Notes under the pieces: generated by a model
Seen by the model: the letters and a program-made list of their open reading frames with translations, nothing else
What the model was told of the DNA's origin: nothing
Databases searched by the model: none
Program-made: the position numbers and the translations under genes
Assembly (NCBI RefSeq): GCF_024584705.1
Contig: NZ_CP097384.1
Location: forward strand, 1,054,001-1,118,000
From: Blastopirellula sp. J2-11
GTDB lineage: Bacteria; Planctomycetota; Planctomycetia; Pirellulales; Pirellulaceae
Length of the DNA: 64,000 nt
Direction: 5' to 3'
Shown: positions 1 through 64,000 of the stretch, in pieces
How the letters are laid out: each line of letters opens with the position of its first letter
Position numbering within the stretch: the stretch's first letter is position 1

Positions 1-77
1 AGGCATTGTCAGCCGAATCAATCGCGGGCTATTGCAATTGCTGGCCGCCGATGGCTTTTCTCACATTGGCCAAGCGG

Positions 78-107
78 TTGGAAGCGGCTGTCGTGCGGCT
101 CTATAAT
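78..107 (+). promoter_or_regulatory. Possible sigma-70 type promoter of the ThuA-like gene
   Basis: A perfect TATAAT hexamer lies at 102-107, preceded by TTGGAA at 78-83 with an 18-base spacer. It would start transcription near 114, about 25 bases before the ATG at 140. The -35 box matches only 4 of 6 consensus positions, so this is a reading of sequence only. Confidence 0.4.
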
Positions 108-139
108 GAACGGCTCCATTCCTCGTGCTGAGACGGAAG

Positions 140-1042
140 ATGAAAAAACGATTGCTCGCCCTGATATTCGTCGGATTGATTGCAACGTCGCTCTTGGCGT
201 CGGAACCGACGCAAGTGTTGATTGTGGTCGGTCCCAGTTCGCATCCTCCTGGATCGCATGAAGTCGCCGCTGGCGGCCGATTGTTGAAGTATTGCGTCGA
301 GCAGAGCGGCGTTGGCGATATTCAAGCGGATATTGTTTACGAATGGCCTCAAGAGGAAGCATTGCTCGATCGAGCCAGTACGGTCGTCTTTTTGGGAGAT
401 ACGTTTCCTCCGCAGCGGATGCCTGAGACGAAGAAAATCTTGACGCAGCTTGATGCGATGATGCAGCGCGGCTGCGGCATCGTCTGCATTCATTACGCGA
501 CGGGACTATGGGGCGAAGATGTAACGGCCGACGGCGATCACCCGTTGCTCGGTTGGCTAGGGGGATACTTCGCCAACGGCACTTGTCCGCATCACCAGGG
601 GATCGCCAAAATTTTTCCGCAAGCGACGATCACGCCAGCCGCCGGCCAGCATCCGATTTTGCACGGTTGGAAGTCGTTCACGTTGCACGATGAACCGTAC
701 ATCCTTAATTACTTTGGCGGTCCTCAGAATCGCCCGGCCGACAATGTCACGCCGATCGCGATATCAAAATTACCGCCGGAGAATCCGCACAACGAGATTG
801 TCGCGTGGGCCGTTCAGCGCAAGGATAGCGGTCGCGGTTTTGCGATCGTCATGCCCCACTTCTACAAAAACTGGACCAACGATGACCTGCGCTGCTGCGT
901 CTTGAACGGCATTGTGTGGACAGCGAAAGAAACCGTGCCGAACGACGGCGTGCAGGTGAAACTGCCGGAACTGACGCAGTTTGAGCCGGCCGCGGTCGAG
1001 TATGCGCCGCGCGCCAAACGACAACCGGCTGGCGCCAAGTAA
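140..1042 (+). CDS. Secreted ThuA-like domain protein
   Basis: A 300-residue protein of the ThuA-like family (class I glutamine-amidotransferase-like fold), which is very common in planctomycetes and usually annotated as trehalose-utilisation-like; the substrate is not known. Residues 1-21 form a signal peptide (MKKR, then a hydrophobic run ending in LLAS), so the protein is exported. The body begins with a VLIVVG strand, followed by a conserved glycine/histidine-rich middle (HPLLGWLGGYF) and a C-terminal IVMPHFYKNW stretch typical of the family. The ATG at 140 is preferred over the in-frame GTG at 125 because it has AGACGGAAG just upstream and gives a clean signal peptide. The next gene is convergent. 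Family assignment is firm; function is not. Confidence 0.85.
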   Translation: MKKRLLALIFVGLIATSLLASEPTQVLIVVGPSSHPPGSHEVAAGGRLLKYCVEQSGVGDIQADIVYEWPQEEALLDRASTVVFLGDTFPPQRMPETKKILTQLDAMMQRGCGIVCIHYATGLWGEDVTADGDHPLLGWLGGYFANGTCPHHQGIAKIFPQATITPAAGQHPILHGWKSFTLHDEPYILNYFGGPQNRPADNVTPIAISKLPPENPHNEIVAWAVQRKDSGRGFAIVMPHFYKNWTNDDLRCCVLNGIVWTAKETVPNDGVQVKLPELTQFEPAAVEYAPRAKRQPAGAK

Positions 1043-1054
1043 CCTGCGACGGCT

Positions 1055-1489
1055 TTAACGCTTCCACGCCAACAGCACGACTCCGGCGCCCACGAGCGCA
1101 ATGCCCAACCATTCCCGCGGCACAGGGCGTTCGCCCAGAAAGAGAAACGCGAACACGGCGACCAGCACCAGGCTGAACTTGTCGACCGGCGCAACCTTGG
1201 ACGCTTCCCCCACTTTCAACGCGCGGAAGTAACAAACCCACGAAGCGCCAGTCGCCAGGCCCGAAGCGACCAGAAACACGAGCGTCTTAAACGAGAGTTG
1301 CCGCGGATCACTAATCGCTCCGGTCGCCCAGACGAACCCGGCCAGCACGATCAAGATCACGACAGTGCGGATCAGCGTGGCGAAGTCCGAGTTGACGCCT
1401 TCCAGGCCGATCTTGGCGAAGATCGCGGTCAGCGCGGCGAAGCCGGCGGAGAGTAACGCCCAGGCGAACCAGTTGCTGGTGATGTCCAT
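1055..1489 (-). CDS. EamA-family (DMT superfamily) small membrane transporter
   Basis: A 144-residue membrane protein with one EamA domain, about half the size of the usual ten-helix drug/metabolite transporters. Five hydrophobic segments are visible, and the last pair carries the family signature FLFLGERPVPREWLGIALVG. Single-domain members of this kind are thought to act as dimers; the substrate cannot be read from the sequence. The ATG at 1489 (MDITSNW) is preferred over the one at 1507 because AAGG lies 8 bases upstream. The gene is convergent with the ThuA-like gene, with a 12-base gap, and divergent from the MFS gene. Confidence 0.85.
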   Translation of the reverse strand: MDITSNWFAWALLSAGFAALTAIFAKIGLEGVNSDFATLIRTVVILIVLAGFVWATGAISDPRQLSFKTLVFLVASGLATGASWVCYFRALKVGEASKVAPVDKFSLVLVAVFAFLFLGERPVPREWLGIALVGAGVVLLAWKR

Positions 1490-1800
1490 GAAACGCCTTA
1501 CTTGCATTGGTGAAGGGATCTACCGACCGGGCCAGCGACAAAATGGCCCTGGCCTGCGGTTCTACCTATTCTAGCGTTCCGCCACACGACAATTTTTGGC
1601 CGCAGCGTCGTTTTCTGGGCGACGCCGGGGTGACTGTCCACGAGAAACGCTTTACGGTAGAAGGAGAGGAGTAGCGCCGGATGCTTCCACCATTATTGGG
1701 GATCTGAACCAAACGTCCTGACGCACTGTCTCCTTCAGCGTTCCCCGGCATCCAAATGCCATCCGCCCTCTCCGATGCACCCCAGCTGCGAACTTACTCT
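1490..1800. other. Divergent intergenic region
   Basis: About 310 bases between the divergent EamA and MFS genes. It should hold both promoters, but no clear hexamers, terminator or inverted repeat were found. An in-frame ATG at 1756 could extend the MFS gene into it. Confidence 0.4.
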
Positions 1801-3069
1801 ATGGCGACTGAAAGCCCCGAATCGACGCTTGCCGACGAAGTCTCCCCTGAAATTACTCCTTCCACAGAAGTTGCCGATGCGACGAAGGTGAGTCGCCCGC
1901 AGTTGGTGATCGCGATCCTGGGAGCGCTCAGCGTGTCGCATCTGTTGAACGATGTGATGCAGTCGCTGTTGCCTGCGGTTTATCCGCTATTGAAAGAAAA
2001 CTATTCGCTGTCGTTCTTTCAGGTCGGGCTGATCACGTTCACGTTTCATGTGACCGCTTCGCTGCTGCAGCCGCTGGTCGGGATGGTGACCGATCGACGG
2101 CCATGGCCTTATTCGCTGGTCGTCGGGATGGGCTTTACGCTCGTCGGTTTGAATCTGTTGGCGTTGGCCGGAAGCTTTGAATCGATCTTAATCGCCGCCG
2201 CGATGGTCGGAATCGGCTCGTCGGTCTTTCATCCCGAAGCGTCGCGCGTGGCGCGGCTCGCCTCGGGGGGGCGTTATGGTTTTGCGCAGTCGTTGTTTCA
2301 AGTGGGAGGCAATGCAGGCTCGGCGATTGGTCCGTTGTTGGCCGCGTTTGTGGTCGCTCCTTGGGGACAGCCGAGCATCGCGTGGTTCTCGATCGGCGCC
2401 ATCGCGGCCCTGATGATTTTGGGCTACGTCGGGCGATGGTATCAACGTCATTTGAACGACTTGAAAGCGAATCCGCGGAAGGTCCGAATCGAGCAAACGT
2501 CGACGCTGACGCCGGGCCGCGTGTATGGCGCCGTCGGCGTGTTGCTGATGTTGGTCTTTTCGAAGTACATCTACCTGGTCAGTCTGAGCAGCTACTACAC
2601 GTTCTATCTGATGGACAAGTTCGACGTGCCGGTGCAATCGGCTCAGTTGTATCTGTTTATCTTCTTAGGCGCCGTCGCGGTCGGCACGTTGGGCGGAGGA
2701 CCGGTCGGCGATCGATTGGGCTTTAAAACGGTGATTTGGTTTTCGATTCTCGGCGTGTTGCCGTTCACCTTGATTTTGCCTTACGCCAATTTGTTTGGGA
2801 CGGTGGTGCTGACCGTGCCGATCGGTTTGATCCTGGCTTCCGCTTTCTCAGCAATCATCGTTTACGCCCAAGAACTGCTGCCGAGCAAAGTGGGCATGAT
2901 CGCTGGGATGTTCTTCGGTTTCGCCTTTGGGATCGCCGGGATCGGCGCCGCGGTGCTCGGTTGGCTGGCCGATCAGACGAGTATCGAATACGTCTATCAC
3001 GTCTGCTCGTTCCTGCCGCTGGTGGGACTTTTGACGGCACTGCTGCCGAATCTGGAGTCCCGAGGCTAG
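1801..3069 (+). CDS. fsr: MFS transporter, fosmidomycin-resistance (Fsr) type
   Basis: A 422-residue major facilitator transporter with about 12 hydrophobic segments. The N-terminal half matches the Fsr group closely: LGALSVSHLLNDVMQSLLPA, then LLQPLVGMVTDRRPWP, then VGIGSSVFHPEASRVARLAS and GFAQSLFQVGGNAGSAIGP. E. coli Fsr exports fosmidomycin, and related proteins are drug or metabolite exporters of the inner membrane. Residues 1-34 are a hydrophilic acidic leader. Two in-frame starts exist (1756 and 1801) and neither has a good ribosome site; 1801 gives a length nearer the family's 400 or so. The marR gene follows 114 bases downstream on the same strand, so MarR may also control this pump (inference). 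Confidence 0.88.
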   Translation: MATESPESTLADEVSPEITPSTEVADATKVSRPQLVIAILGALSVSHLLNDVMQSLLPAVYPLLKENYSLSFFQVGLITFTFHVTASLLQPLVGMVTDRRPWPYSLVVGMGFTLVGLNLLALAGSFESILIAAAMVGIGSSVFHPEASRVARLASGGRYGFAQSLFQVGGNAGSAIGPLLAAFVVAPWGQPSIAWFSIGAIAALMILGYVGRWYQRHLNDLKANPRKVRIEQTSTLTPGRVYGAVGVLLMLVFSKYIYLVSLSSYYTFYLMDKFDVPVQSAQLYLFIFLGAVAVGTLGGGPVGDRLGFKTVIWFSILGVLPFTLILPYANLFGTVVLTVPIGLILASAFSAIIVYAQELLPSKVGMIAGMFFGFAFGIAGIGAAVLGWLADQTSIEYVYHVCSFLPLVGLLTALLPNLESRG

Positions 3070-3144
3070 GCGAACAAGGTTTTTGAGGATTGTAAGTGGT
3101 TGTTATTTAATGGTTTACAATTGGAGCGGTTTTTTTCAAAAATG

Positions 3145-3159
3145 AATGTTGCAACGCAT
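3145..3159. promoter_or_regulatory. Probable MarR operator upstream of marR
   Basis: The sequence AATGTTGCAACGCAT contains the palindromic core GTTGCAAC (3148-3155), 29 bases before the marR start. The same core lies inside the perfect palindrome at 3691-3710 downstream of marR. Two copies flanking a MarR gene suggest autoregulation. Confidence 0.55.
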
Positions 3160-3183
3160 AGTGGTGCGACGTATAACAGGGGA

Positions 3184-3672
3184 ATGACAAATGCACCCCG
3201 CAACAAGGAGAACGGACTCGCCGCTGAAATCGGCAAGCGAACTCCGTTTACCAGCTTGAAACAGGAAGCCTATCTGAATCTGGTTCGCACGCATGAGCAG
3301 CTTGCCGGCCAGTTTGCCCGACTGCTGAAGCAGCACGGCTTGTCGGACCCGCAATACAATGCGTTGCGCATCTTGCGGGGCGAAGGGAAGCCGATGCAGA
3401 CCTACCAGATTGCGGAGCGGATGATCACGTCGCAGACCGATATTTCTCGCTTGGTTGATCGCCTTGAGACCAACGAGTTGGTCGAGCGAGAACGTAGCGC
3501 CGAAGATCGCCGTGTCGTGTGGGTTACGCTTACAAAGCAAGGAAGTGCGATTTTGAAGAAACTCGATCAACCGGTCGCCGATCTCCATGAGTCGCAGTTT
3601 AAAGCATTCAGCGATGACCAATTGAAGTCGTTGACCAAGTTGCTCTTTGCTGCTCGCAAGAGTGGAGAGTGA
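3184..3672 (+). CDS. MarR-family transcriptional regulator
   Basis: A 162-residue winged-helix repressor of the MarR family. The recognition helix region reads MQTYQIAERMITSQTDISRL, followed by VDRLETNELVERERSAEDRR, the typical helix-turn-wing (DRR motif) of MarR proteins. Such regulators bind short palindromes as dimers and release DNA on binding a phenolic ligand or on oxidation. The ATG at 3184 is chosen because AGGGG lies just upstream and the first 28 residues of the longer frame do not resemble the family. It sits between an Fsr-type pump and an azoreductase, a common arrangement for MarR control of quinone or drug stress. Operator-like palindromes are present both upstream and downstream of it. 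Confidence 0.9.
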   Translation: MTNAPRNKENGLAAEIGKRTPFTSLKQEAYLNLVRTHEQLAGQFARLLKQHGLSDPQYNALRILRGEGKPMQTYQIAERMITSQTDISRLVDRLETNELVERERSAEDRRVVWVTLTKQGSAILKKLDQPVADLHESQFKAFSDDQLKSLTKLLFAARKSGE

Positions 3673-3683
3673 CGCTCCTTTTT

Positions 3684-3711
3684 TTGCCGGATATATGTTG
3701 CAACATATATT
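3684..3711 (+). promoter_or_regulatory. Azoreductase promoter with embedded MarR operator
   Basis: A perfect 20-base palindrome at 3691-3710 (core ATGTTGCAACAT) lies between TTGCCG (3684-3689, possible -35) and TATATT (3706-3711, possible -10), spacer 16 bases. This geometry, with the operator filling the spacer and overlapping the -10 box, is typical of MarR repression. It is 94 bases before the azoreductase ATG. The palindrome is seen directly; its use by the adjacent MarR is inference. Confidence 0.65.
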
Positions 3712-3804
3712 TGTGTCGCGAGTTGCGTCTGGGCAACGAGTCGCGGCTGCGGATTGGAAACGAACCAATTGCAAAGTTTGATATTTAGAACAGGAAAATT
3801 CAAA

Positions 3805-4434
3805 ATGGCCAAATTACTTCACATTGAGTCGTCCCCCCGGAAAGCTCGCTCCGCTTCGATCGCCGTGGCGAAAGAGTTTTTAGCGAAATATCAAGAGGCG
3901 AATCCGGCGGACGAAGTTGAGACATGGGACTTGTGGTCGACTTCGTTGCCGGAATTCGATGGCGATACGATCGACGCTAAGTACCAGATCTTGCATGGCC
4001 AAGATCACTCGCCAGAGCAAGCCGCCGCTTGGAAAGGAGTGACCGACGTGTTCGATCGATTCAACTCGGCCGATAAGTATGTGTTGAGTCTGCCGATGTG
4101 GAATTTTGGCGTTCCGTATAAACTGAAGCACCTGATCGACGTCATCACCCAGCCGGGGTTGGCTTTCAACTTTTCCCCAGAGACCGGCTACACGGGGCTA
4201 GTGACCGGCAAACCGATCACGGTGATTTATGCTCGCGGCGGCGAATACACGTCTAGCGAGCAAATGAAGGCGATCGATTTTCAAAAGTCATACGTTGAAT
4301 TCTTGCTGGGCTTCATCGGCTTTACCGACGTGAAGAGTATCGTCATCGAGCCGATGTTGGCGCCGCCGGAAGTCGCTGGTCCTGCGAAAGAGAACGCTAA
4401 GAAGCAAGCGACGGAAATCGCGGCCAGCTTCTAG
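3805..4434 (+). CDS. azoR: FMN-dependent NADH:quinone/azo reductase (AzoR type)
   Basis: A 209-residue flavodoxin-fold protein matching AzoR in length and order of motifs: LLHIESSPRKARSASIAVA at the N terminus (phosphate loop for FMN), LSLPMWNFGVPYKLKHLID in the middle (the MWNFxxPxxLK motif around the isoalloxazine), and YARGGEY near residue 145. The enzyme reduces azo dyes and quinones with NADH in the cytosol and protects against thiol and quinone stress. The ATG at 3805 has CAGGAAAA 8 bases upstream. It follows marR, with a palindromic operator in its promoter, and is followed by a strong terminator, so it is probably a single-gene unit under MarR control. Confidence 0.9.
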   Translation: MAKLLHIESSPRKARSASIAVAKEFLAKYQEANPADEVETWDLWSTSLPEFDGDTIDAKYQILHGQDHSPEQAAAWKGVTDVFDRFNSADKYVLSLPMWNFGVPYKLKHLIDVITQPGLAFNFSPETGYTGLVTGKPITVIYARGGEYTSSEQMKAIDFQKSYVEFLLGFIGFTDVKSIVIEPMLAPPEVAGPAKENAKKQATEIAASF

Positions 4435-4475
4435 GTCAACGAATACCGAACGACGGATCGCTGCACGATCTGCTA

Positions 4476-4514
4476 AAAAACCGCCAGGCGCTTACGCAGC
4501 GCCTGGCGGTTTTT
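4476..4514 (+). terminator. Rho-independent terminator after azoR
   Basis: Perfect 16-base arms (4476-4491 and 4499-4514) enclose a 7-base loop. The left arm starts with five A and the right arm ends with five T, so it can work in both directions. It lies 41 bases after the azoR stop. Confidence 0.9.
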
Positions 4515-4547
4515 GTCATTCTCAGTTGCCGCCATCGGAAAAGTTGA

Positions 4548-4792
4548 CGCGAAGTAAGAGTCACGTTGGAATTGCTGGAGGGAATCAGCCTGGTGATCCA
4601 AGGGAACTTTGGGGATCACCACTATCCGTTTCATCGCGATGACCATGTTGTGGCTAGCGTCAATAAGGCGTATTGGGCCTGGACCGACACCTACGGCATC
4701 GAAACGGAAGATAGCGCCGATGACGTCGCCATTTTGTGATCGACCAGGTCTGGGATGACCAACAGCGTCGCAGAAATAGTTCCTCGCCTTGA
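4548..4792 (+). pseudogene. Remnant of a LURP-one-related (YxjI-like) protein
   Basis: The plus strand reads REVRVTLELLEGISLVIQGN and then FGDHHYPFHRDDHVVASVNK, AYWAWTDTYGIETEDSADD and VAIL before a stop at 4737. A second frame beginning at 4739 continues IDQVWDDQ. In LURP-one/YxjI proteins the motif SWTDTYGVE is followed by DDVLILA and then VVIDQ, so the two pieces fit one ancestral protein broken by a small deletion with frameshift. The N-terminal half is missing, no start codon is present, and a stop lies at 4545-4547. The family resembles phospholipid-scramblase folds and its bacterial role is unknown. I recognise the motif from memory; an alignment would confirm it. Confidence 0.65.
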
Positions 4793-4814
4793 TCCTGCTG
4801 GGGACGCGACCCGC

Positions 4815-5225
4815 TTATTCTGACTTGCCGCAGTTGATCATCCACGGCGTGCCGAAGCGATCGGTCACCATGCCAAAGCGCAACGCCCAGAAGGTTTCTT
4901 GCAGCGGCATCTCGATCTTGCCTCCTTCGGAGAGCCCGGCGAAAACCCGTTCCGCTTCGGAGGGTTCGTCAATTTGCAACGAAACCTTGAATCCTTGCGG
5001 TTTCGCAAATTGCTCTGGCGGACAGTCCGAAGCCATCAGCAGCGTATCGCCGATCGTCATGCACGCATGCATGATTTTGTCTTGCCAGTCTTCTGGGACA
5101 TGCTCGCCGGCGGGAGTGCCGGCATGGGGCAATATCGCTTCGATCTTGGCGCCCAATAGCTTTTCGTAAAACTCAAACGCCGCTCGGCAATCGCCACGAA
5201 AAAAGAGATAGGGGCTGACTTGCAT
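4815..5225 (-). CDS. VOC-family (PhnB/YjdN-like) protein
   Basis: A 136-residue protein of the vicinal oxygen chelate superfamily, PhnB/YjdN branch. The opening VSPYLFFRGDCRAAFEFYEK, the middle HACMTIGDTLLMASD, and the end WALRFGMVTDRFGTPWMIN follow that branch closely, including the final W-G-TPWM/IN motif. Members of the branch are soluble cytosolic proteins, mostly of unknown catalytic role; they lack an obvious metal triad and should not be called glyoxalases. It stands alone between the LURP-one remnant and a histidine kinase. Confidence 0.88.
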   Translation of the reverse strand: MQVSPYLFFRGDCRAAFEFYEKLLGAKIEAILPHAGTPAGEHVPEDWQDKIMHACMTIGDTLLMASDCPPEQFAKPQGFKVSLQIDEPSEAERVFAGLSEGGKIEMPLQETFWALRFGMVTDRFGTPWMINCGKSE

Positions 5226-5367
5226 CGGGGGAAGCTCCTGAGGAATTCGATAGTGCGCACAATTTCGAATATTGGAGAGGAAGATTCCCTCTCAGGGAAG
5301 CGCGGAGGGCCAAATTTTAGGAAGAGTTCGCGCCAGGCGGTGCAAACCGCTAGTTCGAGTTCAGCGA

Positions 5368-8300
5368 TTATCTCGCCTCCGTGTTGTTTTGCAACGTGCT
5401 CATTTGGATGCGAGCGGAGATTTCTTTCAAGAACGACTTACGCTCAATCGGCTTGGTTAGATAAGCGTCGCAACCGGCGTCTAGGCACTTATTAACGTCT
5501 CCGCGCATCGCATGAGCGGTCAATGCGATGATCTGGCCGGTGTAGCCGGCATTGCGAAGTTGAGCGGTCGCCGTGTAGCCGTCCATCACCGGCATTTGCA
5601 TATCCATCAGGATGACGTCGAACGGAGTGTCTGCTCGCCATGCTTGGAGTGCGGCGTCGCGTCCGAGTTCGCCATTCTCAGCAATTGTGACGTCAGCGCC
5701 TGCTTTGCGGAGAATAAAGCCAATGAGTTTTCGATTGTCGGGACCATCCTCGACCAAGAGGACGCGCCCATGGAGGTTGCTGGTCGCGACGATGGTCGAG
5801 GGACTATCTGGTTCCGCGGCGTCATGCGACGATCGCAAGGGAACTCCGGTTAAATCACCCGTCGCAACACGTAGGGTGAAAGTGCTGCCGTGCCCCGGTT
5901 GGCTCTCGACCGTGATTTCACCTCCCAGCAACTCGGCGATTTGCTTGGTGATCGTCAAGCCAAGTCCGGTGCCGCCAAAATTGCGCGTTGTCGATGCGTC
6001 CGCTTGGCGAAATGGCTGAAAGATATGCTCCAACTGTTCCAACGACATGCCGATGCCCGAGTCAATTACCTGGAAGCTCATCAGCTCGTTGGCGAAGTCG
6101 CATTGGGCGATGACTTTCACCACCCCTTTTCGGGTGAACTTGATCGCGTTTCCGACGAGATTGAACAGGGCTTGCTTCAATCGCGTCGAATCGCTGCAGA
6201 TCGTTTGCGGGAGTGAGCCTCGCCATTCGATCTGCAACTGATTCTCTTGGGCGATCGCTCGGTCGTTCAGTAACTCTTGCACGTCGCGCACAACTTCGAT
6301 CGGATTCATGGTGCGCAGTTCGATATCGAACTTGCCCGCTTCGACTTTCGAAAGATCGAGAATGTCGTTGATCAATTCGAGCAGGTGATTTCCGTTGCGC
6401 TGAATGGTGCCGACTGATTTGCGTTTCTCCTCTTCCGACACCCCTTGTTCGAGCAGGAGATCGCTGAACCCGACGATAGCGGTCATGGGGGTTCGAATTT
6501 CGTGGCTCATATTGGCGAGAAACTCGCTTTTGATCTTGCTGGCGCGTTTCGCTTCTCGATGGGCGGAGATGAGCTCTGCGTTGACCGCTTTCAGGCGAGC
6601 CTCGACGGCGCATTTTTCCGTGATGTCGCTTTCGATCATCATGAATCCGGTCAGCGTGCCGTTGGCGTCAAATAGCGGTGCGATTTCAGTTGAAACAACA
6701 TATTCTCGCCGGTCTTTAGCGTAGTTGACGATTTCCGCATTGGTGGAAACTCGGTGAAGGAACGCTTCCTGCAGGCGTGCGATCGCATCCGGATTGCTGT
6801 TAGGACCATACAACAGTTCGCTGGGCGTTTTTTGGAGGGCTTCTTCCAGTCGATACCCACTGATTCGCGTAAAGCCGTCGTTGACCCATTCAATCTTGCC
6901 GTCAATGTCGGTAATAATTACGCCGTTGCTGGTGCGACGAATAATCTTCGCCAGGCGTTCCGCTTCATCGGCTGCCTCCGTCGCGCATTTTTCGCTTGCT
7001 CGTAACTCTTGCGTCATGTCTTCAGCTAAGGCCATCGCGCGTGTTTGGCTTAAGCCCATCGACCAGACGATGCCGGCCAGCAATAAGCTGAGCGCCGCTC
7101 CGCCAAGTCCCAAGACTGCCGGCGTCACGCGATCAATTTGTGCGTCAAACTGGGGAGTGGTGCTTGTTACGATGGTCCAAGCCCGACCACCGACGGTGAT
7201 CGGCTCGCTATGGAAAAAGGTGCGGCCTTTGTACGCCGCTTGATTGAAATGGAGGCCAGCGAAGTTATCCAAGTGGCGATCATGATCGTATAAATAGGGT
7301 CGTTTGGTCCGCTCGTCTCCATCGAAGATTTCAAAATCAAGTCCGTTGTCGAGCATATCGCCCATGCGATCCAGACTTCGCTCCAAGATAATCGGCGCAT
7401 ACAAGACGCCGGCTAGATTGGCTTCTCGCTCGACGGGCGTATGCGGATTGGTCTCGTTTTTGTAGACCGGAACATAATAGAGAAATCCGGACCGCTCGAC
7501 ATTATCTTGCAAGAGATGGATCATGCCGGTGATCGTCGGTTCGCCAGAGCGGATCGCTTTTTCGATCGCAGTGCGCCGAATATTTTCGGATCCAATATCG
7601 TAACCCCAGGCAGCGCGATTATCTTCCAGGGGATAGACATGTTGGATGATGTACGCGATCGGCGCGTCTCCAAGAGAATGAACCGCGAACTCGGGCGCAT
7701 TGTCGGCTCGTTCTTGGGCGACAAAGCTATCAACATCGTCGCGGTTGACGCGTTGGATCATGCCAAAGCCGATGGCGCCCGGAAATTCGTTCGGCAAGTC
7801 GCGGGAAGCGACATACGCGGCGAATTCGCGGCGGTCCACAAATTGACTGCCGGTGTACATGCCGCGGGCCCCATTGAGACCATAGACGCAGATGTTTGCA
7901 CGTCGTTGAATCTCCAGCGTCAGCAACTCGCTTCGCCGTAAGAACTGTGCGAAATTGGCGCTGCGAATATGATTTTGCGAGTCGCGAACGAGTAAAGCCG
8001 TCACCAGAAATCCAACCAGTAACGTCACAGTGACGATGCAGATTAAGGGTTGCGCGCGGCGGATATCTTTTTTCAAACGCGTGAAGAAAACGTCGGTCTT
8101 CGCAAGTTTCAATCCTTGCGAAGCCAGAAGAATACTCAATGCAATGGTCGAGAGGAGCAACGCCGTATGGATCGCTGTGGTGGAAAAGATGGGAATATCT
8201 CGGAGACCCGACGCGCGACTCAGAAACATCCCCACGCCGAGGACGCCGATTGCTCCGCCGAGGAGCGTCGCTCCGATTCCAATTGGCTTGAAAGTTCCGC

Positions 8301-8772
8301 GCCAAAGAAGCATCCCGACGCCTAGCAACGAGATTCCCAGTGATGTTCCTAATGACATTTGCCCTGGAATCTCGCCGGCTGCAATGGAAGCGGGGTCATC
8401 GCATAGCAACGTATTGATCCCCAGATCAACCGCCGTTAGAGATTGGGTCAAATTCGCGATTCCCATTGCGATCGCGAGCAAGGCAAGCAGTTGGGGAAGA
8501 AGTTGGAGTCTGTTGGGGGGACGCGTCACGATCGTCCAAAACAGTCCGGCCAGAGAGAGGAGCGCCAAGCCGACGGCCGTGTTGACCTTCATCGTGGGAA
8601 GTCCCGCGATGATGGATCGTAAACTGATCCAGCCTGCCGGCCACGCGATGAGGACGAGCAAGGATGTTAGCAGGCTCAGGCAAAGCAGAATTCGAGCGGC
8701 GATGATTAGCCACGCAGCGTCAATCGTCGCCGTCGTGCGCGATTCATCACGATGGCTAACTTTTATCTGCAT
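5368..8772 (-). CDS. Membrane CHASE-PAS hybrid histidine kinase
   Basis: A 1134-residue sensor kinase. Residues 20-220 hold about seven hydrophobic segments, and another at about 242-262 leads into a periplasmic CHASE domain (about 280-510: FPGAIGFGMIQRV, then ANLAGVLYAPI). After a further membrane segment (about 550-572) come a PAS domain (605-720), a DHp domain with the phosphoacceptor His757 in NMSHEIRTPM, an ATPase domain with N box NLVGNAIKFT and G box GGTGLGLTI, and a C-terminal receiver (1003-1125) with Asp1057 in VILMDMQMPVMDG. CHASE domains bind small extracellular ligands such as cytokinins or peptides. It has no adjacent response regulator gene, so the phosphate probably moves within the protein or to a distant partner. 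The 5' neighbour is 273 bases away and unrelated. Confidence 0.92.
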   Translation of the reverse strand: MQIKVSHRDESRTTATIDAAWLIIAARILLCLSLLTSLLVLIAWPAGWISLRSIIAGLPTMKVNTAVGLALLSLAGLFWTIVTRPPNRLQLLPQLLALLAIAMGIANLTQSLTAVDLGINTLLCDDPASIAAGEIPGQMSLGTSLGISLLGVGMLLWRGTFKPIGIGATLLGGAIGVLGVGMFLSRASGLRDIPIFSTTAIHTALLLSTIALSILLASQGLKLAKTDVFFTRLKKDIRRAQPLICIVTVTLLVGFLVTALLVRDSQNHIRSANFAQFLRRSELLTLEIQRRANICVYGLNGARGMYTGSQFVDRREFAAYVASRDLPNEFPGAIGFGMIQRVNRDDVDSFVAQERADNAPEFAVHSLGDAPIAYIIQHVYPLEDNRAAWGYDIGSENIRRTAIEKAIRSGEPTITGMIHLLQDNVERSGFLYYVPVYKNETNPHTPVEREANLAGVLYAPIILERSLDRMGDMLDNGLDFEIFDGDERTKRPYLYDHDRHLDNFAGLHFNQAAYKGRTFFHSEPITVGGRAWTIVTSTTPQFDAQIDRVTPAVLGLGGAALSLLLAGIVWSMGLSQTRAMALAEDMTQELRASEKCATEAADEAERLAKIIRRTSNGVIITDIDGKIEWVNDGFTRISGYRLEEALQKTPSELLYGPNSNPDAIARLQEAFLHRVSTNAEIVNYAKDRREYVVSTEIAPLFDANGTLTGFMMIESDITEKCAVEARLKAVNAELISAHREAKRASKIKSEFLANMSHEIRTPMTAIVGFSDLLLEQGVSEEEKRKSVGTIQRNGNHLLELINDILDLSKVEAGKFDIELRTMNPIEVVRDVQELLNDRAIAQENQLQIEWRGSLPQTICSDSTRLKQALFNLVGNAIKFTRKGVVKVIAQCDFANELMSFQVIDSGIGMSLEQLEHIFQPFRQADASTTRNFGGTGLGLTITKQIAELLGGEITVESQPGHGSTFTLRVATGDLTGVPLRSSHDAAEPDSPSTIVATSNLHGRVLLVEDGPDNRKLIGFILRKAGADVTIAENGELGRDAALQAWRADTPFDVILMDMQMPVMDGYTATAQLRNAGYTGQIIALTAHAMRGDVNKCLDAGCDAYLTKPIERKSFLKEISARIQMSTLQNNTEAR

Positions 8773-9045
8773 TTCAATTCTTGCCCCCTACCAATCTCCG
8801 CCCTGGGATGGCGCACAAAACCTGCTTCGTTCTGTTCGCCGCCATCGTGGAGATGATTTTCATTACGCGAAAATCTAGGTTGTCCGCAAATTCACGAGAG
8901 CAAGCAGGGGGATATTCACCGTAACTCCACGCAGGAGAGAGCGCTGCGGGCATTAGAAAACGCACAATCGACACATCTGCTACCGCCAAAACGGCGAAGT
9001 TGACTACGATTGAAGTTGGAAGCAGTTTCAGCGCGGACGCATCCG

Positions 9046-10362
9046 TTAGCTAGAAGTTGGCATGAGTCCCGTCAATGTGCCGGTGCTGCTGGAGAATCGA
9101 TCGGTTTCAACTCCCATTCGCTGCAGCATGCTGACGAAAAGATTGCAAAGCGGCGTATTGTCATCCTGACGAAACGCAAGGTGCTCGCCATGTTGAAATC
9201 CGCCGCCTGCCAGCAGAATCGGCAGGTTGGTATTGCTATGGATGTTGGCGTCTCCCATGTTGCTGCCAAACAGCACCATCGTACTGTCTAGCAAGCGACC
9301 AGCGCCGTCAGGTTGGGCGGCCAGGCTTTCCAGCAACTCGCCAAAGATTCTTAGTTGTTGCAGATCGACTTTTTCGAGCTGGGCGACCTTTTGCGGCGAC
9401 TGGCCATGGTGGCTCAGGTTGTGGTAGCCGTCGAGCGATTTTTCCTGATCAACAATCTCAAACACGCCGGTTGCAAACGCGTCGATCATAAGCGTTACGA
9501 TCCGGGTCGAATCGCTCTGTAACGCTAACTGCGCCATTGAAAGCATCAACTCCAGTTTCGAGAAGAACTGCGATTTGTCCAGGATGTCGACCGGCGGTTC
9601 ACGTTCGACGACAGGCTTTGGTAGTTGTTCCCAGTTGCCGGCGGCATGCAAACGTTCTTCCAACTGGCGAACCGAGGTGAAATATTGATCCAGTCGATGT
9701 TGGTCGTCAGTTCCCAGCCCACGTTGAAAATGACGCATGTCTTCTAACAAGACGTCCAAGATGCTGCTGCGTTGCTGCAGTTGATGTAGGCGAAGTTCGA
9801 CTTCGCTTTTGCTCCCTTGTACAAACATCTGTCGAAATAGAGCCGCGGGACTATCTTCGGCCGGCAGCAAGGCGCCGTCGCGCGACCACGACAAGCTGCG
9901 GTTCGCTTTGTCGATGTTGACGCCCAGGTTGAGCGTTGGGAAGCGCGTTTGTTGACCGAGCTGCTCGACCGCGAATTGATCGAGAGAAATCGAATTGCGA
10001 AAACCGCTGCGCGTCGGGTCTCGGGCTGCGGTAAGAAAGCAATTCTCGGTCGAATGGCCACCCACAACCGACGGATGGGACAACCCGCTGAATACGGTAA
10101 AGTCTTGGCGATGGTCGCCGATCACTTTTAAGTAGGGCGATAATTGGTAGTCAGCGCCGCTTTGTTGCGGAAAAAAGGGAGCAGGCAATACGCCTAGATT
10201 ATTCGAGATCAGCAACATCCGTTGCGGAGTTTCGCCCGCAGGAATCGAATCGCCATAGAGCGGGCGGAAACAGTCGAGCAGCGGCAAGCCGAGACAAACG
10301 CCTACGCCTTGTAAAAAGCGGCGTCGCTTGAAAGAGCGAGTGAGGAAGTGTGAGTTTGTCAT
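9046..10362 (-). CDS. DUF1552 secreted protein (Tat signal)
   Basis: A 438-residue protein of the DUF1552 family, found in planctomycetes, verrucomicrobia and related bacteria. The N terminus KRRRFLQGVGVCLGLPLLDC is a twin-arginine signal peptide, so it is exported folded. Family marks include LLISNNLGVLPAPFFP, HPSVVGGHSTENCFLTAARD and VLFGSNMGDANIHSNTNLPI near the C terminus. Its enzymatic role is unknown, though it resembles alkaline-phosphatase-like sulfatase-related DUF1501 proteins in context. It starts 3 bases after the stop of the DUF1592 gene, so the two form an operon, the usual arrangement for these two families. Confidence 0.9.
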   Translation of the reverse strand: MTNSHFLTRSFKRRRFLQGVGVCLGLPLLDCFRPLYGDSIPAGETPQRMLLISNNLGVLPAPFFPQQSGADYQLSPYLKVIGDHRQDFTVFSGLSHPSVVGGHSTENCFLTAARDPTRSGFRNSISLDQFAVEQLGQQTRFPTLNLGVNIDKANRSLSWSRDGALLPAEDSPAALFRQMFVQGSKSEVELRLHQLQQRSSILDVLLEDMRHFQRGLGTDDQHRLDQYFTSVRQLEERLHAAGNWEQLPKPVVEREPPVDILDKSQFFSKLELMLSMAQLALQSDSTRIVTLMIDAFATGVFEIVDQEKSLDGYHNLSHHGQSPQKVAQLEKVDLQQLRIFGELLESLAAQPDGAGRLLDSTMVLFGSNMGDANIHSNTNLPILLAGGGFQHGEHLAFRQDDNTPLCNLFVSMLQRMGVETDRFSSSTGTLTGLMPTSS

Positions 10363-10365
10363 CGT

Positions 10366-12918
10366 TTACGGAGTGCTTTCTACTTCAGTGAAAATCGGGC
10401 TGGCGACCCATTGATGCAGCAGGTCACGCGTGCGATAGCCATTGGCGGCACATTGATCAAGAATCGAATCGATCTCGGATCGATCCGAAAATCGAACCTC
10501 GGCGCCGGTCGCATAAAGCGTCCATTGGTGCAGCAAATTGCGAGCAAGTTGGCGAGGACTGGCCACTAGCAACGTTTTCAGTTCATGGACGTCTGCAAAT
10601 TGCTCTCCGCTGAGCAGCGTGCCCGCGGCGTCAACTTCGGCCGCAACACGGTATTTAAACGGATGACCGGCTCGATCAATACCTGTAATTTCAACCCCTT
10701 TCTCCAAGCTCCGATATCGATCGCGCCATGCTCCCATCACGTCGAAATTCTCCAGTGCAAAGCCAACCGGATCGAAACGTGCGTGACATGCGGCGCAAGA
10801 TTCTTCAGCCGCATGTTTCGCCAGCAGTTGCCGAACGGTGGAAGCTCCGCGGATATCAGGCTCGATTGCCGGTATCGATTTAGGAGGGGGCGGCGGAGGC
10901 TGTCCTAGCAACTTCTCCATGACCCAGACTCCTCGTTTGACCGGCGACGTGGTCGTTCCATCGGTGGTCAACTTTAAGACAGACGCTTGCGTGAGCAATC
11001 CGCCATAGGGACTCCACTCTGGCAAATCGACGCGGCGCATCGCCGAGCCGCTTTGTCGAGCCAATCCATAATGAGCGGCCAGCCGGTCGTTCAGGTAGGT
11101 GAAATCAGAATCAATGATCGTTGTAATCGGCAAGTTATCGCGAATCATGGCCGCGAAAAACGTTTGGGTCTCGCGCTCCATCGAATCGACCAGGTAGTCA
11201 TCTTTGCGATACTCGGGATAGAGTCGAATATCGGGCAAATCGCGGCGTAAATTGCTGAGGTTGAGCCATTGATCGGTAAAGTGGTTGACGAAGCGATCAA
11301 ATCGTCGGTCGAGGATCATGCGGTCAACTTCCGCTTGCAATTGTTCCGGATTAGCCAGTTCGCCGTCCGTCGCTTTTTGCAGCAGTCGCTCATCGGGACG
11401 CGAGTTCCAGAAGAAGTGCGAAAGACGCGAAGCAAGCGCCGTGGGGGCGTGTCGCGGATTGGTGAGATAGAGGAAATGACCAGAGCAGAGCAGCGCTTGA
11501 TATCCCTTCAGCATCGCATCTGCAAAGGGAACGCCTGCGTCGAGTTCGGCGTTGATCAGGCGGAGATAGGTGTCTGCGGCGTGATCCGAAAGGGGACCGC
11601 CCGCGACTTGTGCAGCGAACCGATGAAACAGAAGTCGCGCGTCTGTTTTCGGTTGTTGTGAAATGACCGACACCGGCAGCCGGCTAGTAGGCTCAGGCGG
11701 CCCAATCGCAAGGTCTCCGAAAAGTACGTGATGCGAAGCGGCTGGCCATTGGGGCGGAGAGAGCGGCCCGGCGACTTCCAGCCACTCGAAAGCGGCGCCG
11801 CGATGTCCATCCGCAGGCATCGGCGGAAAGTCATAAAAGAATCCGCCATCGGTACGGATAAACGGCACCGGCAAGCCGAGTAAGCTGTACTCGAAAGTCT
11901 CACCGGCTTTCAGCAGAATCGTGGTTTCAAACGTCTTCACTTCCGGCTGCAAGTCGATCCACCCGCCGGTCTCGCGAACATCGCCAGAAACGTCGGCGCC
12001 GGATGGTTGTCGCGCCCGAAAACTGATCGGCAGCGGATCATAAGCCGGAACAAGCCGAAATCCAGGCAACTGTCGCACCGCTCGCGCAGCAAAGCGAATC
12101 TGGTATTCGCCCTCGACCGGGGCGACAAACCCCCGCGGATATCCAAAGTAGGGCCATGTGGCCGAACGAAAGAGCGCTAGTTCAACAGGAGCTTCATCAA
12201 ACTCCTGCGGCGTCAACTCTTTCACGCGAGCGCTCGAAATCATTTTGCCGTTACGAGCGAAGAACATCGCTTCGCGTCCGCCGAAAGTCTCGCCGGACGG
12301 AAAGAGACGCGTGCCGGTCACGCGATGTCGTACTTGGAGAGGAGGCTCTACACCGCTGGCGACCGCTTGTTGGAGAGCCGCCTGCGCCGAGTCGAGATAG
12401 GCGTTCAACTGGACGCTCGACATATCGAGCGAATCGGCGACCTTCGTAAAACCATGCAATTGCCGATCCTCGGGCAGCCGAGCGGCCACATCGAGATGCG
12501 GAAGTTTCAAGAGATCGCGCAAATTGTCTTCGTACTCGGATCGTGACAGCCGACGCAACGAACTCCGACCTTGCTGCTGGATTTCCGCTTTTTCCGCTTT
12601 CCCGATCGATTGCTGCAGCGCCGTCAAAATCGCCTTGCGATCCTCTTCGGATAGATCATCGCGATCCGGCGGCATTTCGCCGGCTGCGATTCGATCGTGA
12701 ATCTGCGTCCAGCGGCGACGTACCTTCGCGTCCTGCAAATCCCAAGGAAGTTTCGCCAGCACGAGATCTCCTTCGGCGGAGAATTCGTCATGACAGTCGT
12801 AGCACGTTTGCTGCAAAATCTGATGGACAACGGCCACCGGTTCCGCCGCCGACACGGGGCAAACCGCGATCGCCAGCAGGGCGGTGAATGTTATCAAGAC
12901 TGGATTTCGCTGCGACAT
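10366..12918 (-). CDS. DUF1592 'planctomycete cytochrome' protein
   Basis: An 850-residue exported protein with the standard domain series DUF1587 (about 105-165, LRRLSRSEYEDNLRDLL), DUF1595 (about 440-500), DUF1592 (about 505-630, LASRLSHFFWNSRPDERLL), DUF1588 (about 650-755) and DUF1585 (about 775-845). A signal peptide spans residues 1-25. Two haem-type motifs are present: CYDCH at 39-43 in the N-terminal planctomycete cytochrome c domain, and CAACHARFDPVGFALENFD inside DUF1588. The family is thought to act in the periplasm in oxidative breakdown of complex substrates, but no substrate is established. It is the first gene of the pair with DUF1552. Confidence 0.9.
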   Translation of the reverse strand: MSQRNPVLITFTALLAIAVCPVSAAEPVAVVHQILQQTCYDCHDEFSAEGDLVLAKLPWDLQDAKVRRRWTQIHDRIAAGEMPPDRDDLSEEDRKAILTALQQSIGKAEKAEIQQQGRSSLRRLSRSEYEDNLRDLLKLPHLDVAARLPEDRQLHGFTKVADSLDMSSVQLNAYLDSAQAALQQAVASGVEPPLQVRHRVTGTRLFPSGETFGGREAMFFARNGKMISSARVKELTPQEFDEAPVELALFRSATWPYFGYPRGFVAPVEGEYQIRFAARAVRQLPGFRLVPAYDPLPISFRARQPSGADVSGDVRETGGWIDLQPEVKTFETTILLKAGETFEYSLLGLPVPFIRTDGGFFYDFPPMPADGHRGAAFEWLEVAGPLSPPQWPAASHHVLFGDLAIGPPEPTSRLPVSVISQQPKTDARLLFHRFAAQVAGGPLSDHAADTYLRLINAELDAGVPFADAMLKGYQALLCSGHFLYLTNPRHAPTALASRLSHFFWNSRPDERLLQKATDGELANPEQLQAEVDRMILDRRFDRFVNHFTDQWLNLSNLRRDLPDIRLYPEYRKDDYLVDSMERETQTFFAAMIRDNLPITTIIDSDFTYLNDRLAAHYGLARQSGSAMRRVDLPEWSPYGGLLTQASVLKLTTDGTTTSPVKRGVWVMEKLLGQPPPPPPKSIPAIEPDIRGASTVRQLLAKHAAEESCAACHARFDPVGFALENFDVMGAWRDRYRSLEKGVEITGIDRAGHPFKYRVAAEVDAAGTLLSGEQFADVHELKTLLVASPRQLARNLLHQWTLYATGAEVRFSDRSEIDSILDQCAANGYRTRDLLHQWVASPIFTEVESTP

Positions 12919-12949
12919 CTCAACATCCGGTTTGTTGGTTGATTTGAAT

Positions 12950-13280
12950 TGCGCCTTGCGCTCTTTCCCTGGTTGGCCGCGATAGCTCCGCTATCGGGGC
13001 GGCGCAGCCGTAAGAGGCATTGGTTCTCTGTAAGCAGTTCAGGGGCTTTTCGCCATTTCCAACGGTATAGCGCGACCACCGAAGTTCGTCCGACCGCGGC
13101 TCGATGCCTCTTACCGACTTCGTCGGCCCCGATAGCGGAGCTATCCAGGCCAACCGGAATCCGTTCGGCCAAATAACGCAACCTCAAAATGCGCAAGCGA
13201 GGGAAAATCGCTCGGCTATTCCAAGGTGGATCGAAGTCGCCAACCGCATTTCCCTCGCTTGCGCAGCGGGCTACGAAGAG
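12950..13280 (-). repeat. MITE-like intergenic repeat, copy A (left end degraded)
   Basis: About 330 bases that match, in reverse complement, the element at 22255-22610. Shared marks are GATAGCTCCGCTATCGGGGC near 12980, GATAGCGGAGCTATC near 13128, the CCGGAATCCGTTCGGCC block near 13160, and the end AGCGGGCTACGAAGAG (13265-13280). Inside it the arms GCGCAAGCGAGGGAAA (13190-13205) and its inverse (13248-13263) make a hairpin. The left terminal repeat is lost. Short frames inside it translate alike in both copies but look like repeat translations, not genes. Confidence 0.8.
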
Positions 13281-13331
13281 GAATAGGCGCCGATGACTTC
13301 CAATATCGCAACTTCAAAACGCGCTTACTTA

Positions 13332-13754
13332 TCATTTGCTAGACAACGCAAAATCGGATTCGCCGCCATCCCGTTGAAACAGCACCGTCAACGTCGACTT
13401 CCGATTGTATTTCGCGGGGATCAAATTGACATATTCTTCGTCCGTTCCATTGCCCAACGAGTCTTGCGTTGTTTTGCCGGTCGGATGCGTCGAATCGATT
13501 TCGACCTTGTATTCTCCAGGTACCGGACCTTTCTGCGAATCAATTTTGTATTTGCCGGCGTCGATAGTCGTGCCGACCGCTTGGCCTTGGTAAAGCGGAA
13601 TGAAAGTGATCGCTCCCGTTTGCAGCGGCGCTCCATCAAGGGTAACGCTCCCTTGGACTTCTAGTCGGTCGCTAGGCGGCGCCGTACTGCAACCGGTGCT
13701 GATCACCCCTGCAAACAGTAATAGGCCGCCGAAGAAGAGTAGAGATTTAGACAT
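13332..13754 (-). CDS. Small lipoprotein, carboxypeptidase-regulatory-like fold
   Basis: A 140-residue lipoprotein: MSKSLLFFGGLLLFAGVIST followed by the lipobox cysteine in STGCS. The rest, beginning LEVQGSVTLDGAPLQTGAIT, is one beta-sandwich of the carboxypeptidase regulatory/transthyretin-like type (G-V-DG-PL--G-ITF, then GEYKVEI). Such proteins are a planctomycete hallmark and are usually found downstream of a DUF1559 gene, as here (152 bases after it). The ATG at 13754 is chosen because GGGGAAAGAA precedes it and it gives a clean lipoprotein signal. The function is unknown. Confidence 0.85.
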   Translation of the reverse strand: MSKSLLFFGGLLLFAGVISTGCSTAPPSDRLEVQGSVTLDGAPLQTGAITFIPLYQGQAVGTTIDAGKYKIDSQKGPVPGEYKVEIDSTHPTGKTTQDSLGNGTDEEYVNLIPAKYNRKSTLTVLFQRDGGESDFALSSK

Positions 13755-13906
13755 CGCAGGTTCTTTCCCCTCGATCTGATTGTGTACGTGCCGAGACGCT
13801 GCGGGCACTAGTTGCACCGCAGTTGCGTTTGCTGGATTGGACGGCTGCTGAACAGGTTCGCTTGGCCATCGAAACGGCCGAGAGCGAACCGTTGGGGAAG
13901 CAAGTC

Positions 13907-14830
13907 TTAAAGCTCACTCACCACTTCGCCGCCAGCCATACTGCTTAGGCTTTGCCAAGTGGTGAGTTGGAGCGTTTCAGAAATAAATCGAACCGAACCG
14001 TCACAAAGGCTGACTTGCACGCCGCCAGGGTGCATGCTGCGCGAGGCGACGCTGGCGTTCAGCTTGGCTGGAGCCGTCGTCCCCAATCCAGTGCACGGCA
14101 AGCGACCTGGTTCATTGATGCACAGATCGGTAAGATCATTCGCGCCGCTATTGGGACCAACCCGCGTCATTAGGCAGTAGGCGTCTGGTTCATCGTTCCA
14201 GATCCAGGCGCGATACTCTTTGGCTTCGCTCACCGGCTTCAGCATTTCCATCATCGCCAACGTGTTTGTTGTGCCGTCGGTGATGTCGCGGAAATTGGCG
14301 CCAAAGAGATTATTGAATGGAGATTTCTCTCCTTGATCAATGAACGTGTTTCGCCCCCAGTTCAGACCATAATTGCCTTTGATGCTGGCGCCAGGATCGC
14401 CCCACAATGCGGCCGTGTCGAGAATGACGGCGTCGCGATCGCTGGGACATTGCCAGGCCGGCACCGGCGTCGTGCGCACCGTCTTGTGATCCGCTCCCCC
14501 TTCATGCCAACTGGTGTTGTGATCATACAGATCGTAAGCGGCGCCCTGTTCGATGAAGGGATACAAATGAATGCAGAAGGGCGTTCGCTTCGTATCTGTC
14601 GTGCCGGGGAGGGGATCTCGATAGATCATGCCGGGGGGAAACTTGAGATGCGTGTCATGGTAGTTGTGCAATCCCAAGACGAGCTGTTTCAGATTGTTCG
14701 TGCAAGACATGCGACGAGCCGCTTCCCGCGCTTGTTGCACTGCAGGCAATAACAACGCAATCAATACGCCGATGATCGCGATCACCACCAGCAATTCGAC
14801 CAATGTAAATCCTGATTTTTTGCGAACCAT
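13907..14830 (-). CDS. DUF1559 protein with type II pseudopilin N terminus
   Basis: A 307-residue planctomycete DUF1559 protein. It starts with the prepilin signature GFTLVELLVVIAIIGVLIAL, so it should be cleaved by a prepilin peptidase before the F and methylated, then anchored by the N-terminal helix. The rest has the family pattern: AREAARRMSCTNNLKQLVL, LHNYHDTHLKFPPG, DITDGTTNTLAMMEM and the C-terminal MHPGGVQVSLCDGSVRFISE. Members occur in tens to hundreds of copies per planctomycete genome and their role (surface or secretion pseudopili) is not settled. The downstream lipoprotein is probably cotranscribed. Confidence 0.93.
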   Translation of the reverse strand: MVRKKSGFTLVELLVVIAIIGVLIALLLPAVQQAREAARRMSCTNNLKQLVLGLHNYHDTHLKFPPGMIYRDPLPGTTDTKRTPFCIHLYPFIEQGAAYDLYDHNTSWHEGGADHKTVRTTPVPAWQCPSDRDAVILDTAALWGDPGASIKGNYGLNWGRNTFIDQGEKSPFNNLFGANFRDITDGTTNTLAMMEMLKPVSEAKEYRAWIWNDEPDAYCLMTRVGPNSGANDLTDLCINEPGRLPCTGLGTTAPAKLNASVASRSMHPGGVQVSLCDGSVRFISETLQLTTWQSLSSMAGGEVVSEL

Positions 14831-14973
14831 GGTTCGTCTCCGCTACGAAAAGAAAGGGGATAAAAAAGAGATTGGAAAAGAGATTTGCTGTTCAGAATAG
14901 ATCGTCGAGTCTTAGACGCTCGAGTCGCCGGAAAGATCGTTCTAGGCCTCCTCGGGCAGGATGACAACGCAAA

Positions 14974-15669
14974 CTAGTTCATGGTGCGATCGGGTGAGAA
15001 AATTCCCTCGACCACGCGTTCACAGGTCGCTTCGATATGGAGCGCCATTTTTTGGCCGGCCGCCTTTTTATCGCGTTGCAGCAGCGGCTCAAAAAAGGTC
15101 AAGTGTTCCGACAAGACTGGATCGAGATATTTGTCTTGATGCCGGAGTAACAACCTCATCATGTGGACGAGTCGGTTGTACCGATTGATCTCGGTCGCCA
15201 GCCGTTTGACGCCAGCCGCTTCCTCAATGGCTTTGTGCGTCATGCGATCCAGTTCCAGGCAGCGAATCCCCCAATCCTTGTCGCGATAGGCGGATTGCAG
15301 CGCGATGGTGTCTTGCTGAATCTGCTCAAGCGGCTTCAAGTCGGCGCAGTCGCAGGCACATCGCACCGCTTCGACTTCCAGCAAACGGCGGATGTGGTAG
15401 ATCTCGCGAACTTCTTTGACGCCAAACGGAGAAACGGTAGCTCCCCGATTCGGCGCCATCTCGATCACGCCTAGTCCAACCAACTCGACAAACGCCTCGC
15501 GCACCGGCGTGCTGCTCACGCCAAACTGAGCGGCGATATGCTGCACTTTCAGTCGCGCGCCAGGGGGGAACTCTCCCTGAAAGATCGCCAGCAAAATCTG
15601 CGTGAAGATATCCATACGAAGGGAACCAGAGATAAGCCCTGTTTCTTGCCGGGAATGAATCGTAGCCAT
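14974..15669 (-). CDS. GntR/FadR-family (FCD) transcriptional regulator
   Basis: A 231-residue regulator with an N-terminal winged helix (about residues 15-75: GEFPPGARLKVQHIAAQFGV, then STPVREAFVELVGLGVIEM) and a C-terminal all-helical FCD ligand domain (about 90-215) with HIRRLLEVEA, a D-x3-H pair (DRMTHKAI) and a later histidine in SEHLTFFEPLL, which usually bind a metal and an organic acid. The ligand is unknown. The ATG at 15669 is preferred to 15756 because the perfect palindrome at 15729-15747 lies between them, in the expected position of an autoregulatory operator, and the extra 29 residues do not look like the family. Confidence 0.88.
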   Translation of the reverse strand: MATIHSRQETGLISGSLRMDIFTQILLAIFQGEFPPGARLKVQHIAAQFGVSSTPVREAFVELVGLGVIEMAPNRGATVSPFGVKEVREIYHIRRLLEVEAVRCACDCADLKPLEQIQQDTIALQSAYRDKDWGIRCLELDRMTHKAIEEAAGVKRLATEINRYNRLVHMMRLLLRHQDKYLDPVLSEHLTFFEPLLQRDKKAAGQKMALHIEATCERVVEGIFSPDRTMN

Positions 15670-15728
15670 TGGGCGAAGACTCCAGTTGGGAACGGACAAA
15701 ATGCCCAAGTCGCACATCAATATTGTGC

Positions 15729-15747
15729 ATTGTGCATAATGCACAAT
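15729..15747. promoter_or_regulatory. Operator palindrome of the GntR regulator
   Basis: ATTGTGCAT-A-ATGCACAAT is a perfect 9-base inverted repeat around one central A, 60 bases upstream of the regulator's ATG. The left half-site is repeated once more just before it (TATTGTGCAT at 15721-15730). Size and symmetry fit a FadR-type dimer site. Assignment to the adjacent gene is inference. Confidence 0.7.
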
Positions 15748-15931
15748 CTGAGTCAATCAAAAAAGCTGATTTTTCTTTCACCGCTGGCAGCGAGGATGAA
15801 TTCACCTAGTCGGGGTGGCTATTTGGGCTCGCGACGGCGCAGCAAGACGCGATCAGCCTGCTAGGAAAGAATCAGCCGTTCACGCACTGGACGCATGAGC
15901 AGTTCACGTCGGAGTCTGTTCGCGCCGCGAG

Positions 15932-16786
15932 TTAGAAGCGAACGCCACCGCCGACATTGCTAAAGAAGTTTGGCGATTGATCGTTCAAGCCCCAGCCGAC
16001 GCGGACGCCGACTTCCAGATTGGGCGTGACCAGATAATGCAGCCCCGGGCTGAAGAAGTGCTGCACGCTCTCGGCTTCGCGTCCGTCAGTGAAGATCCCG
16101 AAATATTCGGCGTGCGCCTTCCAGCGTTCGCCCACGGGGACCTTTAATACGGTGGACGGCGCCCAGGCGTTGAAATGATCTTCTTCCAGACTGCTAGTGC
16201 TGTAGCGAAGCGCTGAGTCCCATTCCCACCCGTCCCAAAACTGCCAACCACTTACGTACGAGGTCGAGAAGCTGCTGTCGTTCGCTTCGCCGCTGGTCGG
16301 CGTGTAGCCTTGCATAATAAGGGAGCTGCGCGGAGTCCAGCCGCACTGTTCTGTCAGCAAGAACTTGCCGCCATACAGCAGGCTACTTTCGCGCTCGATC
16401 CCTGCTTCTTCTTCGTCATTGTCTGGAACATTGCCCGAAACCGGATTGCCGGCGCCCCCGATTTCGTAGTTCCAACCCAACCGCAATTCGATCGTATCGC
16501 TGAGTCCAATGCGGGCAACCAACTCCGGAAAACTGTGCGTCTCCGGCACGCCGCGGTTGTCAATAAAAGTGTAAGCCGATTCAATCACCGTCTGGTGATA
16601 ACCCACCACCGAAGTCGCTGGCGTAAACGAGTCTCGATCCGTCTCAATCTCGTCCTCTTCCTCTCCTTCGTCGCGGCGAGAGAAAGCTCGCTCCGCAACG
16701 CTCTGCAGAGGAAGTTGGGCAACAGCGACCGCGGGATCGCCAGCGACGCCAAGCACACAGAGAAACAGAAAGGTCCGCGTCATCAT
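15932..16786 (-). CDS. Putative outer-membrane beta-barrel (transporter/MetA-pathway type)
   Basis: A 284-residue exported protein: signal peptide 1-23 (ending AVAVAQ), an acidic stretch (DEGEEEDEIETDRDSFTPAT) and then alternating amphipathic strands ending in GGGVRF with a C-terminal Phe, typical of outer-membrane barrels. The order ETDRDSFTPAT, ELRLGWNYEIGG, PGLHYLVTPNLEVGVRVGWG fits the phenol_MetA_deg-type transporter family (PF13557), whose substrates are mostly unknown. The two starts (MMTR) cannot be told apart. It is not clearly linked to its neighbours. Confidence 0.75.
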   Translation of the reverse strand: MMTRTFLFLCVLGVAGDPAVAVAQLPLQSVAERAFSRRDEGEEEDEIETDRDSFTPATSVVGYHQTVIESAYTFIDNRGVPETHSFPELVARIGLSDTIELRLGWNYEIGGAGNPVSGNVPDNDEEEAGIERESSLLYGGKFLLTEQCGWTPRSSLIMQGYTPTSGEANDSSFSTSYVSGWQFWDGWEWDSALRYSTSSLEEDHFNAWAPSTVLKVPVGERWKAHAEYFGIFTDGREAESVQHFFSPGLHYLVTPNLEVGVRVGWGLNDQSPNFFSNVGGGVRF

Positions 16787-16972
16787 CCACAGCCTGGGTC
16801 AAAACTACTATGCCGACAGAAGGCTCTCGTCTGTTGTTCGGCCTTCTGTGCGCGGCGACGTGAACCAGGCCGGCGGCGCCAGCATAACTGGCATGACCCG
16901 GCAAACGGCTGCTAGCACCGGAAGTCTGCTGCTATTTTGTCCGGTGTGCGGTCCGTTTCGGTAGGCGCATAA

Positions 16973-17006
16973 AAAAACGCTGAGAGTTTTTGCTCTCAGC
17001 GTTTTT
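16973..17006 (-). terminator. Terminator downstream of tRNA-Asp
   Basis: Perfect 14-base arms AAAAACGCTGAGAG (16973-16986) and its inverse (16993-17006) with a 6-base loop. For the minus-strand tRNA at 17039-17112 it lies 32 bases downstream and ends in five T. Confidence 0.85.
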
Positions 17007-17038
17007 CATACTGCGTGCGTGCGACAAGTCGCAGCAAG

Positions 17039-17112
17039 CGAGGCCGACGGGGATCGAACCCGCAACCTCCGGATCGACAGTCCGGGACTCTAACCAATTG
17101 AGCTACGGCCCC
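17039..17112 (-). tRNA. tRNA-Asp (GTC)
   Basis: On the minus strand a 74-base cloverleaf begins GGGGCCGTAGCTCAATTGG. The acceptor stem pairs GGGGCCG with CGGCCTC, the anticodon stem pairs CCGGA with TCCGG around loop CTGTCGA (anticodon GTC), and the T arm is GCGGGTTCGATCCCCGT. The discriminator base is G73, as expected for Asp. The CCA end is not encoded. A terminator follows. Confidence 0.95.
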
Positions 17113-17412
17113 AATTTCTTGGGTTTCCTCGTGATTTCGCCGTTACAGGAAACCTGAACAGCGGGTGAACCAATTTTACCTGGGCTCCAGGCGATCACTG
17201 ATCCTCACTGGGAAGTTTTCAAGTATAGCTTCGACTCTCTGCCGGGCAAGGGGCCCTGTAGAGCTTTTTAAACCTACTTGAGCGCCAAGCGAAGGCCCAG
17301 CGCAATCGCCTATCTTCCACGAAGCCGCCGCGGAGTCAAGAGGCCGCACAACAGGACTCTCGCTGGTCCGAATGGTTCGGTGGAGAGGGCCAAAATGGTG
17401 GAGGATGGGTCA

Positions 17413-18255
17413 TTACAACAATTGCAGATGGCCGGTCACGGCGTCGATTTTGCCAGCTTCGTCGGGGCCGATCGCCAGGCAGGTGTGGGTGGGTTGGCCG
17501 TGAAACTCGGTTCGCCCGCTGTCGGTGATCAGGTGAACTTCGAGGCCCGCCTTTTGGGCGGCGGCGTGGATGTCAAGCAATTCCTGCTCGCTGTTGACCC
17601 GGCAGCAGATTTTAGCGAAATGCCCCGAGAGCCAAGACTGCTGAGCAGGGCCAAAGTCTTCGATCGCAACGGGGCCCTGAAACATGCGATAAGCCAGAAA
17701 CGCCAGCGAGGCATGAGCGCCTTGGGCGATTTGTTTGCCGCGGCGCATCCCCAGGTCGTGCCGCATGACGATGACCTGTTTGACGATGGTCGTCTCGTGG
17801 GTCGTGTTGACTGAAGAGTCGAGCGGATAAATGTCGGCCGTGACGAACGTGCGGCGAGACTCGGGGGATTTCAGCACGTCGGTAGAGTAGTAATGAAGCA
17901 GTACCCCTTTTTTCAGCAAGTCGGGATTGCGGTGACAAAAGTCGGTTGAGTCGGCGTAGCTGTCGACCGCGAGACGCTGAAAAATCAATTGGGCGTAAGC
18001 GACGGTCATCGTCTCGTGATAGCCGCTGTCGGGCGCGTCGACGACGCCGTTTCGCTGATTGAGGGCCTGAATGCCGCGACGAATTTTCTCGAGCGCTTCG
18101 TCAAACGGGCGCTGCGTCAGATAGAGATAGGCGATCTGAAAATGCCGACGATGGGTCCATTGATCGCGAGGGATCGCTTGTTCTTCAAAGCGAGCCAGCA
18201 GAGCGGCGTCATCATCCAGACGTCCGCTCTGGGGGCTTTCGTCATTCAGCGGCAT
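17413..18255 (-). CDS. Fusion: DHHW-like unknown domain plus Pth2-type peptidyl-tRNA hydrolase
   Basis: A 280-residue two-domain protein. Residues about 158-280 are a Pth2 (archaeal/eukaryotic-type peptidyl-tRNA hydrolase) domain: KQVIVMRHDLGMRRGKQIAQ, GAHASLAF, then LITDSGRTEFHGQPTHTCLA and GPDEAGKIDAVTGHLQLL, retaining the conserved K, G-K-AQ-HA and D-GRT motifs. Pth2 frees tRNA from stalled peptides in the cytosol. Residues about 15-150 (RDQWTHRRHFQIAYLYL, YHETMTVAYAQLIF, NPDLLKKGVLLHYYS) match a family I recall as a free-standing bacterial protein of unknown function. The join of the two in one gene is unusual. Pth2 itself is rare in bacteria, which normally use Pth. Confidence 0.82.
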   Translation of the reverse strand: MPLNDESPQSGRLDDDAALLARFEEQAIPRDQWTHRRHFQIAYLYLTQRPFDEALEKIRRGIQALNQRNGVVDAPDSGYHETMTVAYAQLIFQRLAVDSYADSTDFCHRNPDLLKKGVLLHYYSTDVLKSPESRRTFVTADIYPLDSSVNTTHETTIVKQVIVMRHDLGMRRGKQIAQGAHASLAFLAYRMFQGPVAIEDFGPAQQSWLSGHFAKICCRVNSEQELLDIHAAAQKAGLEVHLITDSGRTEFHGQPTHTCLAIGPDEAGKIDAVTGHLQLL

Positions 18256-18293
18256 GTATGACTCCAGGCGAGGTATTTACGCCTGATGACGCA

Positions 18294-18698
18294 TCAGACA
18301 GGCGTGCGGTTCACTTGGTCGATTTGTGCGTTTAGCGTCCAGAGATCATACAGCCAGCCTATCAGGAACAATCCGCAGGTGAAAAACCAGATGATCGCCG
18401 TCACCCATTTGCCCATGTACAGTCGATGAGCGCCGAGGGTTCCGACTCCGGGAATCGCTAGCAAGATCCACGCGATATTATAGTCAATGCGACCGGGAGC
18501 ATATCGCTGATCGGCGGCGCGATCCATCGACGGTATGAGAAAGAGATCGACGATCCAGCCGATAAAGAAGAGCCCCAGCGTGAAAAACCAGATCGTGCCG
18601 GTAATCGGACGACCATAGTAAAACCGATGAGCGCCGAAAAATCCGAAAATCCAGCAGATATAACCGATCAGCAGCGAATGCGTGTTGCTTTGATTCAT
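18294..18698 (-). CDS. Membrane protein with two TM2 domains
   Basis: A 134-residue membrane protein made of two TM2 repeats. The first reads GFFGAHRFYYGRPITGTIWF with a second helix ending FFIGWIVDLFLIP; the second reads GTLGAHRLYMGKWVTAIIWF and ends LIGWLYDLWTLN. TM2 proteins are widespread, with two helices joined by a G-x-HRFY turn; their function in bacteria is unknown. It lies in a run of small membrane-linked genes but with gaps of 80-90 bases, so operon membership is uncertain. Confidence 0.9.
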   Translation of the reverse strand: MNQSNTHSLLIGYICWIFGFFGAHRFYYGRPITGTIWFFTLGLFFIGWIVDLFLIPSMDRAADQRYAPGRIDYNIAWILLAIPGVGTLGAHRLYMGKWVTAIIWFFTCGLFLIGWLYDLWTLNAQIDQVNRTPV

Positions 18699-18781
18699 CC
18701 AAAATCCTTGTTGTTCGAGAGCAGATGAGACCTTGCTCTGCTATTCGCCATCGCCGGCTAAATCTTGTCGGCGACGCTCTG

Positions 18782-18994
18782 TTATTTTTGTTGGTGCGCG
18801 TCCAGCAATTTTTTGGCGGCGTTGACGAAGTCTTCCGGCACTAAGACACGCGCCTGAAAGACGCCGGTGAAGCCGCCTTGGTGCGCGTTTTCAATCGTGC
18901 AGGGAATTCCTTCTTCGGCCAGCGCGATCTTGATCACTTCGGCCTGGCTCTCATCGTAGGCGGTCAGGACTTCGGTCCAATTGATGTCGGTCAT
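18782..18994 (-). CDS. DUF2007 small protein
   Basis: A 70-residue protein of the DUF2007 (putative signal-transducing) family: WTEVLTAYDESQAEVIKIAL, then LAEEGIPCTIENAHQGGF and ARVLVPEDFVNAAKKLLDA. The fold is a small ferredoxin-like alpha/beta domain of unknown role. The ATG at 18994 is chosen because GAGAG lies 7 bases upstream, and the ten extra residues of the longer frame do not fit the family. Confidence 0.85.
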   Translation of the reverse strand: MTDINWTEVLTAYDESQAEVIKIALAEEGIPCTIENAHQGGFTGVFQARVLVPEDFVNAAKKLLDAHQQK

Positions 18995-19143
18995 CGTTTC
19001 TCTCACAAACGGGGTGAAATCCATTCAGGGCAGTCGATGTATTGTACCCCATTTCAGCCCGGGAGAAGCAAAAACCGAGTTGCGATCGAGATTGGCGGCC
19101 GAAATAATAGAGGCCCCGATTTCGACCTCCCAGGGAGCAGAAG

Positions 19144-19425
19144 ATGAATTTGATCGTGGTGCTGTTGGTTCTCAACATTCCCGTCTATTGGCTGCTGGGC
19201 TGGATAATGTTCGATTCGACCCACAACGCGGCCGATTCGTTTTGGGAGACGACGCTGGCGATTATTAAAGCGGCCTTCGTGCCGTCGTTCATGCGGGCTT
19301 TTATGGACAGCGAGCCCGAAACTGACGGCAGCGTTTTTAATACGCTCTTCTTTTTCGTCAGCTGCGCAGCGGTCATCGGCGGCGAGTATTACCTGCTGAC
19401 GAAGTACGTTTGGCCGGTAGAGTAG
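19144..19425 (+). CDS. Small membrane protein of unknown function
   Basis: A 93-residue protein with two clear hydrophobic helices (residues 3-22 and about 66-85) separated by a polar stretch (AFMDSEPETDGSVFNT). A GGGAGCAG ribosome site is 3-10 bases before the ATG, which supports a real gene. I do not recognise the family. It is convergent with the next gene, with a 15-base gap. Confidence 0.7.
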   Translation: MNLIVVLLVLNIPVYWLLGWIMFDSTHNAADSFWETTLAIIKAAFVPSFMRAFMDSEPETDGSVFNTLFFFVSCAAVIGGEYYLLTKYVWPVE

Positions 19426-19440
19426 AGCGGACCTACACGG

Positions 19441-20034
19441 CTATAACGCGACATGCTGGAAATTCATGACGATATCGTGATGCTGGGCCAAAACTCCGGC
19501 GTCCTGTTCGCTCAGTAACTCGAAGAGTTGATGATCCCAAATCGCGAGTTCCCGATCGTCACCGACTTCAAAATGGAACGTGGCGAAATAAAGAGCGATA
19601 TCGCCGCGCATCTCTTTCCGCTTCGTCGCGACGATTGCCGGAACGGGATTCCACTTCGGTTTTTCGTAGGTCGTTGTTGTGGGCGTGATATTGCTCAGCA
19701 ACAGGAGACCGAGCACGGCGACTACCGCCGGTCCTAGACAGATTGGGCTGGCGGCGATCGCAAGGCCGGTGCTGATGCAGATCGTGACGACGCAAAATCC
19801 AGCCCAAATCCGTTTTCGGGTGGAAGTGAAGCGAAGGTGTCGCGGGAGTTTGACGGGACGACGATACGTTGCAGTTCGGTACTCGGGCGATTTTTTGATT
19901 TTCGCGAAAATGGACATCCGCGAAGTCTTCGCAGTCCGGGGATAGATCCGCGTGCGGCGATCGACATACGATCCGCAGAACTCGCAGCGATGCGAGTCTG
20001 GCGAGATGTCGGCGCTGCAACTATCGCATTTCAT
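19441..20034 (-). CDS. Zinc-ribbon membrane protein, paralogue of the next gene
   Basis: A 197-residue protein. Residues 1-22 are a zinc ribbon with two Cys pairs (MKCDSC and CEFC). A hydrophobic helix pair spans about 75-118, and the C-terminal part (about 135-195) resembles the C terminus of the next gene upstream (VATKRKEMRGDIALYFATFH against VAKRTQVWGGIGNHAASTRY; DAGVL then HHDIVMNF against DAGVLFTRGDYAADF). The similarity suggests a duplicated pair, probably a DUF-type integral protein with a soluble head. The two genes are 30 bases apart on the same strand and probably cotranscribed. Function unknown. Confidence 0.75.
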   Translation of the reverse strand: MKCDSCSADISPDSHRCEFCGSYVDRRTRIYPRTAKTSRMSIFAKIKKSPEYRTATYRRPVKLPRHLRFTSTRKRIWAGFCVVTICISTGLAIAASPICLGPAVVAVLGLLLLSNITPTTTTYEKPKWNPVPAIVATKRKEMRGDIALYFATFHFEVGDDRELAIWDHQLFELLSEQDAGVLAQHHDIVMNFQHVAL

Positions 20035-20064
20035 GGGATGATAGAGCTCCCGTTTACGACATGA

Positions 20065-20829
20065 CTAAACAGTAATCGCGATCCGATCAAAGTCGGCCGC
20101 ATAGTCGCCGCGCGTGAAGAGGACGCCAGCGTCATCTTCGGCGATGCCGCCATACATGGCGCCGTACCACAGGGCGTATTCTTGACGCCGGCCGTCCTCG
20201 GTTTCAAAGGTGACGAAGTAACGCGTCGACGCGGCGTGATTGCCGATTCCTCCCCAGACTTGCGTTCGTTTGGCGACCGCGATCGCGGGACGAACTTCGA
20301 CCGGCGATTTTTCGAGAGCTTCAATATTTTGAAAAACGCTGGAATAGACATGACCGCTGAAATGCCGCGCAACCAGTCCAAAGCCGATGCTGGTGACCAC
20401 AAACAGAAAGATGATGCAAGGAACCACAAATATCATGAATCGAAACATATTCCGCTGAGCGCCCTCGAACGAAGCGGAAAGAAGTTGGGGGTCATTGGGC
20501 ATGCCGTTTTGGAAGACCGGCGACATCATGAACAGCATTCCAAGAAACAGAATCGGCATCAGGAGAAAGCCGACGACCGCCATCGCCGCTTTGCCGGCGA
20601 CCAGTGCCGAAAGTAGGGTGAAGACGGTTTTGGGAGCGCCGCTAGGTTGCGGTAGTTTGGCGAGGCGCTCCGGCGATTGCGCCTGATGAAATTGGGGAGA
20701 CGCTTTGATTTGCTCAAAGAGGCGCGCATGGCTCTGCGACGGTCGGCCGGAAATTGTGACCGCAGCGCCGCAGTATTGGCAAAAGCTCGCCCCAGGCGCC
20801 GATTCTCCTCCACAGTTCACGCACTTCAA
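20065..20829 (-). CDS. Zinc-ribbon membrane protein
   Basis: A 254-residue protein with a zinc ribbon at 1-22 (MKCVNC, then FCQYC), two long hydrophobic regions (about 68-104 and 128-155) and a soluble C-terminal domain (about 175-254: TRYFVTFETEDGRRQEYALW, then VLFTRGDYAADFDRIAI). The C-terminal pattern resembles the DUF2500 type, but this is a tentative comparison. It is the first gene of a probable two-gene unit with its shorter paralogue and is divergent from the FhcB gene. Function unknown. Confidence 0.75.
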   Translation of the reverse strand: MKCVNCGGESAPGASFCQYCGAAVTISGRPSQSHARLFEQIKASPQFHQAQSPERLAKLPQPSGAPKTVFTLLSALVAGKAAMAVVGFLLMPILFLGMLFMMSPVFQNGMPNDPQLLSASFEGAQRNMFRFMIFVVPCIIFLFVVTSIGFGLVARHFSGHVYSSVFQNIEALEKSPVEVRPAIAVAKRTQVWGGIGNHAASTRYFVTFETEDGRRQEYALWYGAMYGGIAEDDAGVLFTRGDYAADFDRIAITV

Positions 20830-21001
20830 AGGTATTCTTCTCCTTGTGTGACGACGGTCTTCCTCGTGAAAACGCTATGGTATTCGCTGGCGGTGGCGAA
20901 ATCTTGTCGTTGGCGGCGAATTTCAGCGCGAGAAGGGGGCAATTCGGCGAATCGGTTTCGCTATAATAACGACTTACCACCCTAGAGCGGAACCACTCGA
21001 A

Positions 21002-22249
21002 TTGAGCCAGCCAATTACCTTTGCCGATGTCGTTTGTTGCGGTTGCAGTTGTCTGTGTGATGACTTGCAAGTCACCGTCGCCGCTGGACAAGTTGCGCAA
21101 ATTGCACCAGCTTGCCCACACGCGGCTAACTACTTTGCGATCGCAGTTGACGGCGAGCCGAATTACACGATCAACGGAGAAGAAGCGACGATCGACGCGG
21201 CGATCGCCGCCGCGACTACGTTGCTGGCCGGCGCCAAGTCGCCGCTGCTGTTGGGGCTAGGCGAACTGACGATCGACGGCCAACGTGCGGCGCTCGATTG
21301 GGCGGACCGCTTGGGCGCCTATGTCGACGCCGGCAACCCGGCCGAGCCGGATCCAAGCGGCGTCGTGTTGCAGTCGACCGGAATGATCACCGCGACGTTG
21401 GGCGAAATTCGTGACCGGGCCGATGTGATTCTCTTTTGGAACGCCGATCCGGCGACGACTCAACCGCGTCACTTCGAACGATTCAGTCTCGACGCGCCAG
21501 GCAGGTTTTTGACAGGCCCGCGAACAGCGCTGGCGATTGATCGTCAGGCGACGGCGACCTCGGCTCGCGCTCCACTATTTTGCGAGTCGCCGCTCTCCCA
21601 AAACCTGGAAACGGCGCATACGTTATTAGCGCTGGCCCGCGGTAAGAAGATCGATCGCAAACGCGTGCCGAAGTGGGCCGAGATCGAGCAGATCCATGCG
21701 CGACTCGCGTCGGCAACTTACGCGGCGATCGTATGCGGCCCGCCGTTTTATGGCGGCGCTGACGGCGCCGCGATTTTGGAAACGTTGGCCGACTATGTGC
21801 GCGAGTTGAATCGGAACAACCGAGCGATTATCTCGCTCGAGCGAAGCGGCCCCAACTGGATCGGCGCGGCGGAGTCGATCGCCTGGCGAACCGGCTATCC
21901 CAGTCCCGTTCGCTTTGCCGCCGATGGTCCGGCGTTTGATCCGACTGGCTATCGAGCGGCGAAGCTAATCGCACGCAGGCAAGTCGACGCGTTGATTCGC
22001 TTTGACGGCGATTGGCTGACGAAAGCTTCGCCAGAGATGTTGTCTGCGATGGCGAAGTTGCCGGTTGTTTCGTTTGGTTGGAGCGAAAGCGAACATCCGG
22101 CTGCCGTAAGATTTCACGTCGCGAAACCCGGCGTCGAGTGCGGCGGCAGCATGCACCGGCAGGATGACGTACCGCTGCCGCTGACGCAAGTTTTGCCGAC
22201 GACGCGCATGACCACCGAAGAAGTCATTCGGCAAATGATGAACGCCTAG
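21002..22249 (+). CDS. fhcB: Formylmethanofuran dehydrogenase subunit B homologue (FhcB/FwdB)
   Basis: A 415-residue molybdopterin-oxidoreductase-like protein matching subunit B of formylmethanofuran dehydrogenase, or the formyltransferase/hydrolase complex (Fhc). The N terminus VVCCGCSCLCDDLQV carries the typical cysteine cluster, followed by ACPHAANYF and later RADVILFWNADPATTQPRHF. In methylotrophs and planctomycetes Fhc releases formate from formyl-methanofuran-type cofactors in the tetrahydromethanopterin C1 pathway, in the cytosol. It begins with TTG; no ATG is available near the start of the conserved region. The other Fhc subunits are not in the window. The stop is only 5 bases before repeat copy B. 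Confidence 0.85.
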   Translation: MSQPITFADVVCCGCSCLCDDLQVTVAAGQVAQIAPACPHAANYFAIAVDGEPNYTINGEEATIDAAIAAATTLLAGAKSPLLLGLGELTIDGQRAALDWADRLGAYVDAGNPAEPDPSGVVLQSTGMITATLGEIRDRADVILFWNADPATTQPRHFERFSLDAPGRFLTGPRTALAIDRQATATSARAPLFCESPLSQNLETAHTLLALARGKKIDRKRVPKWAEIEQIHARLASATYAAIVCGPPFYGGADGAAILETLADYVRELNRNNRAIISLERSGPNWIGAAESIAWRTGYPSPVRFAADGPAFDPTGYRAAKLIARRQVDALIRFDGDWLTKASPEMLSAMAKLPVVSFGWSESEHPAAVRFHVAKPGVECGGSMHRQDDVPLPLTQVLPTTRMTTEEVIRQMMNA

Positions 22250-22254
22250 TTACC

Positions 22255-22610
22255 CTTCTTCGTAGCCCGCTACGCGAGCGAGGGAAAATCGCTCGGCGAT
22301 TCCCATCCGGATTGAAGTAGCCAAACGCATTTCCCTCGCTCGCGCATTTTGAGGTTGCGCTATTTGGCCGAACGGATTCCGGTTGGCCCGGATAGCTCCG
22401 CTAGCGGGGCCGACGAAGTCGGTAGGAGGCATCGAGCCGTGGTCGGACCTAGAGCGGTGGTCGCCGCGCCGTTTGAAATGGCGAAATGGCCCCGAACTGC
22501 ATACCGGGAACCAATGCCTCCTACGGCTGCGCCGCCCCGATAGCGGAGCTATCGCGGCCAACCAGGGAAATAGCGCAACCTCAAAACTCGCGCAGCGGGC
22601 TACGAAGAAG
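22255..22610 (+). repeat. MITE-like intergenic repeat, copy B with terminal inverted repeats
   Basis: A 356-base element bounded by a perfect 17-base inverted repeat (22255-22271 CTTCTTCGTAGCCCGCT, and its inverse at 22594-22610). The inner part is itself a long imperfect foldback: GAGGTTGCGCTATTT near 22349 and its inverse near 22572, GGATAGCTCCGCTAGCGGGG near 22390 and its inverse near 22540. Copy A at 12950-13280 matches in opposite orientation. No transposase or clear target duplication was seen; it lies between the FhcB and RlmI gene ends. Confidence 0.85.
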
Positions 22611-22632
22611 CAGGGCCTTCTGCATGGAACGA

Positions 22633-23844
22633 TCACCCTACTCGGCAAATAAAGCACTTGAGATACTGCGTTTCGGGGCAGGTCAACAGCGTCGGGTGAT
22701 CGATCGCGCCGCTGCGTTGTTCCAGCAGTTGGATATCGCGGCCTGACTTTTGGGCGACGCCAAGCAGCGTCATCTGGAAATCGTCGCGTGAGATGTTGCC
22801 TGAACAACTGCAGGTGACCAGGATACCGCCGGGGTTGAGCAGGTTGACGGCCTGACGGTTGATGTGATAGTAGGCCTTCAACGCTTCGTTGATGTTGCGG
22901 CGGGTTTTGGTGAACTTGGGCGGATCGAGGATCACCGCGTCGAATTTTTCGCCGGCGTCGACCAGCGCCTTCAAATGATCGAAGGCGTCGACCGATTCGA
23001 AGCGGACGTTGGATAGGCCGTTGCGCTCGGCGTTGCGGCGCGCCAAATCGATCGCTTTGTCGCTGCCGTCGATTCCGATCACTTCGCTGGCTCCGCCCAA
23101 CTTGGCGGCGGCCAAGGCGAATCCGCCGGTGTAGCAAAACATATCGAGGACGCGGCGGCCCGAGAAATACTTGGCCGCAGCGACCCGGTTTTCGCGCTGG
23201 TCGAGATAGAACCCGGTCTTTTGCCCGGTGGAAAGATCAAGCTCAAACTCGATGCCGTTCTCTTGGATGAAGATCGGTTCGGTCGGAACTTCTCCTTGCA
23301 ACACGCGCGGTTCGATCGTGACTCCTTCGGCCTTGATGACGCCGGCTTCGCCGCGAAGCGTGATGCTCTTGGGCGAAACCTGCTCGTTCAAAGCGGCGAC
23401 AATCACATCGAGACGACGTTCCATCGCCAAAGCGTTGACTTGCAGCACGACATGCCCAGCGAAGTAGTCGACGATCAAGCCGCTCAACCCATCCGCTTCG
23501 CTATAGATCAGACGACAGCCGGCGTTCTCGTCAAACAGGCCCAGTTGCCGGCGGGCGTCGATCGAAGCGGCGATCTTTTGTTTCCAGAAGTCGTCGGTTA
23601 GCGGCTGTTCGACATCCCAGCTATAAAGTCGGACATGAATGCGGCTCTTGCGATTGACCACGCCATAGGCGACGAAGCGACCATGATCGCCGACCAATTG
23701 CACGACGTCGCCGTCGACGGCCGCCGTGTCAATGTGATCAAACGCCGAGTGGAGCGCCCAGGGATGGCGTCCGTACAAGGGCTGCGCCTTGCGCGGGAGC
23801 AAGACTGCCTTGGGTACGCCTGCGGCGGGAGTTTGTTGCGACAT
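22633..23844 (-). CDS. rlmI: 23S rRNA (cytosine) methyltransferase, RlmI type
   Basis: A 403-residue protein with an N-terminal PUA domain (about 10-90: AVLLPRKAQPLYGRHPWAL), an RNA-binding EEHUD-like middle, and a C-terminal SAM methyltransferase: VLDMFCYTGGFALAAAKLGG (motif I), VIGIDGSD, AVILDPPKFTKTR (motif IV DPP) and ILVTCSCSG (catalytic Cys region). This order is that of RlmI, which methylates C5 of a cytosine in 23S rRNA; a homologue with another position is possible. The gene starts 18 bases after gltX on the same strand and is probably the last gene of a purF-gltX-rlmI unit. Confidence 0.9.
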   Translation of the reverse strand: MSQQTPAAGVPKAVLLPRKAQPLYGRHPWALHSAFDHIDTAAVDGDVVQLVGDHGRFVAYGVVNRKSRIHVRLYSWDVEQPLTDDFWKQKIAASIDARRQLGLFDENAGCRLIYSEADGLSGLIVDYFAGHVVLQVNALAMERRLDVIVAALNEQVSPKSITLRGEAGVIKAEGVTIEPRVLQGEVPTEPIFIQENGIEFELDLSTGQKTGFYLDQRENRVAAAKYFSGRRVLDMFCYTGGFALAAAKLGGASEVIGIDGSDKAIDLARRNAERNGLSNVRFESVDAFDHLKALVDAGEKFDAVILDPPKFTKTRRNINEALKAYYHINRQAVNLLNPGGILVTCSCSGNISRDDFQMTLLGVAQKSGRDIQLLEQRSGAIDHPTLLTCPETQYLKCFICRVG

Positions 23845-23862
23845 GTTGGTTGTATAGCGACG

Positions 23863-25440
23863 TTACGTCGCGTTCCTTTCTACGGCCAGGGCCAGCGTCC
23901 GATCGATGCGGGCCAGGCACGATTCTTTTCCCAAAATGTCGAGACAGTCGAACAAACCGGGGCCGACTCCTTGGCCGGTGGTCCCGATGCGGACTGCGTG
24001 AATGATTTCGCCGATCTTGATCCCTTCGGCGGCGACAAAGTCGTGCATCGCCTTGTCCAGGATCGCGACGTCCCACGTCTCGAGCGCGGCGAGCGTCTCC
24101 CGAAACTTGGCGAGCAGCGCCTGCGGCTGCGCATCGCCCAGTCGTTTGGCGAACGCTTTTTCGTCGTACTTCATCTGATCGTCAGCGACAAAGAAGTAGT
24201 CGGCATAGGCGATGATATCGCCCAGTACTTTCAAGCGATCGCCGCACGCTTCGATGATGCGCGTTAACTTCGGGCCTGCTTCGCACGGCGCCGGATCGGC
24301 GATCAGGCCGGCAGCTTGCAAAAACGGCAAGCACTTGGCGGTCTTCTGCTTGAGCGGCAGCTTTTGCATAGCGCGATCTTGGAACGACCACAGCTTTTTG
24401 CAGTCAAAACTGGCCGGCGCTTTGGTGACGCGCTCCAACGAAAAGTTGGCGATCATCTCGTCGATCGTCAGGTCTTCGGTCTTGTCATCCAGCGACCAGC
24501 CGAGCAGGACCAAGTAGTTCAAAATCGCTTCCGGCAAATAGCCGGTCAGTTCGTAGAAGTCGACGATCACCGGATTGAAGGTCTCGGCCGAGGTTTGCAG
24601 TTGGATCTGCTCAGCGATCGCTTGGCCATGTTCGTTCAGCCGTTTGAAATCGGCGTTCTTCAGATACTTTTCGAGCTTCCGCTTGCTCAGCTTGTTTTTG
24701 CTCCCTGGCTCGGCGACATACGGCAGATGAGCGTATTGCGGCAGTTCGTAGCCGAGGGACTGCCCGATGAAGATCTGGCGCGGCGTGTTCGAGAGATGCT
24801 CTTCGGCTCGAATGACGTGCGTGATTTCCAGGTCATGATCGTCGACGACGCTCGCCAGGTGATACAAGCAGGTGCCATCGGCCCGTTGAATGACGTGGTC
24901 ATTTTCTTTGGACCACTGGAACTCAACGTCGCCGCGAACGCTGTCGGTAAAGGCGCAGACGCCTTCACGCGGCATTTTCAGGCGAACGACAAAACTGCGG
25001 CCTTCCGCTTCCCACTTGGCTCGCTCGGCCTCGGTCTCGGCCATGAAGGCGCGGCTGTATTGGAAGGGGCGTTTCGCGGCGTCGGCCGCTTTTCGCTCGG
25101 CGTCCAGCTCTTCCGGCGTTGCGTAGTCGTAGTAGGCGAAGCCATCGGCCAGCAGCTGTTTAGCGGCCGTTTGATAGCGCTCGAGCCGCTGCGATTGGTA
25201 GTAGGGCTCAAACGGGCCGCCAACTTCGGGGCCTTCGTCCCAGTCCATGCCGAGCCAGCGAAACCCGTGAAGAATCGGGGCCAACGCCTCGTCGACGTTC
25301 CGTTGTTGGTCCGTATCGTCAATGCGCAAAACGAATTGCCCACCGTGTCGTTTGGCGAACAACCAATTGAATAGTGCGGTGCGAACCCCGCCGATGTGGA
25401 GATATCCAGTCGGACTGGGAGCGAAGCGTGTGCGAACCAT
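23863..25440 (-). CDS. gltX: Glutamyl-tRNA synthetase
   Basis: A 525-residue class I aminoacyl-tRNA synthetase. The HIGH motif appears in [20 protein letters not shown] (residues 8-27), and the KMSKS-like loop as [10 protein letters not shown] near residue 250. The tRNA-contact domain and the helical anticodon-binding C terminus fill the rest, with the usual length. It charges tRNA-Glu in the cytosol; a planctomycete may also use it for tRNA-Gln through transamidation (general knowledge, not visible here). It lies between purF (110 bases upstream) and rlmI (18 bases downstream) on the same strand. Confidence 0.95.
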
Positions 25441-25550
25441 AGCGATCTGCTGTTGCGGACGGAAGGTAGAATCGAACCAACCAGCTTAAAGCGCCGGCCC
25501 GCCGCTCGCAAAGGGGCATTCGACCGAAGCAAGTCGCCAAAGCGACCTAC

Positions 25551-27149
25551 TTACGTGGTCGAAATCGCTGGATCGCGTCGTTCATAGGTTCGTCCTTCGT
25601 TGCCGCTAATGCAATTGTCGAGCGCCACTTGGTACAAGCGTTCTCCGCCAACCGTCGGATAATCGCCGCTAATGCAGGCCTGACAAAGGTGTTCGCCAGA
25701 AAGACCGACCGCCCGAGAAATTGCGGCCCGCGGGAGGAAGCGGACCGAATCGGCGCCTAACGCAACCGCCATTTCGGCTTGCGCCTCTTCGGTCAATTGT
25801 CCATCGGGCAAGAATTTTGGAGCGAACAGCTCTCCGATCGTCGACATATCGATGCCGTAGAAGCAAGGAGCGATGATCGGCGGACAGGCGACGCGAACGT
25901 GAATTTCTTTCACGCCGCCGCGATCGCGCAGGCGATCGAGCAGCACCCGCATCGTGGTTGAACGGACGATCGAATCTTCGACCAGGAAGATCCGTTTCCC
26001 TTCCAGCACTTCGCGGAGCGGGGTGTATTTGACTTCGGCGGCTCGGCGACGCTGGTTGCCGGTTTCGATAAATGTGCGGCCCGAGTAACGATTGCGGATC
26101 AGCCCTTCGCGAGACGGAATTTTCAACTCAAACGCCATTGCATCGGCGGCCGCTTTGCTCGTGTCGGGCACAGGAACGACGATCGTGTCGTCGTCGATCG
26201 TGACGCGTCCGTCGGCACGTTCCATCTTGGCCAACTCGACCCCGAGATTGGTGCGCGTGACGTAAACGCTTCGCTCATCCAGCGTACTTGCGACATTGGC
26301 GAAATAAATCCACTCGAAAAAGCAGTGCGCTTTGCGGGGGGATGGGGCAAATTCTTGAATCGCGAACTTCCCTTTCGAGATCGTGATCGCGTGGCCCGGT
26401 TCCAGCGATTTGATGCTTTCCGGCTCAAAGCCCAAGTTCAGCAGCGCCACGCTTTCGCTGGCGGCGGCGAACATGGGGCCTTCGATCGCATAGCAAAGAG
26501 GCTTGATGCCGAGCGGATCGCGGGCAATCAGCATTTCACCTTCGGCGTTCATCATGACCAGGCTATACGCCCCATCAAACCGTTTGCTCGCGTTGCGGAG
26601 CGCCTCGATCAACGGCACTTTGCGGTCGCCGTTCATCTCACGGCTCAGCTCATGCATGATGATTTCGGTATCGGTTTCCCGCGCTAGATGGTGGTCATTG
26701 TCGGCGAGCAGGCGATCGCGCAGCTCGTCGTAGTTGGCTAATTGGCCGTTGAACGCGAAGCTGAACCATTTGTGTTTGATCAGATGGTGTCGCTCGAACG
26801 GCTGAGCGTAGCTGCGATCGTCTTGGCCGCAGGTCGCATAGCGAACATGGCCGATCGCGGCGCAACCCGCGTATTCACGCATCAGCGCTTCGCTCTTCCC
26901 GCGATGAGACAGGCGAAAGACTTCACGGACGGTGCCAATGTCACGATGCGTGTCGATCAGCTGTTTGCGGTCGGGATTATAAGAAGTCATCCCGGCCGCT
27001 AGCTGACCTCGATTCTGAATATCGAGCAGCATGCGCGGCAACAACCGCGACACATGATCGACGCCTTGGTCCGGGCAAAGAGGGCTGATCTCGTCGCTGG
27101 GAAGGTGATAAACGGCGGCGATCCCGCACTCGTGAAATAGCTCGCTCAT
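25551..27149 (-). CDS. purF: Amidophosphoribosyltransferase
   Basis: A 532-residue PurF, first committed enzyme of purine synthesis (PRPP + glutamine to phosphoribosylamine), cytosolic. The glutaminase domain begins with [16 protein letters not shown]; Cys8 is the expected catalytic nucleophile after processing, and the glutaminase region includes [20 protein letters not shown]. The PRPP-binding motif is [17 protein letters not shown]. The C-terminal pair [12 protein letters not shown], with [13 protein letters not shown] and [13 protein letters not shown], matches the cysteine set of the iron-sulfur type known from B. subtilis PurF. It is the first gene of a probable unit with gltX and rlmI. 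Confidence 0.93.
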
Positions 27150-27492
27150 GAACGACTCGCGCTAAAAACCGTTGCCGGACTGGGACTTACGTCGCTGCTT
27201 GCGACGCTGTCTTCACAGAAAATTCCATCGAAGAGGCGGGAATCTTCATTCTAGGAGTCGCTCCCCGAAGACTCAACCGTCCTAGACAGCGGATTTCCGC
27301 TTGTTAGCGAAGTAAAAGCACCCCCCTGGTGGTTTACTGTTCGAGTATGGAATCTCGATCTTGGTTGAATTAAGATGAATGCCATTGCATTTGCGCGTTA
27401 AGCCGTGATAATCATGCCCTCTCCGCCGTAGACTGCTGCTGGACAGCAGGTAGTACCTATCCCGCCTATTTTCCCGCCTCGAAGGTCTTCCC
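27150..27492. other. Divergent intergenic region
   Basis: About 340 bases between purF and a DUF1559 gene. It probably carries promoters for both, but I see no clear hexamers, hairpin or small gene. A short CTGCTGCTGGACAGCAG repeat near 27432 can form a weak hairpin. Confidence 0.35.
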
Positions 27493-28569
27493 ATGAAACG
27501 TTCTGCTTTTACGCTCGTCGAGTTGTTGGTGGTGATCGCGATCATCGGGGTCTTGATCGCGCTCCTCTTGCCTGCCGTTCAGCAAGCCCGAGAAGCGGCG
27601 CGGCGGATGCAATGTACGAACAAGCTAAAACAAATCGGTTTGGCGCTGCACAACTACCATGACACTTTCGGCGCGTTGCCGGCGCGTCAGGGGGGAACCA
27701 CCGGCGCATCGGGCGAATATTACGTCCATAACGCGTCGCGTCTCAGCGGCTGGGTTTCGCTATTGTCGTTTCTCGAAGAAGGAAACTTGTACGACCAAAT
27801 CAAGTCGCCGCAAACCTTCAATGGCCACGATTGGAATCCTTACGGCGGCGCTCCGTGGTACAGCGATTACACGCTCTGGCATACGAAGATCGACGCGCTG
27901 CGCTGTCCTTCGGATGGCGCCGACAGCGACTTCGATACCGAACTGGGTTTTTGCAATTTCGCGTTTTCGATCGGGGATACGCCGCGGCGGTCGCACAATC
28001 CCGTGTCGAACGGCATGTTTGGAGCGCTCAGTTGGTTCAAATTCAGTGCCGTGACCGATGGGCTCAGCAATACGCTGGCCGTGGCTGAGCGGACCGTGGG
28101 AGTCGACACGAACAAGATTATCGGCGGTGGGTTGGTTCTAGCGGCCGACGCTTGGCCAGGTTCCGTAACCAATTCCAATGACAATCAGGTGACGCCTGCG
28201 GTTTGCGCCGCGAAAGCTGGCGCCGGCAAACGATATTTGCCGGGGCTAACGACCAAAAATTATCTGGGGCGACGTTGGAGCGATGGCGCCAATCCGTATG
28301 GCGGATCGATCACGACCATTTTGCCCCCCAACTCGCCGTCTTGTTTTTCGGACTCTACATGGGACGGTTCGGCGGCCATTATGACCCCCAACAGTTTTCA
28401 TCCTGGCGGAGCGAATGGGCTGCTCGGCGACGGCTCGGTTCATTTCTATACAGAGACGATCGACACTGGAAATCTTTCGACCATCCCCACCGGCAGCGGT
28501 CCTTCTCCTTTCGGAGTGTGGGGCGCTATCGGAACCAAGAGCGGCGGTGAAGTGAGTACTTCGCTCTAG
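27493..28569 (+). CDS. DUF1559 protein with type II pseudopilin N terminus
   Basis: A 358-residue member with the prepilin motif AFTLVELLVVIAIIGVLIAL at residues 5-24, the AREAARRMQCTNKLKQIGLA helix, LHNYHDTFGALPARQGG, and the C-terminal FHPGGANGLLGDGSVHFYTE. Like the others it should be processed by a prepilin peptidase. It carries more insert loops in the middle than the copy at 13907. A small lipoprotein gene follows on the same strand after 123 bases, and the pair looks cotranscribed. Confidence 0.93.
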   Translation: MKRSAFTLVELLVVIAIIGVLIALLLPAVQQAREAARRMQCTNKLKQIGLALHNYHDTFGALPARQGGTTGASGEYYVHNASRLSGWVSLLSFLEEGNLYDQIKSPQTFNGHDWNPYGGAPWYSDYTLWHTKIDALRCPSDGADSDFDTELGFCNFAFSIGDTPRRSHNPVSNGMFGALSWFKFSAVTDGLSNTLAVAERTVGVDTNKIIGGGLVLAADAWPGSVTNSNDNQVTPAVCAAKAGAGKRYLPGLTTKNYLGRRWSDGANPYGGSITTILPPNSPSCFSDSTWDGSAAIMTPNSFHPGGANGLLGDGSVHFYTETIDTGNLSTIPTGSGPSPFGVWGAIGTKSGGEVSTSL

Positions 28570-28692
28570 CCGACCGTCACTTGCGTTGGGTTGGCGTTAC
28601 CTCCCTTGCCTTTGCTGCGGTGACCGACTATCGCCGCAGTCTCGCCTGCGATCGCTACTGCGGCCGCGTTTTACTTTCGAGGAACTTGATTC

Positions 28693-29148
28693 ATGCGATC
28701 CATGATTTACGTGGCGGCGAGCGCCGCGATGATTTTGACAGGATGTAGCAGCAACTTGCTCCCCGGAGGCGTCGAGGGCAGAGGAATCGTCTTGCTGGAC
28801 GGCGTTCCATTGGAAGGCGCGACGGTGATTTTTTCACCGACTGGCGAAGGCCGCTCCGCGAATGGAATGACCAACGAGTTGGGCGAATTCTCGCTAGGAA
28901 CCATTGAGCCGGCCGACGGAATCCTGCCGGGCGACTACCAAGTCGCGATCATCAAATCGATGGTCGATCCGAACAAAGTAATCGTCGATCCGCTGGCGGT
29001 CCAAGAGAAGACCGGCCAATTTCCCCCCTCGCCGCCGAACATTCATATCGTGCCGCGCAAGTTCGCCAATCCCGAAAGGTCAGGTTTGGCGGCGACGATT
29101 TCGAACGAGGGATCGCACGATCTGAAGTTTGAGATTGCGACGAAGTAG
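28693..29148 (+). CDS. Small lipoprotein, carboxypeptidase-regulatory-like fold
   Basis: A 151-residue lipoprotein with lipobox LTGC at residues 15-18 after MRSMIYVAASAAMI. The body has the transthyretin-like pattern GRGIVLLDGVPLEGATVIFS, EGRSANGMTNELGEFSLG, then LPGDYQVAII. It follows a DUF1559 gene, as do its counterparts at 13332 and 33192, and a terminator lies 31 bases after its stop. Function unknown. Confidence 0.87.
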   Translation: MRSMIYVAASAAMILTGCSSNLLPGGVEGRGIVLLDGVPLEGATVIFSPTGEGRSANGMTNELGEFSLGTIEPADGILPGDYQVAIIKSMVDPNKVIVDPLAVQEKTGQFPPSPPNIHIVPRKFANPERSGLAATISNEGSHDLKFEIATK

Positions 29149-29179
29149 CCTCATGACAGGGTCGATGGATCGGAAAACG

Positions 29180-29212
29180 AAAAAAGCCCCAAGGCGACGC
29201 CGGGGCTTTTTT
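29180..29212 (+). terminator. Terminator after the DUF1559/lipoprotein unit
   Basis: Perfect 11-base arms (AAAAAAGCCCC at 29180-29190, inverse at 29202-29212) enclose an 11-base loop; six T end the right arm and six A open the left, so it can serve both the lipoprotein gene (+) and the CsrA-REC gene (-). Confidence 0.88.
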
Positions 29213-29238
29213 GATGGGGGAGGAGAATTGTTATGCCG

Positions 29239-30015
29239 TTAGTGAGCCGCTAGCGCCGGACGAATCTTCTGGCTGACCGCTTCGACAATCTCGGCCGGAT
29301 CCAGCGGCTTGCGGAACCAAGCGTCGAATTGATCTTCGGGATCGTTTCCGTCGTCTGCAAATTGCTTCGGATCGCTGCCGGTGACGGCAAAAACTTTCAG
29401 CTTGCCCATCCGAGGGTCATTTCGCAAGACGCGCAATGTGGCTGGTCCGTCGAACCGCGGCATGCTGAGGTCGAGCAGCACGTAGTCAGGCAGGTCGTTC
29501 AGCGCCAGATATTCGAGCGCCGCCTGGCCATCTTTGGCGACGGAGACGTTGAAGCCGTACATCCGCAGCAGGCCTGCGAGCAACTCACGTTCGTTGTCGT
29601 CATCTTCGACTACGAGTAGATTGCGCGACTTGTCGCTTGATTTGCCGCGTTGGATTGAGGCGCGGCCTTGGCCGACTTCGGCGTCAAGATCTTTCAGTTC
29701 CGCCAGCAGTCGTTGCAGCGTATTGGTCGCTTCGACGGTCATTCCGGCGTCAATCTGCTTGCTGCAAAGATGCAGACCCAGATTGAGCGTGTTCAGGCGA
29801 TTGCGAAACTGATGGCTCCCTAGCAAGGGAGAAGCCTTGCGTTGCATTTCTTCCAGCTCTTCTTCGCTGCAAGCGTCAGGACGCATGATCGATACCTCTT
29901 TGGGAGCATCGATACCGATCTTCACCATTTTTCCCCGAATCTGCAGCAACTCGACGGTGATCGCAAGATTGGGGAAAACGATCTTTTCTTTAGCGCGGCG
30001 AGAAAGGACTAACAT
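29239..30015 (-). CDS. CsrA-like RNA-binding domain fused to DHp-like helices and a response-regulator receiver
   Basis: A 258-residue protein with an unusual order. Residues 1-45 are a CsrA domain: MLVLSRRAKEKIVFP, then KMVKIGIDAPKEVSIMR; Leu4, Arg6 and Arg45 match the RNA-contact residues of CsrA (E. coli L4, R6, R44). Residues about 62-112 form two helices around His68 (SHQFRNRLNTLNLGLHL) that resemble a DHp/HisKA hairpin without an ATPase domain. Residues 132-250 are a receiver domain with Asp182 in YVLLDLSMPRFDG. CsrA normally binds GGA sites in mRNA leaders; here phosphorylation could control binding (inference). The ATG at 30015 is chosen because GGAGA precedes it and MLVLSRR is the canonical CsrA start. 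It is divergent from a hybrid histidine kinase. Confidence 0.85.
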   Translation of the reverse strand: MLVLSRRAKEKIVFPNLAITVELLQIRGKMVKIGIDAPKEVSIMRPDACSEEELEEMQRKASPLLGSHQFRNRLNTLNLGLHLCSKQIDAGMTVEATNTLQRLLAELKDLDAEVGQGRASIQRGKSSDKSRNLLVVEDDDNERELLAGLLRMYGFNVSVAKDGQAALEYLALNDLPDYVLLDLSMPRFDGPATLRVLRNDPRMGKLKVFAVTGSDPKQFADDGNDPEDQFDAWFRKPLDPAEIVEAVSQKIRPALAAH

Positions 30016-30345
30016 GAGAGGTCTCCATACCAGGGCCGCAATCATGCGGCGGTCAATCATCCTGTGAGGGCCGCTCACGCAAGAGAGCGTTCACCCTGCG
30101 GCAACCCGGCTCATTCCTTAAGCCTGATCGCGGATCAATCCTGGCGTGGATATCCATGTCACACGCAACTTCTGAGAATGTTCAATGTAGGATCTGATGC
30201 GGTTTTCCGGCAATAGGGAAATACTACGCATTTCTTTCCGCATTGCTGCTTGGCGAATTGACCTGCGCGGGTTTATAAAGTTGCGATGCCGTCCGAGGAT
30301 TCGTATCGGCGTCTCATCCGCAATTCAGCTTAAGGGAGTGCTAGC
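30016..30345. other. Divergent intergenic region between CsrA-REC and hybrid kinase
   Basis: About 330 bases shared by the two divergent signalling genes. No convincing promoter pair or palindrome found. The short distance and divergence suggest coordinated control. Confidence 0.35.
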
Positions 30346-31851
30346 ATGCGAAATGTTTTGGTGGAGCATTTTCGCGGTTACATTTTCGCCATCGCCGCAA
30401 CGGCGGCCGCGCTGTGGGTCAGGTCGCTGCTTGACCCGGTGCTGCAAGAGCGGCTTCCCTTCGGCGTCTTCTATCTATCGGTGATCATCAGCGCTTGGCT
30501 TGGGGGCACGCATGCCGCCGCTGTCGCCATGGTGTTGGGAACTTTGGCCGCTGCTCATTTTATCATTCCGCCGGCCTCCAGTTTGTGGATCACCGAGCCT
30601 GCGGACTGGGTCTCTTTGTTGATCTATGCGATTGTCGGTTGCGTTACGATTGTGACGTTTGAAAAGACGCGTTGCGATCAACGCAACGCGGAGCAACGTT
30701 CGACCGAAAACCAGGCGCTGACCGAAACGCTGAAGAAGTCGGACCTGCAAAAAGATGAGTACCTGGCGCTGTTGGCCCATGAACTGCGCAATCCGCTGGC
30801 TCCGATCGCGACCAGCGTTGACCTGATGGCTCGTTGTCGTGATGACGGTCGCCGCTTTGATGCGCTCCGCCGCGCCGTTCAGCGTCAGTTGTCGCAATTG
30901 GTCCGTATCGTTGACGATTTGCTCGACGTATCCCGTTATTTACAGGGAAAGATGCGGCTGGTGCGCGATCCGTTTGATTTTCGAGAAGCGATTGGCGCCG
31001 CGGTCGAAATGTTGCAGCCGCAAATCGACGAGCGAGAACATGACGTTCGACTATTGATTCCGGACGAACCGATCGGCGTCAATGGAGATCGTGTTCGCTT
31101 AGTCCAGGTCGTCTCTAATTTGCTGAGCAACTCGGCGAAATACACGCCTCGTCGGGGTCGCATCTGTATTGATCTGCGAACCGAAAACGGGGTCGCGATT
31201 CTCGCCGTGTCGGACAACGGCGTCGGCATTGCGGAAGGGGATCGCGCTCGCATTTTTGAAGCGTTCGCCCAAGTCGATTCTTCGCATACTCGCGACCATG
31301 GCGGGCTCGGTCTAGGATTGGCCCTGGTGCGACAATTGTGCGAGTTGCATAACGGAACGGTCGACGCAATCAGCCGAGGTCCCGGCAAGGGGAGCCGCTT
31401 TGAGGTTCGTCTGCCGCTGGTCGAATTGCCGACGCCGGCTATTCGCGTGGTCAAAAGTCGCGAGTTGGTCGATCTTGCTTCGACATCGGTCATGATCGTC
31501 GACGACAATCGAGATGCGGCCGAGACGTTGTCGATGTTATTGACCTTCGAGGGGATGAAGATCACCGTCGCCTATGATGGACCGATGGCGCTCGATTTGC
31601 TGCGACGCCAGAAGCCGCAGTTCATCTTGCTCGATATCGGTCTTCCCGGAATGGACGGATATGAAGTGGCTCGGCGCATTCGCGCCGATCAGCGGCAAGA
31701 CGGGGTGAAGATTATCGCATTGACCGGCTGGGGCGGACCCGAGGATCGTCGCCGCAGCAAAGAGGCTGGCTTCGATGACCACGTCGTCAAACCGGTCGAT
31801 CCCGGCAGTTTGGTCGCGCTGCTGCGTGACGTACAGCCGCAATCGGCTTAA
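30346..31851 (+). CDS. Hybrid histidine kinase with KdpD-like (DUF4118) membrane domain
   Basis: A 501-residue hybrid kinase. Residues 10-105 form a four-helix DUF4118-like membrane domain (PFGVFYLSVIISAWLGGTHA). It continues with a DHp domain, His145 in LAHELRNPLAPIA, an ATPase domain with N box LLSNSAKYTP and G2 box GGLGLGLALVR, and a C-terminal receiver (about 382-495) with Asp430 in FILLDIGLPGMDG. The REC may hand phosphate on to another partner. Its divergent neighbour carries a receiver and a CsrA domain, so the two may form a pair (inference). The downstream proB gene is 92 bases away and probably separately expressed. Confidence 0.92.
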   Translation: MRNVLVEHFRGYIFAIAATAAALWVRSLLDPVLQERLPFGVFYLSVIISAWLGGTHAAAVAMVLGTLAAAHFIIPPASSLWITEPADWVSLLIYAIVGCVTIVTFEKTRCDQRNAEQRSTENQALTETLKKSDLQKDEYLALLAHELRNPLAPIATSVDLMARCRDDGRRFDALRRAVQRQLSQLVRIVDDLLDVSRYLQGKMRLVRDPFDFREAIGAAVEMLQPQIDEREHDVRLLIPDEPIGVNGDRVRLVQVVSNLLSNSAKYTPRRGRICIDLRTENGVAILAVSDNGVGIAEGDRARIFEAFAQVDSSHTRDHGGLGLGLALVRQLCELHNGTVDAISRGPGKGSRFEVRLPLVELPTPAIRVVKSRELVDLASTSVMIVDDNRDAAETLSMLLTFEGMKITVAYDGPMALDLLRRQKPQFILLDIGLPGMDGYEVARRIRADQRQDGVKIIALTGWGGPEDRRRSKEAGFDDHVVKPVDPGSLVALLRDVQPQSA

Positions 31852-31943
31852 CTCATTTGCCGGCATCCCCTTGCCGCGATTGCGGCGGGGGTCGATAACT
31901 ACGGTTTGTCGTCACTCGTCCTTGTTCGCCGCTCTTGCTTGCT

Positions 31944-33092
31944 ATGACCGATCTTCTGCGCCAGGAAATCGCCGCGACCGCCGATCTGATCGTTGTGAAG
32001 GTCGGAACGCGCGTTCTGACCGCGCCGGATGGAACGCTCAATCGCGAGCGAATCGCCCAGTTTGCCGAAGAAATGAGCCGTTTGCTCGACTCAGGACGCA
32101 AGATGGTGCTGGTTTCTAGCGGAGCGGTCGGCGCCGGAATGGATCGCTTGAAGCTCAAGCAGCGGCCGACTGATCTGGCTCGCTTGCAAGCGGTCGCCGC
32201 GGTCGGTCAGGCTCGCTTGATTGAAGCATACGATCAAACGTTGGCCGTGCATGGCCGCCATGGCGCCCAGGTCTTGCTGACGGCCGAAGACCTTGACCAT
32301 CGTGTCCGGTATCTTAATATCCGCAACACGCTCGTATCGCTGCTCGAGTTTGGCGTGCTGCCGATCATCAACGAGAACGATACCGTCGCCGTTGACGAGT
32401 TAATGACCACCTTTGGCGATAACGATCGTCTAGCGGCCCGCGTCACCAATCTGCTGCGAGCGCCGCTGTTGGTGATCTTGTCCGATGTCGCCGGTTTGTA
32501 CGATCGCTCGCCCGATGATCCGCAGGCCCAGGTCATTCCGGTCGTGCACAAATTTGACGACCAGTTAATGTCGTTCGTCCGCGACAAAAAGACAGGCCTC
32601 TCAAAAGGGGGCATGGCCAGCAAGTTAGAAGCGGCTCGGCTGGTGACGACGGCCGGCGAGAACGTGATCATCGCGTCTGGGCGCGATCCGCAGGCGATCA
32701 CCAAAATCGTCGCCGGCGAAACGATCGGCACCCTCTTCTTGCCGCAAGGGAAAACGGTCTCGCCGCGGAAGCGTTGGATCGGTTTCTCGGTCGAACCACG
32801 GGGACGCATCATCGTCGACGACGGAGCGAAGCGCGCCGTCGAAGAATCAGGACGCAGTCTGTTGGCGATCGGCGTAGTTGGCGTCGAAGGAGACTTTGAA
32901 AAAGGGGACATCGTCCGCGTTTGCGGATCGGATGGATCGGAGATCGCTCGCGGCCTAATCAACTATTCGGCCGCCGAAGTGGCCCGCATTCGCGGCATGC
33001 AAAGCGACAAGATCAGTGACATCTTGGGGCATTGTCCCTACGTCGAACTGATCCATCGCGACAATCTAACGCTCAGCCGCGCCGCGAAGTAG
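31944..33092 (+). CDS. proB: Glutamate 5-kinase with PUA domain
   Basis: A 382-residue ProB (glutamate + ATP to glutamyl-5-phosphate, first step of proline synthesis, cytosol). The kinase domain starts IVVKVGTRVLTAPDG, with LVSSGAVGAGMDRLKL, the glutamate loop NENDTVAVDELMTTFGDND and GGMASKLEAARLVTTAGENV. The C-terminal PUA domain (about 275-370) is present, as in long-type ProB. The ATG at 31944 is preferred over the TTG at 31935. No proA gene is nearby. Confidence 0.95.
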   Translation: MTDLLRQEIAATADLIVVKVGTRVLTAPDGTLNRERIAQFAEEMSRLLDSGRKMVLVSSGAVGAGMDRLKLKQRPTDLARLQAVAAVGQARLIEAYDQTLAVHGRHGAQVLLTAEDLDHRVRYLNIRNTLVSLLEFGVLPIINENDTVAVDELMTTFGDNDRLAARVTNLLRAPLLVILSDVAGLYDRSPDDPQAQVIPVVHKFDDQLMSFVRDKKTGLSKGGMASKLEAARLVTTAGENVIIASGRDPQAITKIVAGETIGTLFLPQGKTVSPRKRWIGFSVEPRGRIIVDDGAKRAVEESGRSLLAIGVVGVEGDFEKGDIVRVCGSDGSEIARGLINYSAAEVARIRGMQSDKISDILGHCPYVELIHRDNLTLSRAAK

Positions 33093-33094
33093 TA

Positions 33095-33124
33095 GTCGGT
33101 ATTCTCGCCTTGCGAAATACCGAC
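33095..33124 (+). terminator. Hairpin after proB
   Basis: Arms GTCGGTATT (33095-33103) and AATACCGAC (33116-33124) pair over 9 bases with a 12-base loop, 2 bases after the proB stop. There is no U tract, so termination would need another factor; it may only protect the 3' end. Confidence 0.4.
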
Positions 33125-33191
33125 GCCTAAGCCCGCCGCGCGAGTGATGAAGTCGCACAGCGAGCTGGTGTTTGATCGGCAGCTTGAATCC

Positions 33192-33629
33192 CTATTCGCT
33201 CATCTCGATATCGAACGAATTGTCACCTTCGCGCACCTCGAACTTGAGGCCGCTTTTGTTCGGATCGCGGTACTTGGCGGGGATATCTTTCGAGACCACG
33301 CGGACGATCAGTTGCCGGGGATCCTCCGGCGGCGGTTGGGATGGCGGCAGTATGGTCACGGTGTAGCTGCCGGTTCGGATCGGCGTTTGCGTGACGTAAT
33401 TTCCGTCCGCATCCAGCGCTTCCGAGATGCCGCTTCCCAATTCGCCTGAGTAAAAAGTGATATCGCCGTTGGTGACTGGTTTCCCTTCGTAGGTGACCCG
33501 GCCTTGGACGACGCCGACTGGTGGTCCAGAAGTGGCGTTACAGCCGGATGCGCCGAAGTAAGTCGAGGCGACAAGCAGAATGCAGGGGATGATATCCCTG
33601 CAGGTTCTGGTGAAAATAGCGTTTTTCAT
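33192..33629 (-). CDS. Small lipoprotein, carboxypeptidase-regulatory-like fold
   Basis: A 145-residue lipoprotein: signal with lipobox ASGC at about residues 27-30, then VVQGRVTYEGKPVTNGDITF, LDADGNYVTQTPIRTGSYTV and a C-terminal GLKFEVREGDNSFDIEM. It is the same type as the lipoproteins at 13332 and 28693 and lies downstream of a DUF1559 gene on the same strand, separated by about 295 bases containing an inverted repeat. Function unknown. Confidence 0.85.
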   Translation of the reverse strand: MKNAIFTRTCRDIIPCILLVASTYFGASGCNATSGPPVGVVQGRVTYEGKPVTNGDITFYSGELGSGISEALDADGNYVTQTPIRTGSYTVTILPPSQPPPEDPRQLIVRVVSKDIPAKYRDPNKSGLKFEVREGDNSFDIEMSE

Positions 33630-33779
33630 ATTGATGTACCTGAAAGCTGATTGAAGGCGTAAGCGAAGAGCGAGAGTAACTCTGCAGTTGGGCTAGAGCG
33701 GTTTCCTGCTAGCTGACCCATTTTGATTTTCCAACGATTGAACGTGTAGACGGTGCTGCGCGGCACGTATCGACATCAA

Positions 33780-33863
33780 CCGCACGGCGTTAGCCGCGGT
33801 TTTTGTCTCCAATTTTCCGTCGACAAAGAGTTCCTGTCAGAAACCGCGGCTAACGCCGTGCGG
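33780..33863. repeat. Inverted repeat with 23-base perfect arms
   Basis: CCGCACGGCGTTAGCCGCGG plus TTT (33780-33802) is exactly inverted at 33841-33863, with 38 bases between. A diverged relative is at 50051-50139. It sits between a DUF1559 gene and its lipoprotein partner. It looks like a REP/BIME-type dispersed element; it is too long for a simple terminator. Confidence 0.8.
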
Positions 33864-33924
33864 CTGATTTTGGGGGAGAAGCTAGACGACAGGGGACTCT
33901 TTGTTCAGCTTACTGAAAAGCGCT

Positions 33925-34911
33925 CTAGAAAGGTCCAATCACGAGTCCGTCGTCACGAACGCACAGCTGGCGAAGCGTGAGGAAATCAAGCGTCTCCCCG
34001 ACAAATCGGACCGAACCATCGGTCAGCAAAACTTGAATTCCACCGGGGTGATACGATGTAAGAATCGTATTGCCGGAGTATGCCGAGTTTGATCTCGGAA
34101 TCAAGTCGCCGCCTGATTGGCCGGTCTTCGTATTAATCGCGAACGCTACCGACGTGATTCCAGAAATGTGATGCGCACCGGTTTTTGTGACAACGTCTCC
34201 ACTGCTGGACCAGCCGCGCCAGCCGCCATGGTAGTTGGCTCGATAGTCGCTGTTGCCGACTGGGGCCGATTGCTCGGAGACCATAATCGTATTGGTTGTC
34301 CCATCGGTAGCGTCGCGGAACTTTAACTTCTTATTGGGCACCAGCATCCCGGTATTGCAATAGACGCCGTAATCGGCGCCGGTCGAGCAGACGTCGTCCC
34401 GATCGGCCGGATCGGGAAAAGCGCCGCTGACTCCGACATAATCATGCGTTTGAAGTCGATCATAGTTGCACATGTTGCCGCCAGGCTCGTTGGTCGGCAG
34501 TGCGCTGGAAGGACAGCTGTAGGCCGGAATTGCCAAGTCGATCAAAATGAGATTGGAGTCGTACGCTTGCTGACCATAAGTGCTGCTCGAGTTGCAGCCG
34601 GAATGCATCGCTCCATCGGGATCAACCTGATCGAAAAGCGACTTTTGCTCCAGACCCGGTAAGAGCTGAAACCGCCAGTTAGGACGCTGCGAATTCGGAG
34701 CTCCATCGGGAAAGGCCAGATAGGTGTCGTGATGCGTATGCATCGCCAAACCTTGTTGCTTCAGGTTGTTACTGCATTGCATCCGCCGAGCCGCTTCGCG
34801 AGCTTGTTGCACAGCCGGCAAAAGGAGCGCGATCAAAACGCCGATAATTGCGATCACAACCAACAGTTCCACGAGCGTAAAACCGTTGCGAGAAAATCTT
34901 TGAATAGACAT
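33925..34911 (-). CDS. DUF1559 protein with type II pseudopilin N terminus
   Basis: A 328-residue member with GFTLVELLVVIAIIGVLIAL at residues 10-29 after MSIQRFSRN, AREAARRMQCSNNLKQQGLA, MHTHHDTYLAFPDGA, RDATDGTTNTIMVSEQ and TSYHPGGIQVLLTDGSVRF. Four such proteins are present in the window. Its lipoprotein partner is downstream, with the inverted repeat in between, which could reduce or separate expression of the two (inference). Confidence 0.93.
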   Translation of the reverse strand: MSIQRFSRNGFTLVELLVVIAIIGVLIALLLPAVQQAREAARRMQCSNNLKQQGLAMHTHHDTYLAFPDGAPNSQRPNWRFQLLPGLEQKSLFDQVDPDGAMHSGCNSSSTYGQQAYDSNLILIDLAIPAYSCPSSALPTNEPGGNMCNYDRLQTHDYVGVSGAFPDPADRDDVCSTGADYGVYCNTGMLVPNKKLKFRDATDGTTNTIMVSEQSAPVGNSDYRANYHGGWRGWSSSGDVVTKTGAHHISGITSVAFAINTKTGQSGGDLIPRSNSAYSGNTILTSYHPGGIQVLLTDGSVRFVGETLDFLTLRQLCVRDDGLVIGPF

Positions 34912-35480
34912 GCCCAGCCCTTTTTAAGTGAGGAAGAAGCCGAGATCAGCGAGAAAGCGGAATGACTGATGTGCAATCTCACGCCTTGGCGACTTAAAGT
35001 CAAAAAACTACGAAAACTTTGCTAATATATCGTGATATCATGCGATGTTAAGAAAATTCTGTTCGCAATTGACGTACCAGGGGGCGATGCAGGCGAAATT
35101 TAGACGATGAGATCAGGCGAGATGAAAATTAAAGCAGAAATGACTAGCCTAAGATCATCCATTGGCAGGGATTATTGATCCCTTGATTCCCTTACGAATT
35201 CGCGGCAGACGGTGACCTAGCTTGCGATAAATTTTTTTAAGGGTGCATCATCGATAGGCAACTGCAGAAACCGACTCCCTTGCGATTGCGTAAAAATAAG
35301 GCGGTTCAAGAGAAGAGCTTTGAACGGTGAGAAAAGCGCAGGGGCCCCGAATCCGTCGACTAGATTGAGTCCCGGATCTTTTGGCGACATGCGCAGATAC
35401 TGGGTTGCGACCCGATCGGCGGATCAGTCTCCCGTTCCATGCGCAGCAAGATGCGAAGAGAAATGCCCAGCCTGTTTGCT
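34912..35480. other. Long intergenic region without recognised genes
   Basis: About 570 bases between the DUF1559 gene and hpnH. Both frames were read; only short frames without ribosome sites are present. A short palindrome TGATATCA lies near 35032. No terminator-like hairpin with a U tract was seen. Confidence 0.4.
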
Positions 35481-36632
35481 CTAGCGATCATTGATCAGCG
35501 GGAGCGGAATGTCATCGGGACGCGTGGTCGGCGATGGTTTGGCGCTGGGGATATCGCGGCGCAGCTTGAGCTCTTGCGGCGATCGATCGGCCGGCGCGGC
35601 GAGCGGCTTGGTGCTTTGTTTGGGGGGACCGAGCAGCGTTAGTTTGACCGTATTCCAGAAGCCTCCCAGCGAACCGAAGGTCGCGTCGACGGCGCTCGGT
35701 TCGTAGCCGCTGTGAACCATGCAGTCAGCGCACTTGGGATTGCCGCTGGCGCAGCCGTAGTTTTCCCACTGTGTCGTCGCCATCAATTCAGCAAACGTTT
35801 CGCAGTAGCCTTCGTCCATCAGATAGCAAGGCTTCTGCCAACCGAACAAATTGTAGGTTGGATTTCCCCACGGCGTACACTCCAACTGATAGTTCCCTTT
35901 GAGGAACTCCAAAAAGAGCGGGCTTTGATTGAAACGCCAGTTTCTCGCGTTGTCGAGCAACTGGCGAAACAACGACTTCGTTTCGTTTCGCGCCAGGAAG
36001 TGATCCTGGTCAGGCGCTTTCTCGTAGCGATAGCCGGGAGAGATCATCATTCCCTCGACGCCCAGTTCCATCATGTCGTCAAAAAAGTCGCGAATCCGCT
36101 CGGGATGGACGCCGTCGTAAATGGTGGTGTTGGTCGTCACGCGAAAGCCCCCGTCAATCGCCGCTTTGATGGCGCTGGCGGCGATGTCGTACGTTCCGTC
36201 GCGGCAGACGGCGGCGTCATGCTCTTCGCGCGGACCATCCATGTGAACTGAGAACGACAAGTACTTGCTAGGCGTAAAGCTTGGCAGCGCCGCTTCTAAC
36301 TTCAATGCGTTGGTGCAGAGGTAAATGTACTTTTTGCGGGCGACTAGACCGTCGACAATCTCGTTGATTTGCGGGTGAAGCAGCGGTTCGCCGCCGGGGA
36401 TCGAAACGATCGGCGCTCCGCATTCGTCCACCGCGCGGAAGCATTGCTCCGGCGTCAGATGGCGACGAAGCGTTTCGACCGGATGCTGAATCTTGCCGCA
36501 ACCAGCGCAAGCCAGATTACAGCGAAAGAGAGGTTCGAGCATCAAAACCAGCGGATAGCGCCGACGCCCTGAGAGGCGCTTCTTCAGCACGTAACTGGCC
36601 ACAGTCCACATTTGCGAGACGGGTACGCCCAT
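35481..36632 (-). CDS. hpnH: Adenosyl-hopene transferase HpnH (radical SAM)
   Basis: A 383-residue radical SAM enzyme that joins a 5'-deoxyadenosyl group to diploptene, first step in making extended C35 hopanoids, at the inner membrane. The cluster motif CNLACAGCG (Cys38, Cys42, Cys45) uses the C-x3-C-x2-C spacing, followed by the family marks SIPGGEPLLHPQINEIVDGL, SFSVHMDGPREEHDAAVCRD and WGNPTYNLFGWQKPCYLMDE. The C-terminal 40 residues are a proline-rich tail not needed by the family. The ATG at 36632 is preferred over 36668, which would overlap shc, because AGGAAT precedes it. It follows shc by 8 bases and is translated with it. Confidence 0.95.
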   Translation of the reverse strand: MGVPVSQMWTVASYVLKKRLSGRRRYPLVLMLEPLFRCNLACAGCGKIQHPVETLRRHLTPEQCFRAVDECGAPIVSIPGGEPLLHPQINEIVDGLVARKKYIYLCTNALKLEAALPSFTPSKYLSFSVHMDGPREEHDAAVCRDGTYDIAASAIKAAIDGGFRVTTNTTIYDGVHPERIRDFFDDMMELGVEGMMISPGYRYEKAPDQDHFLARNETKSLFRQLLDNARNWRFNQSPLFLEFLKGNYQLECTPWGNPTYNLFGWQKPCYLMDEGYCETFAELMATTQWENYGCASGNPKCADCMVHSGYEPSAVDATFGSLGGFWNTVKLTLLGPPKQSTKPLAAPADRSPQELKLRRDIPSAKPSPTTRPDDIPLPLINDR

Positions 36633-36640
36633 GTCGATTC

Positions 36641-38716
36641 CTAACTTCGCGCGGTTGCGCGGTTCCACTCGGCCAAGGCCAAGAGGGGAAAATAGATCGG
36701 GTAATAGTGATACTTCAGATAGAAGACGCGGGGGAAACCGGTTCCCGTGAACTCGATTTCGTCCCAGGCTCCATCTCCGCGCTGCGTATCCATCAGATAC
36801 TGCACGCCGTGAATAACTTCAGGCAAGTTGGCGCCGCCGGCGGCGATGATTCCTAGCAGCGCCCAAGCGGTTTGCGAAGCGGTTGGGCTCCCTTGTCCGC
36901 GTAGCGACGGGTCTTCGTACGTTTCGCACGATTCGCCCCAACCGCCGCAGGCTTGTTGATGCGCGAGCAACCAGAGCTTCCCTTGTTCGATCGCGGGATC
37001 GTTGGCCGGCACGCCGACAGCCCGCAGACCGACCAGGCACTGCCAAGTGCCATAGATGTAGTTGACGCCCCAGCGGCCGAACCACGAGCCGTCTGAGAGT
37101 TGATTGGCCCGAATGTAAGCGACGGCGCGACGAACCGTATCGCCCAGCTTGCCGGGGGATTCGATCGTGACGCCGAGTCGACCAAACGATTCGATCACGC
37201 GGGCCGAAAGATCGGGAGTGCTAGGATCGATCATCGCGTTGTGATCGGCGAACGGCACATGGCAGAGGAACTCGGCGTCGTTGTTCTTGTCGAACGCGCC
37301 CCAACCGCCATCTTTGTTTTGCATCGCGACCATCCACGCGACGGCGCGACGCGTCGCTGCGGCCGCTTGTTCCATCATCGCGGCGGAGGAGCTGGCGAGT
37401 TGCTCGGTAATGCCGCGACCGCCGACAACGACCGAAGTATTGGCCAACGTGTCGCCGGGGTGGACTTCTAGCGTGATGTTGGCGGCGGCCAATTGATCAG
37501 CCAGCGCCATGATCCCCATCGACGTATCGTCGTTGTCAGGATAGAACGCGTTTTCATACTCGAAGAACCAGCCTCCTGGTTCGCAGTCGACGTTATTGGT
37601 CCAGTCGCCGTGGACGCGAACCTCTTTCGACAGCAACCATTCGACGCCGCGGCAGGTTGGCTCTTGGGCGAGTCCCATTCCGGCGGCGGCCAAAGCTCGA
37701 AGCGAGATCGACGTATCCCAGACCGGCGATTTACACGGTTGCAGCTTGGTCGTCTCGCCGTCTTCGAGCACCAGACGCTCCAGATGATCCAGGCAATACT
37801 GAACCTCTTGGCTGTCTTCGGCGTAGCCGAGCGTTCGCAGCGCGATGGCGCTCCAGACGATCGGCGGAAAGATTGCGCCGGGACCGTCGCTTTGCTGAAA
37901 GCGGTCGAGCATCCACTGCTTGGCTTGGCGCACCGCTCGTTTGCGCAGCGGACGTAGGCCATACTTTTCGAGCAGTTTCAGTCCGCTATCGGCGGTGCGG
38001 AAGAAACGATCCCAGCTGAACAGCCCGGGAGATTTTTCTAGACCTGGACAACGGAGCTCGGGCCAATCTTGCGGCTTGCGAATGAAAAGTTCGTGGATCG
38101 ACACGTCTTCAACAATGTCGCGGGCCGCTCGATGAGCCCAGACGATCGACAGCGGCACAAAGATCGTTCGTGACCACGAGCTGATTCGATAGATGTTGAT
38201 CGGCGACCAGTTGGGCAGCAAGACCATCTCGGGTGGAACGGCTGGGCAAAGCTCGAACGGAATCTGACCGAGCAGCGCCAGATAGAACCGCGTAAAGCTG
38301 TTGACCTTGTCGGCGCCGCCGGCTTCGAGAATCGCGTTGCGAGCGCGGACCATATACTCGGCCGACGCGTCATGGCCGGTCAGTTTCAGCGCGAAGTAGG
38401 CTTTTACGCTGGAGCCGACATCAATCGGCGCGCCGGGAAATTGCGTCCAGGCGCCGTTGGGCTCTTGTTGTTTCAGCAGATGGGCGGCGCAGCGCCGAGC
38501 GATTTCGGTTCGCTCTTTGCCAAGCCAGGCGAGCAACAGAATGTACTCGCTTTGCAGGATCGAGTCTCCCTCGAGCTCGGCGCACCAATGACCGTCCGCA
38601 TGTTGGTGTGAGAGGAGCCAATCGCAGGTCGAAGCTGCTGCCGCGCGGGCTTTCGCGCGCAGGTCGACAGCGTATTGTGAGATGCGATTGCTCGCCGTGG
38701 GGGAGGCGCCTTCCAT
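36641..38716 (-). CDS. shc: Squalene-hopene cyclase
   Basis: A 691-residue class II terpene cyclase that folds squalene to hopene at the membrane. The catalytic acid motif is YPDNDDTS (Asp394-Asn395-Asp396-Asp397). QW repeats (Q-x-GGWG-type: NKDGGWGAF, ACGGWGESC, QRGDGAWDE) are spread over the protein, and the N terminus shows LSHQHADGHWCAELEGDS. The length is slightly above the usual 630-660. With hpnH directly behind it, it forms a two-gene hopanoid unit. Hopanoids are known in many planctomycetes. Confidence 0.96.
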   Translation of the reverse strand: MEGASPTASNRISQYAVDLRAKARAAAASTCDWLLSHQHADGHWCAELEGDSILQSEYILLLAWLGKERTEIARRCAAHLLKQQEPNGAWTQFPGAPIDVGSSVKAYFALKLTGHDASAEYMVRARNAILEAGGADKVNSFTRFYLALLGQIPFELCPAVPPEMVLLPNWSPINIYRISSWSRTIFVPLSIVWAHRAARDIVEDVSIHELFIRKPQDWPELRCPGLEKSPGLFSWDRFFRTADSGLKLLEKYGLRPLRKRAVRQAKQWMLDRFQQSDGPGAIFPPIVWSAIALRTLGYAEDSQEVQYCLDHLERLVLEDGETTKLQPCKSPVWDTSISLRALAAAGMGLAQEPTCRGVEWLLSKEVRVHGDWTNNVDCEPGGWFFEYENAFYPDNDDTSMGIMALADQLAAANITLEVHPGDTLANTSVVVGGRGITEQLASSSAAMMEQAAAATRRAVAWMVAMQNKDGGWGAFDKNNDAEFLCHVPFADHNAMIDPSTPDLSARVIESFGRLGVTIESPGKLGDTVRRAVAYIRANQLSDGSWFGRWGVNYIYGTWQCLVGLRAVGVPANDPAIEQGKLWLLAHQQACGGWGESCETYEDPSLRGQGSPTASQTAWALLGIIAAGGANLPEVIHGVQYLMDTQRGDGAWDEIEFTGTGFPRVFYLKYHYYPIYFPLLALAEWNRATARS

Positions 38717-38830
38717 GCAATCCTTCCTTACGTCGACGGAAACAAGTTAGAAGCGATCCTACGCGTTCTAACGAATCATCAAGGTAGGCGAGCCAGGCCA
38801 TTCTGGCAAGAGCGACGGGTTAGCCGAAGG

Positions 38831-41071
38831 TTAAGGAATGACCTCGTAAAATTCGCCCCACGCCGCCTGCGGCTGATTTTCGTCGTCCGAAGAGGGCGGG
38901 GGAACGGGGCGAAGGACGTTTTGGGCGACCAGTTCGGCGATAAACTCGGGGGTCACCAACTCGGCGAAGCCGTAGTTGCCGGGGCTGCGAAAACGGGCAA
39001 TTTCGTTCCAGTTTACGTAGACATGGCTGACTTTGCGGGCATGCAAGATCTCCTTTCGCTGGGCTGCGGTTTTGTCTTTCAGCCAAACGAGGGGAGAGCT
39101 GTCGAAGCAAGTGTGATAGTGGATCGGCGTCTGCATATAGAAGACGTCCGCTTTTCCTTCCACAATCGCGCAGTGATCAGGCGGAACCAGTGCTGCGAGC
39201 AACGGGACATCGGGGCCGGCGTTGGCCTCTTTTAGCAATTGATAATCGGTGAAGTAATAGGTGGGCGCCAGAAACGAGTTTTGCCAGTTAATCCAAAAAA
39301 AACAGAAGAGTAGCCCCATGGCGGCGATCGTGTTGCACGCGACTCGCCAGCCAGTCTCCCAAAATCGTGCGGCGCCATAACCGGCGAGCAACGCGACAAC
39401 CGGCGCCAAGGGGATCAAAAAGCGATCGTACCGATGCGTGAACAGCCACCAAACAGCGAAGTAGTAAACCGCGTAGAGAGCCAATCGCCAGACCGCGGCG
39501 TCGGCCAGCGACCAATCGGATTCGTCCTCAGGGAATGACCGCGGCGACCAACGTGCGACGGAAAAGACCGCGATCGCCGCCAGCGCCAACGGCGTCAGCG
39601 CCACGTTGGTCCATTCGCTGGCATAGGCGACTTTTTTTAGCCCGTTGATCAGCAAGCTAGGCGTGAAGCTGTGCCCAGCGGCGTCGGTCGGAACGCGATG
39701 TGCGGCGCGCCACTGGGCGATTTGTGCGGGTGAGCGAATCGAATCGGCGAAGACCGATCCCGCCAACGGATAGACCGGGTTGCCGGTGTAGACGATGTTT
39801 TTGATCAGCCACGGCGCAAATAGCAACGTTACGCCGATCGTAAATGCGATGGCCGACTTGAAGTTCAGCCGGCCTCCTTCCAGCGAAATCCAAATGGCCA
39901 GCGGCATCACCAAGAGCGGCAGGGCCGGATACTTGCAGGCTGTCGCCATACCGGCCAGCAATCCGGCCAACAGGGCGCGTCGCGGAAGCTGTGCTGAGGT
40001 TACGTCGTTGCTGCTGCGTTTCGCTTGAAACCAGAGGATCGCGGCAAAGATCGCCGTCAACGAGTAAAAGGCCCAAACGCCGTCGACCAGGCCATAGACG
40101 GCGACAAAGACGATCCAGGGAGTTCCGACGACGACGACGGCAGCAATTTGACCAGCGTACGCTCCGGCGATGCGTTTCGCGGCGCAGTAAGCGGCAAGCG
40201 CGGTTAGCGGCGCAAACATGCTGATTAGCGTCTTGCCGACCAGCGCGCCAAAGAACCAAGCTTGATCGCTGGGCCACAGCGTCATCGGCAAGAGCGCAAA
40301 CATCTCGGCGCCCATCGGCAGCCCGCTGTAGGCGTTGTAAGACTCCACGGCGATCCGGCCGCTTGCGAGCCATTCAGTCGGCAGTCGTAGGTGATACTCC
40401 AATACGTCGTATTCGTAAGGAGGCATCATCCCACCTAATAAAGTGCAAATAACGATCGGCGCCGCCGCGGCGATCCAGGGCCAGGGCCAAGGGATTGGCT
40501 CACGCTTGGGCGATTCTTCGCTGCTCAACCGACGTTGTTGATACCAATCAAATGCTCCCCATCCGGCGAACAAAAGGAGCGGAGCGAGGATTAACAGGGG
40601 ATAGTGAAGTAAACCAGAAAAGCCAATGAGAAACGTCCAGAGCGAAACGGCCGCCATGCCGAGAGCCGTCGAAAGGACGAACGTCTCCAATCGCGACAAG
40701 ATCGCCGACAAACCTATTCTGGTCAGCAGAAATCGACCGATGAGCGTTGCGACTACAAGGATGACGCTCGCCGACAGCAGCACCGGCGTCCGCTGGGTAA
40801 GGAAGGGAAGGGGATCGACCAGCAGATCGGCCCAAGTCGCTAAGACTGACGAGAAGTTGCCCAGAATGGTGAACAGCACGGTTAGGCGGTTAGCCGGTTC
40901 TTGGTGATAGACCGGCAGCGGCGTTTGGAAATAGAGGAGCAAGTAGCCGAAGCTCAGCAGCGCCAACAGCGCTGCTGGGACAAATCGCCGCAGATCGTGG
41001 AGGGGGGGGGGCGCTTCTGATGCGTCAGGAGACGAGGAAGCGTTTCGCTCGCGGCGAGATTTTTTCGACAT
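38831..41071 (-). CDS. GT-C type membrane glycosyltransferase (PMT/ArnT-like)
   Basis: A 746-residue integral membrane protein with about a dozen hydrophobic helices. The first large periplasmic loop contains MMPPYEYDVLEYHLRLPTEW, the acidic D-x-LxYH motif of GT-C (PMT/ArnT/GT39) glycosyltransferases, which use lipid-linked sugars. Residues 270-300 (GLPMGAEMFALLPM) and the YxGNPVYPL stretch follow the same plan. The C-terminal part (about 600-746) is a soluble domain. The acceptor is unknown. It starts 4 bases after the stop of the ASCH gene, so the two are cotranscribed. Confidence 0.85.
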   Translation of the reverse strand: MSKKSRRERNASSSPDASEAPPPLHDLRRFVPAALLALLSFGYLLLYFQTPLPVYHQEPANRLTVLFTILGNFSSVLATWADLLVDPLPFLTQRTPVLLSASVILVVATLIGRFLLTRIGLSAILSRLETFVLSTALGMAAVSLWTFLIGFSGLLHYPLLILAPLLLFAGWGAFDWYQQRRLSSEESPKREPIPWPWPWIAAAAPIVICTLLGGMMPPYEYDVLEYHLRLPTEWLASGRIAVESYNAYSGLPMGAEMFALLPMTLWPSDQAWFFGALVGKTLISMFAPLTALAAYCAAKRIAGAYAGQIAAVVVVGTPWIVFVAVYGLVDGVWAFYSLTAIFAAILWFQAKRSSNDVTSAQLPRRALLAGLLAGMATACKYPALPLLVMPLAIWISLEGGRLNFKSAIAFTIGVTLLFAPWLIKNIVYTGNPVYPLAGSVFADSIRSPAQIAQWRAAHRVPTDAAGHSFTPSLLINGLKKVAYASEWTNVALTPLALAAIAVFSVARWSPRSFPEDESDWSLADAAVWRLALYAVYYFAVWWLFTHRYDRFLIPLAPVVALLAGYGAARFWETGWRVACNTIAAMGLLFCFFWINWQNSFLAPTYYFTDYQLLKEANAGPDVPLLAALVPPDHCAIVEGKADVFYMQTPIHYHTCFDSSPLVWLKDKTAAQRKEILHARKVSHVYVNWNEIARFRSPGNYGFAELVTPEFIAELVAQNVLRPVPPPSSDDENQPQAAWGEFYEVIP

Positions 41072-41075
41072 GCGA

Positions 41076-41672
41076 CTACGCGTCCTGCTCTTGTTGCTTC
41101 AGGTGATCGAGCAGCGCGGCGCCGCGGGGAGAAATTCGATAGCCCGGCGTCAGGCTTTCCGTCAGTCCCAATTGCTTGAGCTTGCGGATGTTGACTTTGA
41201 GCCATTCTTTATCGAGCCGCAGCAAGTCGGCCAGTTCGCCGGCTTTGGTCTTGGGTTGGCGATCAATCATCGTCAGCACCCGCTCGGTCCAGGGGCCCTG
41301 TTTCGACGCGGCGTCATATCTTCCCAATTTTTTTAGCAACAGGGCCAAGTCTTCAACGGACAGGTCGTCATCGCGCCGCAGAGCGATCCGGGGATCTTCG
41401 CCAGCCAGGCGAAACCGAATCCGATAGAGCGGAGCGTCACGCTGCGTCATGAGATTGGCCCGCAAGTCGGCCAGCGAGTCAAAGCCGGCCTGGGCCGCTT
41501 GACGGTGGTTGATTTGCTGGGGTTGGATCAGTTTTACTTCCTCAATTGCCAGCACGCCGATCGCCGTGGTGAGCGTCCCACCCACTTTGACGGTGGGCCG
41601 TTTCCAGCGACGAAAAGCGAGGGTCACCTTGCCGGCGGCGATTCGTTCAAGGATATGTTGTTTGAAAAGCAC
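41076..41672 (-). CDS. ASCH-domain protein with C-terminal winged helix
   Basis: A 198-residue protein. Residues 1-105 form an ASCH fold (LFKQHILERIAAGKVTLAFR, then TTAIGVLAIEEVKLI and APLYRIRF), a PUA-like RNA-binding fold. Residues about 125-190 form a winged helix: AGELADLLRLDKEWLKVNIR and KLKQLGLTESLTPGYRISPR. This suggests a nucleic-acid-binding regulator. It is the first gene of a probable unit with the GT-C protein. The divergent neighbour is the DapA-family gene 120 bases away, whose promoter it might control (inference). Confidence 0.8.
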   Translation of the reverse strand: MLFKQHILERIAAGKVTLAFRRWKRPTVKVGGTLTTAIGVLAIEEVKLIQPQQINHRQAAQAGFDSLADLRANLMTQRDAPLYRIRFRLAGEDPRIALRRDDDLSVEDLALLLKKLGRYDAASKQGPWTERVLTMIDRQPKTKAGELADLLRLDKEWLKVNIRKLKQLGLTESLTPGYRISPRGAALLDHLKQQEQDA

Positions 41673-41792
41673 GAAAAATCCAGGGGGAAGTCACCGCTGA
41701 CTTCGAGCGGAACATGAACTAAGATATCTAAATCGTATAAAATCGATTTTACCTCCATCAGCCCGTCGCCGTTAGACCAAGCCTCTCCAATC

Positions 41793-42812
41793 ATGTCGAA
41801 TCAAGCCCGTCTCGCAGGTATTTTTACTCCCAATATTGTCCCGCTGGATGCTCGCGGAGATATCAACGAGCCGGAACTGCGGCGCTACGTCGATTGGCTG
41901 ATCGAACGCGGCGTGCATGGGCTCTACCCCAATGGATCGACCGGCGAGTTCCTTCGCTTTACTGCCGAAGAACGACGACGGATCATCGAGATCATGGCCG
42001 ATCAGACCGCTGGTCGCGTGCCGATCTTGGCCGGCGCCGCCGAGGCGAACGTCCGTGAAACGATCAAAGCCTGCGAAAATTATTATGAGTATGGCTGCCG
42101 CGCCGTCGCGATTGTGTCGCCATTTTACTACAAACTGAGCCCGGCCGGCGTTTACGCCTACTTCAAAGAGATCGGTGACAACACGCCGATCGACGTCACG
42201 CTCTACAACATTCCGATGTTCGCGTCGCCGATCGATGTGCCGACGGTGCAACGTTTGGCCGAAGAGTGCCCGCGGGTGATTGCGATCAAAGATTCGTCAG
42301 GCGATTTGCCTCACATGATGCGCATGATTGCGGCCGTTCGCCCGCTGCGTCCTGATTTTGGTTTTATGACCGGTTGGGACGCCGCGCTGATGCCGATGAT
42401 GTTGATCGGTTGCGACGGCGGAACCAATGCGACCAGCGGCGTCGTGCCGGAAATTACCCGCAAGCTGTATGACCTGACCAAAGCCGGACGCTTGGAGGAA
42501 GCTTGCGATTTGCAGTACCGACTGCTCAAACTGTTTGATGCGATGCTCTACAACAGTGAATTTCCGGAAGGTTTTCGCGCGGCGCTGGCGCTGCGTGGAT
42601 TTCAACCAGGGCAAGGGCGTCAGCCGCAGTCGGACAGTCAGCTCTTGGCAATTGATGAACTGAAACGCGAACTGCAATGTTTGTTGGCGGCCGAAGGCTA
42701 CGTCGACGAACCAGTCGGCGGTTGTGCTATCAAAGAAGAAGTCGACTCGGACGAAGTGGCCCGCATTGTGCAAAACGTCGTCGGCGAACTAAAGCGTCGC
42801 GGATTGGCGTAA
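41793..42812 (+). CDS. DapA-family (dihydrodipicolinate synthase-like) aldolase with C-terminal helix
   Basis: A 339-residue TIM-barrel lyase of the DapA/NAL family. The Schiff-base Lys166 is in [10 protein letters not shown], Tyr138 in TLYNIPMFA, and the GST loop is [13 protein letters not shown] at 45-57. Substrate specificity (pyruvate with an aldehyde sugar acid, for example) is not decided; the true DapA would lack this tail. About 35 residues beyond the normal end form a linker and an amphipathic helix ([18 protein letters not shown]), which resembles encapsulation peptides of bacterial microcompartment enzymes. No shell gene is in the window. A terminator follows. Confidence 0.88.
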
Positions 42813-42838
42813 GCGTCGCAGCGTTCGATAAGAAACAA

Positions 42839-42878
42839 AAAGAAGCGTGCGGGAGAGCTTTCTCTGGCACGCTTCTTT
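42839..42878 (+). terminator. Bidirectional terminator between DapA-family and lipoprotein genes
   Basis: Arms AAAGAAGCGTGC (42839-42850) and its inverse (42867-42878) pair over 12 bases, followed by GCTTTTTT. It lies 27 bases after the plus-strand stop, and the minus-strand lipoprotein gene ends 17 bases further on. Confidence 0.85.
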
Positions 42879-42894
42879 GCTTTTTTCATCTGCT

Positions 42895-43296
42895 TTATTT
42901 CGGTAGTTTCAGCCCGGGAATATCAAGCTCCAGCGGCTGGTCGGGCTGCAAGTCGACTTCCAGCGGCGTCGTTTTGCTGCTGGCGTACTTTTTGGGCAAG
43001 ACGACCGGCGAACCGACCGACTCGACAGTGAACCGGTACTTGCCGGGCTCCAACTGCAGTGGCCCCACCGCCGCCGGCTGAACCAATTCAAACGAACCAT
43101 CGGCGGCTGTAACGCCAAAACCGAGCGGCTTGTCGGCTGCATCGGACCGATAGACGTTTACTTGCATCTCGCCAAGCGGATTTCCGCTGGTTAGGAGCGT
43201 GCCGGAAGTTCCGCCGGTGACCGGCTTCGGACCGCAACCAACGCTGAGCGGCAGCAAAAATGCGGACAAGGTCAGGATTAGATTCAAGCGGTTCAT
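42895..43296 (-). CDS. Small lipoprotein, carboxypeptidase-regulatory-like
   Basis: A 133-residue lipoprotein: MNRLNLILTLSAFLLPLSVG then the lipobox Cys in VGCGPK. The body (TGGTSGTLLTSGNPLGEMQV, GFGVTAADGSFELVQ, then LEPGKYRFTVESVG) is the same beta-sandwich type as the other small lipoproteins here. Its ATG at 43296 overlaps the PepSY stop as ATGA (43293-43296), so translation is coupled. Function unknown. Confidence 0.85.
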   Translation of the reverse strand: MNRLNLILTLSAFLLPLSVGCGPKPVTGGTSGTLLTSGNPLGEMQVNVYRSDAADKPLGFGVTAADGSFELVQPAAVGPLQLEPGKYRFTVESVGSPVVLPKKYASSKTTPLEVDLQPDQPLELDIPGLKLPK

Positions 43297-44633
43297 TGAG
43301 GTGCGACCTCCGGCGTATGCAAATTTCGTAATCCAAGCCAACCGCGGATGCTGGGGATGCGACGCAGCAAAAGACGTTCGGCCAGGCAAACGGCTAAAAG
43401 TGAAGCGCCGAACAGAGGGAGATAAATCGCCAGGCCAAGGACGATCGCGATCAATCCAATCGACAGCCGAGGTGCGGCGCCAACGCTAGGAGCGCCCAAG
43501 ACGCCGCGATCGCGCCGTCGCCACCACAAGATGACGCCGCTAGCGCTAAGCAGGATGAGCCCGCTGGTCGTGATGACTCCTAGCAGTTGATTGGGCCAAC
43601 CAAACAGTTGGCCTTCGTGCAACGCGATGCCGACGCCTACGACTTGATCGATCGCGTGACGATCGGCAAAGTCTTTTCGGCTGGTCACTTCGCCGCTCTC
43701 GCCGTTCATCGTCAAATCAACACGATAGGGACGATTTTGCGTCATTGACTGCACCTTCCAGTCAGCGGAGCCGCCACGCGGCGGCGAGATAATGACAGGC
43801 GCAGGTAAGTGAAGTGTTTGGACTGAAGCGACGATTGGATCAATCGACTTGAAATCCAGCGGCGGTTTCTTCTCGATTGACGGCTCTTTTCGAGAGCGAC
43901 TGATCTGCCAATCCTGGCGTGCGATGGCCGTTCCGGTCCACTGTCGTGCGGTGCGGAAGTAGTTTCCCCAAAAGCTGGACCAAGGGAGGCCGGAGAGAAT
44001 CAACACGATCGCGAACCCAGAGATCCAGATTCCTGAGACGCTGTGGATGTCGCGCCAGAAGATTTTCTTGCCGCTGGTCAATCGCGGAAAGAGGACTCCT
44101 CCAAATCCGCTCCATTTGCGGGGCCACCACAGGTAGAGACCGGTGAAGATTAAGACGATGGTCCAGCAAGCGGTCAGTTCGACTAGGTACGAGCCGCGGC
44201 TACCAAGAAACAACTCTCCATGCAATCGGCGCACGATCGCAATGAAACGATCCGCCTCTGGCGTTTGATGCAGCAATTGTCCACTGGCTGGATCGACATA
44301 GCAGCGAATCCGTTCACCTTGTTGCGTGACCAAGATCCGAGTCGCCATACTGTCCGCCGACGGCAACTCTAGCGAATGGAACTTGGAGCCTGGCAAAGCC
44401 GACAGCGTCGTTTCGATTTGCGTCGAAATCGGCTGTGCATTTTCGGTGACCGCTAATTGATCGAATGGTCGGTCAAGCCAAGCTTCGATTTGCGGCTTGA
44501 ACAAATAGATCGTGCCGCTGATCGACAGCACGAGCAAAACGGGAATGCAAAATAGGCCTGCATAAAAGTGCCAACGCCATACGGCGCGGTAGTCAGGCCA
44601 AGGCCGCTTAGGCGGCGCTTCACGAGTATTCAT
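43293..44633 (-). CDS. PepSY-associated membrane protein (PiuB/iron-regulated type)
   Basis: A 446-residue membrane protein with four or five helices and two PepSY-type segments. The N terminus YRAVWRWHFYAGLFCIPVLL, VLSISGTIYLFKPQI, then LHGELFLGSRGSYLVELTAC, WWPRKWSGFGGVLFP and DIHSVSGIWISGFAIVLILS follow the PepSY_TM/PiuB family, which is commonly linked to iron or siderophore reduction. The periplasmic parts keep the His pair expected for haem or metal contact. It is translationally coupled to the lipoprotein and follows a DUF1559 gene, with a hairpin between. Confidence 0.88.
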   Translation of the reverse strand: MNTREAPPKRPWPDYRAVWRWHFYAGLFCIPVLLVLSISGTIYLFKPQIEAWLDRPFDQLAVTENAQPISTQIETTLSALPGSKFHSLELPSADSMATRILVTQQGERIRCYVDPASGQLLHQTPEADRFIAIVRRLHGELFLGSRGSYLVELTACWTIVLIFTGLYLWWPRKWSGFGGVLFPRLTSGKKIFWRDIHSVSGIWISGFAIVLILSGLPWSSFWGNYFRTARQWTGTAIARQDWQISRSRKEPSIEKKPPLDFKSIDPIVASVQTLHLPAPVIISPPRGGSADWKVQSMTQNRPYRVDLTMNGESGEVTSRKDFADRHAIDQVVGVGIALHEGQLFGWPNQLLGVITTSGLILLSASGVILWWRRRDRGVLGAPSVGAAPRLSIGLIAIVLGLAIYLPLFGASLLAVCLAERLLLRRIPSIRGWLGLRNLHTPEVAPQ

Positions 44634-44688
44634 AGTTCGATGATTGTTTGAGGGGGGGAATGGATCGATGCGGGCGCAAAGCGAGCCG

Positions 44689-44712
44689 GCGCGCTTCCGT
44701 CACGAAGCGCGC
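44689..44712 (-). terminator. Hairpin between DUF1559 and PepSY genes
   Basis: GCGCGCTTC (44689-44697) and its exact inverse (44704-44712) enclose a 6-base loop. It lies 34 bases after the DUF1559 stop on the minus strand. It lacks a U tract, so it may modulate rather than end transcription into the PepSY gene. Confidence 0.4.
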
Positions 44713-44746
44713 TAGCCGCAATTTGCGAGCAGGCGAATGGGTTCGC

Positions 44747-45817
44747 CTAGAATTCGTCGAGAACTTCGCCGCCGTTGGTGCTATGCAGCCCGCGGTGCGT
44801 TGTCAGGTCGATCGTGTTGGGGAGGAAACGAACCGATCCGTCGCCGAGCGTGACATTCGCGCCGCCGGGGTGGAAACTGCGCGGTGCGAAGTAGCCGGTC
44901 CAATGCGTCACGATGTCAGGAATACGGCTGTTGGGCGTATGAAACCCGTTGGTGAGCGAGTTAATCGCTCCGCAAAACGCCCATGACATCCCACGTCCGC
45001 GGATCGCCGAACTTTCGCCGCCGCGCCAAGAAGTAAAATCGGTCCAGAAGCTGGAGAGATCCGGATTGAAGATCACGCCGTCGCCGTTGGTATAGCCGCT
45101 CCAGCTTCCACCGGAAGCGGTCATTCCCTGGCCCGGCTGCGAGCCCGAGTCAACGCCGGAAGATCCGTTCAGCGTGAACTGATAGGGAAAAGGAGGCGTC
45201 TCCCCAGCGGCGAGCGTCATATCGGGACCGACGCTGCGGACCGTTTCGCTGATCACGACCGTGTTGGATGTTCCATCGGTCATGTCCCGAAAACCAACGG
45301 CCGAATTCTCGTAAACGATACCGTCGGTCTTCTTCTTTAAATCATAGTTGGTCCCGGTTCCGCTGCCGAAACTGACCATGTAGTTGTTGCCCCCGTAGGT
45401 GTATCCGTTCGCCGTGGTTTGCGACGGCGCCGGATCACTGGGACAGAGAAACAATTCTAGCGGAGTTTCAAATGCGGTGACGAACGCCGGAGATGGCGAT
45501 TTGCCGCTCCAACCTCCGGTGAATGCAGCTTGCGAGAAATCAAGTTGGTCTTGCAGGTTGCCCTGTTCGACAAAAGGAAGCAGGCGGGCTTGTACTGAAA
45601 AATCGACATCGACTGTTCCCATCATGGGAAAGACCGTAAACGTCGATTCGTAGTTGTGCAGCCCCAGTCCCAACTGCTTTAGGTTGTTGGTGCAAGACAT
45701 GCGTCTTGCCGCTTCGCGGGCCTGTTGCACGGCCGGCAATAGCAATGCGATCAAAACGCCGATGATGGCGATCACCACCAGCAATTCGACCAAGGTAAAA
45801 GCGTGACGTATTTTCAT
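44747..45817 (-). CDS. DUF1559 protein with type II pseudopilin N terminus
   Basis: A 356-residue member starting MKIRHAFTLVELLVVIAIIG (an in-frame ATG at 45832 would add five residues). It shows AREAARRMSCTNNLKQLGLG, LHNYESTFTVFPMMG, FRDMTDGTSNTVVISET and a C-terminal SFHPGGANVTLGDGSVRFLP. It is the fourth copy. Unlike the other three, its downstream neighbour is a PepSY protein, with the lipoprotein after that. Confidence 0.92.
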   Translation of the reverse strand: MKIRHAFTLVELLVVIAIIGVLIALLLPAVQQAREAARRMSCTNNLKQLGLGLHNYESTFTVFPMMGTVDVDFSVQARLLPFVEQGNLQDQLDFSQAAFTGGWSGKSPSPAFVTAFETPLELFLCPSDPAPSQTTANGYTYGGNNYMVSFGSGTGTNYDLKKKTDGIVYENSAVGFRDMTDGTSNTVVISETVRSVGPDMTLAAGETPPFPYQFTLNGSSGVDSGSQPGQGMTASGGSWSGYTNGDGVIFNPDLSSFWTDFTSWRGGESSAIRGRGMSWAFCGAINSLTNGFHTPNSRIPDIVTHWTGYFAPRSFHPGGANVTLGDGSVRFLPNTIDLTTHRGLHSTNGGEVLDEF

Positions 45818-45933
45818 GTTGATTAAATTCAAATATTTGAGTTGCGATTTTTAGAAAGCGTATGCGCAGCGATTTGCGCAAGCAGATCCGGCGATAGAAG
45901 AGTTCGTCTTCGTTGGATCCAACGAATTTCGTA

Positions 45934-46617
45934 CTACGCCGCAATTGCATCCGGCGGCGGACTTACCGGCGTTGTGAAGATCGACGCGGGCGCCAAGTCC
46001 AAGGCCAAGAGATAGCCAGAGAATTCAAGTCGCGGACTCCATGAAGGAGAGACCGTTTCGACAACCGAGCTAGAGAAGATCGCAAACAATTCAGGCAAAC
46101 CGCCGCAACGCGAGACCGTAAAGAACGGGCCTTTATAGGGCTGTGGTTGGGCGGGGGTAGTTTTCGTTTCGCAACAGCTGCCGATTTTAGGCGTACTGCA
46201 CGAGACGTCGCTCTTCGTTTCGCAGCAACTGTTTGTCTTGGCCGCACAGCAGGCAGCGACCTGCTGCGTTTCACTGCAATTGGCCGCCGTGATCACCGCC
46301 GCTTCTTGCAGCAATCGGGCAATGACATTCTTGGGCGGCGTGACTCCGTTGGCTTTTGCCCAAGCAAGCCGTTCTGTGGCCGTGTTGCAGCAGCAGTTGT
46401 TCCAGCAAGTATAAGCGTCACGACAACCGCACGATCCCCCTTGGCAGGGAAATGGGATCGAGAGGTCCCGCAACACCGTTCCGTGAAAACGAACGCCGAA
46501 CGACAGGAAGATAATGTTGGCGATCAGCAGGATCGAAATGAGGTTGCGCTGGCGCACGACAAGGCTGCTGCAAGCAAGTCGCAGTATCCGTTGGCCGCGT
46601 TGAGCGAGGCCTGGCAT
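45934..46617 (-). CDS. Cys-rich membrane protein of unknown function
   Basis: A 227-residue protein. One hydrophobic segment (about residues 27-44, ISILLIANIIFLSFG) is followed by GVRFHGTVLRDLSIPFPCQG and CGCRDAYTCWNNCCCNTATE, a Cys-dense block, then ERLAWAKANGVTPPKNV. I recall this block from a widespread conserved protein family of unknown function in bacteria. After it comes a further Cys-rich stretch (CCAAKTNSCCETKSDV, CSTPKIGSCCETKTT) likely to bind metals. The ATG at 46617 is chosen over 46737 as it begins the conserved part. With PepSY and DUF1559 downstream it may form a metal-linked operon (inference). Confidence 0.72.
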   Translation of the reverse strand: MPGLAQRGQRILRLACSSLVVRQRNLISILLIANIIFLSFGVRFHGTVLRDLSIPFPCQGGSCGCRDAYTCWNNCCCNTATERLAWAKANGVTPPKNVIARLLQEAAVITAANCSETQQVAACCAAKTNSCCETKSDVSCSTPKIGSCCETKTTPAQPQPYKGPFFTVSRCGGLPELFAIFSSSVVETVSPSWSPRLEFSGYLLALDLAPASIFTTPVSPPPDAIAA

Positions 46618-46992
46618 CACCGCTTCATTCCTCCAATCCGAATAATTGATTGAGATTAACTGCTGAAAGCAATGCTGGCAACTGCGGCGAATTGTCGCAG
46701 GGGTTGCTGAAAACCGAGGCGTTAAAGTCCGCCCCAACCTGCCTTGGGCCCGTAGAGAACCCGATTAATTGCCTGATGACGGTCGCTAGCAAAGCACGGA
46801 TTTGGGGAAAGAATCCGAAATTGCGGGTTTGATGGAGCAGATATGCCACATTTGCCGAAAAGACATTCGAGGGAAACTGTTTCTACCGGAAGACCTTGCG
46901 CATTGCGCTAACAGGAAAGCTGGTCGCTGCGGACTCTGTAGAGGGAGGGACCGTGGGTCCCAGTTGTTGGAAGCCTTGAGGAAAGGACGGCG
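46618..46992. other. Divergent intergenic region
   Basis: About 375 bases between the Cys-rich membrane protein and the TolC-like gene. A small hairpin GGGACC-GTG-GGTCCC lies near 46949-46963, in the leader of the TolC-like gene. No gene seen. Confidence 0.4.
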
Positions 46993-49212
46993 ATGCTGCA
47001 TCGCTGGACACGATGGATCATCGCGACGCTCAGTTGCGTCGCGCTTGCGCTCAACGGTTGCTCGTTGCAGTGTTGGCGACTCTATGACTGTCCTGATCCT
47101 CCTGCTTACGAAGAGGACCTGATTCTGAAGTACGCAGGTCGCGGACTCAAGATTGAGGACCCTGCGCCCAACGTTTGTGAAGATGACAGTTTGCCCAACG
47201 TCCCGGTGTCGCCCGATGCGGCGGTTAGCGGGGAAGTGAAGTACAAGAACATCTCACTGCAGGAAGCGGTCGAAACGGCGCTGGCGAACTCGCAAGTCAT
47301 GAAAGACCTGGGAGGCGTACTCCGCAGCCCCGCGGCGTTGGCCACGATCTACGATCCAGCCCGAACTTATACGGATGGTCGCTTTGGTGAAGAAGCGGCG
47401 TTGAGCGCCTTCGACGCCAGTTTTGGCGCCAGCGCTTATTTTGAACAAAACGACTACGGCGTGAACAACGTGACGGTCGGGCAGAACGGCCTGTTCAAGC
47501 AAGACTACAATAACTACGAGATGTCGCTGCAAAAGAAAAGCGTCACCGGCGCCACTTTCACTTTGCGGAACGTCACCCAGTACGACAATAACAATCAAGA
47601 AGCGTCGTTCATCACCAACCCATTCGTGTTTGGGCAGTCATGGACGAACTACGCCGAAGCACAATGGCGTCAACCGCTCTTGCAAGGCGCCGGCGTCATG
47701 TACAACCGGATCGCCGGTCCGAACGGCGAACCGGGTTTCGCCAACGGCGTACTAGTCGCTCGCACGCGTACCGACATCAGTTTGGCCGATTTTGAGATCG
47801 CCGTCCGCAATCTGGTTAGCGATACCGAAAACGCCTACTGGGATCTCTACTACGCGTATCGTGATCTCGACGCCAAAGTGGAAGCACGCGACAACGCGCT
47901 GCGCGTTTGGCAAAACGTTCAGGCCAACGCCGGACAAGGTCGCCGGACCGCAGACCAGGAAGGTCAGGCTCGCGAGCAATACTATCGCTTTGAGTCGGAA
48001 GTGATCAACGCGTTGCATGGTCGCTTGACTCCGCGGACGCAAACCAACTATGGCAGTAACGGCGGTACGTTCATTCAAAACGGCGGCGTGCGCGTTTCTG
48101 AACGCCGACTGCGAGTGATCATGGCGGTTGAGATCAACGGACAGCAACTGCTGCGTCCAGACGATGATCCTCCCGTAGCCCAGGTGAAGTTCGACTGGGA
48201 CGCGATCGCGCTGGAAGCAGTCGCGCGTCGCCCGGAACTTCGCCGCCAAAAGTGGGTCATCAAACAGCGTGAGCTGGAGTTGATCGCGAACAAGAACTTC
48301 CTGAAGCCGCAATTGGACCTGGTCGCTCGCTATCGGCTACGCGGTTTCGGCAAAGACTTGTGGGGCTACGATCAGCCGCAATACGACAACGCAATCCAGA
48401 GCATGATGGATCGCGACTTCCAAGAGTATCAAATGGGGGTCGAGTTCGACATGCCGATCGGCTTTCGTCGAGGGCATGCGGCGGTGCGCAGCTCGGAGTT
48501 AGCGTTGGCCCGCGAAAAAGCGATTCTGCGCGAGCAGGAAAACTTCATCATGTACGGGCTGAGCAACACCTACGGCGAGATCGAACGCGCCCACCAGGTG
48601 ATGGAAGCCCAGTTCAATCGGCGGGAAGCGGCCTATGCTCAGCAGCGTGCCGTCGAAGCTTCGCACGAAGCCGGCTTTGCTCCGCTCGACTTGCTGCTCG
48701 AAGCGCAGCGCCGCGTGATCGACGCCAACATCTTGTTTTATCAGGCCCGCGTCGACTACGCCCAAGCGATCAAGAATGTGCATTACGAGAAGGGCTCGCT
48801 GCTAGAGCACAACAACGTCTTCTTGGCGGAAGGGCCTTGGCCGCAAAAAGCGTACAACGACGCTTTGCAACGTGACTTGAACAAGCGGCATGCGTTGACC
48901 AATTTTGTGATCAACGACGCATTGATCGGGCGACCGAAAAAGGTCGACTTCTCGCTCGAGCCGTCGAAGAAGCCGTATAAGTCGACGCCGATCTTTGAAG
49001 GCCCAGCCTTTCCAGAGACTTCGGAAGCGGAAACGATGCCGGAGAATCCGCTTCGACAAGAGAAAAACGAGATGCCGAGCGTGCAACCTGCTTCGCTGAG
49101 CGCTCCTCTGCGAGAAGAAGGCTCGGCGCCGGTAATCGAAGCGTCAAGCGAGGGGGAAATCGACTTCAGCGGCGAAGCGCCGACCGATTCGGCCTTCTGG
49201 ATTTCTCGCTAA
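46993..49212 (+). CDS. TolC-family outer-membrane efflux lipoprotein
   Basis: A 739-residue TolC-like channel protein. The signal ends in a lipobox (LALNGC at about residues 18-23), so it is lipid-anchored, with AGGAAAGGA just before the ATG. Two OEP-type helical halves are visible: the first (about 85-300) begins ISLQEAVETALANSQ, and the second (about 395-600) begins AIALEAVARRPELRRQ and includes long coiled-coil helices (SELALAREKAILREQENFIM, then AQQRAVEASHEAGFAPLDLL). The C terminus is a Pro/Glu-rich tail. TolC proteins give an exit through the outer membrane. It may serve the HlyD adaptors 4 kb downstream (inference). Confidence 0.85.
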   Translation: MLHRWTRWIIATLSCVALALNGCSLQCWRLYDCPDPPAYEEDLILKYAGRGLKIEDPAPNVCEDDSLPNVPVSPDAAVSGEVKYKNISLQEAVETALANSQVMKDLGGVLRSPAALATIYDPARTYTDGRFGEEAALSAFDASFGASAYFEQNDYGVNNVTVGQNGLFKQDYNNYEMSLQKKSVTGATFTLRNVTQYDNNNQEASFITNPFVFGQSWTNYAEAQWRQPLLQGAGVMYNRIAGPNGEPGFANGVLVARTRTDISLADFEIAVRNLVSDTENAYWDLYYAYRDLDAKVEARDNALRVWQNVQANAGQGRRTADQEGQAREQYYRFESEVINALHGRLTPRTQTNYGSNGGTFIQNGGVRVSERRLRVIMAVEINGQQLLRPDDDPPVAQVKFDWDAIALEAVARRPELRRQKWVIKQRELELIANKNFLKPQLDLVARYRLRGFGKDLWGYDQPQYDNAIQSMMDRDFQEYQMGVEFDMPIGFRRGHAAVRSSELALAREKAILREQENFIMYGLSNTYGEIERAHQVMEAQFNRREAAYAQQRAVEASHEAGFAPLDLLLEAQRRVIDANILFYQARVDYAQAIKNVHYEKGSLLEHNNVFLAEGPWPQKAYNDALQRDLNKRHALTNFVINDALIGRPKKVDFSLEPSKKPYKSTPIFEGPAFPETSEAETMPENPLRQEKNEMPSVQPASLSAPLREEGSAPVIEASSEGEIDFSGEAPTDSAFWISR

Positions 49213-49219
49213 CGCGGCG

Positions 49220-49618
49220 TCATTCTCCCATTTGAATCCAGCAAGACGGATGCTGCGCCATGCCGATGTGGGGATAAAAGTCGGCCGCTTTCGGCGCCGA
49301 CAGCAAGATGAGCATCGTTTTCGGACCTGCCGCTTCGTGCGTTTGCTGGATCAGTTGCTTGCCGATCCCTTGCCTTTGATAGGCGACGTCGACCGCCAGA
49401 TCGGCCAGATAGGTGCAATAGTGGAAATCACTGATCGCTCGGGAAACGCCGACCAGCAAATCCCCCTCGCGAGCCGCCACAATCACGTCAGCGCCGCGCA
49501 ACATCCCTTCCAGCAATACCGGATCATCGATCTGACGACGCTCGGCCAGAGTGGAACGCTCGAGCAAATCTTGAAATTCGGGGACGGTCAGGTCCGGTTC
49601 AAGTTGATAGATCGGCAT
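49220..49618 (-). CDS. GNAT-family N-acetyltransferase
   Basis: A 132-residue GNAT protein. The acetyl-CoA loop is [20 protein letters not shown], preceded by the strand LADLAV and followed by [20 protein letters not shown] and YPHIGM. The substrate is unknown. The ATG at 49618 (MPIYQLEP) is preferred over the 49750 start, whose 44 extra residues do not fit the family. It is convergent with the TolC-like gene (7-base gap) and divergent from the HicB-like gene. Confidence 0.85.
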
Positions 49619-49741
49619 CGAATTGGGCGCCAGGGCTGATGGAGAAGATTGTCGGGGACGACATGGACAAGCATAATAGATTATGCTCCGCAGGCGAAGG
49701 TTCCCTGTGGAGCCAAAGTAGTTGGAGAAGAACCCAAAACC

Positions 49742-49933
49742 ATGCGACAAGTTCTACTCTACGCCGATGCGGAAGATGAGGGCTGGATCGCCGAAGTTCC
49801 CAGTTTGCCCGACTGCATTACCCAAGGAGAGACGAAGGAAGAAGCGATCATCCATGTCCGCGATGCGATTGTGACCTGGATTGATGGGATACCGACGGAT
49901 TCGTGGGATGTTCAGGTTTGCTTCGTTTTCTAG
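49742..49933 (+). CDS. HicB-family antitoxin-like protein, no HicA partner
   Basis: A 63-residue protein of the HicB-type fold: [40 protein letters not shown]. HicB normally pairs with the small RNase toxin HicA, but no HicA frame is found on either side, so it is an orphan or a degenerate relative. It lacks the DNA-binding domain present in longer HicB proteins. The ATG at 49742 is chosen because it starts the conserved core and GGAGAAG precedes it. Confidence 0.75.
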
Positions 49934-50050
49934 TCGACGGCTTTCCCTCGCGGGCGCATGTTTGACGTGGCGCTTTTCGAAAATCGGCCACCATAGTCGC
50001 CTTTCGCTCCCGCGAAAGTAGCGCAGATTCGGGCGCCATGTTCTTATTCG

Positions 50051-50139
50051 CCGTAGTGCGCTAGCACCGGTTTCTGACGGGAACTCATTTGCGAAAGACA
50101 ATTGGTGACAGAAACCGCGGCTAACGCCGGGCGGCTGAT
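50051..50139. repeat. Degenerate inverted repeat related to 33780-33863
   Basis: The right part contains AAACCGCGGCTAACGCCG (50112-50129), shared with the arm at 33841, then CGGCTGAT. The left part (CCGTAGTGCGCTAGCACCGG, 50051-50070) is a diverged inverse. The copy is a decayed member of the same REP-like family. Confidence 0.65.
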
Positions 50140-50157
50140 CCCTTCGAAACCAAAAGA

Positions 50158-50182
50158 GGGCGGTCCTGCTGAATGACCGCCC
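50158..50182 (-). terminator. Possible terminator after clpV
   Basis: GGGCGGTC (50158-50165) is inverted as GACCGCCC (50175-50182) with a 9-base loop, 33 bases after the clpV stop on the minus strand. The following sequence has only four T, so the terminator is weak. Confidence 0.5.
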
Positions 50183-50214
50183 CCGACGTGCGTAAGATTG
50201 ACAACTTGCTTGGC

Positions 50215-52896
50215 TTACAAAATCTCGTAAGCGAAGTCGCCTGTTTCGTTGACGGTGACATTCACGCCGCCGATCTCTCCCCCGTCAGCCATCCGCGAAA
50301 GGAACTCGGACGAAAGTTCCGGCAGCAGCGTGCGGGTCAGAATCTTGTCGACGTTACGAGCGCCGGTGTCAACTTCTGTGCAGCGCGCGGCGATCGCGTC
50401 GACCAGTTGGTCGGTGTACTCGAAGGCGGCGTTGTAGTTTTCTTTGACCCGCTTGCCCACTTTTTTCAGCTTCAGGCGGACGATCTTCTTCATCACGTCG
50501 TCGGCCAAGGGGAAGTAGGGAATCACATCGACGCGACCAAGAAACGCCGGTTTGAACGTCTTTAGCAACTCTTCGTGCAGCGCTTCGCCCAATGCCGTCG
50601 GGCTCGGTTGTTGCTGCGGGTCGCGGCACATGTGCATGATCAGGTCGGTGCCGGCGTTGGACGTCATGATGATGACGGTGTTTTTAAAGTCGATGTCGCG
50701 TCCTTCGCCATCCTTCATGTGACCTTTGTCAAAGACTTGGTAGAAGATGTCTTGCACGCCGGGGTGCGCCTTCTCCATTTCGTCCAGCAAGATCACGCTG
50801 TACGGCTTGCGACGAACCGCTTCGGTCAGCACGCCCCCTTCGCCGTAACCGACATAGCCGGGAGGCGACCCCATCAGTAGCGAAACTTTGTGCTCTTCCT
50901 TGAATTCCGACATGTTGATGACGGTCAGATTCTGTTCGCCGCCGTACAACAAGTTGGCTAAGGTCAGCGCCGTTTCGGTCTTGCCGACGCCGCTGGTGCC
51001 GGCCAGCAAAAACGTGCCGATCGGGCGACTCGGGTCATCCAAGTGAGCCCGCGACGTCCGAATGCTTTCGGCGATTTGCAGCATTGCGTGCGTTTGGCCA
51101 ACCACCGCTTCTTCCATCAGGTCTTGGAGGTTCATCACCGTTTTGATCTCGTTCGAGACCATGCGGCCGACCGGAATGCCGGTCCACGCGGCGACCGTTT
51201 CCGCGACAGCGGCCGAATCGCAGCAAACGTGGACGAGCGGATCTTCGCCTTGAGCGGTTTCCAACTCGGCGTGCGTCGCTTGGATCTGGGTCCGAATCTC
51301 GCTCCGGTCGTCGTCGGTCAACAGAACCGGCGGTTCTTCCCCTTCTTTGACGGGGGCGCCCCGCAGTGCGTCGTCTTCGATCAGTTGTTTTTGCAGGTCG
51401 CGAATCTTAAAGACCAGCTCTTTTTCATTCGCCCACCGCTCGTTGAGCTTGGCGAGTCGTTCGGTCTCAACATTGCGAGTCGCTTCCAGATCGGCGATCG
51501 TAGTGGTGTGATCGTCGGCGCCGGCCGCCATTTCTCGTTCGAGAATGACGATCTCGGTTGTCAGTTGTTCGATGTGGCGATGCGCGTCTTCGATCTCTGG
51601 AGGCGTTGAGTTCTGGCTCAGTCCGATCCGGGCACAGGTCGTATCGAGCAAACTGACCGCTTTGTCCGGAAGCTGCCGACCGGCGATGTAGCGATTCGAT
51701 AGTTTGACCGCGGCTTCGACCCCTTCATTCAAGATGCGGACCGAGTGATGCTTTTCAAGCGTCGCGACCAGCCCACGCATCATGTCCATGCACTTGGGTT
51801 CGCTTGGCTCTTCGACCTTCACGACTTGAAAACGTCGCGCGAGGGCGGCGTCGCGTTCAAAATACTTCTTGTATTCGGCCCAAGTGGTCGCGGCGATCGT
51901 GCGTAGTTCGCCGCGAGCGAGCGCCGGCTTCAGCAAGTTGGCGGCGTCTCCTTGGCCTGCCTGACCGCCGGCGCCGATCATGGTGTGGGCTTCGTCGATA
52001 AACAGAATGATCGGCTTGGGCGAGCTTTTGACTTCTTCGATGACCGACTTCAAGCGGTTTTCAAATTCCCCTTTGACTCCGGCGCCTGCTTGCAACAGGG
52101 CGAGATCAAGCGTGCGGATCGAAACGTTGGCCAATACTTCGGGCACATCGCCGGCGGCGATACGCAGCGCGAAACCTTCGACGACCGCCGTTTTGCCAAC
52201 GCCGGCCTCGCCGGTAAGGATGGGATTGTTTTGACGACGGCGACAGAGGATGTCGACGATCTGGCGGATTTCGTCATCACGGCCAAGGACGGGATCAATT
52301 GCGCCGCTTTTGGCTCGCTCGGTCAGGTCGACCGTAAATTGATCGAGGGACGGCGTTTTGGAGGGTTTGCCTGGTTTGCCGGTCGCTGCGCCTTCTTTGG
52401 ATTCGGGCTTTTTGGTCGCTTCGTCCGTTTCGGCGGTGACGCTGGGAAGTTCGCGTTTGAGCGATTCGACCGAGATCTTGCCGAGCGCCGACGAACTTCC
52501 GACGATTGACCGCGACGAATTTTCGTCACTCAGCAACGCCAGCAAGATGTGGCCGGTGCGTACTTCGGGTTCGCCATACTCGATCGAAGCCAGCAGCCAA
52601 GCTTCGCGAGCCAGATCGACGATCGCCGGCGCGATGCTCGGCGGGCGGCCGTTGCCGGTTTTGAAGCGATCGATCGCTTTTGTCAGTTCTGAGGTGAACT
52701 GGGAGCGGTCGATTTCGTAGTACTTGAGGATCGCTTCCAGGTCGGTGAACGGCGCTTCCAAGATCTTGGTGAGCCAATGTTCGACCTCGATGTTGTAGTT
52801 GGTGCGCGACAGGCAGAGCCCCGCAGCAGATTCGAGAGCGCCTCGGCAGACGGGATTCAGTTTGCCGACGAGTGATTTCAGATTGAGTCCGGACAT
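50215..52896 (-). CDS. clpV: ClpV/TssH-type AAA+ disaggregase
   Basis: An 893-residue Clp/Hsp100 ATPase of the type VI secretion branch. The N domain starts LKSLVGKLNPVCRGALESAA, GLCLSRTNYNIEVEHWLTKI. Two AAA+ modules follow: Walker A GEAGVGKTAVVEG (about 229), Walker B ILFIDEAHT, then a coiled-coil middle domain (about 440-520), and the second Walker A GTSGVGKTETALT (about 633) with VILLDEMEKAH. ClpV recycles contracted sheaths TssB/C. No other T6SS gene is in the window. The ATG at 52896 (MSGLNLKSL) fits the family start better than those at 52947 or 53001. A ClpB-like role cannot be excluded but the N domain is of the ClpV type. Confidence 0.88.
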   Translation of the reverse strand: MSGLNLKSLVGKLNPVCRGALESAAGLCLSRTNYNIEVEHWLTKILEAPFTDLEAILKYYEIDRSQFTSELTKAIDRFKTGNGRPPSIAPAIVDLAREAWLLASIEYGEPEVRTGHILLALLSDENSSRSIVGSSSALGKISVESLKRELPSVTAETDEATKKPESKEGAATGKPGKPSKTPSLDQFTVDLTERAKSGAIDPVLGRDDEIRQIVDILCRRRQNNPILTGEAGVGKTAVVEGFALRIAAGDVPEVLANVSIRTLDLALLQAGAGVKGEFENRLKSVIEEVKSSPKPIILFIDEAHTMIGAGGQAGQGDAANLLKPALARGELRTIAATTWAEYKKYFERDAALARRFQVVKVEEPSEPKCMDMMRGLVATLEKHHSVRILNEGVEAAVKLSNRYIAGRQLPDKAVSLLDTTCARIGLSQNSTPPEIEDAHRHIEQLTTEIVILEREMAAGADDHTTTIADLEATRNVETERLAKLNERWANEKELVFKIRDLQKQLIEDDALRGAPVKEGEEPPVLLTDDDRSEIRTQIQATHAELETAQGEDPLVHVCCDSAAVAETVAAWTGIPVGRMVSNEIKTVMNLQDLMEEAVVGQTHAMLQIAESIRTSRAHLDDPSRPIGTFLLAGTSGVGKTETALTLANLLYGGEQNLTVINMSEFKEEHKVSLLMGSPPGYVGYGEGGVLTEAVRRKPYSVILLDEMEKAHPGVQDIFYQVFDKGHMKDGEGRDIDFKNTVIIMTSNAGTDLIMHMCRDPQQQPSPTALGEALHEELLKTFKPAFLGRVDVIPYFPLADDVMKKIVRLKLKKVGKRVKENYNAAFEYTDQLVDAIAARCTEVDTGARNVDKILTRTLLPELSSEFLSRMADGGEIGGVNVTVNETGDFAYEIL

Positions 52897-53275
52897 CAGG
52901 GCGGCTTTCGCGGTACGGATGAATGGTTGGCGGGCTGACAGCGGCATGCAATGTATCTTCGGGAGTGTAGGATCCGGTAAACGCCGTGGGTGAAAATGCA
53001 TCCCCAGGCGGTTCGCTTCCTACCGATAGGCGTACAATTTGGGAGGATTGGCGCGGTTGTAGCAACCAAATGTCGAGCCCTGGGGCGCGGAATCATGAAA
53101 GAGTCGTTTTGCGGGACGGTGTGTGAATATATTGGAACGTGTCGATCGCTCTGATTTGCCCCCAGCGCAGGTCGACCTTTATCATGCAACGGATGCGCAG
53201 CGAGGATCGCCGCCGCACAAAGAGGCCCCGGTCTGGGTAGGAAGTCCAACCGACACGCCGCTCTTTAGTCCGACT
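52897..53275. other. Divergent intergenic region with alternative starts
   Basis: About 380 bases between clpV and the GAF-HlyD gene. In-frame upstream starts exist for both (clpV at 52947 and 53001; GAF-HlyD GTG at 53123). No clear promoter or ribosome site decides between them. Confidence 0.35.
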
Positions 53276-55300
53276 ATGTCTTCCGAGACTCCTATTTCCG
53301 TTCGAACGGCAGAAGATGCTCGCCGGCAACTTGATTCGTTGTTAGACGAACTGGCTGATCTGGCTGAGGGATCCTCTGCGCCGGAAGATTTCTGGCCAGA
53401 ACTCTTGTCGAGGTTAGTCTTCGCTGCTTCCGCCCAAGGCGCCGCTATCTGGCAATGGGGAGGATCACGGCGATTGCAGCCGCTGTTTGAACAAGGCTTC
53501 GACAAGGTCTATCCCGGTCAACCACGCGATGTGGCGATCGATATCGACGCTTGCTCGCTGGAAGCGGCTCTGCGCAAGCCGAAAGCGTCGACCATTGTCA
53601 GCGGTGGTCAGGCAGACGGTCCCGCCCGCTTAATGTTGGTCGCTCCCTTGACGACCGCCGCTCGAGCAACCGGTTTGCTGGTGCTGTACCAACCGGCCGA
53701 TCTGCCGTCGGTGACGCAAAACGGTCAGTTGCGCCTGTTAGACGCGTTTGGCGAAATCGCGGTCCACTTCCAAGAGCGGCGTTTGCTGGCCGACTTTTCA
53801 GGCGCCGAACAAAACTGGAAGAATCAGCTTCACTTTGCCCGCGACGTTCATCGCGAACTCGACGTAAAACGGACTTGTTACCGCATCGCCAATGACGGGC
53901 GGCATGCGCTCGACGCCGATCGGGTCAGCGTCGCCGAGTGGGATGGACCGTCCGCTCATGTCCAGGCGATCAGCGGAGTTGACGTCCTGAACCGCCGCGC
54001 CGCGGTCGTACGCAAGCTTGAACGCTTGGCGACCGCCGTCGCCAAACAGAGACAACCGGTGATCTTTCGCGGTGATCGAGAAAATCTGCCGCCGCAAATC
54101 GAAGAGGCGCTGGTTGACTACTTAGAAGAGTCGCCGGCTCGACTGTTGATCGCCGTGCCGCTCGTGCGTGAAGCGGAGGAAGCTACCGAAGAACCTTGGA
54201 CATCGAATGACGGAATTCTGGTCGGCGTGATGATTGTCGAGCAATTGGAATCGACCGAAGTCGAACGTCTGCTCGCCCGCACGCGCAGTCTGGCCGAGTC
54301 GGCGACTTTGGCCCTCGACAACGCGCAGCGTTACGAGCGACTTCCGCTCCGCGGCGTCATGCAACTGATCGGTACGACGCTCGCCCAGTTCGGTTGGCGC
54401 AAGCTATCGCGCACGATGCGCTACGTTCTGCCGGTGCTGTTGGCGTTGCTGGCGACCTGGTGGATTCCGGCGCCGTTTGAAATCGACGTTCGCGGGCAAC
54501 TGCAACCGGAGATCCAGCGCCAACTGTTCGCTCCGCTCGATGGCTATGTCGATGAGATTTTGGTGAAACATGGCGAGATGGTCGCCGCCGGCCAGGTGGT
54601 CGCGCAGTTGCGTTCGCCTGACTTGGAACTGAAACAAACCGAAGCAGCGGGCCTGCTGTCGGCCGCTCAGTCTGAACTAGATGCGGTGCGCGTCGAACGA
54701 ACGCAAAACGTTCGTCGCGATGATGATCGTCGCGACAGTCGCAGCGCTGATCGCGACAAGCTATCGGCCGACGAAATTCGCCTGACTCGGCGGATCGCGA
54801 ACTTGCAGGAGCAACTGCTGCTGCTGGAAGCACAAGGGAGAGCGTTGATGCTGGTCGCTCCAGTCGCCGGCCAAATCTTAAGCTGGGATATCGAAGAGAC
54901 GTTGCAAGCTCGGCCGGTTTCCCGAGGTGACTCGCTGCTGAAAGTTGCCGAAGTCGATGGCCCCTGGATTCTGAAATTAGAAGCAGCCGATCGCCGCACC
55001 AAACATATTCTGAACGCTCAGGCCGCCGCCGACGCTCCATTGCCGATCACGTTTCACTTAGTCAGTGAGCCCGGCGTCAAGCATCCCGCGACGCTAGCCG
55101 AGATTTCGCAGGTCATCGAAGTGGGAACCGAAACCGACGAGCCGGCGGCGATGCTAACGGCGCACTTCGACAAATCGGAAGTCGACTTTCTACGGCCCGG
55201 GGTGACGGTTTCAGGACGCGTTAACTGCGGCACGCGCAGTCTGGCTTATGTCTGGACGCATGAACTGTTCGATGCGGTTCGCCGCCGCCTTTTCTGGTAA
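53276..55300 (+). CDS. GAF-domain HlyD-like adaptor protein
   Basis: A 674-residue membrane fusion protein. The N-terminal half holds two GAF-like domains (about 25-170: GAAIWQWGGSRRLQPLFEQG, ARLMLVAPLTTAARATGLLV; and about 190-360: RVSVAEWDGPSAHVQAISGV, RLLIAVPLVREAEEATEE). A membrane helix (about 378-398, YVLPVLLALLATWWIP) follows, then a lipoyl/HlyD domain beginning FEIDVRGQLQPEIQRQLFAP, a coiled-coil hairpin (about 480-560), and APVAGQILSWDIEETLQ. GAF domains would face the cytosol, so signals could gate the adaptor (inference). The ATG at 53276 is used; an upstream GTG at 53123 would add 51 residues. It opens a tight three-gene operon. Confidence 0.85.
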   Translation: MSSETPISVRTAEDARRQLDSLLDELADLAEGSSAPEDFWPELLSRLVFAASAQGAAIWQWGGSRRLQPLFEQGFDKVYPGQPRDVAIDIDACSLEAALRKPKASTIVSGGQADGPARLMLVAPLTTAARATGLLVLYQPADLPSVTQNGQLRLLDAFGEIAVHFQERRLLADFSGAEQNWKNQLHFARDVHRELDVKRTCYRIANDGRHALDADRVSVAEWDGPSAHVQAISGVDVLNRRAAVVRKLERLATAVAKQRQPVIFRGDRENLPPQIEEALVDYLEESPARLLIAVPLVREAEEATEEPWTSNDGILVGVMIVEQLESTEVERLLARTRSLAESATLALDNAQRYERLPLRGVMQLIGTTLAQFGWRKLSRTMRYVLPVLLALLATWWIPAPFEIDVRGQLQPEIQRQLFAPLDGYVDEILVKHGEMVAAGQVVAQLRSPDLELKQTEAAGLLSAAQSELDAVRVERTQNVRRDDDRRDSRSADRDKLSADEIRLTRRIANLQEQLLLLEAQGRALMLVAPVAGQILSWDIEETLQARPVSRGDSLLKVAEVDGPWILKLEAADRRTKHILNAQAAADAPLPITFHLVSEPGVKHPATLAEISQVIEVGTETDEPAAMLTAHFDKSEVDFLRPGVTVSGRVNCGTRSLAYVWTHELFDAVRRRLFW

Positions 55301-55307
55301 CGAATCA

Positions 55308-56231
55308 ATGATGAAGCGATTATTCCCGATCACGTTCTGTCTGGCGGCGCTGACCGTTTCGTCGGCAGACGCAGACGACATTCCGGTTAGCTCGACGCTG
55401 CTCAAAATTATTGAGACGGTCGAAGTGCCTGCTCAGCAACCTGGCGCGCTGGAGAAAGTCAACGTCCGCGAAGGCACGCTCGTCGACCGAGGAGAGGTGA
55501 TCGCCAATATCGCCGCCACCGAGATGGAGTTGGAACTGAGCGTCAAGCGGTCCGAACACGCGATCGCCCAGCGAGAAGCGACGAACGACGTCAATATTCG
55601 CTTTTCTCGCAAATCCTTGGAAGTTTCCCAGGCCGAGTTGCAACGAGCGCTCGACGCGATCGCGACCTTTCCGAACGCCGTTACCGATACTGAACTCGAC
55701 CGCTTGCGACTGTTGGTCGAGAAGAATCGCCTGGAGATTGAACAGTCGAGCGAGCAGCAGGAGATCGCCAAGCTGACCGCTGGTTTGAAGTCGGCCGAAG
55801 CGGAGATTACTGCGGCGAAATTGGCCAAGCATCAGATCGTTGCGCCGATCGAAGGGATGGTCGTGCGCGTTTTTCGTCGCGTCGGCGAATGGGTCGACAT
55901 CGCCGATCCTGTCGTCAAGATCGTGCGGATCGATCGACTGCGAGCCGAAGGTTTTGTGCGGAGTGAAGAAGCGGCGCTGGGGTTGCAAGGTCGCACGGCG
56001 ACCGTTCGCGTGACGCTGCCGCATAGCGACGAGTTGGTCGCGCCGGGCAAAGTGACCTTTGTCGATCCCGAAGTCGATCCTGTTAGCGGCGACGTACGCG
56101 TTTGGGTTGAGATCGAGAACGCCGACCTGAAACTTCGTCCTGGTTTGCGAGTCGAGATGTCCATTTCCAACGCGGCGATGACTGACAACACAGACGATCA
56201 AGCGGCCGAAGAGGTCACAGTGGGAAGCTAA
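55308..56231 (+). CDS. HlyD-family periplasmic adaptor
   Basis: A 307-residue adaptor (membrane fusion protein). Signal or anchor at 1-23 (MMKRLFPITFCLAALTVSSA), a lipoyl motif split around a coiled coil (PGALEKVNVREGTLVDRGEV at about 45-64 and IVAPIEGMVVRVFRRVGEWV at about 183-202), then a barrel domain with TATVRVTLPHSDELVAPGKV and VDPEVDPVSGDVRVWVEIEN. It starts 8 bases after the GAF-HlyD stop and ends 4 bases before the next gene, so the three are an operon. It likely bridges inner and outer membrane to a TolC-like channel. Confidence 0.87.
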   Translation: MMKRLFPITFCLAALTVSSADADDIPVSSTLLKIIETVEVPAQQPGALEKVNVREGTLVDRGEVIANIAATEMELELSVKRSEHAIAQREATNDVNIRFSRKSLEVSQAELQRALDAIATFPNAVTDTELDRLRLLVEKNRLEIEQSSEQQEIAKLTAGLKSAEAEITAAKLAKHQIVAPIEGMVVRVFRRVGEWVDIADPVVKIVRIDRLRAEGFVRSEEAALGLQGRTATVRVTLPHSDELVAPGKVTFVDPEVDPVSGDVRVWVEIENADLKLRPGLRVEMSISNAAMTDNTDDQAAEEVTVGS

Positions 56232-56234
56232 ACA

Positions 56235-58421
56235 GTGACCGCATCGCTGCAAGTTCGTATTCGTCCCGATCTAAAGATCGTTCGCCAACAGGGGACGATA
56301 GAGCCGCGGTTCGTGGTAAAGGACCCGGTATCGCTTCGCTATTTCTACTTTGGCGAACACGAGATGTTCATCATGCGGCGTCTGAATGGTCAGATGTCGG
56401 TCGCCGAAATTCAAACGGCGTACCAGGAAGAATACGCACCGCTCAAGATTCGTCCGATCGAGATTACATCGTTCTGTCATTCGCTGCATTCGCGTGGATT
56501 GGCGATCGGCGGCGTGACCGGCGAGTCGCAGCAACTGTTGCAGCGAGCCGATCAGCAGCGACTGTGGCGCTGGTCGACGGCGCCGCTCTCGATTCTCTCG
56601 ATTCGTTTGCCAGGCGTCGATCCCGATGCAGTGCTGACGGCGATCGCTCCCTATTTTGCGTGGCTCTTTCAGCGAGCGACGGTCGCGTTGGTCTTGGCCT
56701 TCGCGAGCGTGCTGATGTTGCTGGGCCTGTTGCACGCCGAGCAGATCCTCGACCGGATGCCGAGTGCGCAATCGTTGTTGCAGGGGCAAAATCTGCTCTG
56801 GATGGCGATCGCGCTGGCGCTGGTCAAGATCTTGCATGAACTGGGGCACGCGCTGGCCTGTAAGCATTTTGGCGGCGAGTGCCATCAGATCGGCGTCATG
56901 CTGTTGGCGTTTATCCCTTGTTTGTACTGCGATGTTTCGGATTCTTGGCTGCTGCCAGAACGAAAAAAGCGGATGTTCGTCTCAGCGGCGGGAATGTACG
57001 TCGAGCTAATCGTCGCGTCGCTCTGTGCGGTGCTGTGGTGCTTTAGCGAGCCGGGGATGGCGCAGTCGATCTGCATGAGCGTGATGTTGATCGCCAGCGT
57101 CAGTACGGTGCTGGTCAACGGCAATCCGCTGATGCGATACGATGGGTACTATTTGTTCGCCGATTGGATCGACGTGCCAAATCTGTCGCAACAAGCGAGC
57201 GAAGCGTTGCGGCGCCCGCTGGTCCATTTTTTCACGCGCCGGGCGACGAGTGAAATCCGACTCGACGCAAGTTCCGCATTTCTGCGAACCTATGCGGTGC
57301 TGGCGCTCGCCTATCGGACGATGGTGATTGGGGTTCTGCTCTGGTTCGTCTATAAGATGTTAAAAGCGAACGACCTGGCGCCGCTGGGCGATGGGGTCGT
57401 GATGTTGGTGCTCGCTGGGTTGCTGTTGCAGCCAGCAATTGGCTTTGCGAGGTGGTGGAAACGTCCGATGGCGAAGCGCGAACTACGAGGCAAACGTTTG
57501 GCGGCGGCGGTGATCGTCGTCAGCATCTTGTTGCTGGGAATGCTGCAAATACCGTGGGCGGCTCGCGTGCAAACGCCGATCCTGGCGCAATTGGCCGATT
57601 CGCAAACGATTTATGTTCCGGTCGAAGGACGCATCGAGTCGACGGTCGCAGCGGGAGAAAGAGTTGTCGCCGGCGCGGCGCTGGCCAAACTGATGAACGA
57701 GGAGATCGAGCTGCGGCGCGTCGAGTTGACCGGCGATCTGGACGAACAACGACAGCATGTCGAAAACCTGCGTCGGCAGTTGAATAATGATCCGACCGCC
57801 GCCGCGCAAATTCCCGCAGCCGAAGCGGTGCTAACCGATCTAGGGCGGCAATTGGATGTAGTGAATCGAGACGTCGAGCGGCTGACCATTCGAGCGCCCA
57901 GCGATGGGATCGTCTTTCCTCCTCCGTTGCGCGAAGAAAAACGAGGTAGCGATCGTCAGCTCTCCTCCTGGAGTGGGACGCCGTTGGATCTGACGAATCG
58001 CGGTGCGCTGCTCCTCCGTGGGGAACCGCTGGCGATCGTCGCCGCGACTAATCGGATCGAGGCGCAACTGCTCGTCCATCAGCGAGATGTCGATCTGGTC
58101 GCCCCAGGGGACGAGGTCGAACTGCTGTTTGACGGGCTATCGGGCAATACGATCCGCGGACGAATCGTCGAGATCTCGCGTGCCGAACTTCTCGCCGCTC
58201 CGCGCAATCTGGCCCAAGGCGCCGAAGTGCTGATCGAACAGGGAGAGTCCGGCGAAATGGCGCTGGTCGAGCGAACCTATCAAGCGACGGTCGAATTGGA
58301 TTCGTTGCCGGCGACGCTGTTGCCGGGTACGCGCGGCAAAGCGATCGTGCTGGGACGCTCGCTCACCTTGGGAGAGCGAATCTCTCGCTGGATCAGCGGC
58401 AATTTTCGTTTTGAATTGTAA
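56235..58421 (+). CDS. PqqD-like/M50 zinc metalloprotease fused to an HlyD-like adaptor
   Basis: A 728-residue fusion. Residues about 20-95 resemble a PqqD/RRE-type peptide-recognition fold (FVVKDPVSLRYFYFGEHEMF, LNGQMSVAEIQTAYQEEY). Residues about 140-460 are an M50 (site-2 protease-like) membrane domain with the zinc motif HELGH (201-205) and the second motif NPLMRYDG (297-304, Asp303). About 485-728 is an HlyD/lipoyl domain (TIYVPVEGRIESTVAAGERV, then LTIRAPSDGIVFPPP). It begins with GTG. Similar M50-HlyD fusions accompany export or maturation of peptides or large secreted proteins. It ends the operon, convergent with the next gene by 18 bases. Confidence 0.85.
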   Translation: MTASLQVRIRPDLKIVRQQGTIEPRFVVKDPVSLRYFYFGEHEMFIMRRLNGQMSVAEIQTAYQEEYAPLKIRPIEITSFCHSLHSRGLAIGGVTGESQQLLQRADQQRLWRWSTAPLSILSIRLPGVDPDAVLTAIAPYFAWLFQRATVALVLAFASVLMLLGLLHAEQILDRMPSAQSLLQGQNLLWMAIALALVKILHELGHALACKHFGGECHQIGVMLLAFIPCLYCDVSDSWLLPERKKRMFVSAAGMYVELIVASLCAVLWCFSEPGMAQSICMSVMLIASVSTVLVNGNPLMRYDGYYLFADWIDVPNLSQQASEALRRPLVHFFTRRATSEIRLDASSAFLRTYAVLALAYRTMVIGVLLWFVYKMLKANDLAPLGDGVVMLVLAGLLLQPAIGFARWWKRPMAKRELRGKRLAAAVIVVSILLLGMLQIPWAARVQTPILAQLADSQTIYVPVEGRIESTVAAGERVVAGAALAKLMNEEIELRRVELTGDLDEQRQHVENLRRQLNNDPTAAAQIPAAEAVLTDLGRQLDVVNRDVERLTIRAPSDGIVFPPPLREEKRGSDRQLSSWSGTPLDLTNRGALLLRGEPLAIVAATNRIEAQLLVHQRDVDLVAPGDEVELLFDGLSGNTIRGRIVEISRAELLAAPRNLAQGAEVLIEQGESGEMALVERTYQATVELDSLPATLLPGTRGKAIVLGRSLTLGERISRWISGNFRFEL

Positions 58422-58439
58422 CGCCGCGCTGCAGCAACT

Positions 58440-59225
58440 CTACGGTAGGACGAATGCGGCCCCGGTATAGAACGTTCCCATGTAGGCGGCTCCACGCCAG
58501 CTCCAGGGGAGCCCATGTCGGTCATGCGGATTGTTGTCGCCGGGGCGATAGTGACCCAGCGTATAGATGCGTTCGCATGGTGGGTTGACGCCGATCTTGT
58601 AGGGCAAGATCAGCGTGTTGGCGAAGAAGTGAGCCGCAGAGACCGCCGGTTGCACCACGCGATGGCGATTGCCATAACGCTCCAGGTTCACTTCTTCAAA
58701 GTAGAGCGGGCGGTGATAGAAAGCGGGCGCTTCCCACATCGCGACCGACGGCGCCCAAGGGCGTTGTACGCCGTAGATTGAGTCGACTTCGGGGTATTCG
58801 GCGAAGAGTTCCTGGGCGACATTGGCCGGCAGTTTGACTTGATGCTCGGCGTTGGTCTGAATATCGGGATCACGATAGCCGGTGTTGATCGTGTAGGAGT
58901 CGGCCGGGCGGCGCTCAAGCAAGGTTTGCAATTGCTCTGGCGTCATGCTGTTGAAGGGATCGTGACCGCTTGCGACAGAGCGATAGAGCTCACCGTAACG
59001 CTTGCCGGGGGGGAGGATATCGTCTTCGGTGATCATTGTCCCTTGGGGGACGATTTCATCCGGCGGAGGATCGACCGGTCCAAGTTCTGGCTCCGCCGTT
59101 TGGACGAGCGTGACCGGCCGAATGCGAAACGGTGTTTCTGCAGGTTCAGCGCGGACCTCCCACGAAGCAAGAATAACTCCGCAGAGGGGCAATGCGATCA
59201 GGCAGAGGCTATTAAGTAGACGCAT
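58440..59225 (-). CDS. Secreted protein of unknown function
   Basis: A 261-residue protein with a signal peptide (MRLLNSLCLIALPLCGVILA, cleavage near residue 26). The mature part is Pro-rich and has conserved-looking marks: WEAPAFYHRPLYFEEVNLER, QPAVSAAHFFANTLILPYKI, and NPPCERIYTLGHYRPGDNNP. I recall similar hypothetical proteins in planctomycetes, but no function is known. Not clearly linked to the export operon, with which it is convergent. Confidence 0.65.
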   Translation of the reverse strand: MRLLNSLCLIALPLCGVILASWEVRAEPAETPFRIRPVTLVQTAEPELGPVDPPPDEIVPQGTMITEDDILPPGKRYGELYRSVASGHDPFNSMTPEQLQTLLERRPADSYTINTGYRDPDIQTNAEHQVKLPANVAQELFAEYPEVDSIYGVQRPWAPSVAMWEAPAFYHRPLYFEEVNLERYGNRHRVVQPAVSAAHFFANTLILPYKIGVNPPCERIYTLGHYRPGDNNPHDRHGLPWSWRGAAYMGTFYTGAAFVLP

Positions 59226-59525
59226 CCTTCGTCTTCACCATACGAGTGCGAACGGGCCAAATGTCTCCGTTTCCTTTCGATCGGCGTTTCACCGGATCTT
59301 AGTCCAGTCGTCTGGAGACAGACGGTACAGCTTCCGCATATTTGGCAAAATCGGCGCCATCGGAAGAGGTTAGGCTAGTCGGATCGTATTGATTTGCGCG
59401 ATTCAGGAAATCGGAAACCGTAGGAATGAGGGAATTGCTGGCGCGTTTCGTTGACATCCTCAGGAATCGTAACTTGAATGGGAAAATACGTATCTTTTGA
59501 CGGCTAGAGGGGTTATGTGCACATC
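59226..59525. other. Divergent intergenic region before the giant protein
   Basis: About 300 bases with GAGGGG at 59507-59512, a possible ribosome site for a GTG at 59517 or ATG at 59526 in the same frame as the giant protein. No other gene or hairpin was identified. Confidence 0.35.
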
Positions 59526-59603
59526 ATGCATACCTCGCTGGCGAAGAATTTCTTGCCATGCGCTGCCGAGCGTCAGGCGAGCGACCGACCAAGGCGCTAC
59601 CGA

Positions 59604-62600
59604 ATGAACCGAAAGCGAATTTTTTCGCGTTGGCTAAAGCGAAAATCGCGCCGTGCGGATGCCGCCGCGCCCCGCTTTTTCGATCAGTTCGATACGAAGC
59701 TCCGCTTTCGAGAGTTGGAGCCGCGCGTCGTTTTAAATGCCGACGCCAATCTTGTCGGCGACGTACTCCAAGTTGAAGTCGACGACGCCAATGATGCGGT
59801 CGAAGTCCGCTTTTATGACGACGGCGGCACAAGCTACTACCAAGTCACAGATGGGAAAGGGTTTGACCAGAAGTGGGATGCGAGCCTTGTGGCGGGTATT
59901 ACGGTCAGCGACACTTCGCCAGGCGTCGAAGACGGGCAACAGGTGACGTTACTGGATGACCATGCGACGATCGATCCTTCGCTCAGTAAAGGGCTGATAA
60001 CCAATGGCATCGAGACCGTTTCCTTCAATGGCTCCACTCCCGGCGATTCGTGGACATTCGCTACTGAAGTTTCGATCACGGCCGATACGCACGATGCAGA
60101 GGTCAATCAGTCCGGCGCCGATTTGCTGACCCCGGCGATGACGCCGGTCAGCTTCGCCGCGATCAACGGCGCCGAGATCGATGTCACGCTGAACTCGACG
60201 AGCAACGAGATCTCGCTGCTGAACGTCAGCCAAGGTGGCGACGTGAAGCTCGTAACGGCGGATGATATTTCGCTGGATCAGATCGAAACGCAATCTCTCG
60301 AACTGACCTCGAGTAAGTCAATCGGCGACGCGACCGGCGCTTCGCTCGACATCAGCGGTCCGGCGACGTTCGATGCCGGTACGACGATCGAACTAGCGAA
60401 CGAAGCTGGCGACGTCCTGCAGGTAGATGACCTCGCGAAGTTCAAAGCCGGCGGCTCGATCGACATCGGCCTCGCAGGCACAGCGAATTTTGACACGCTG
60501 ATGTTTCAAGGCGACGTGGTGACGATCGAGGAGGATAGCGATACCGTTCTCTCCGGTTCCAATACCGCCAACTCACTCGACTTGACTTCGAACGCTTCCA
60601 TTACCGACGCTGGGGGCGTATCGATCGTGATTAGTGGTCCAGCGTCGTTCGACGCAGGCACGACGATCATCCTGGCGAATGAAGCCGGCGATATCCTGCA
60701 GGTAGACGATCTGGCGAAGTTCATCGCCGGCGGCTCGATCGACATTGGCCCGGCCGGAACAGCGAATTTCGGCTTGCTGAATTTTCAGGGCGGCGCGGTG
60801 ACGATCCAAGAGGATAGTGACACGGTTCTCTCCGGTTCCAGCACGGCGAACTCGCTCGACTTGACTTCGGACGCTTCGATCACTGACGCCGGCGGCGTTT
60901 CGATCGTGATTAGTGGTCCAGCAACGTTCGACGCAGGGACGACGATTAACCTGGCGAATGAAGCTGGCGATATCCTGCAGGTAGACGATCTGGCGAAGTT
61001 CAACGCGGCCGGCTCGATCGACATTGGGCCGGCAGGAATGGCGAACTTTGGTTCGTTGACATTTACTGGCGGCGCGGTGACGATCCAAGAGGATAGTGAT
61101 ACGATCCTTACAGGCACGAATACGGCGAACTCGCTCGACTTGACTTCGAACGCTTCCATCACCGACGCGTCCGACGCTTCGATTGTAATTAGCGGTCCAG
61201 CGACGTTTGACGCCGGCACGACGATCATCCTGGCGAATGAAGCCGGCGATATCCTGCAGGTAGACGATCTGGCGAAGTTCATCGCCGGCGGCTCGATCGA
61301 CATTGGCCCGGCCGGAACAGCGAATTTCGGCTTGCTGAATTTTCAGGGCGGCGCGGTGACGATCCAAGAGGATAGCGACACCGTTCTCGCCGGCACGAAT
61401 ACCGCCAACTTTCTTAGTCTGACGTCGAACGCTTCGATCACCGATGCAAACGGCGCTTTGATTGACATCAGCGGACCAGCGGCGTTCGCAGCAGGTACGA
61501 CGATTGACCTAGCGGATGAAGCCGGCAATATCTTGCAGGTGGACGATCTTGGGAAGTTCATCGCGCCTGGCTCAATCAACATCGGCCTGGCGGGGATGGC
61601 AAACTTCGGTATGCTGAACTTTCAAAGCGATGTTGTGACGATCCAAGAGGATAGCGACACCATTGTCGTCGGTATCAATACGGCCACCTTGCTCAGTCTG
61701 ACATCGAACGCCTCGATCACCGACGCGGCCGGGACTTCGATCGACATCAGCGGTCCAGCGACGTTCGACGCCGGCACAGTGATCAACCTGGCGAACGAAG
61801 CTGGCGACATTTTGCAGGTGGATGACCTGGCGAAGTTCATCGCCGGCGGCTCTATCGACATCGGCCCAGCCGGAACAGCAAATTTCGGCTTCCTGAATTT
61901 CCAAGGCGATGTGGTGACGATCCAAGAGGATAGCGACACCGTTCTCTCTGGTTCCAACACCGCCAACTCGCTAGACTTGACTTCGATCGCATCAATCACC
62001 GACGCCAGCGGCGCTTCGATCGACATCAGCGGTCCAGCGACGTTCGATGCCGGCACGGTGATCAACCTGGCGAATGAAGCTGGCGACATTTTGCAGGTGG
62101 ATGATCTAGCGAAGTTCATGGCGGCCGGCTCAATCGACATCGGCCCGGCCGGAACAGCAAATTTCGGCTCGCTGATGTTCCAAGGCGACGTCGTGACGAT
62201 CCAAGAGGATAGCGATACGGTTCTCGCCGGCACGAATACCGCCAACTCGCTTGACTTGACTTCTAACGCTTCAATCAGCGACGCCACCGGCGCTTCGATC
62301 GACATCAGCGGTCCAGCGACGTTCGATGCCGGCACGGTGATCAACCTGGCGAACGAAGCTGGCGACATTTTGCAGGTAGATGACCTAGCGAAGTTTATCG
62401 CCGCTGGCTCGATCGACATCGGCCCGGCGGGAACGGCGAATTTCGGCTCGCTGATGTTCCAAGGCGACGTCGTGACGATCCAAGAGGATAGCGACACGGT
62501 TCTCGCCGGCACGAATACCGCCAACTCGCTTGACTTGACTTCTAACGCTTCAATCAGCGACGCCACCGGCGCTTCGATCGACATCAGCGGTCCAGCGACG

Positions 62601-64000
62601 TTCGATGCCGGCACGGTGATCAACCTGGCGAACGAAGCTGGCGACATTTTGCAGGTAGATGACCTAGCGAAGTTTATCGCCGCTGGCTCGATCGACATCG
62701 GCCCGGCCGGAACGGCGAATTTCGGCTTGCTGAATTTCCAGGGCGACGTGGTAACGATCCAGGAAGATAGCGATACCGTTCTCTCCGGCGCGAACACCGC
62801 CAACTCACTCGACTTGACTTCGAACGCTTCAATTACCGACGCTGGGGGCGCTTCGATCGTGATTAGCGGTCCAGCGACGTTCGACGCGGGCACGACGATC
62901 AATCTGGCCGATGCGGGAACAGACCTGCTGCAGGTAACGGACTTAGCGACGCTCAAGGCCGCCGGCTCGATCGACATCGGCCCCGCCGGCACGGCGAATT
63001 TCGGCACGCTGACGTTCCAGGGCGACATGGTGACGATCCAGGAGGATAGCGACACCGTTCTCTCCGGCGCGAACACCGCCAACTCACTCGACTTGACTTC
63101 GAACGCTTCAATTACCGACGCTGGGGGCGCTTCGATCGTGATTAGTGGTCCAGCGTCGTTCGACGCAGGCACGACGATCATCCTGGCCGATGCGGGAACA
63201 GATCTGCTGCAAGTGGATGACTTGGCGACGTTCATCGCCGCCGGCTCGATCGACGTCGGCCCGGCGGGCACGGCGAATTTCGGCTTGCTGACGTTCCAGG
63301 GCAGCGCGGTGACGATTCAAGAGGATGGCGATACCGTTCTCTCCGGCACGAATACGGCCAACTCGCTCGACTTGACTTCCAACGCTTCAATTACTGACGC
63401 CGGCGGCGCTTCGATCGTGATTAGTGGTCCGGCGACGTTCGACGCAGGGACGACGATCAACCTGGCCGATGCGGGAACAGACCTGCTACAGGTAACTGAT
63501 TTAGCGACGTTCAAGGCCGCCGGCTCGATCGATGTCGGCCCGGCGGGCACGGCGAATTTCGGCACGCTGAATTTTCAGGGCGGCGCGGTGACGATCCAAG
63601 AGGATAGCGACACGGTTCTCTCCGGTTCCAACACCGCTAACTCGCTCGACTTGACGTCCAACGCTTCAATTACTGACGCCGGCGGCGTTTCGATCGTGAT
63701 TAGTGGTCCAGCAACGTTCGACGCAGGGACGACGATTAACCTGGCGAATGAAGCTGGCGATGTCCTGCTGGTAACTGATTTAGCGACGTTCATCGCCGCC
63801 GGTTCGATCGATGTCGGCCCCGCCGGAACCGCGAATTTTGGCTTGCTGAATTTCCAAGGCAGCGCGGTGACGATCCAGGAGGATGGCGATACCGTTCTCT
63901 CCGGCACGAATACGGCCAACTCGCTCGACTTGACTTCCAACGCTTCAATTACTGACGCCGGCGGCGCTTCGATCGTGATTAGTGGTCCGGCGACGTTCGA
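59604..64000 (+). CDS. Giant LEPR-XLL surface repeat protein (partial, runs off the window)
   Basis: An open frame of more than 1465 residues without a stop to the window end. It begins with a basic N terminus (MNRKRIFSRWLKRKSRRADA), then RFRELEPRVVLNADA (residues 35-49): the LEPR-XLL motif found at the N terminus of very large planctomycete surface proteins. Non-repeat residues 46-215 are followed by 93-residue repeats (60243 onward), each of the form TIQEDSDTVLSG, NTANSLDLTSNASITDA, ISGPATFDAGT, ANEAGDILQVDDLAKF, GSIDIGPAGTANFG: short amphipathic strands, probably a beta-solenoid or filament, Cys-free and acidic. In-frame starts at 59526 (ATG) and 59517 (GTG) would add 26-29 residues. It probably is exported by an unknown route; the HlyD/M50 operon upstream is a candidate (inference). 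Confidence 0.85.
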   Translation, partial: MNRKRIFSRWLKRKSRRADAAAPRFFDQFDTKLRFRELEPRVVLNADANLVGDVLQVEVDDANDAVEVRFYDDGGTSYYQVTDGKGFDQKWDASLVAGITVSDTSPGVEDGQQVTLLDDHATIDPSLSKGLITNGIETVSFNGSTPGDSWTFATEVSITADTHDAEVNQSGADLLTPAMTPVSFAAINGAEIDVTLNSTSNEISLLNVSQGGDVKLVTADDISLDQIETQSLELTSSKSIGDATGASLDISGPATFDAGTTIELANEAGDVLQVDDLAKFKAGGSIDIGLAGTANFDTLMFQGDVVTIEEDSDTVLSGSNTANSLDLTSNASITDAGGVSIVISGPASFDAGTTIILANEAGDILQVDDLAKFIAGGSIDIGPAGTANFGLLNFQGGAVTIQEDSDTVLSGSSTANSLDLTSDASITDAGGVSIVISGPATFDAGTTINLANEAGDILQVDDLAKFNAAGSIDIGPAGMANFGSLTFTGGAVTIQEDSDTILTGTNTANSLDLTSNASITDASDASIVISGPATFDAGTTIILANEAGDILQVDDLAKFIAGGSIDIGPAGTANFGLLNFQGGAVTIQEDSDTVLAGTNTANFLSLTSNASITDANGALIDISGPAAFAAGTTIDLADEAGNILQVDDLGKFIAPGSINIGLAGMANFGMLNFQSDVVTIQEDSDTIVVGINTATLLSLTSNASITDAAGTSIDISGPATFDAGTVINLANEAGDILQVDDLAKFIAGGSIDIGPAGTANFGFLNFQGDVVTIQEDSDTVLSGSNTANSLDLTSIASITDASGASIDISGPATFDAGTVINLANEAGDILQVDDLAKFMAAGSIDIGPAGTANFGSLMFQGDVVTIQEDSDTVLAGTNTANSLDLTSNASISDATGASIDISGPATFDAGTVINLANEAGDILQVDDLAKFIAAGSIDIGPAGTANFGSLMFQGDVVTIQEDSDTVLAGTNTANSLDLTSNASISDATGASIDISGPATFDAGTVINLANEAGDILQVDDLAKFIAAGSIDIGPAGTANFGLLNFQGDVVTIQEDSDTVLSGANTANSLDLTSNASITDAGGASIVISGPATFDAGTTINLADAGTDLLQVTDLATLKAAGSIDIGPAGTANFGTLTFQGDMVTIQEDSDTVLSGANTANSLDLTSNASITDAGGASIVISGPASFDAGTTIILADAGTDLLQVDDLATFIAAGSIDVGPAGTANFGLLTFQGSAVTIQEDGDTVLSGTNTANSLDLTSNASITDAGGASIVISGPATFDAGTTINLADAGTDLLQVTDLATFKAAGSIDVGPAGTANFGTLNFQGGAVTIQEDSDTVLSGSNTANSLDLTSNASITDAGGVSIVISGPATFDAGTTINLANEAGDVLLVTDLATFIAAGSIDVGPAGTANFGLLNFQGSAVTIQEDGDTVLSGTNTANSLDLTSNASITDAGGASIVISGPATF
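60243..64000 (+). repeat. Tandem array of 279-base repeats (93 residues) with no indels
   Basis: The mark ACGATCCA(A/G)GA recurs at 60522 (as ACGATCGAGGA), 60801, 61080, 61359, 61638, 61917, 62196, 62475, 62754, 63033, 63312 (ACGATTCAAGA), 63591 and 63870, always exactly 279 bases apart. The first unit (60243) has diverged. Units 62196 and 62475 differ at only one or two positions over about 225 bases. The array goes on beyond the window. Confidence 0.95.

Follow-up and report, generated by a model that had tools for sequence, protein, structure and literature searches.

Adaptors of the HlyD family normally work with ABC or RND pumps. What, then, do three tightly packed HlyD-type genes do at a planctomycete locus where no such pump is found, and does the giant protein encoded after them belong to the same system? 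We analysed a stretch of 64,000 nucleotides from Blastopirellula sp. J2-11, which we call the window. Its relevant features are:

46993..49212, + strand: TolC-like outer-membrane channel lipoprotein, 739 aa, the probable exit channel (Pfam OEP 7.5e-18)
50215..53001, - strand: ClpV/TssH-like AAA+ ATPase, a neighbour that we do not count with the machine (TssH NCBIfam 1276.7 against a cut-off of 884.95)
53276..55300, + strand: GAF-HlyD adaptor, 674 aa (Pfam GAF_3 1.9e-9, GAF 2.3e-8, HlyD_3 4e-8)
55308..56231, + strand: HlyD periplasmic adaptor, 307 aa (HlyD_D23 1.2e-15, RND_mfp 2.2e-28; the HlyD_D23 scan used a start 60 bp earlier)
56235..58421, + strand: RRE(PqqD-like)-M50-HlyD protein, 728 aa, which we propose as leader receptor and inner-membrane adaptor and possibly as leader protease (Peptidase_M50 8.6e-8, above cut-off; HlyD_3 1.6e-7)
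59517..64000, + strand, continuing to genome position C1:1123533: giant LEPR-leader repeat protein, 3338 aa (DUF5649, LEPR-8K)

The preliminary description of this locus was accurate on the trio itself. Domains and positions are as it claimed, the genes are separated by only 7 bp (GAF-HlyD to HlyD) and 3 bp (HlyD to M50-HlyD), and HELGH and NPLMRYDG can be read directly in the M50 protein. The combination of GAF and HlyD recurs in a Pontibrevibacter operon protein (Pfam). The TolC-like gene, placed 4 kb upstream, is present with its OEP match and ends 4063 bp before the trio. Of the 82 planctomycete M50 regions that we fetched for the survey below, 19 had a called TolC relative, compared with 0 of 20 control regions. 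The claim that the locus has no pump gene also agrees with our searches: a Walker A plus LSGG pattern scan from window position 43001 to about 71 kb gave no ABC nucleotide-binding domain, and Pfam, applied to the 27 larger window ORFs, gave no match above cut-off to ABC_tran or to an RND-pump family.

The giant gene had been placed about 1.2 kb downstream, and its ORF indeed starts 1095 bp after the trio. The real start is probably at 59604, where the same-genus orthologues begin. A 261-aa ORF on the opposite strand lies between the trio and the giant. The N-terminus of the giant is basic with the core RFRELEPRVVLNADA, its leader core is RELEPRVVLNADA (LEPRVVL from 59715), and no hydrophobic signal peptide was seen by eye. 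The part inside the window contains 13 DUF5649 stretches (Pfam). At the C-terminus (genome C1:1123200-1123533, L008) a hydrophobic stretch is followed by an Arg-rich tail, which looks like a sorting or anchoring signal. The order of trio and then LEPR-leader giant is repeated in the same genus (L031, L162) and in a sister genus (L016, L017, L163, L164), so the arrangement is more than chance.

The giant had been called a LEPR-XLL protein. A LEPR-type leader is present, but the LEPR-8K score of 13.6 bits is below the NCBIfam cut-off of 17 (LEPR-XLL, NF012209), so LEPR-like is the exact label; the sister-genus giant at L016 scores 13.4 bits. The planctomycete surface signal RRLxxExLExRxLLA (Studholme 2004, PF07595) is reported on very large surface proteins; PMC8567305 gives a signal of this type for 8 of the 10 longest proteins of Tuwongella. 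The window giant has no PF07595 match at E<=0.1 (cut-off 25.5 bits), and another protein of the same genome (C1:2666165) passes that cut-off with 28.1 bits. The likeness to the PF07595 and NF012209 proteins lies in the same kind of short N-terminal motif and in the association with very large surface proteins.

The locus had been presented as a candidate new system, and this no longer stands, since the module was already described in 2015. Kamneva, Poudel and Ward reported loci in which a secondary SecA_DEAD gene is accompanied by genes for GAF-HlyD, HlyD and M50-HlyD and sometimes by an OEP gene, without an ABC transporter and with Planctomycetes and Proteobacteria among the hosts; in Methylobacterium extorquens AM1 the module is META1p2399-2402 (PMC4452313). 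In the sections of that paper that deal with the module, the SecA-like ATPase is without most of SecA_SW, some SecA genes of this type are placed elsewhere in the genome, SecA is proposed to be the ATPase and the M50 protein the pore, and no substrate is named (PMC4452313). A term search of its main text returned "giant", "LEPR" and "pqqd" 0 times and "substrate" once. No paper joining LEPR-XLL or PF07595 to the module was found in open-licence PMC, where absence is weak evidence. The PF07595 signal, as it is treated in the relevant section of PMC8567305, has no export machine assigned to it. The window locus resembles the 2015 module in having the three genes together and differs from it in having no SecA_DEAD gene in the same neighbourhood. 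To us it is a variant member of this module, which is known though uncharacterised, and what our analysis adds is the substrate link.

No secondary SecA gene was called in the window neighbourhood. The same genome holds a paralogous trio (C1:2634415-2639781), whose M50 protein is 34% identical to the window copy. A SecA-like gene of 654 aa (C1:2640079-2641992) lies directly upstream of this second trio and, of the 4 candidates scored in the genome, it alone is an A1 (SecA2) match at E<=1e-185. The earlier view that the system has no motor has to be corrected, as a secondary SecA-type ATPase is a usual partner of the module and one adjoins the genome's second copy. Since the second copy has this adjoining ATPase, a motor candidate exists in trans, and our guess is that it serves the window copy from 1.5 Mb away. 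The gene directly downstream of the second trio encodes a protein of 1141 aa that has cyclophilin, Ig and dockerin domains (Pfam) and carries the leader-like core IETLEVREVFDAAG. Relatives of this LExR-leader protein repeatedly adjoin a secondary SecA gene in two families (L010:4166-7591; L029; L166-L169; L171; L190; L191; Pfam was run on L010 and L190). The protein may assist folding outside the cytoplasm, or it may be a marker substrate.

How the module is distributed relative to leader proteins was surveyed across the Planctomycetes. Of 294 genomes of the phylum, 101 have M50-HlyD (E<=1e-20); within the family the count is 59 of 60 (E<=1e-40). We collected 82 M50 regions of up to 20 kb (60 plus 20 around hits, and the two of the source genome), 20 regions round a secondary SecA with no M50 close by among the matches listed, and 20 controls chosen arbitrarily. 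An ORF of at least 200 aa, starting inside the region and with LExR in its first 150 aa, was counted as a leader protein. Such a protein was present in 22/82 M50 regions, 7/20 SecA2 regions away from M50 and 1/20 controls, or, per ORF, in 28/773, 9/199 and 1/223, respectively. These counts are not independent draws, as the genomes are related and the M50 regions were taken from high-scoring hits, not at random, with many of them belonging to one family.

Within the M50 regions, a leader protein was found in 11/15 regions with SecA2, a group that overlaps the full-trio group, in 19/50 regions with the full trio, and in 1/29 regions with neither full trio nor SecA, the other 28 having none. Two regions in which no M50 ORF was called (L042, L072) were kept in the denominator of 82, within the group of 29, and one with no SecA2 ORF called (L201) was kept among the 20 SecA2 regions. 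A gene overlapped by a longer antisense ORF can be lost in our ORF calling, so a missing call does not prove absence. In the Planctomycetes the operon does in part occur mostly without giants, which speaks against the proposed link: 31 of the 50 trio regions have no leader protein, and M50-HlyD is present in nearly every genome of the family. This is not so in the proteobacterial loci described below.

The PF07595 signal was also compared with the module at the genome level, with few candidates scored per genome. A best match at E<=0.005 was obtained in 28/101 M50-positive versus 3/193 M50-negative genomes (p 1e-11), and outside the class in 6/51 versus 3/191 (p 0.003), both without kinship correction. 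Outside the class the association is weak at E<=0.01 (6/51 versus 8/191, p 0.08) and returns at E<=0.05 (14/51 versus 21/191, p 0.006). Within the class, the median number of PF07595 matches per genome was 8 in 42 SecA2-positive genomes (A1 match at E<=1e-185; for G065 the frame was not shown) and 1 in the 10 without, again without kinship correction. Several PF07595 genes of a sister genus map less than 50 kb from the SecA2 operon (in G230, 4 of the 7 among the matches listed, 12 in all). A leader DNA pattern applied to the 294 genomes was too narrow, giving 2 matches in the source genome versus 9 for the reversed control; the single-genome pattern was without CTN leucine codons.

Outside the Planctomycetes we looked for co-occurrence within genomes. 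The SecA2 scan of genome contigs returned mostly apparent canonical SecA, with an M50 relative at only one of 80 loci (L084). From these, 30 mostly proteobacterial loci were taken and 29 genomes were searched, 25 of them non-planctomycete, with E<1e-5 defining a strong LEPR-8K match and more than 500 bits a full-length M50-HlyD. Both occurred in the same 3 of the 25 genomes, Geobacter, Oceanospirillaceae and Aidingimonas (Fisher p 4e-4). Two other genomes had weak LEPR matches without M50 (E 0.0014 and 0.05), and two further ones had partial matches to the M50 model (75 and 98 bits). The four planctomycetes of the same set had M50 in three cases and LEPR-8K in one.

The giant frames of these three genomes measure 15080 (Geobacter), 9270 and 8732 aa; in Aidingimonas we judge from the length of the frame that the giant ends close by. 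The gene order is GAF-HlyD, M50, SecA-like and HlyD in Aidingimonas, an HlyD frame followed by M50, SecA-like and HlyD in Geobacter, and HlyD, GAF-HlyD, M50 and SecA-like with a divergent giant in Oceanospirillaceae. In Geobacter (G349:C1:94747 onward; L265, L264) the open frame of the giant begins with a LEPR-type leader and is followed by the M50-HlyD, SecA-like and HlyD genes.

Relatives of the M50 protein are also carried on plasmids. A tblastn search gave 72 plasmid records, and we inspected 18 loci, one per record. An ORF of at least 1400 aa was within the fetched stretch at 17 of the 18; the remaining one is truncated where its record begins. Two giants span the start of their record, and for these the match is by position alone. 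The leader was found in 14 of the 16 readable N-termini of giants or large neighbours. It was not seen in Indioceanicola, where the start is uncertain, or in Phyllobacterium, and two Rhizobium loci with an unreadable N-terminus are outside the 16. The form xEPRxLLxAD occurs in Methylosinus, Mesorhizobium, Pontibrevibacter, Pseudosulfitobacter, Pseudohalocynthiibacter, Thalassospira, Sinorhizobium and Ensifer, the last two loci being near-identical. A LEPRxxFDAA-like form occurs in two Azospirillum, Niveispirillum, Tistrella (with the leader ORF about 5 kb beyond the M50 match), Cupriavidus (LEPRLLYDAA) and E. coli (LESRQLFDGAA). Public annotation labels the giant "LEPR-XLL" in three plasmid records, and 6 of the 9 proteobacterial giants tested reached the LEPR-8K cut-off (17 bits).

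In Methylosinus, Mesorhizobium, Pontibrevibacter and Pseudosulfitobacter the cluster consists of the giant, a long HlyD, a PqqD/M50 protein, a SecA-like protein and a short HlyD, with TolC in addition in some cases. A SecA relative was called in 9/18 plasmid loci and none in the fetched stretch of the other 9, so SecA is not a universal partner. Five alphaproteobacterial clusters have a small DUF3467 protein, a possible chaperone, encoded between the giant gene and the adaptors (L222:11514-11834; L223:10581-10886; L224:13824-14105; L226:7641-7985; L228:11669-11965). The E. coli plasmid NZ_CP081687.1 (L239, L245) carries the module in a form that has no linked SecA, together with a 4459-aa Ig-like protein whose N-terminus is ALESRQLFDGAAL. 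The E. coli M50 gene was found in 24 of 5426 E. coli genomes, in 22 of them at a coverage of at least 80%.

The M50-HlyD protein of the window was inspected for features of a leader receptor and a protease. A model of residues 1-120, built from 2 sequences and with a mean pLDDT of 68, has as its top Foldseek PDB matches 6jx3_B (E 2.9e-4), 5v1v, 5v1u and the PqqD structure 5sxy. Among these, 6jx3, 5v1v and 5v1u are lasso-peptide RREs solved with a leader peptide. The N-domain is thus modelled as a winged-helix RRE-type leader-binding fold. The PqqD-like fold of the preliminary description is supported by this model, but not by the Pfam PqqD profile, which scores 13 bits against a cut-off of 23.4; at E<=1 the profile matches 18 of 20 members, the window protein included (best 1.3e-7). 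Peptidase_M50 scores 32.2 bits (cut-off 27.2). The metal motifs are retained in relatives, with HExxH in 80/80 and NPxxxxDG in 79/80 M50 ORFs. A full-length model had a pLDDT of 38 and was set aside.

The earlier proposal that the adaptors and the M50 protein belong with LEPR-leader giants is borne out by giants beside or in the cluster in Alpha-, Beta- and Gammaproteobacteria and in Geobacter, and by the RRE fold on the M50 protein. Because relatives in several phyla adjoin tagged giants, we suggest that the module recognises a shared N-terminal tag and exports the giants. The window trio probably supplies the envelope components of a protein exporter that is directed by a leader, and the downstream LEPR-leader giant is the likely substrate of this exporter. 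From the fold and the gene linkage we infer that the RRE domain of M50-HlyD would bind the LExR leader at the N-terminus of the giant, on the cytoplasmic side. The SecA-type ATPase encoded with the second module copy would drive the chain, and the remaining two HlyD adaptors would, judged by family, form together with the TolC-like protein a path through the periplasm and the outer membrane. The intact M50 site may cut the leader. The GAF domains may perhaps gate or regulate the process, which is the weakest element of this scheme.

A different cargo has to be considered. The module might export or trim a small peptide or a metabolite in a RiPP-like manner, with the giants as mere neighbours in shared surface islands. 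The M50 part resembles maturation proteases of the daptide (8.9e-47) and YydH/LiaK (1.3e-13) kinds, although neither match reaches its cut-off, and 60 of the 82 planctomycete M50 regions have no leader protein. What the window protein shares with RiPP systems (lasso-peptide B1 RRE and PqqD; daptide and YydH/LiaK M50) is an RRE fold linked to a membrane protease with HExxH and NPxxxxDG, but it differs from them in its C-terminal HlyD fusion and in the giant-protein cargo that we propose. Since a giant with the same leader lies beside or inside the cluster across several classes of Proteobacteria and in Geobacter, we regard a RiPP-like cargo as unlikely.

Another route of export for the giant, through Sec or an unlinked ABC type I system, with the trio only processing or regulating at the membrane, appears to us equally improbable. 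Loci without a called SecA exist, and the usual partnership of HlyD adaptors with pumps counts toward this reading. The window locus shares with the classical type I system (HlyB-HlyD-TolC) the HlyD-family adaptors, the TolC-family channel and a giant adhesin-like cargo. The type I secretion signal is C-terminal, whereas the window locus has an apparent N-terminal signal, an extra RRE-M50 protein and no ABC transporter that we could find. A Vibrio LEPR-XLL giant is described with C-terminal RTX and serralysin domains in the relevant part of PMC10868602, which hints that some LEPR-XLL giants use an ordinary type I signal. However, a separate ABC motor is not a regular neighbour of the module, as the pattern scan found an ABC nucleotide-binding domain in 1/50 trio regions and in 1/20 controls. 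Moreover, the SecA-like gene recurs in the cluster, and the TolC and HlyD parts argue for a conduit.

That the ClpV/TssH ATPase replaces SecA as the motor of the window copy in this lineage is very improbable: it adjoins the trio in 8/82 M50 regions, all from same-family genomes (divergent in one genus, co-directional in others), and a diverged M50 relative in G315 is also beside ClpV, but its score exceeds the T6SS TssH equivalog cut-off, the two genes preceding ClpV in L016 and L017 read by eye as TssF/TssG, and other family genomes (e.g. G309 and G317) have ClpV with no M50 within 10 kb among the matches listed. We read this ATPase as a putative part of a type VI system and rejected it as a dedicated motor, since it scores as TssH and the TssC gene of the genome is elsewhere, at C1:5855322, so that the ATPase stands alone at the window locus. 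In a sister genus ClpV is co-directional and directly upstream of the trio, after the apparent TssF and TssG.

Returning to the leader-directed exporter, we lean slightly towards a broader reading, in which it represents a distinct Gram-negative secretion class reaching from Planctomycetes to Geobacter and Alpha-, Beta- and Gammaproteobacteria. In such a class, the LExR leader on giants would be read by the fusion of RRE, site-2 protease and HlyD, a SecA-type ATPase would drive export through an HlyD and TolC path, and one branch, found also on E. coli plasmids, would be without a linked SecA. The planctomycete "LExRxLLA" and the proteobacterial "LEPR-XLL" would then be the same export signal. 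Two orphans seem to pair here, the 2015 module without a substrate and the giant-protein signal without an exporter. This pairing makes the surface transport of proteins of 3,000 to 15,000 residues directly testable. If true, a RiPP-type leader-binding fold and a site-2-type protease would have a role in protein secretion.
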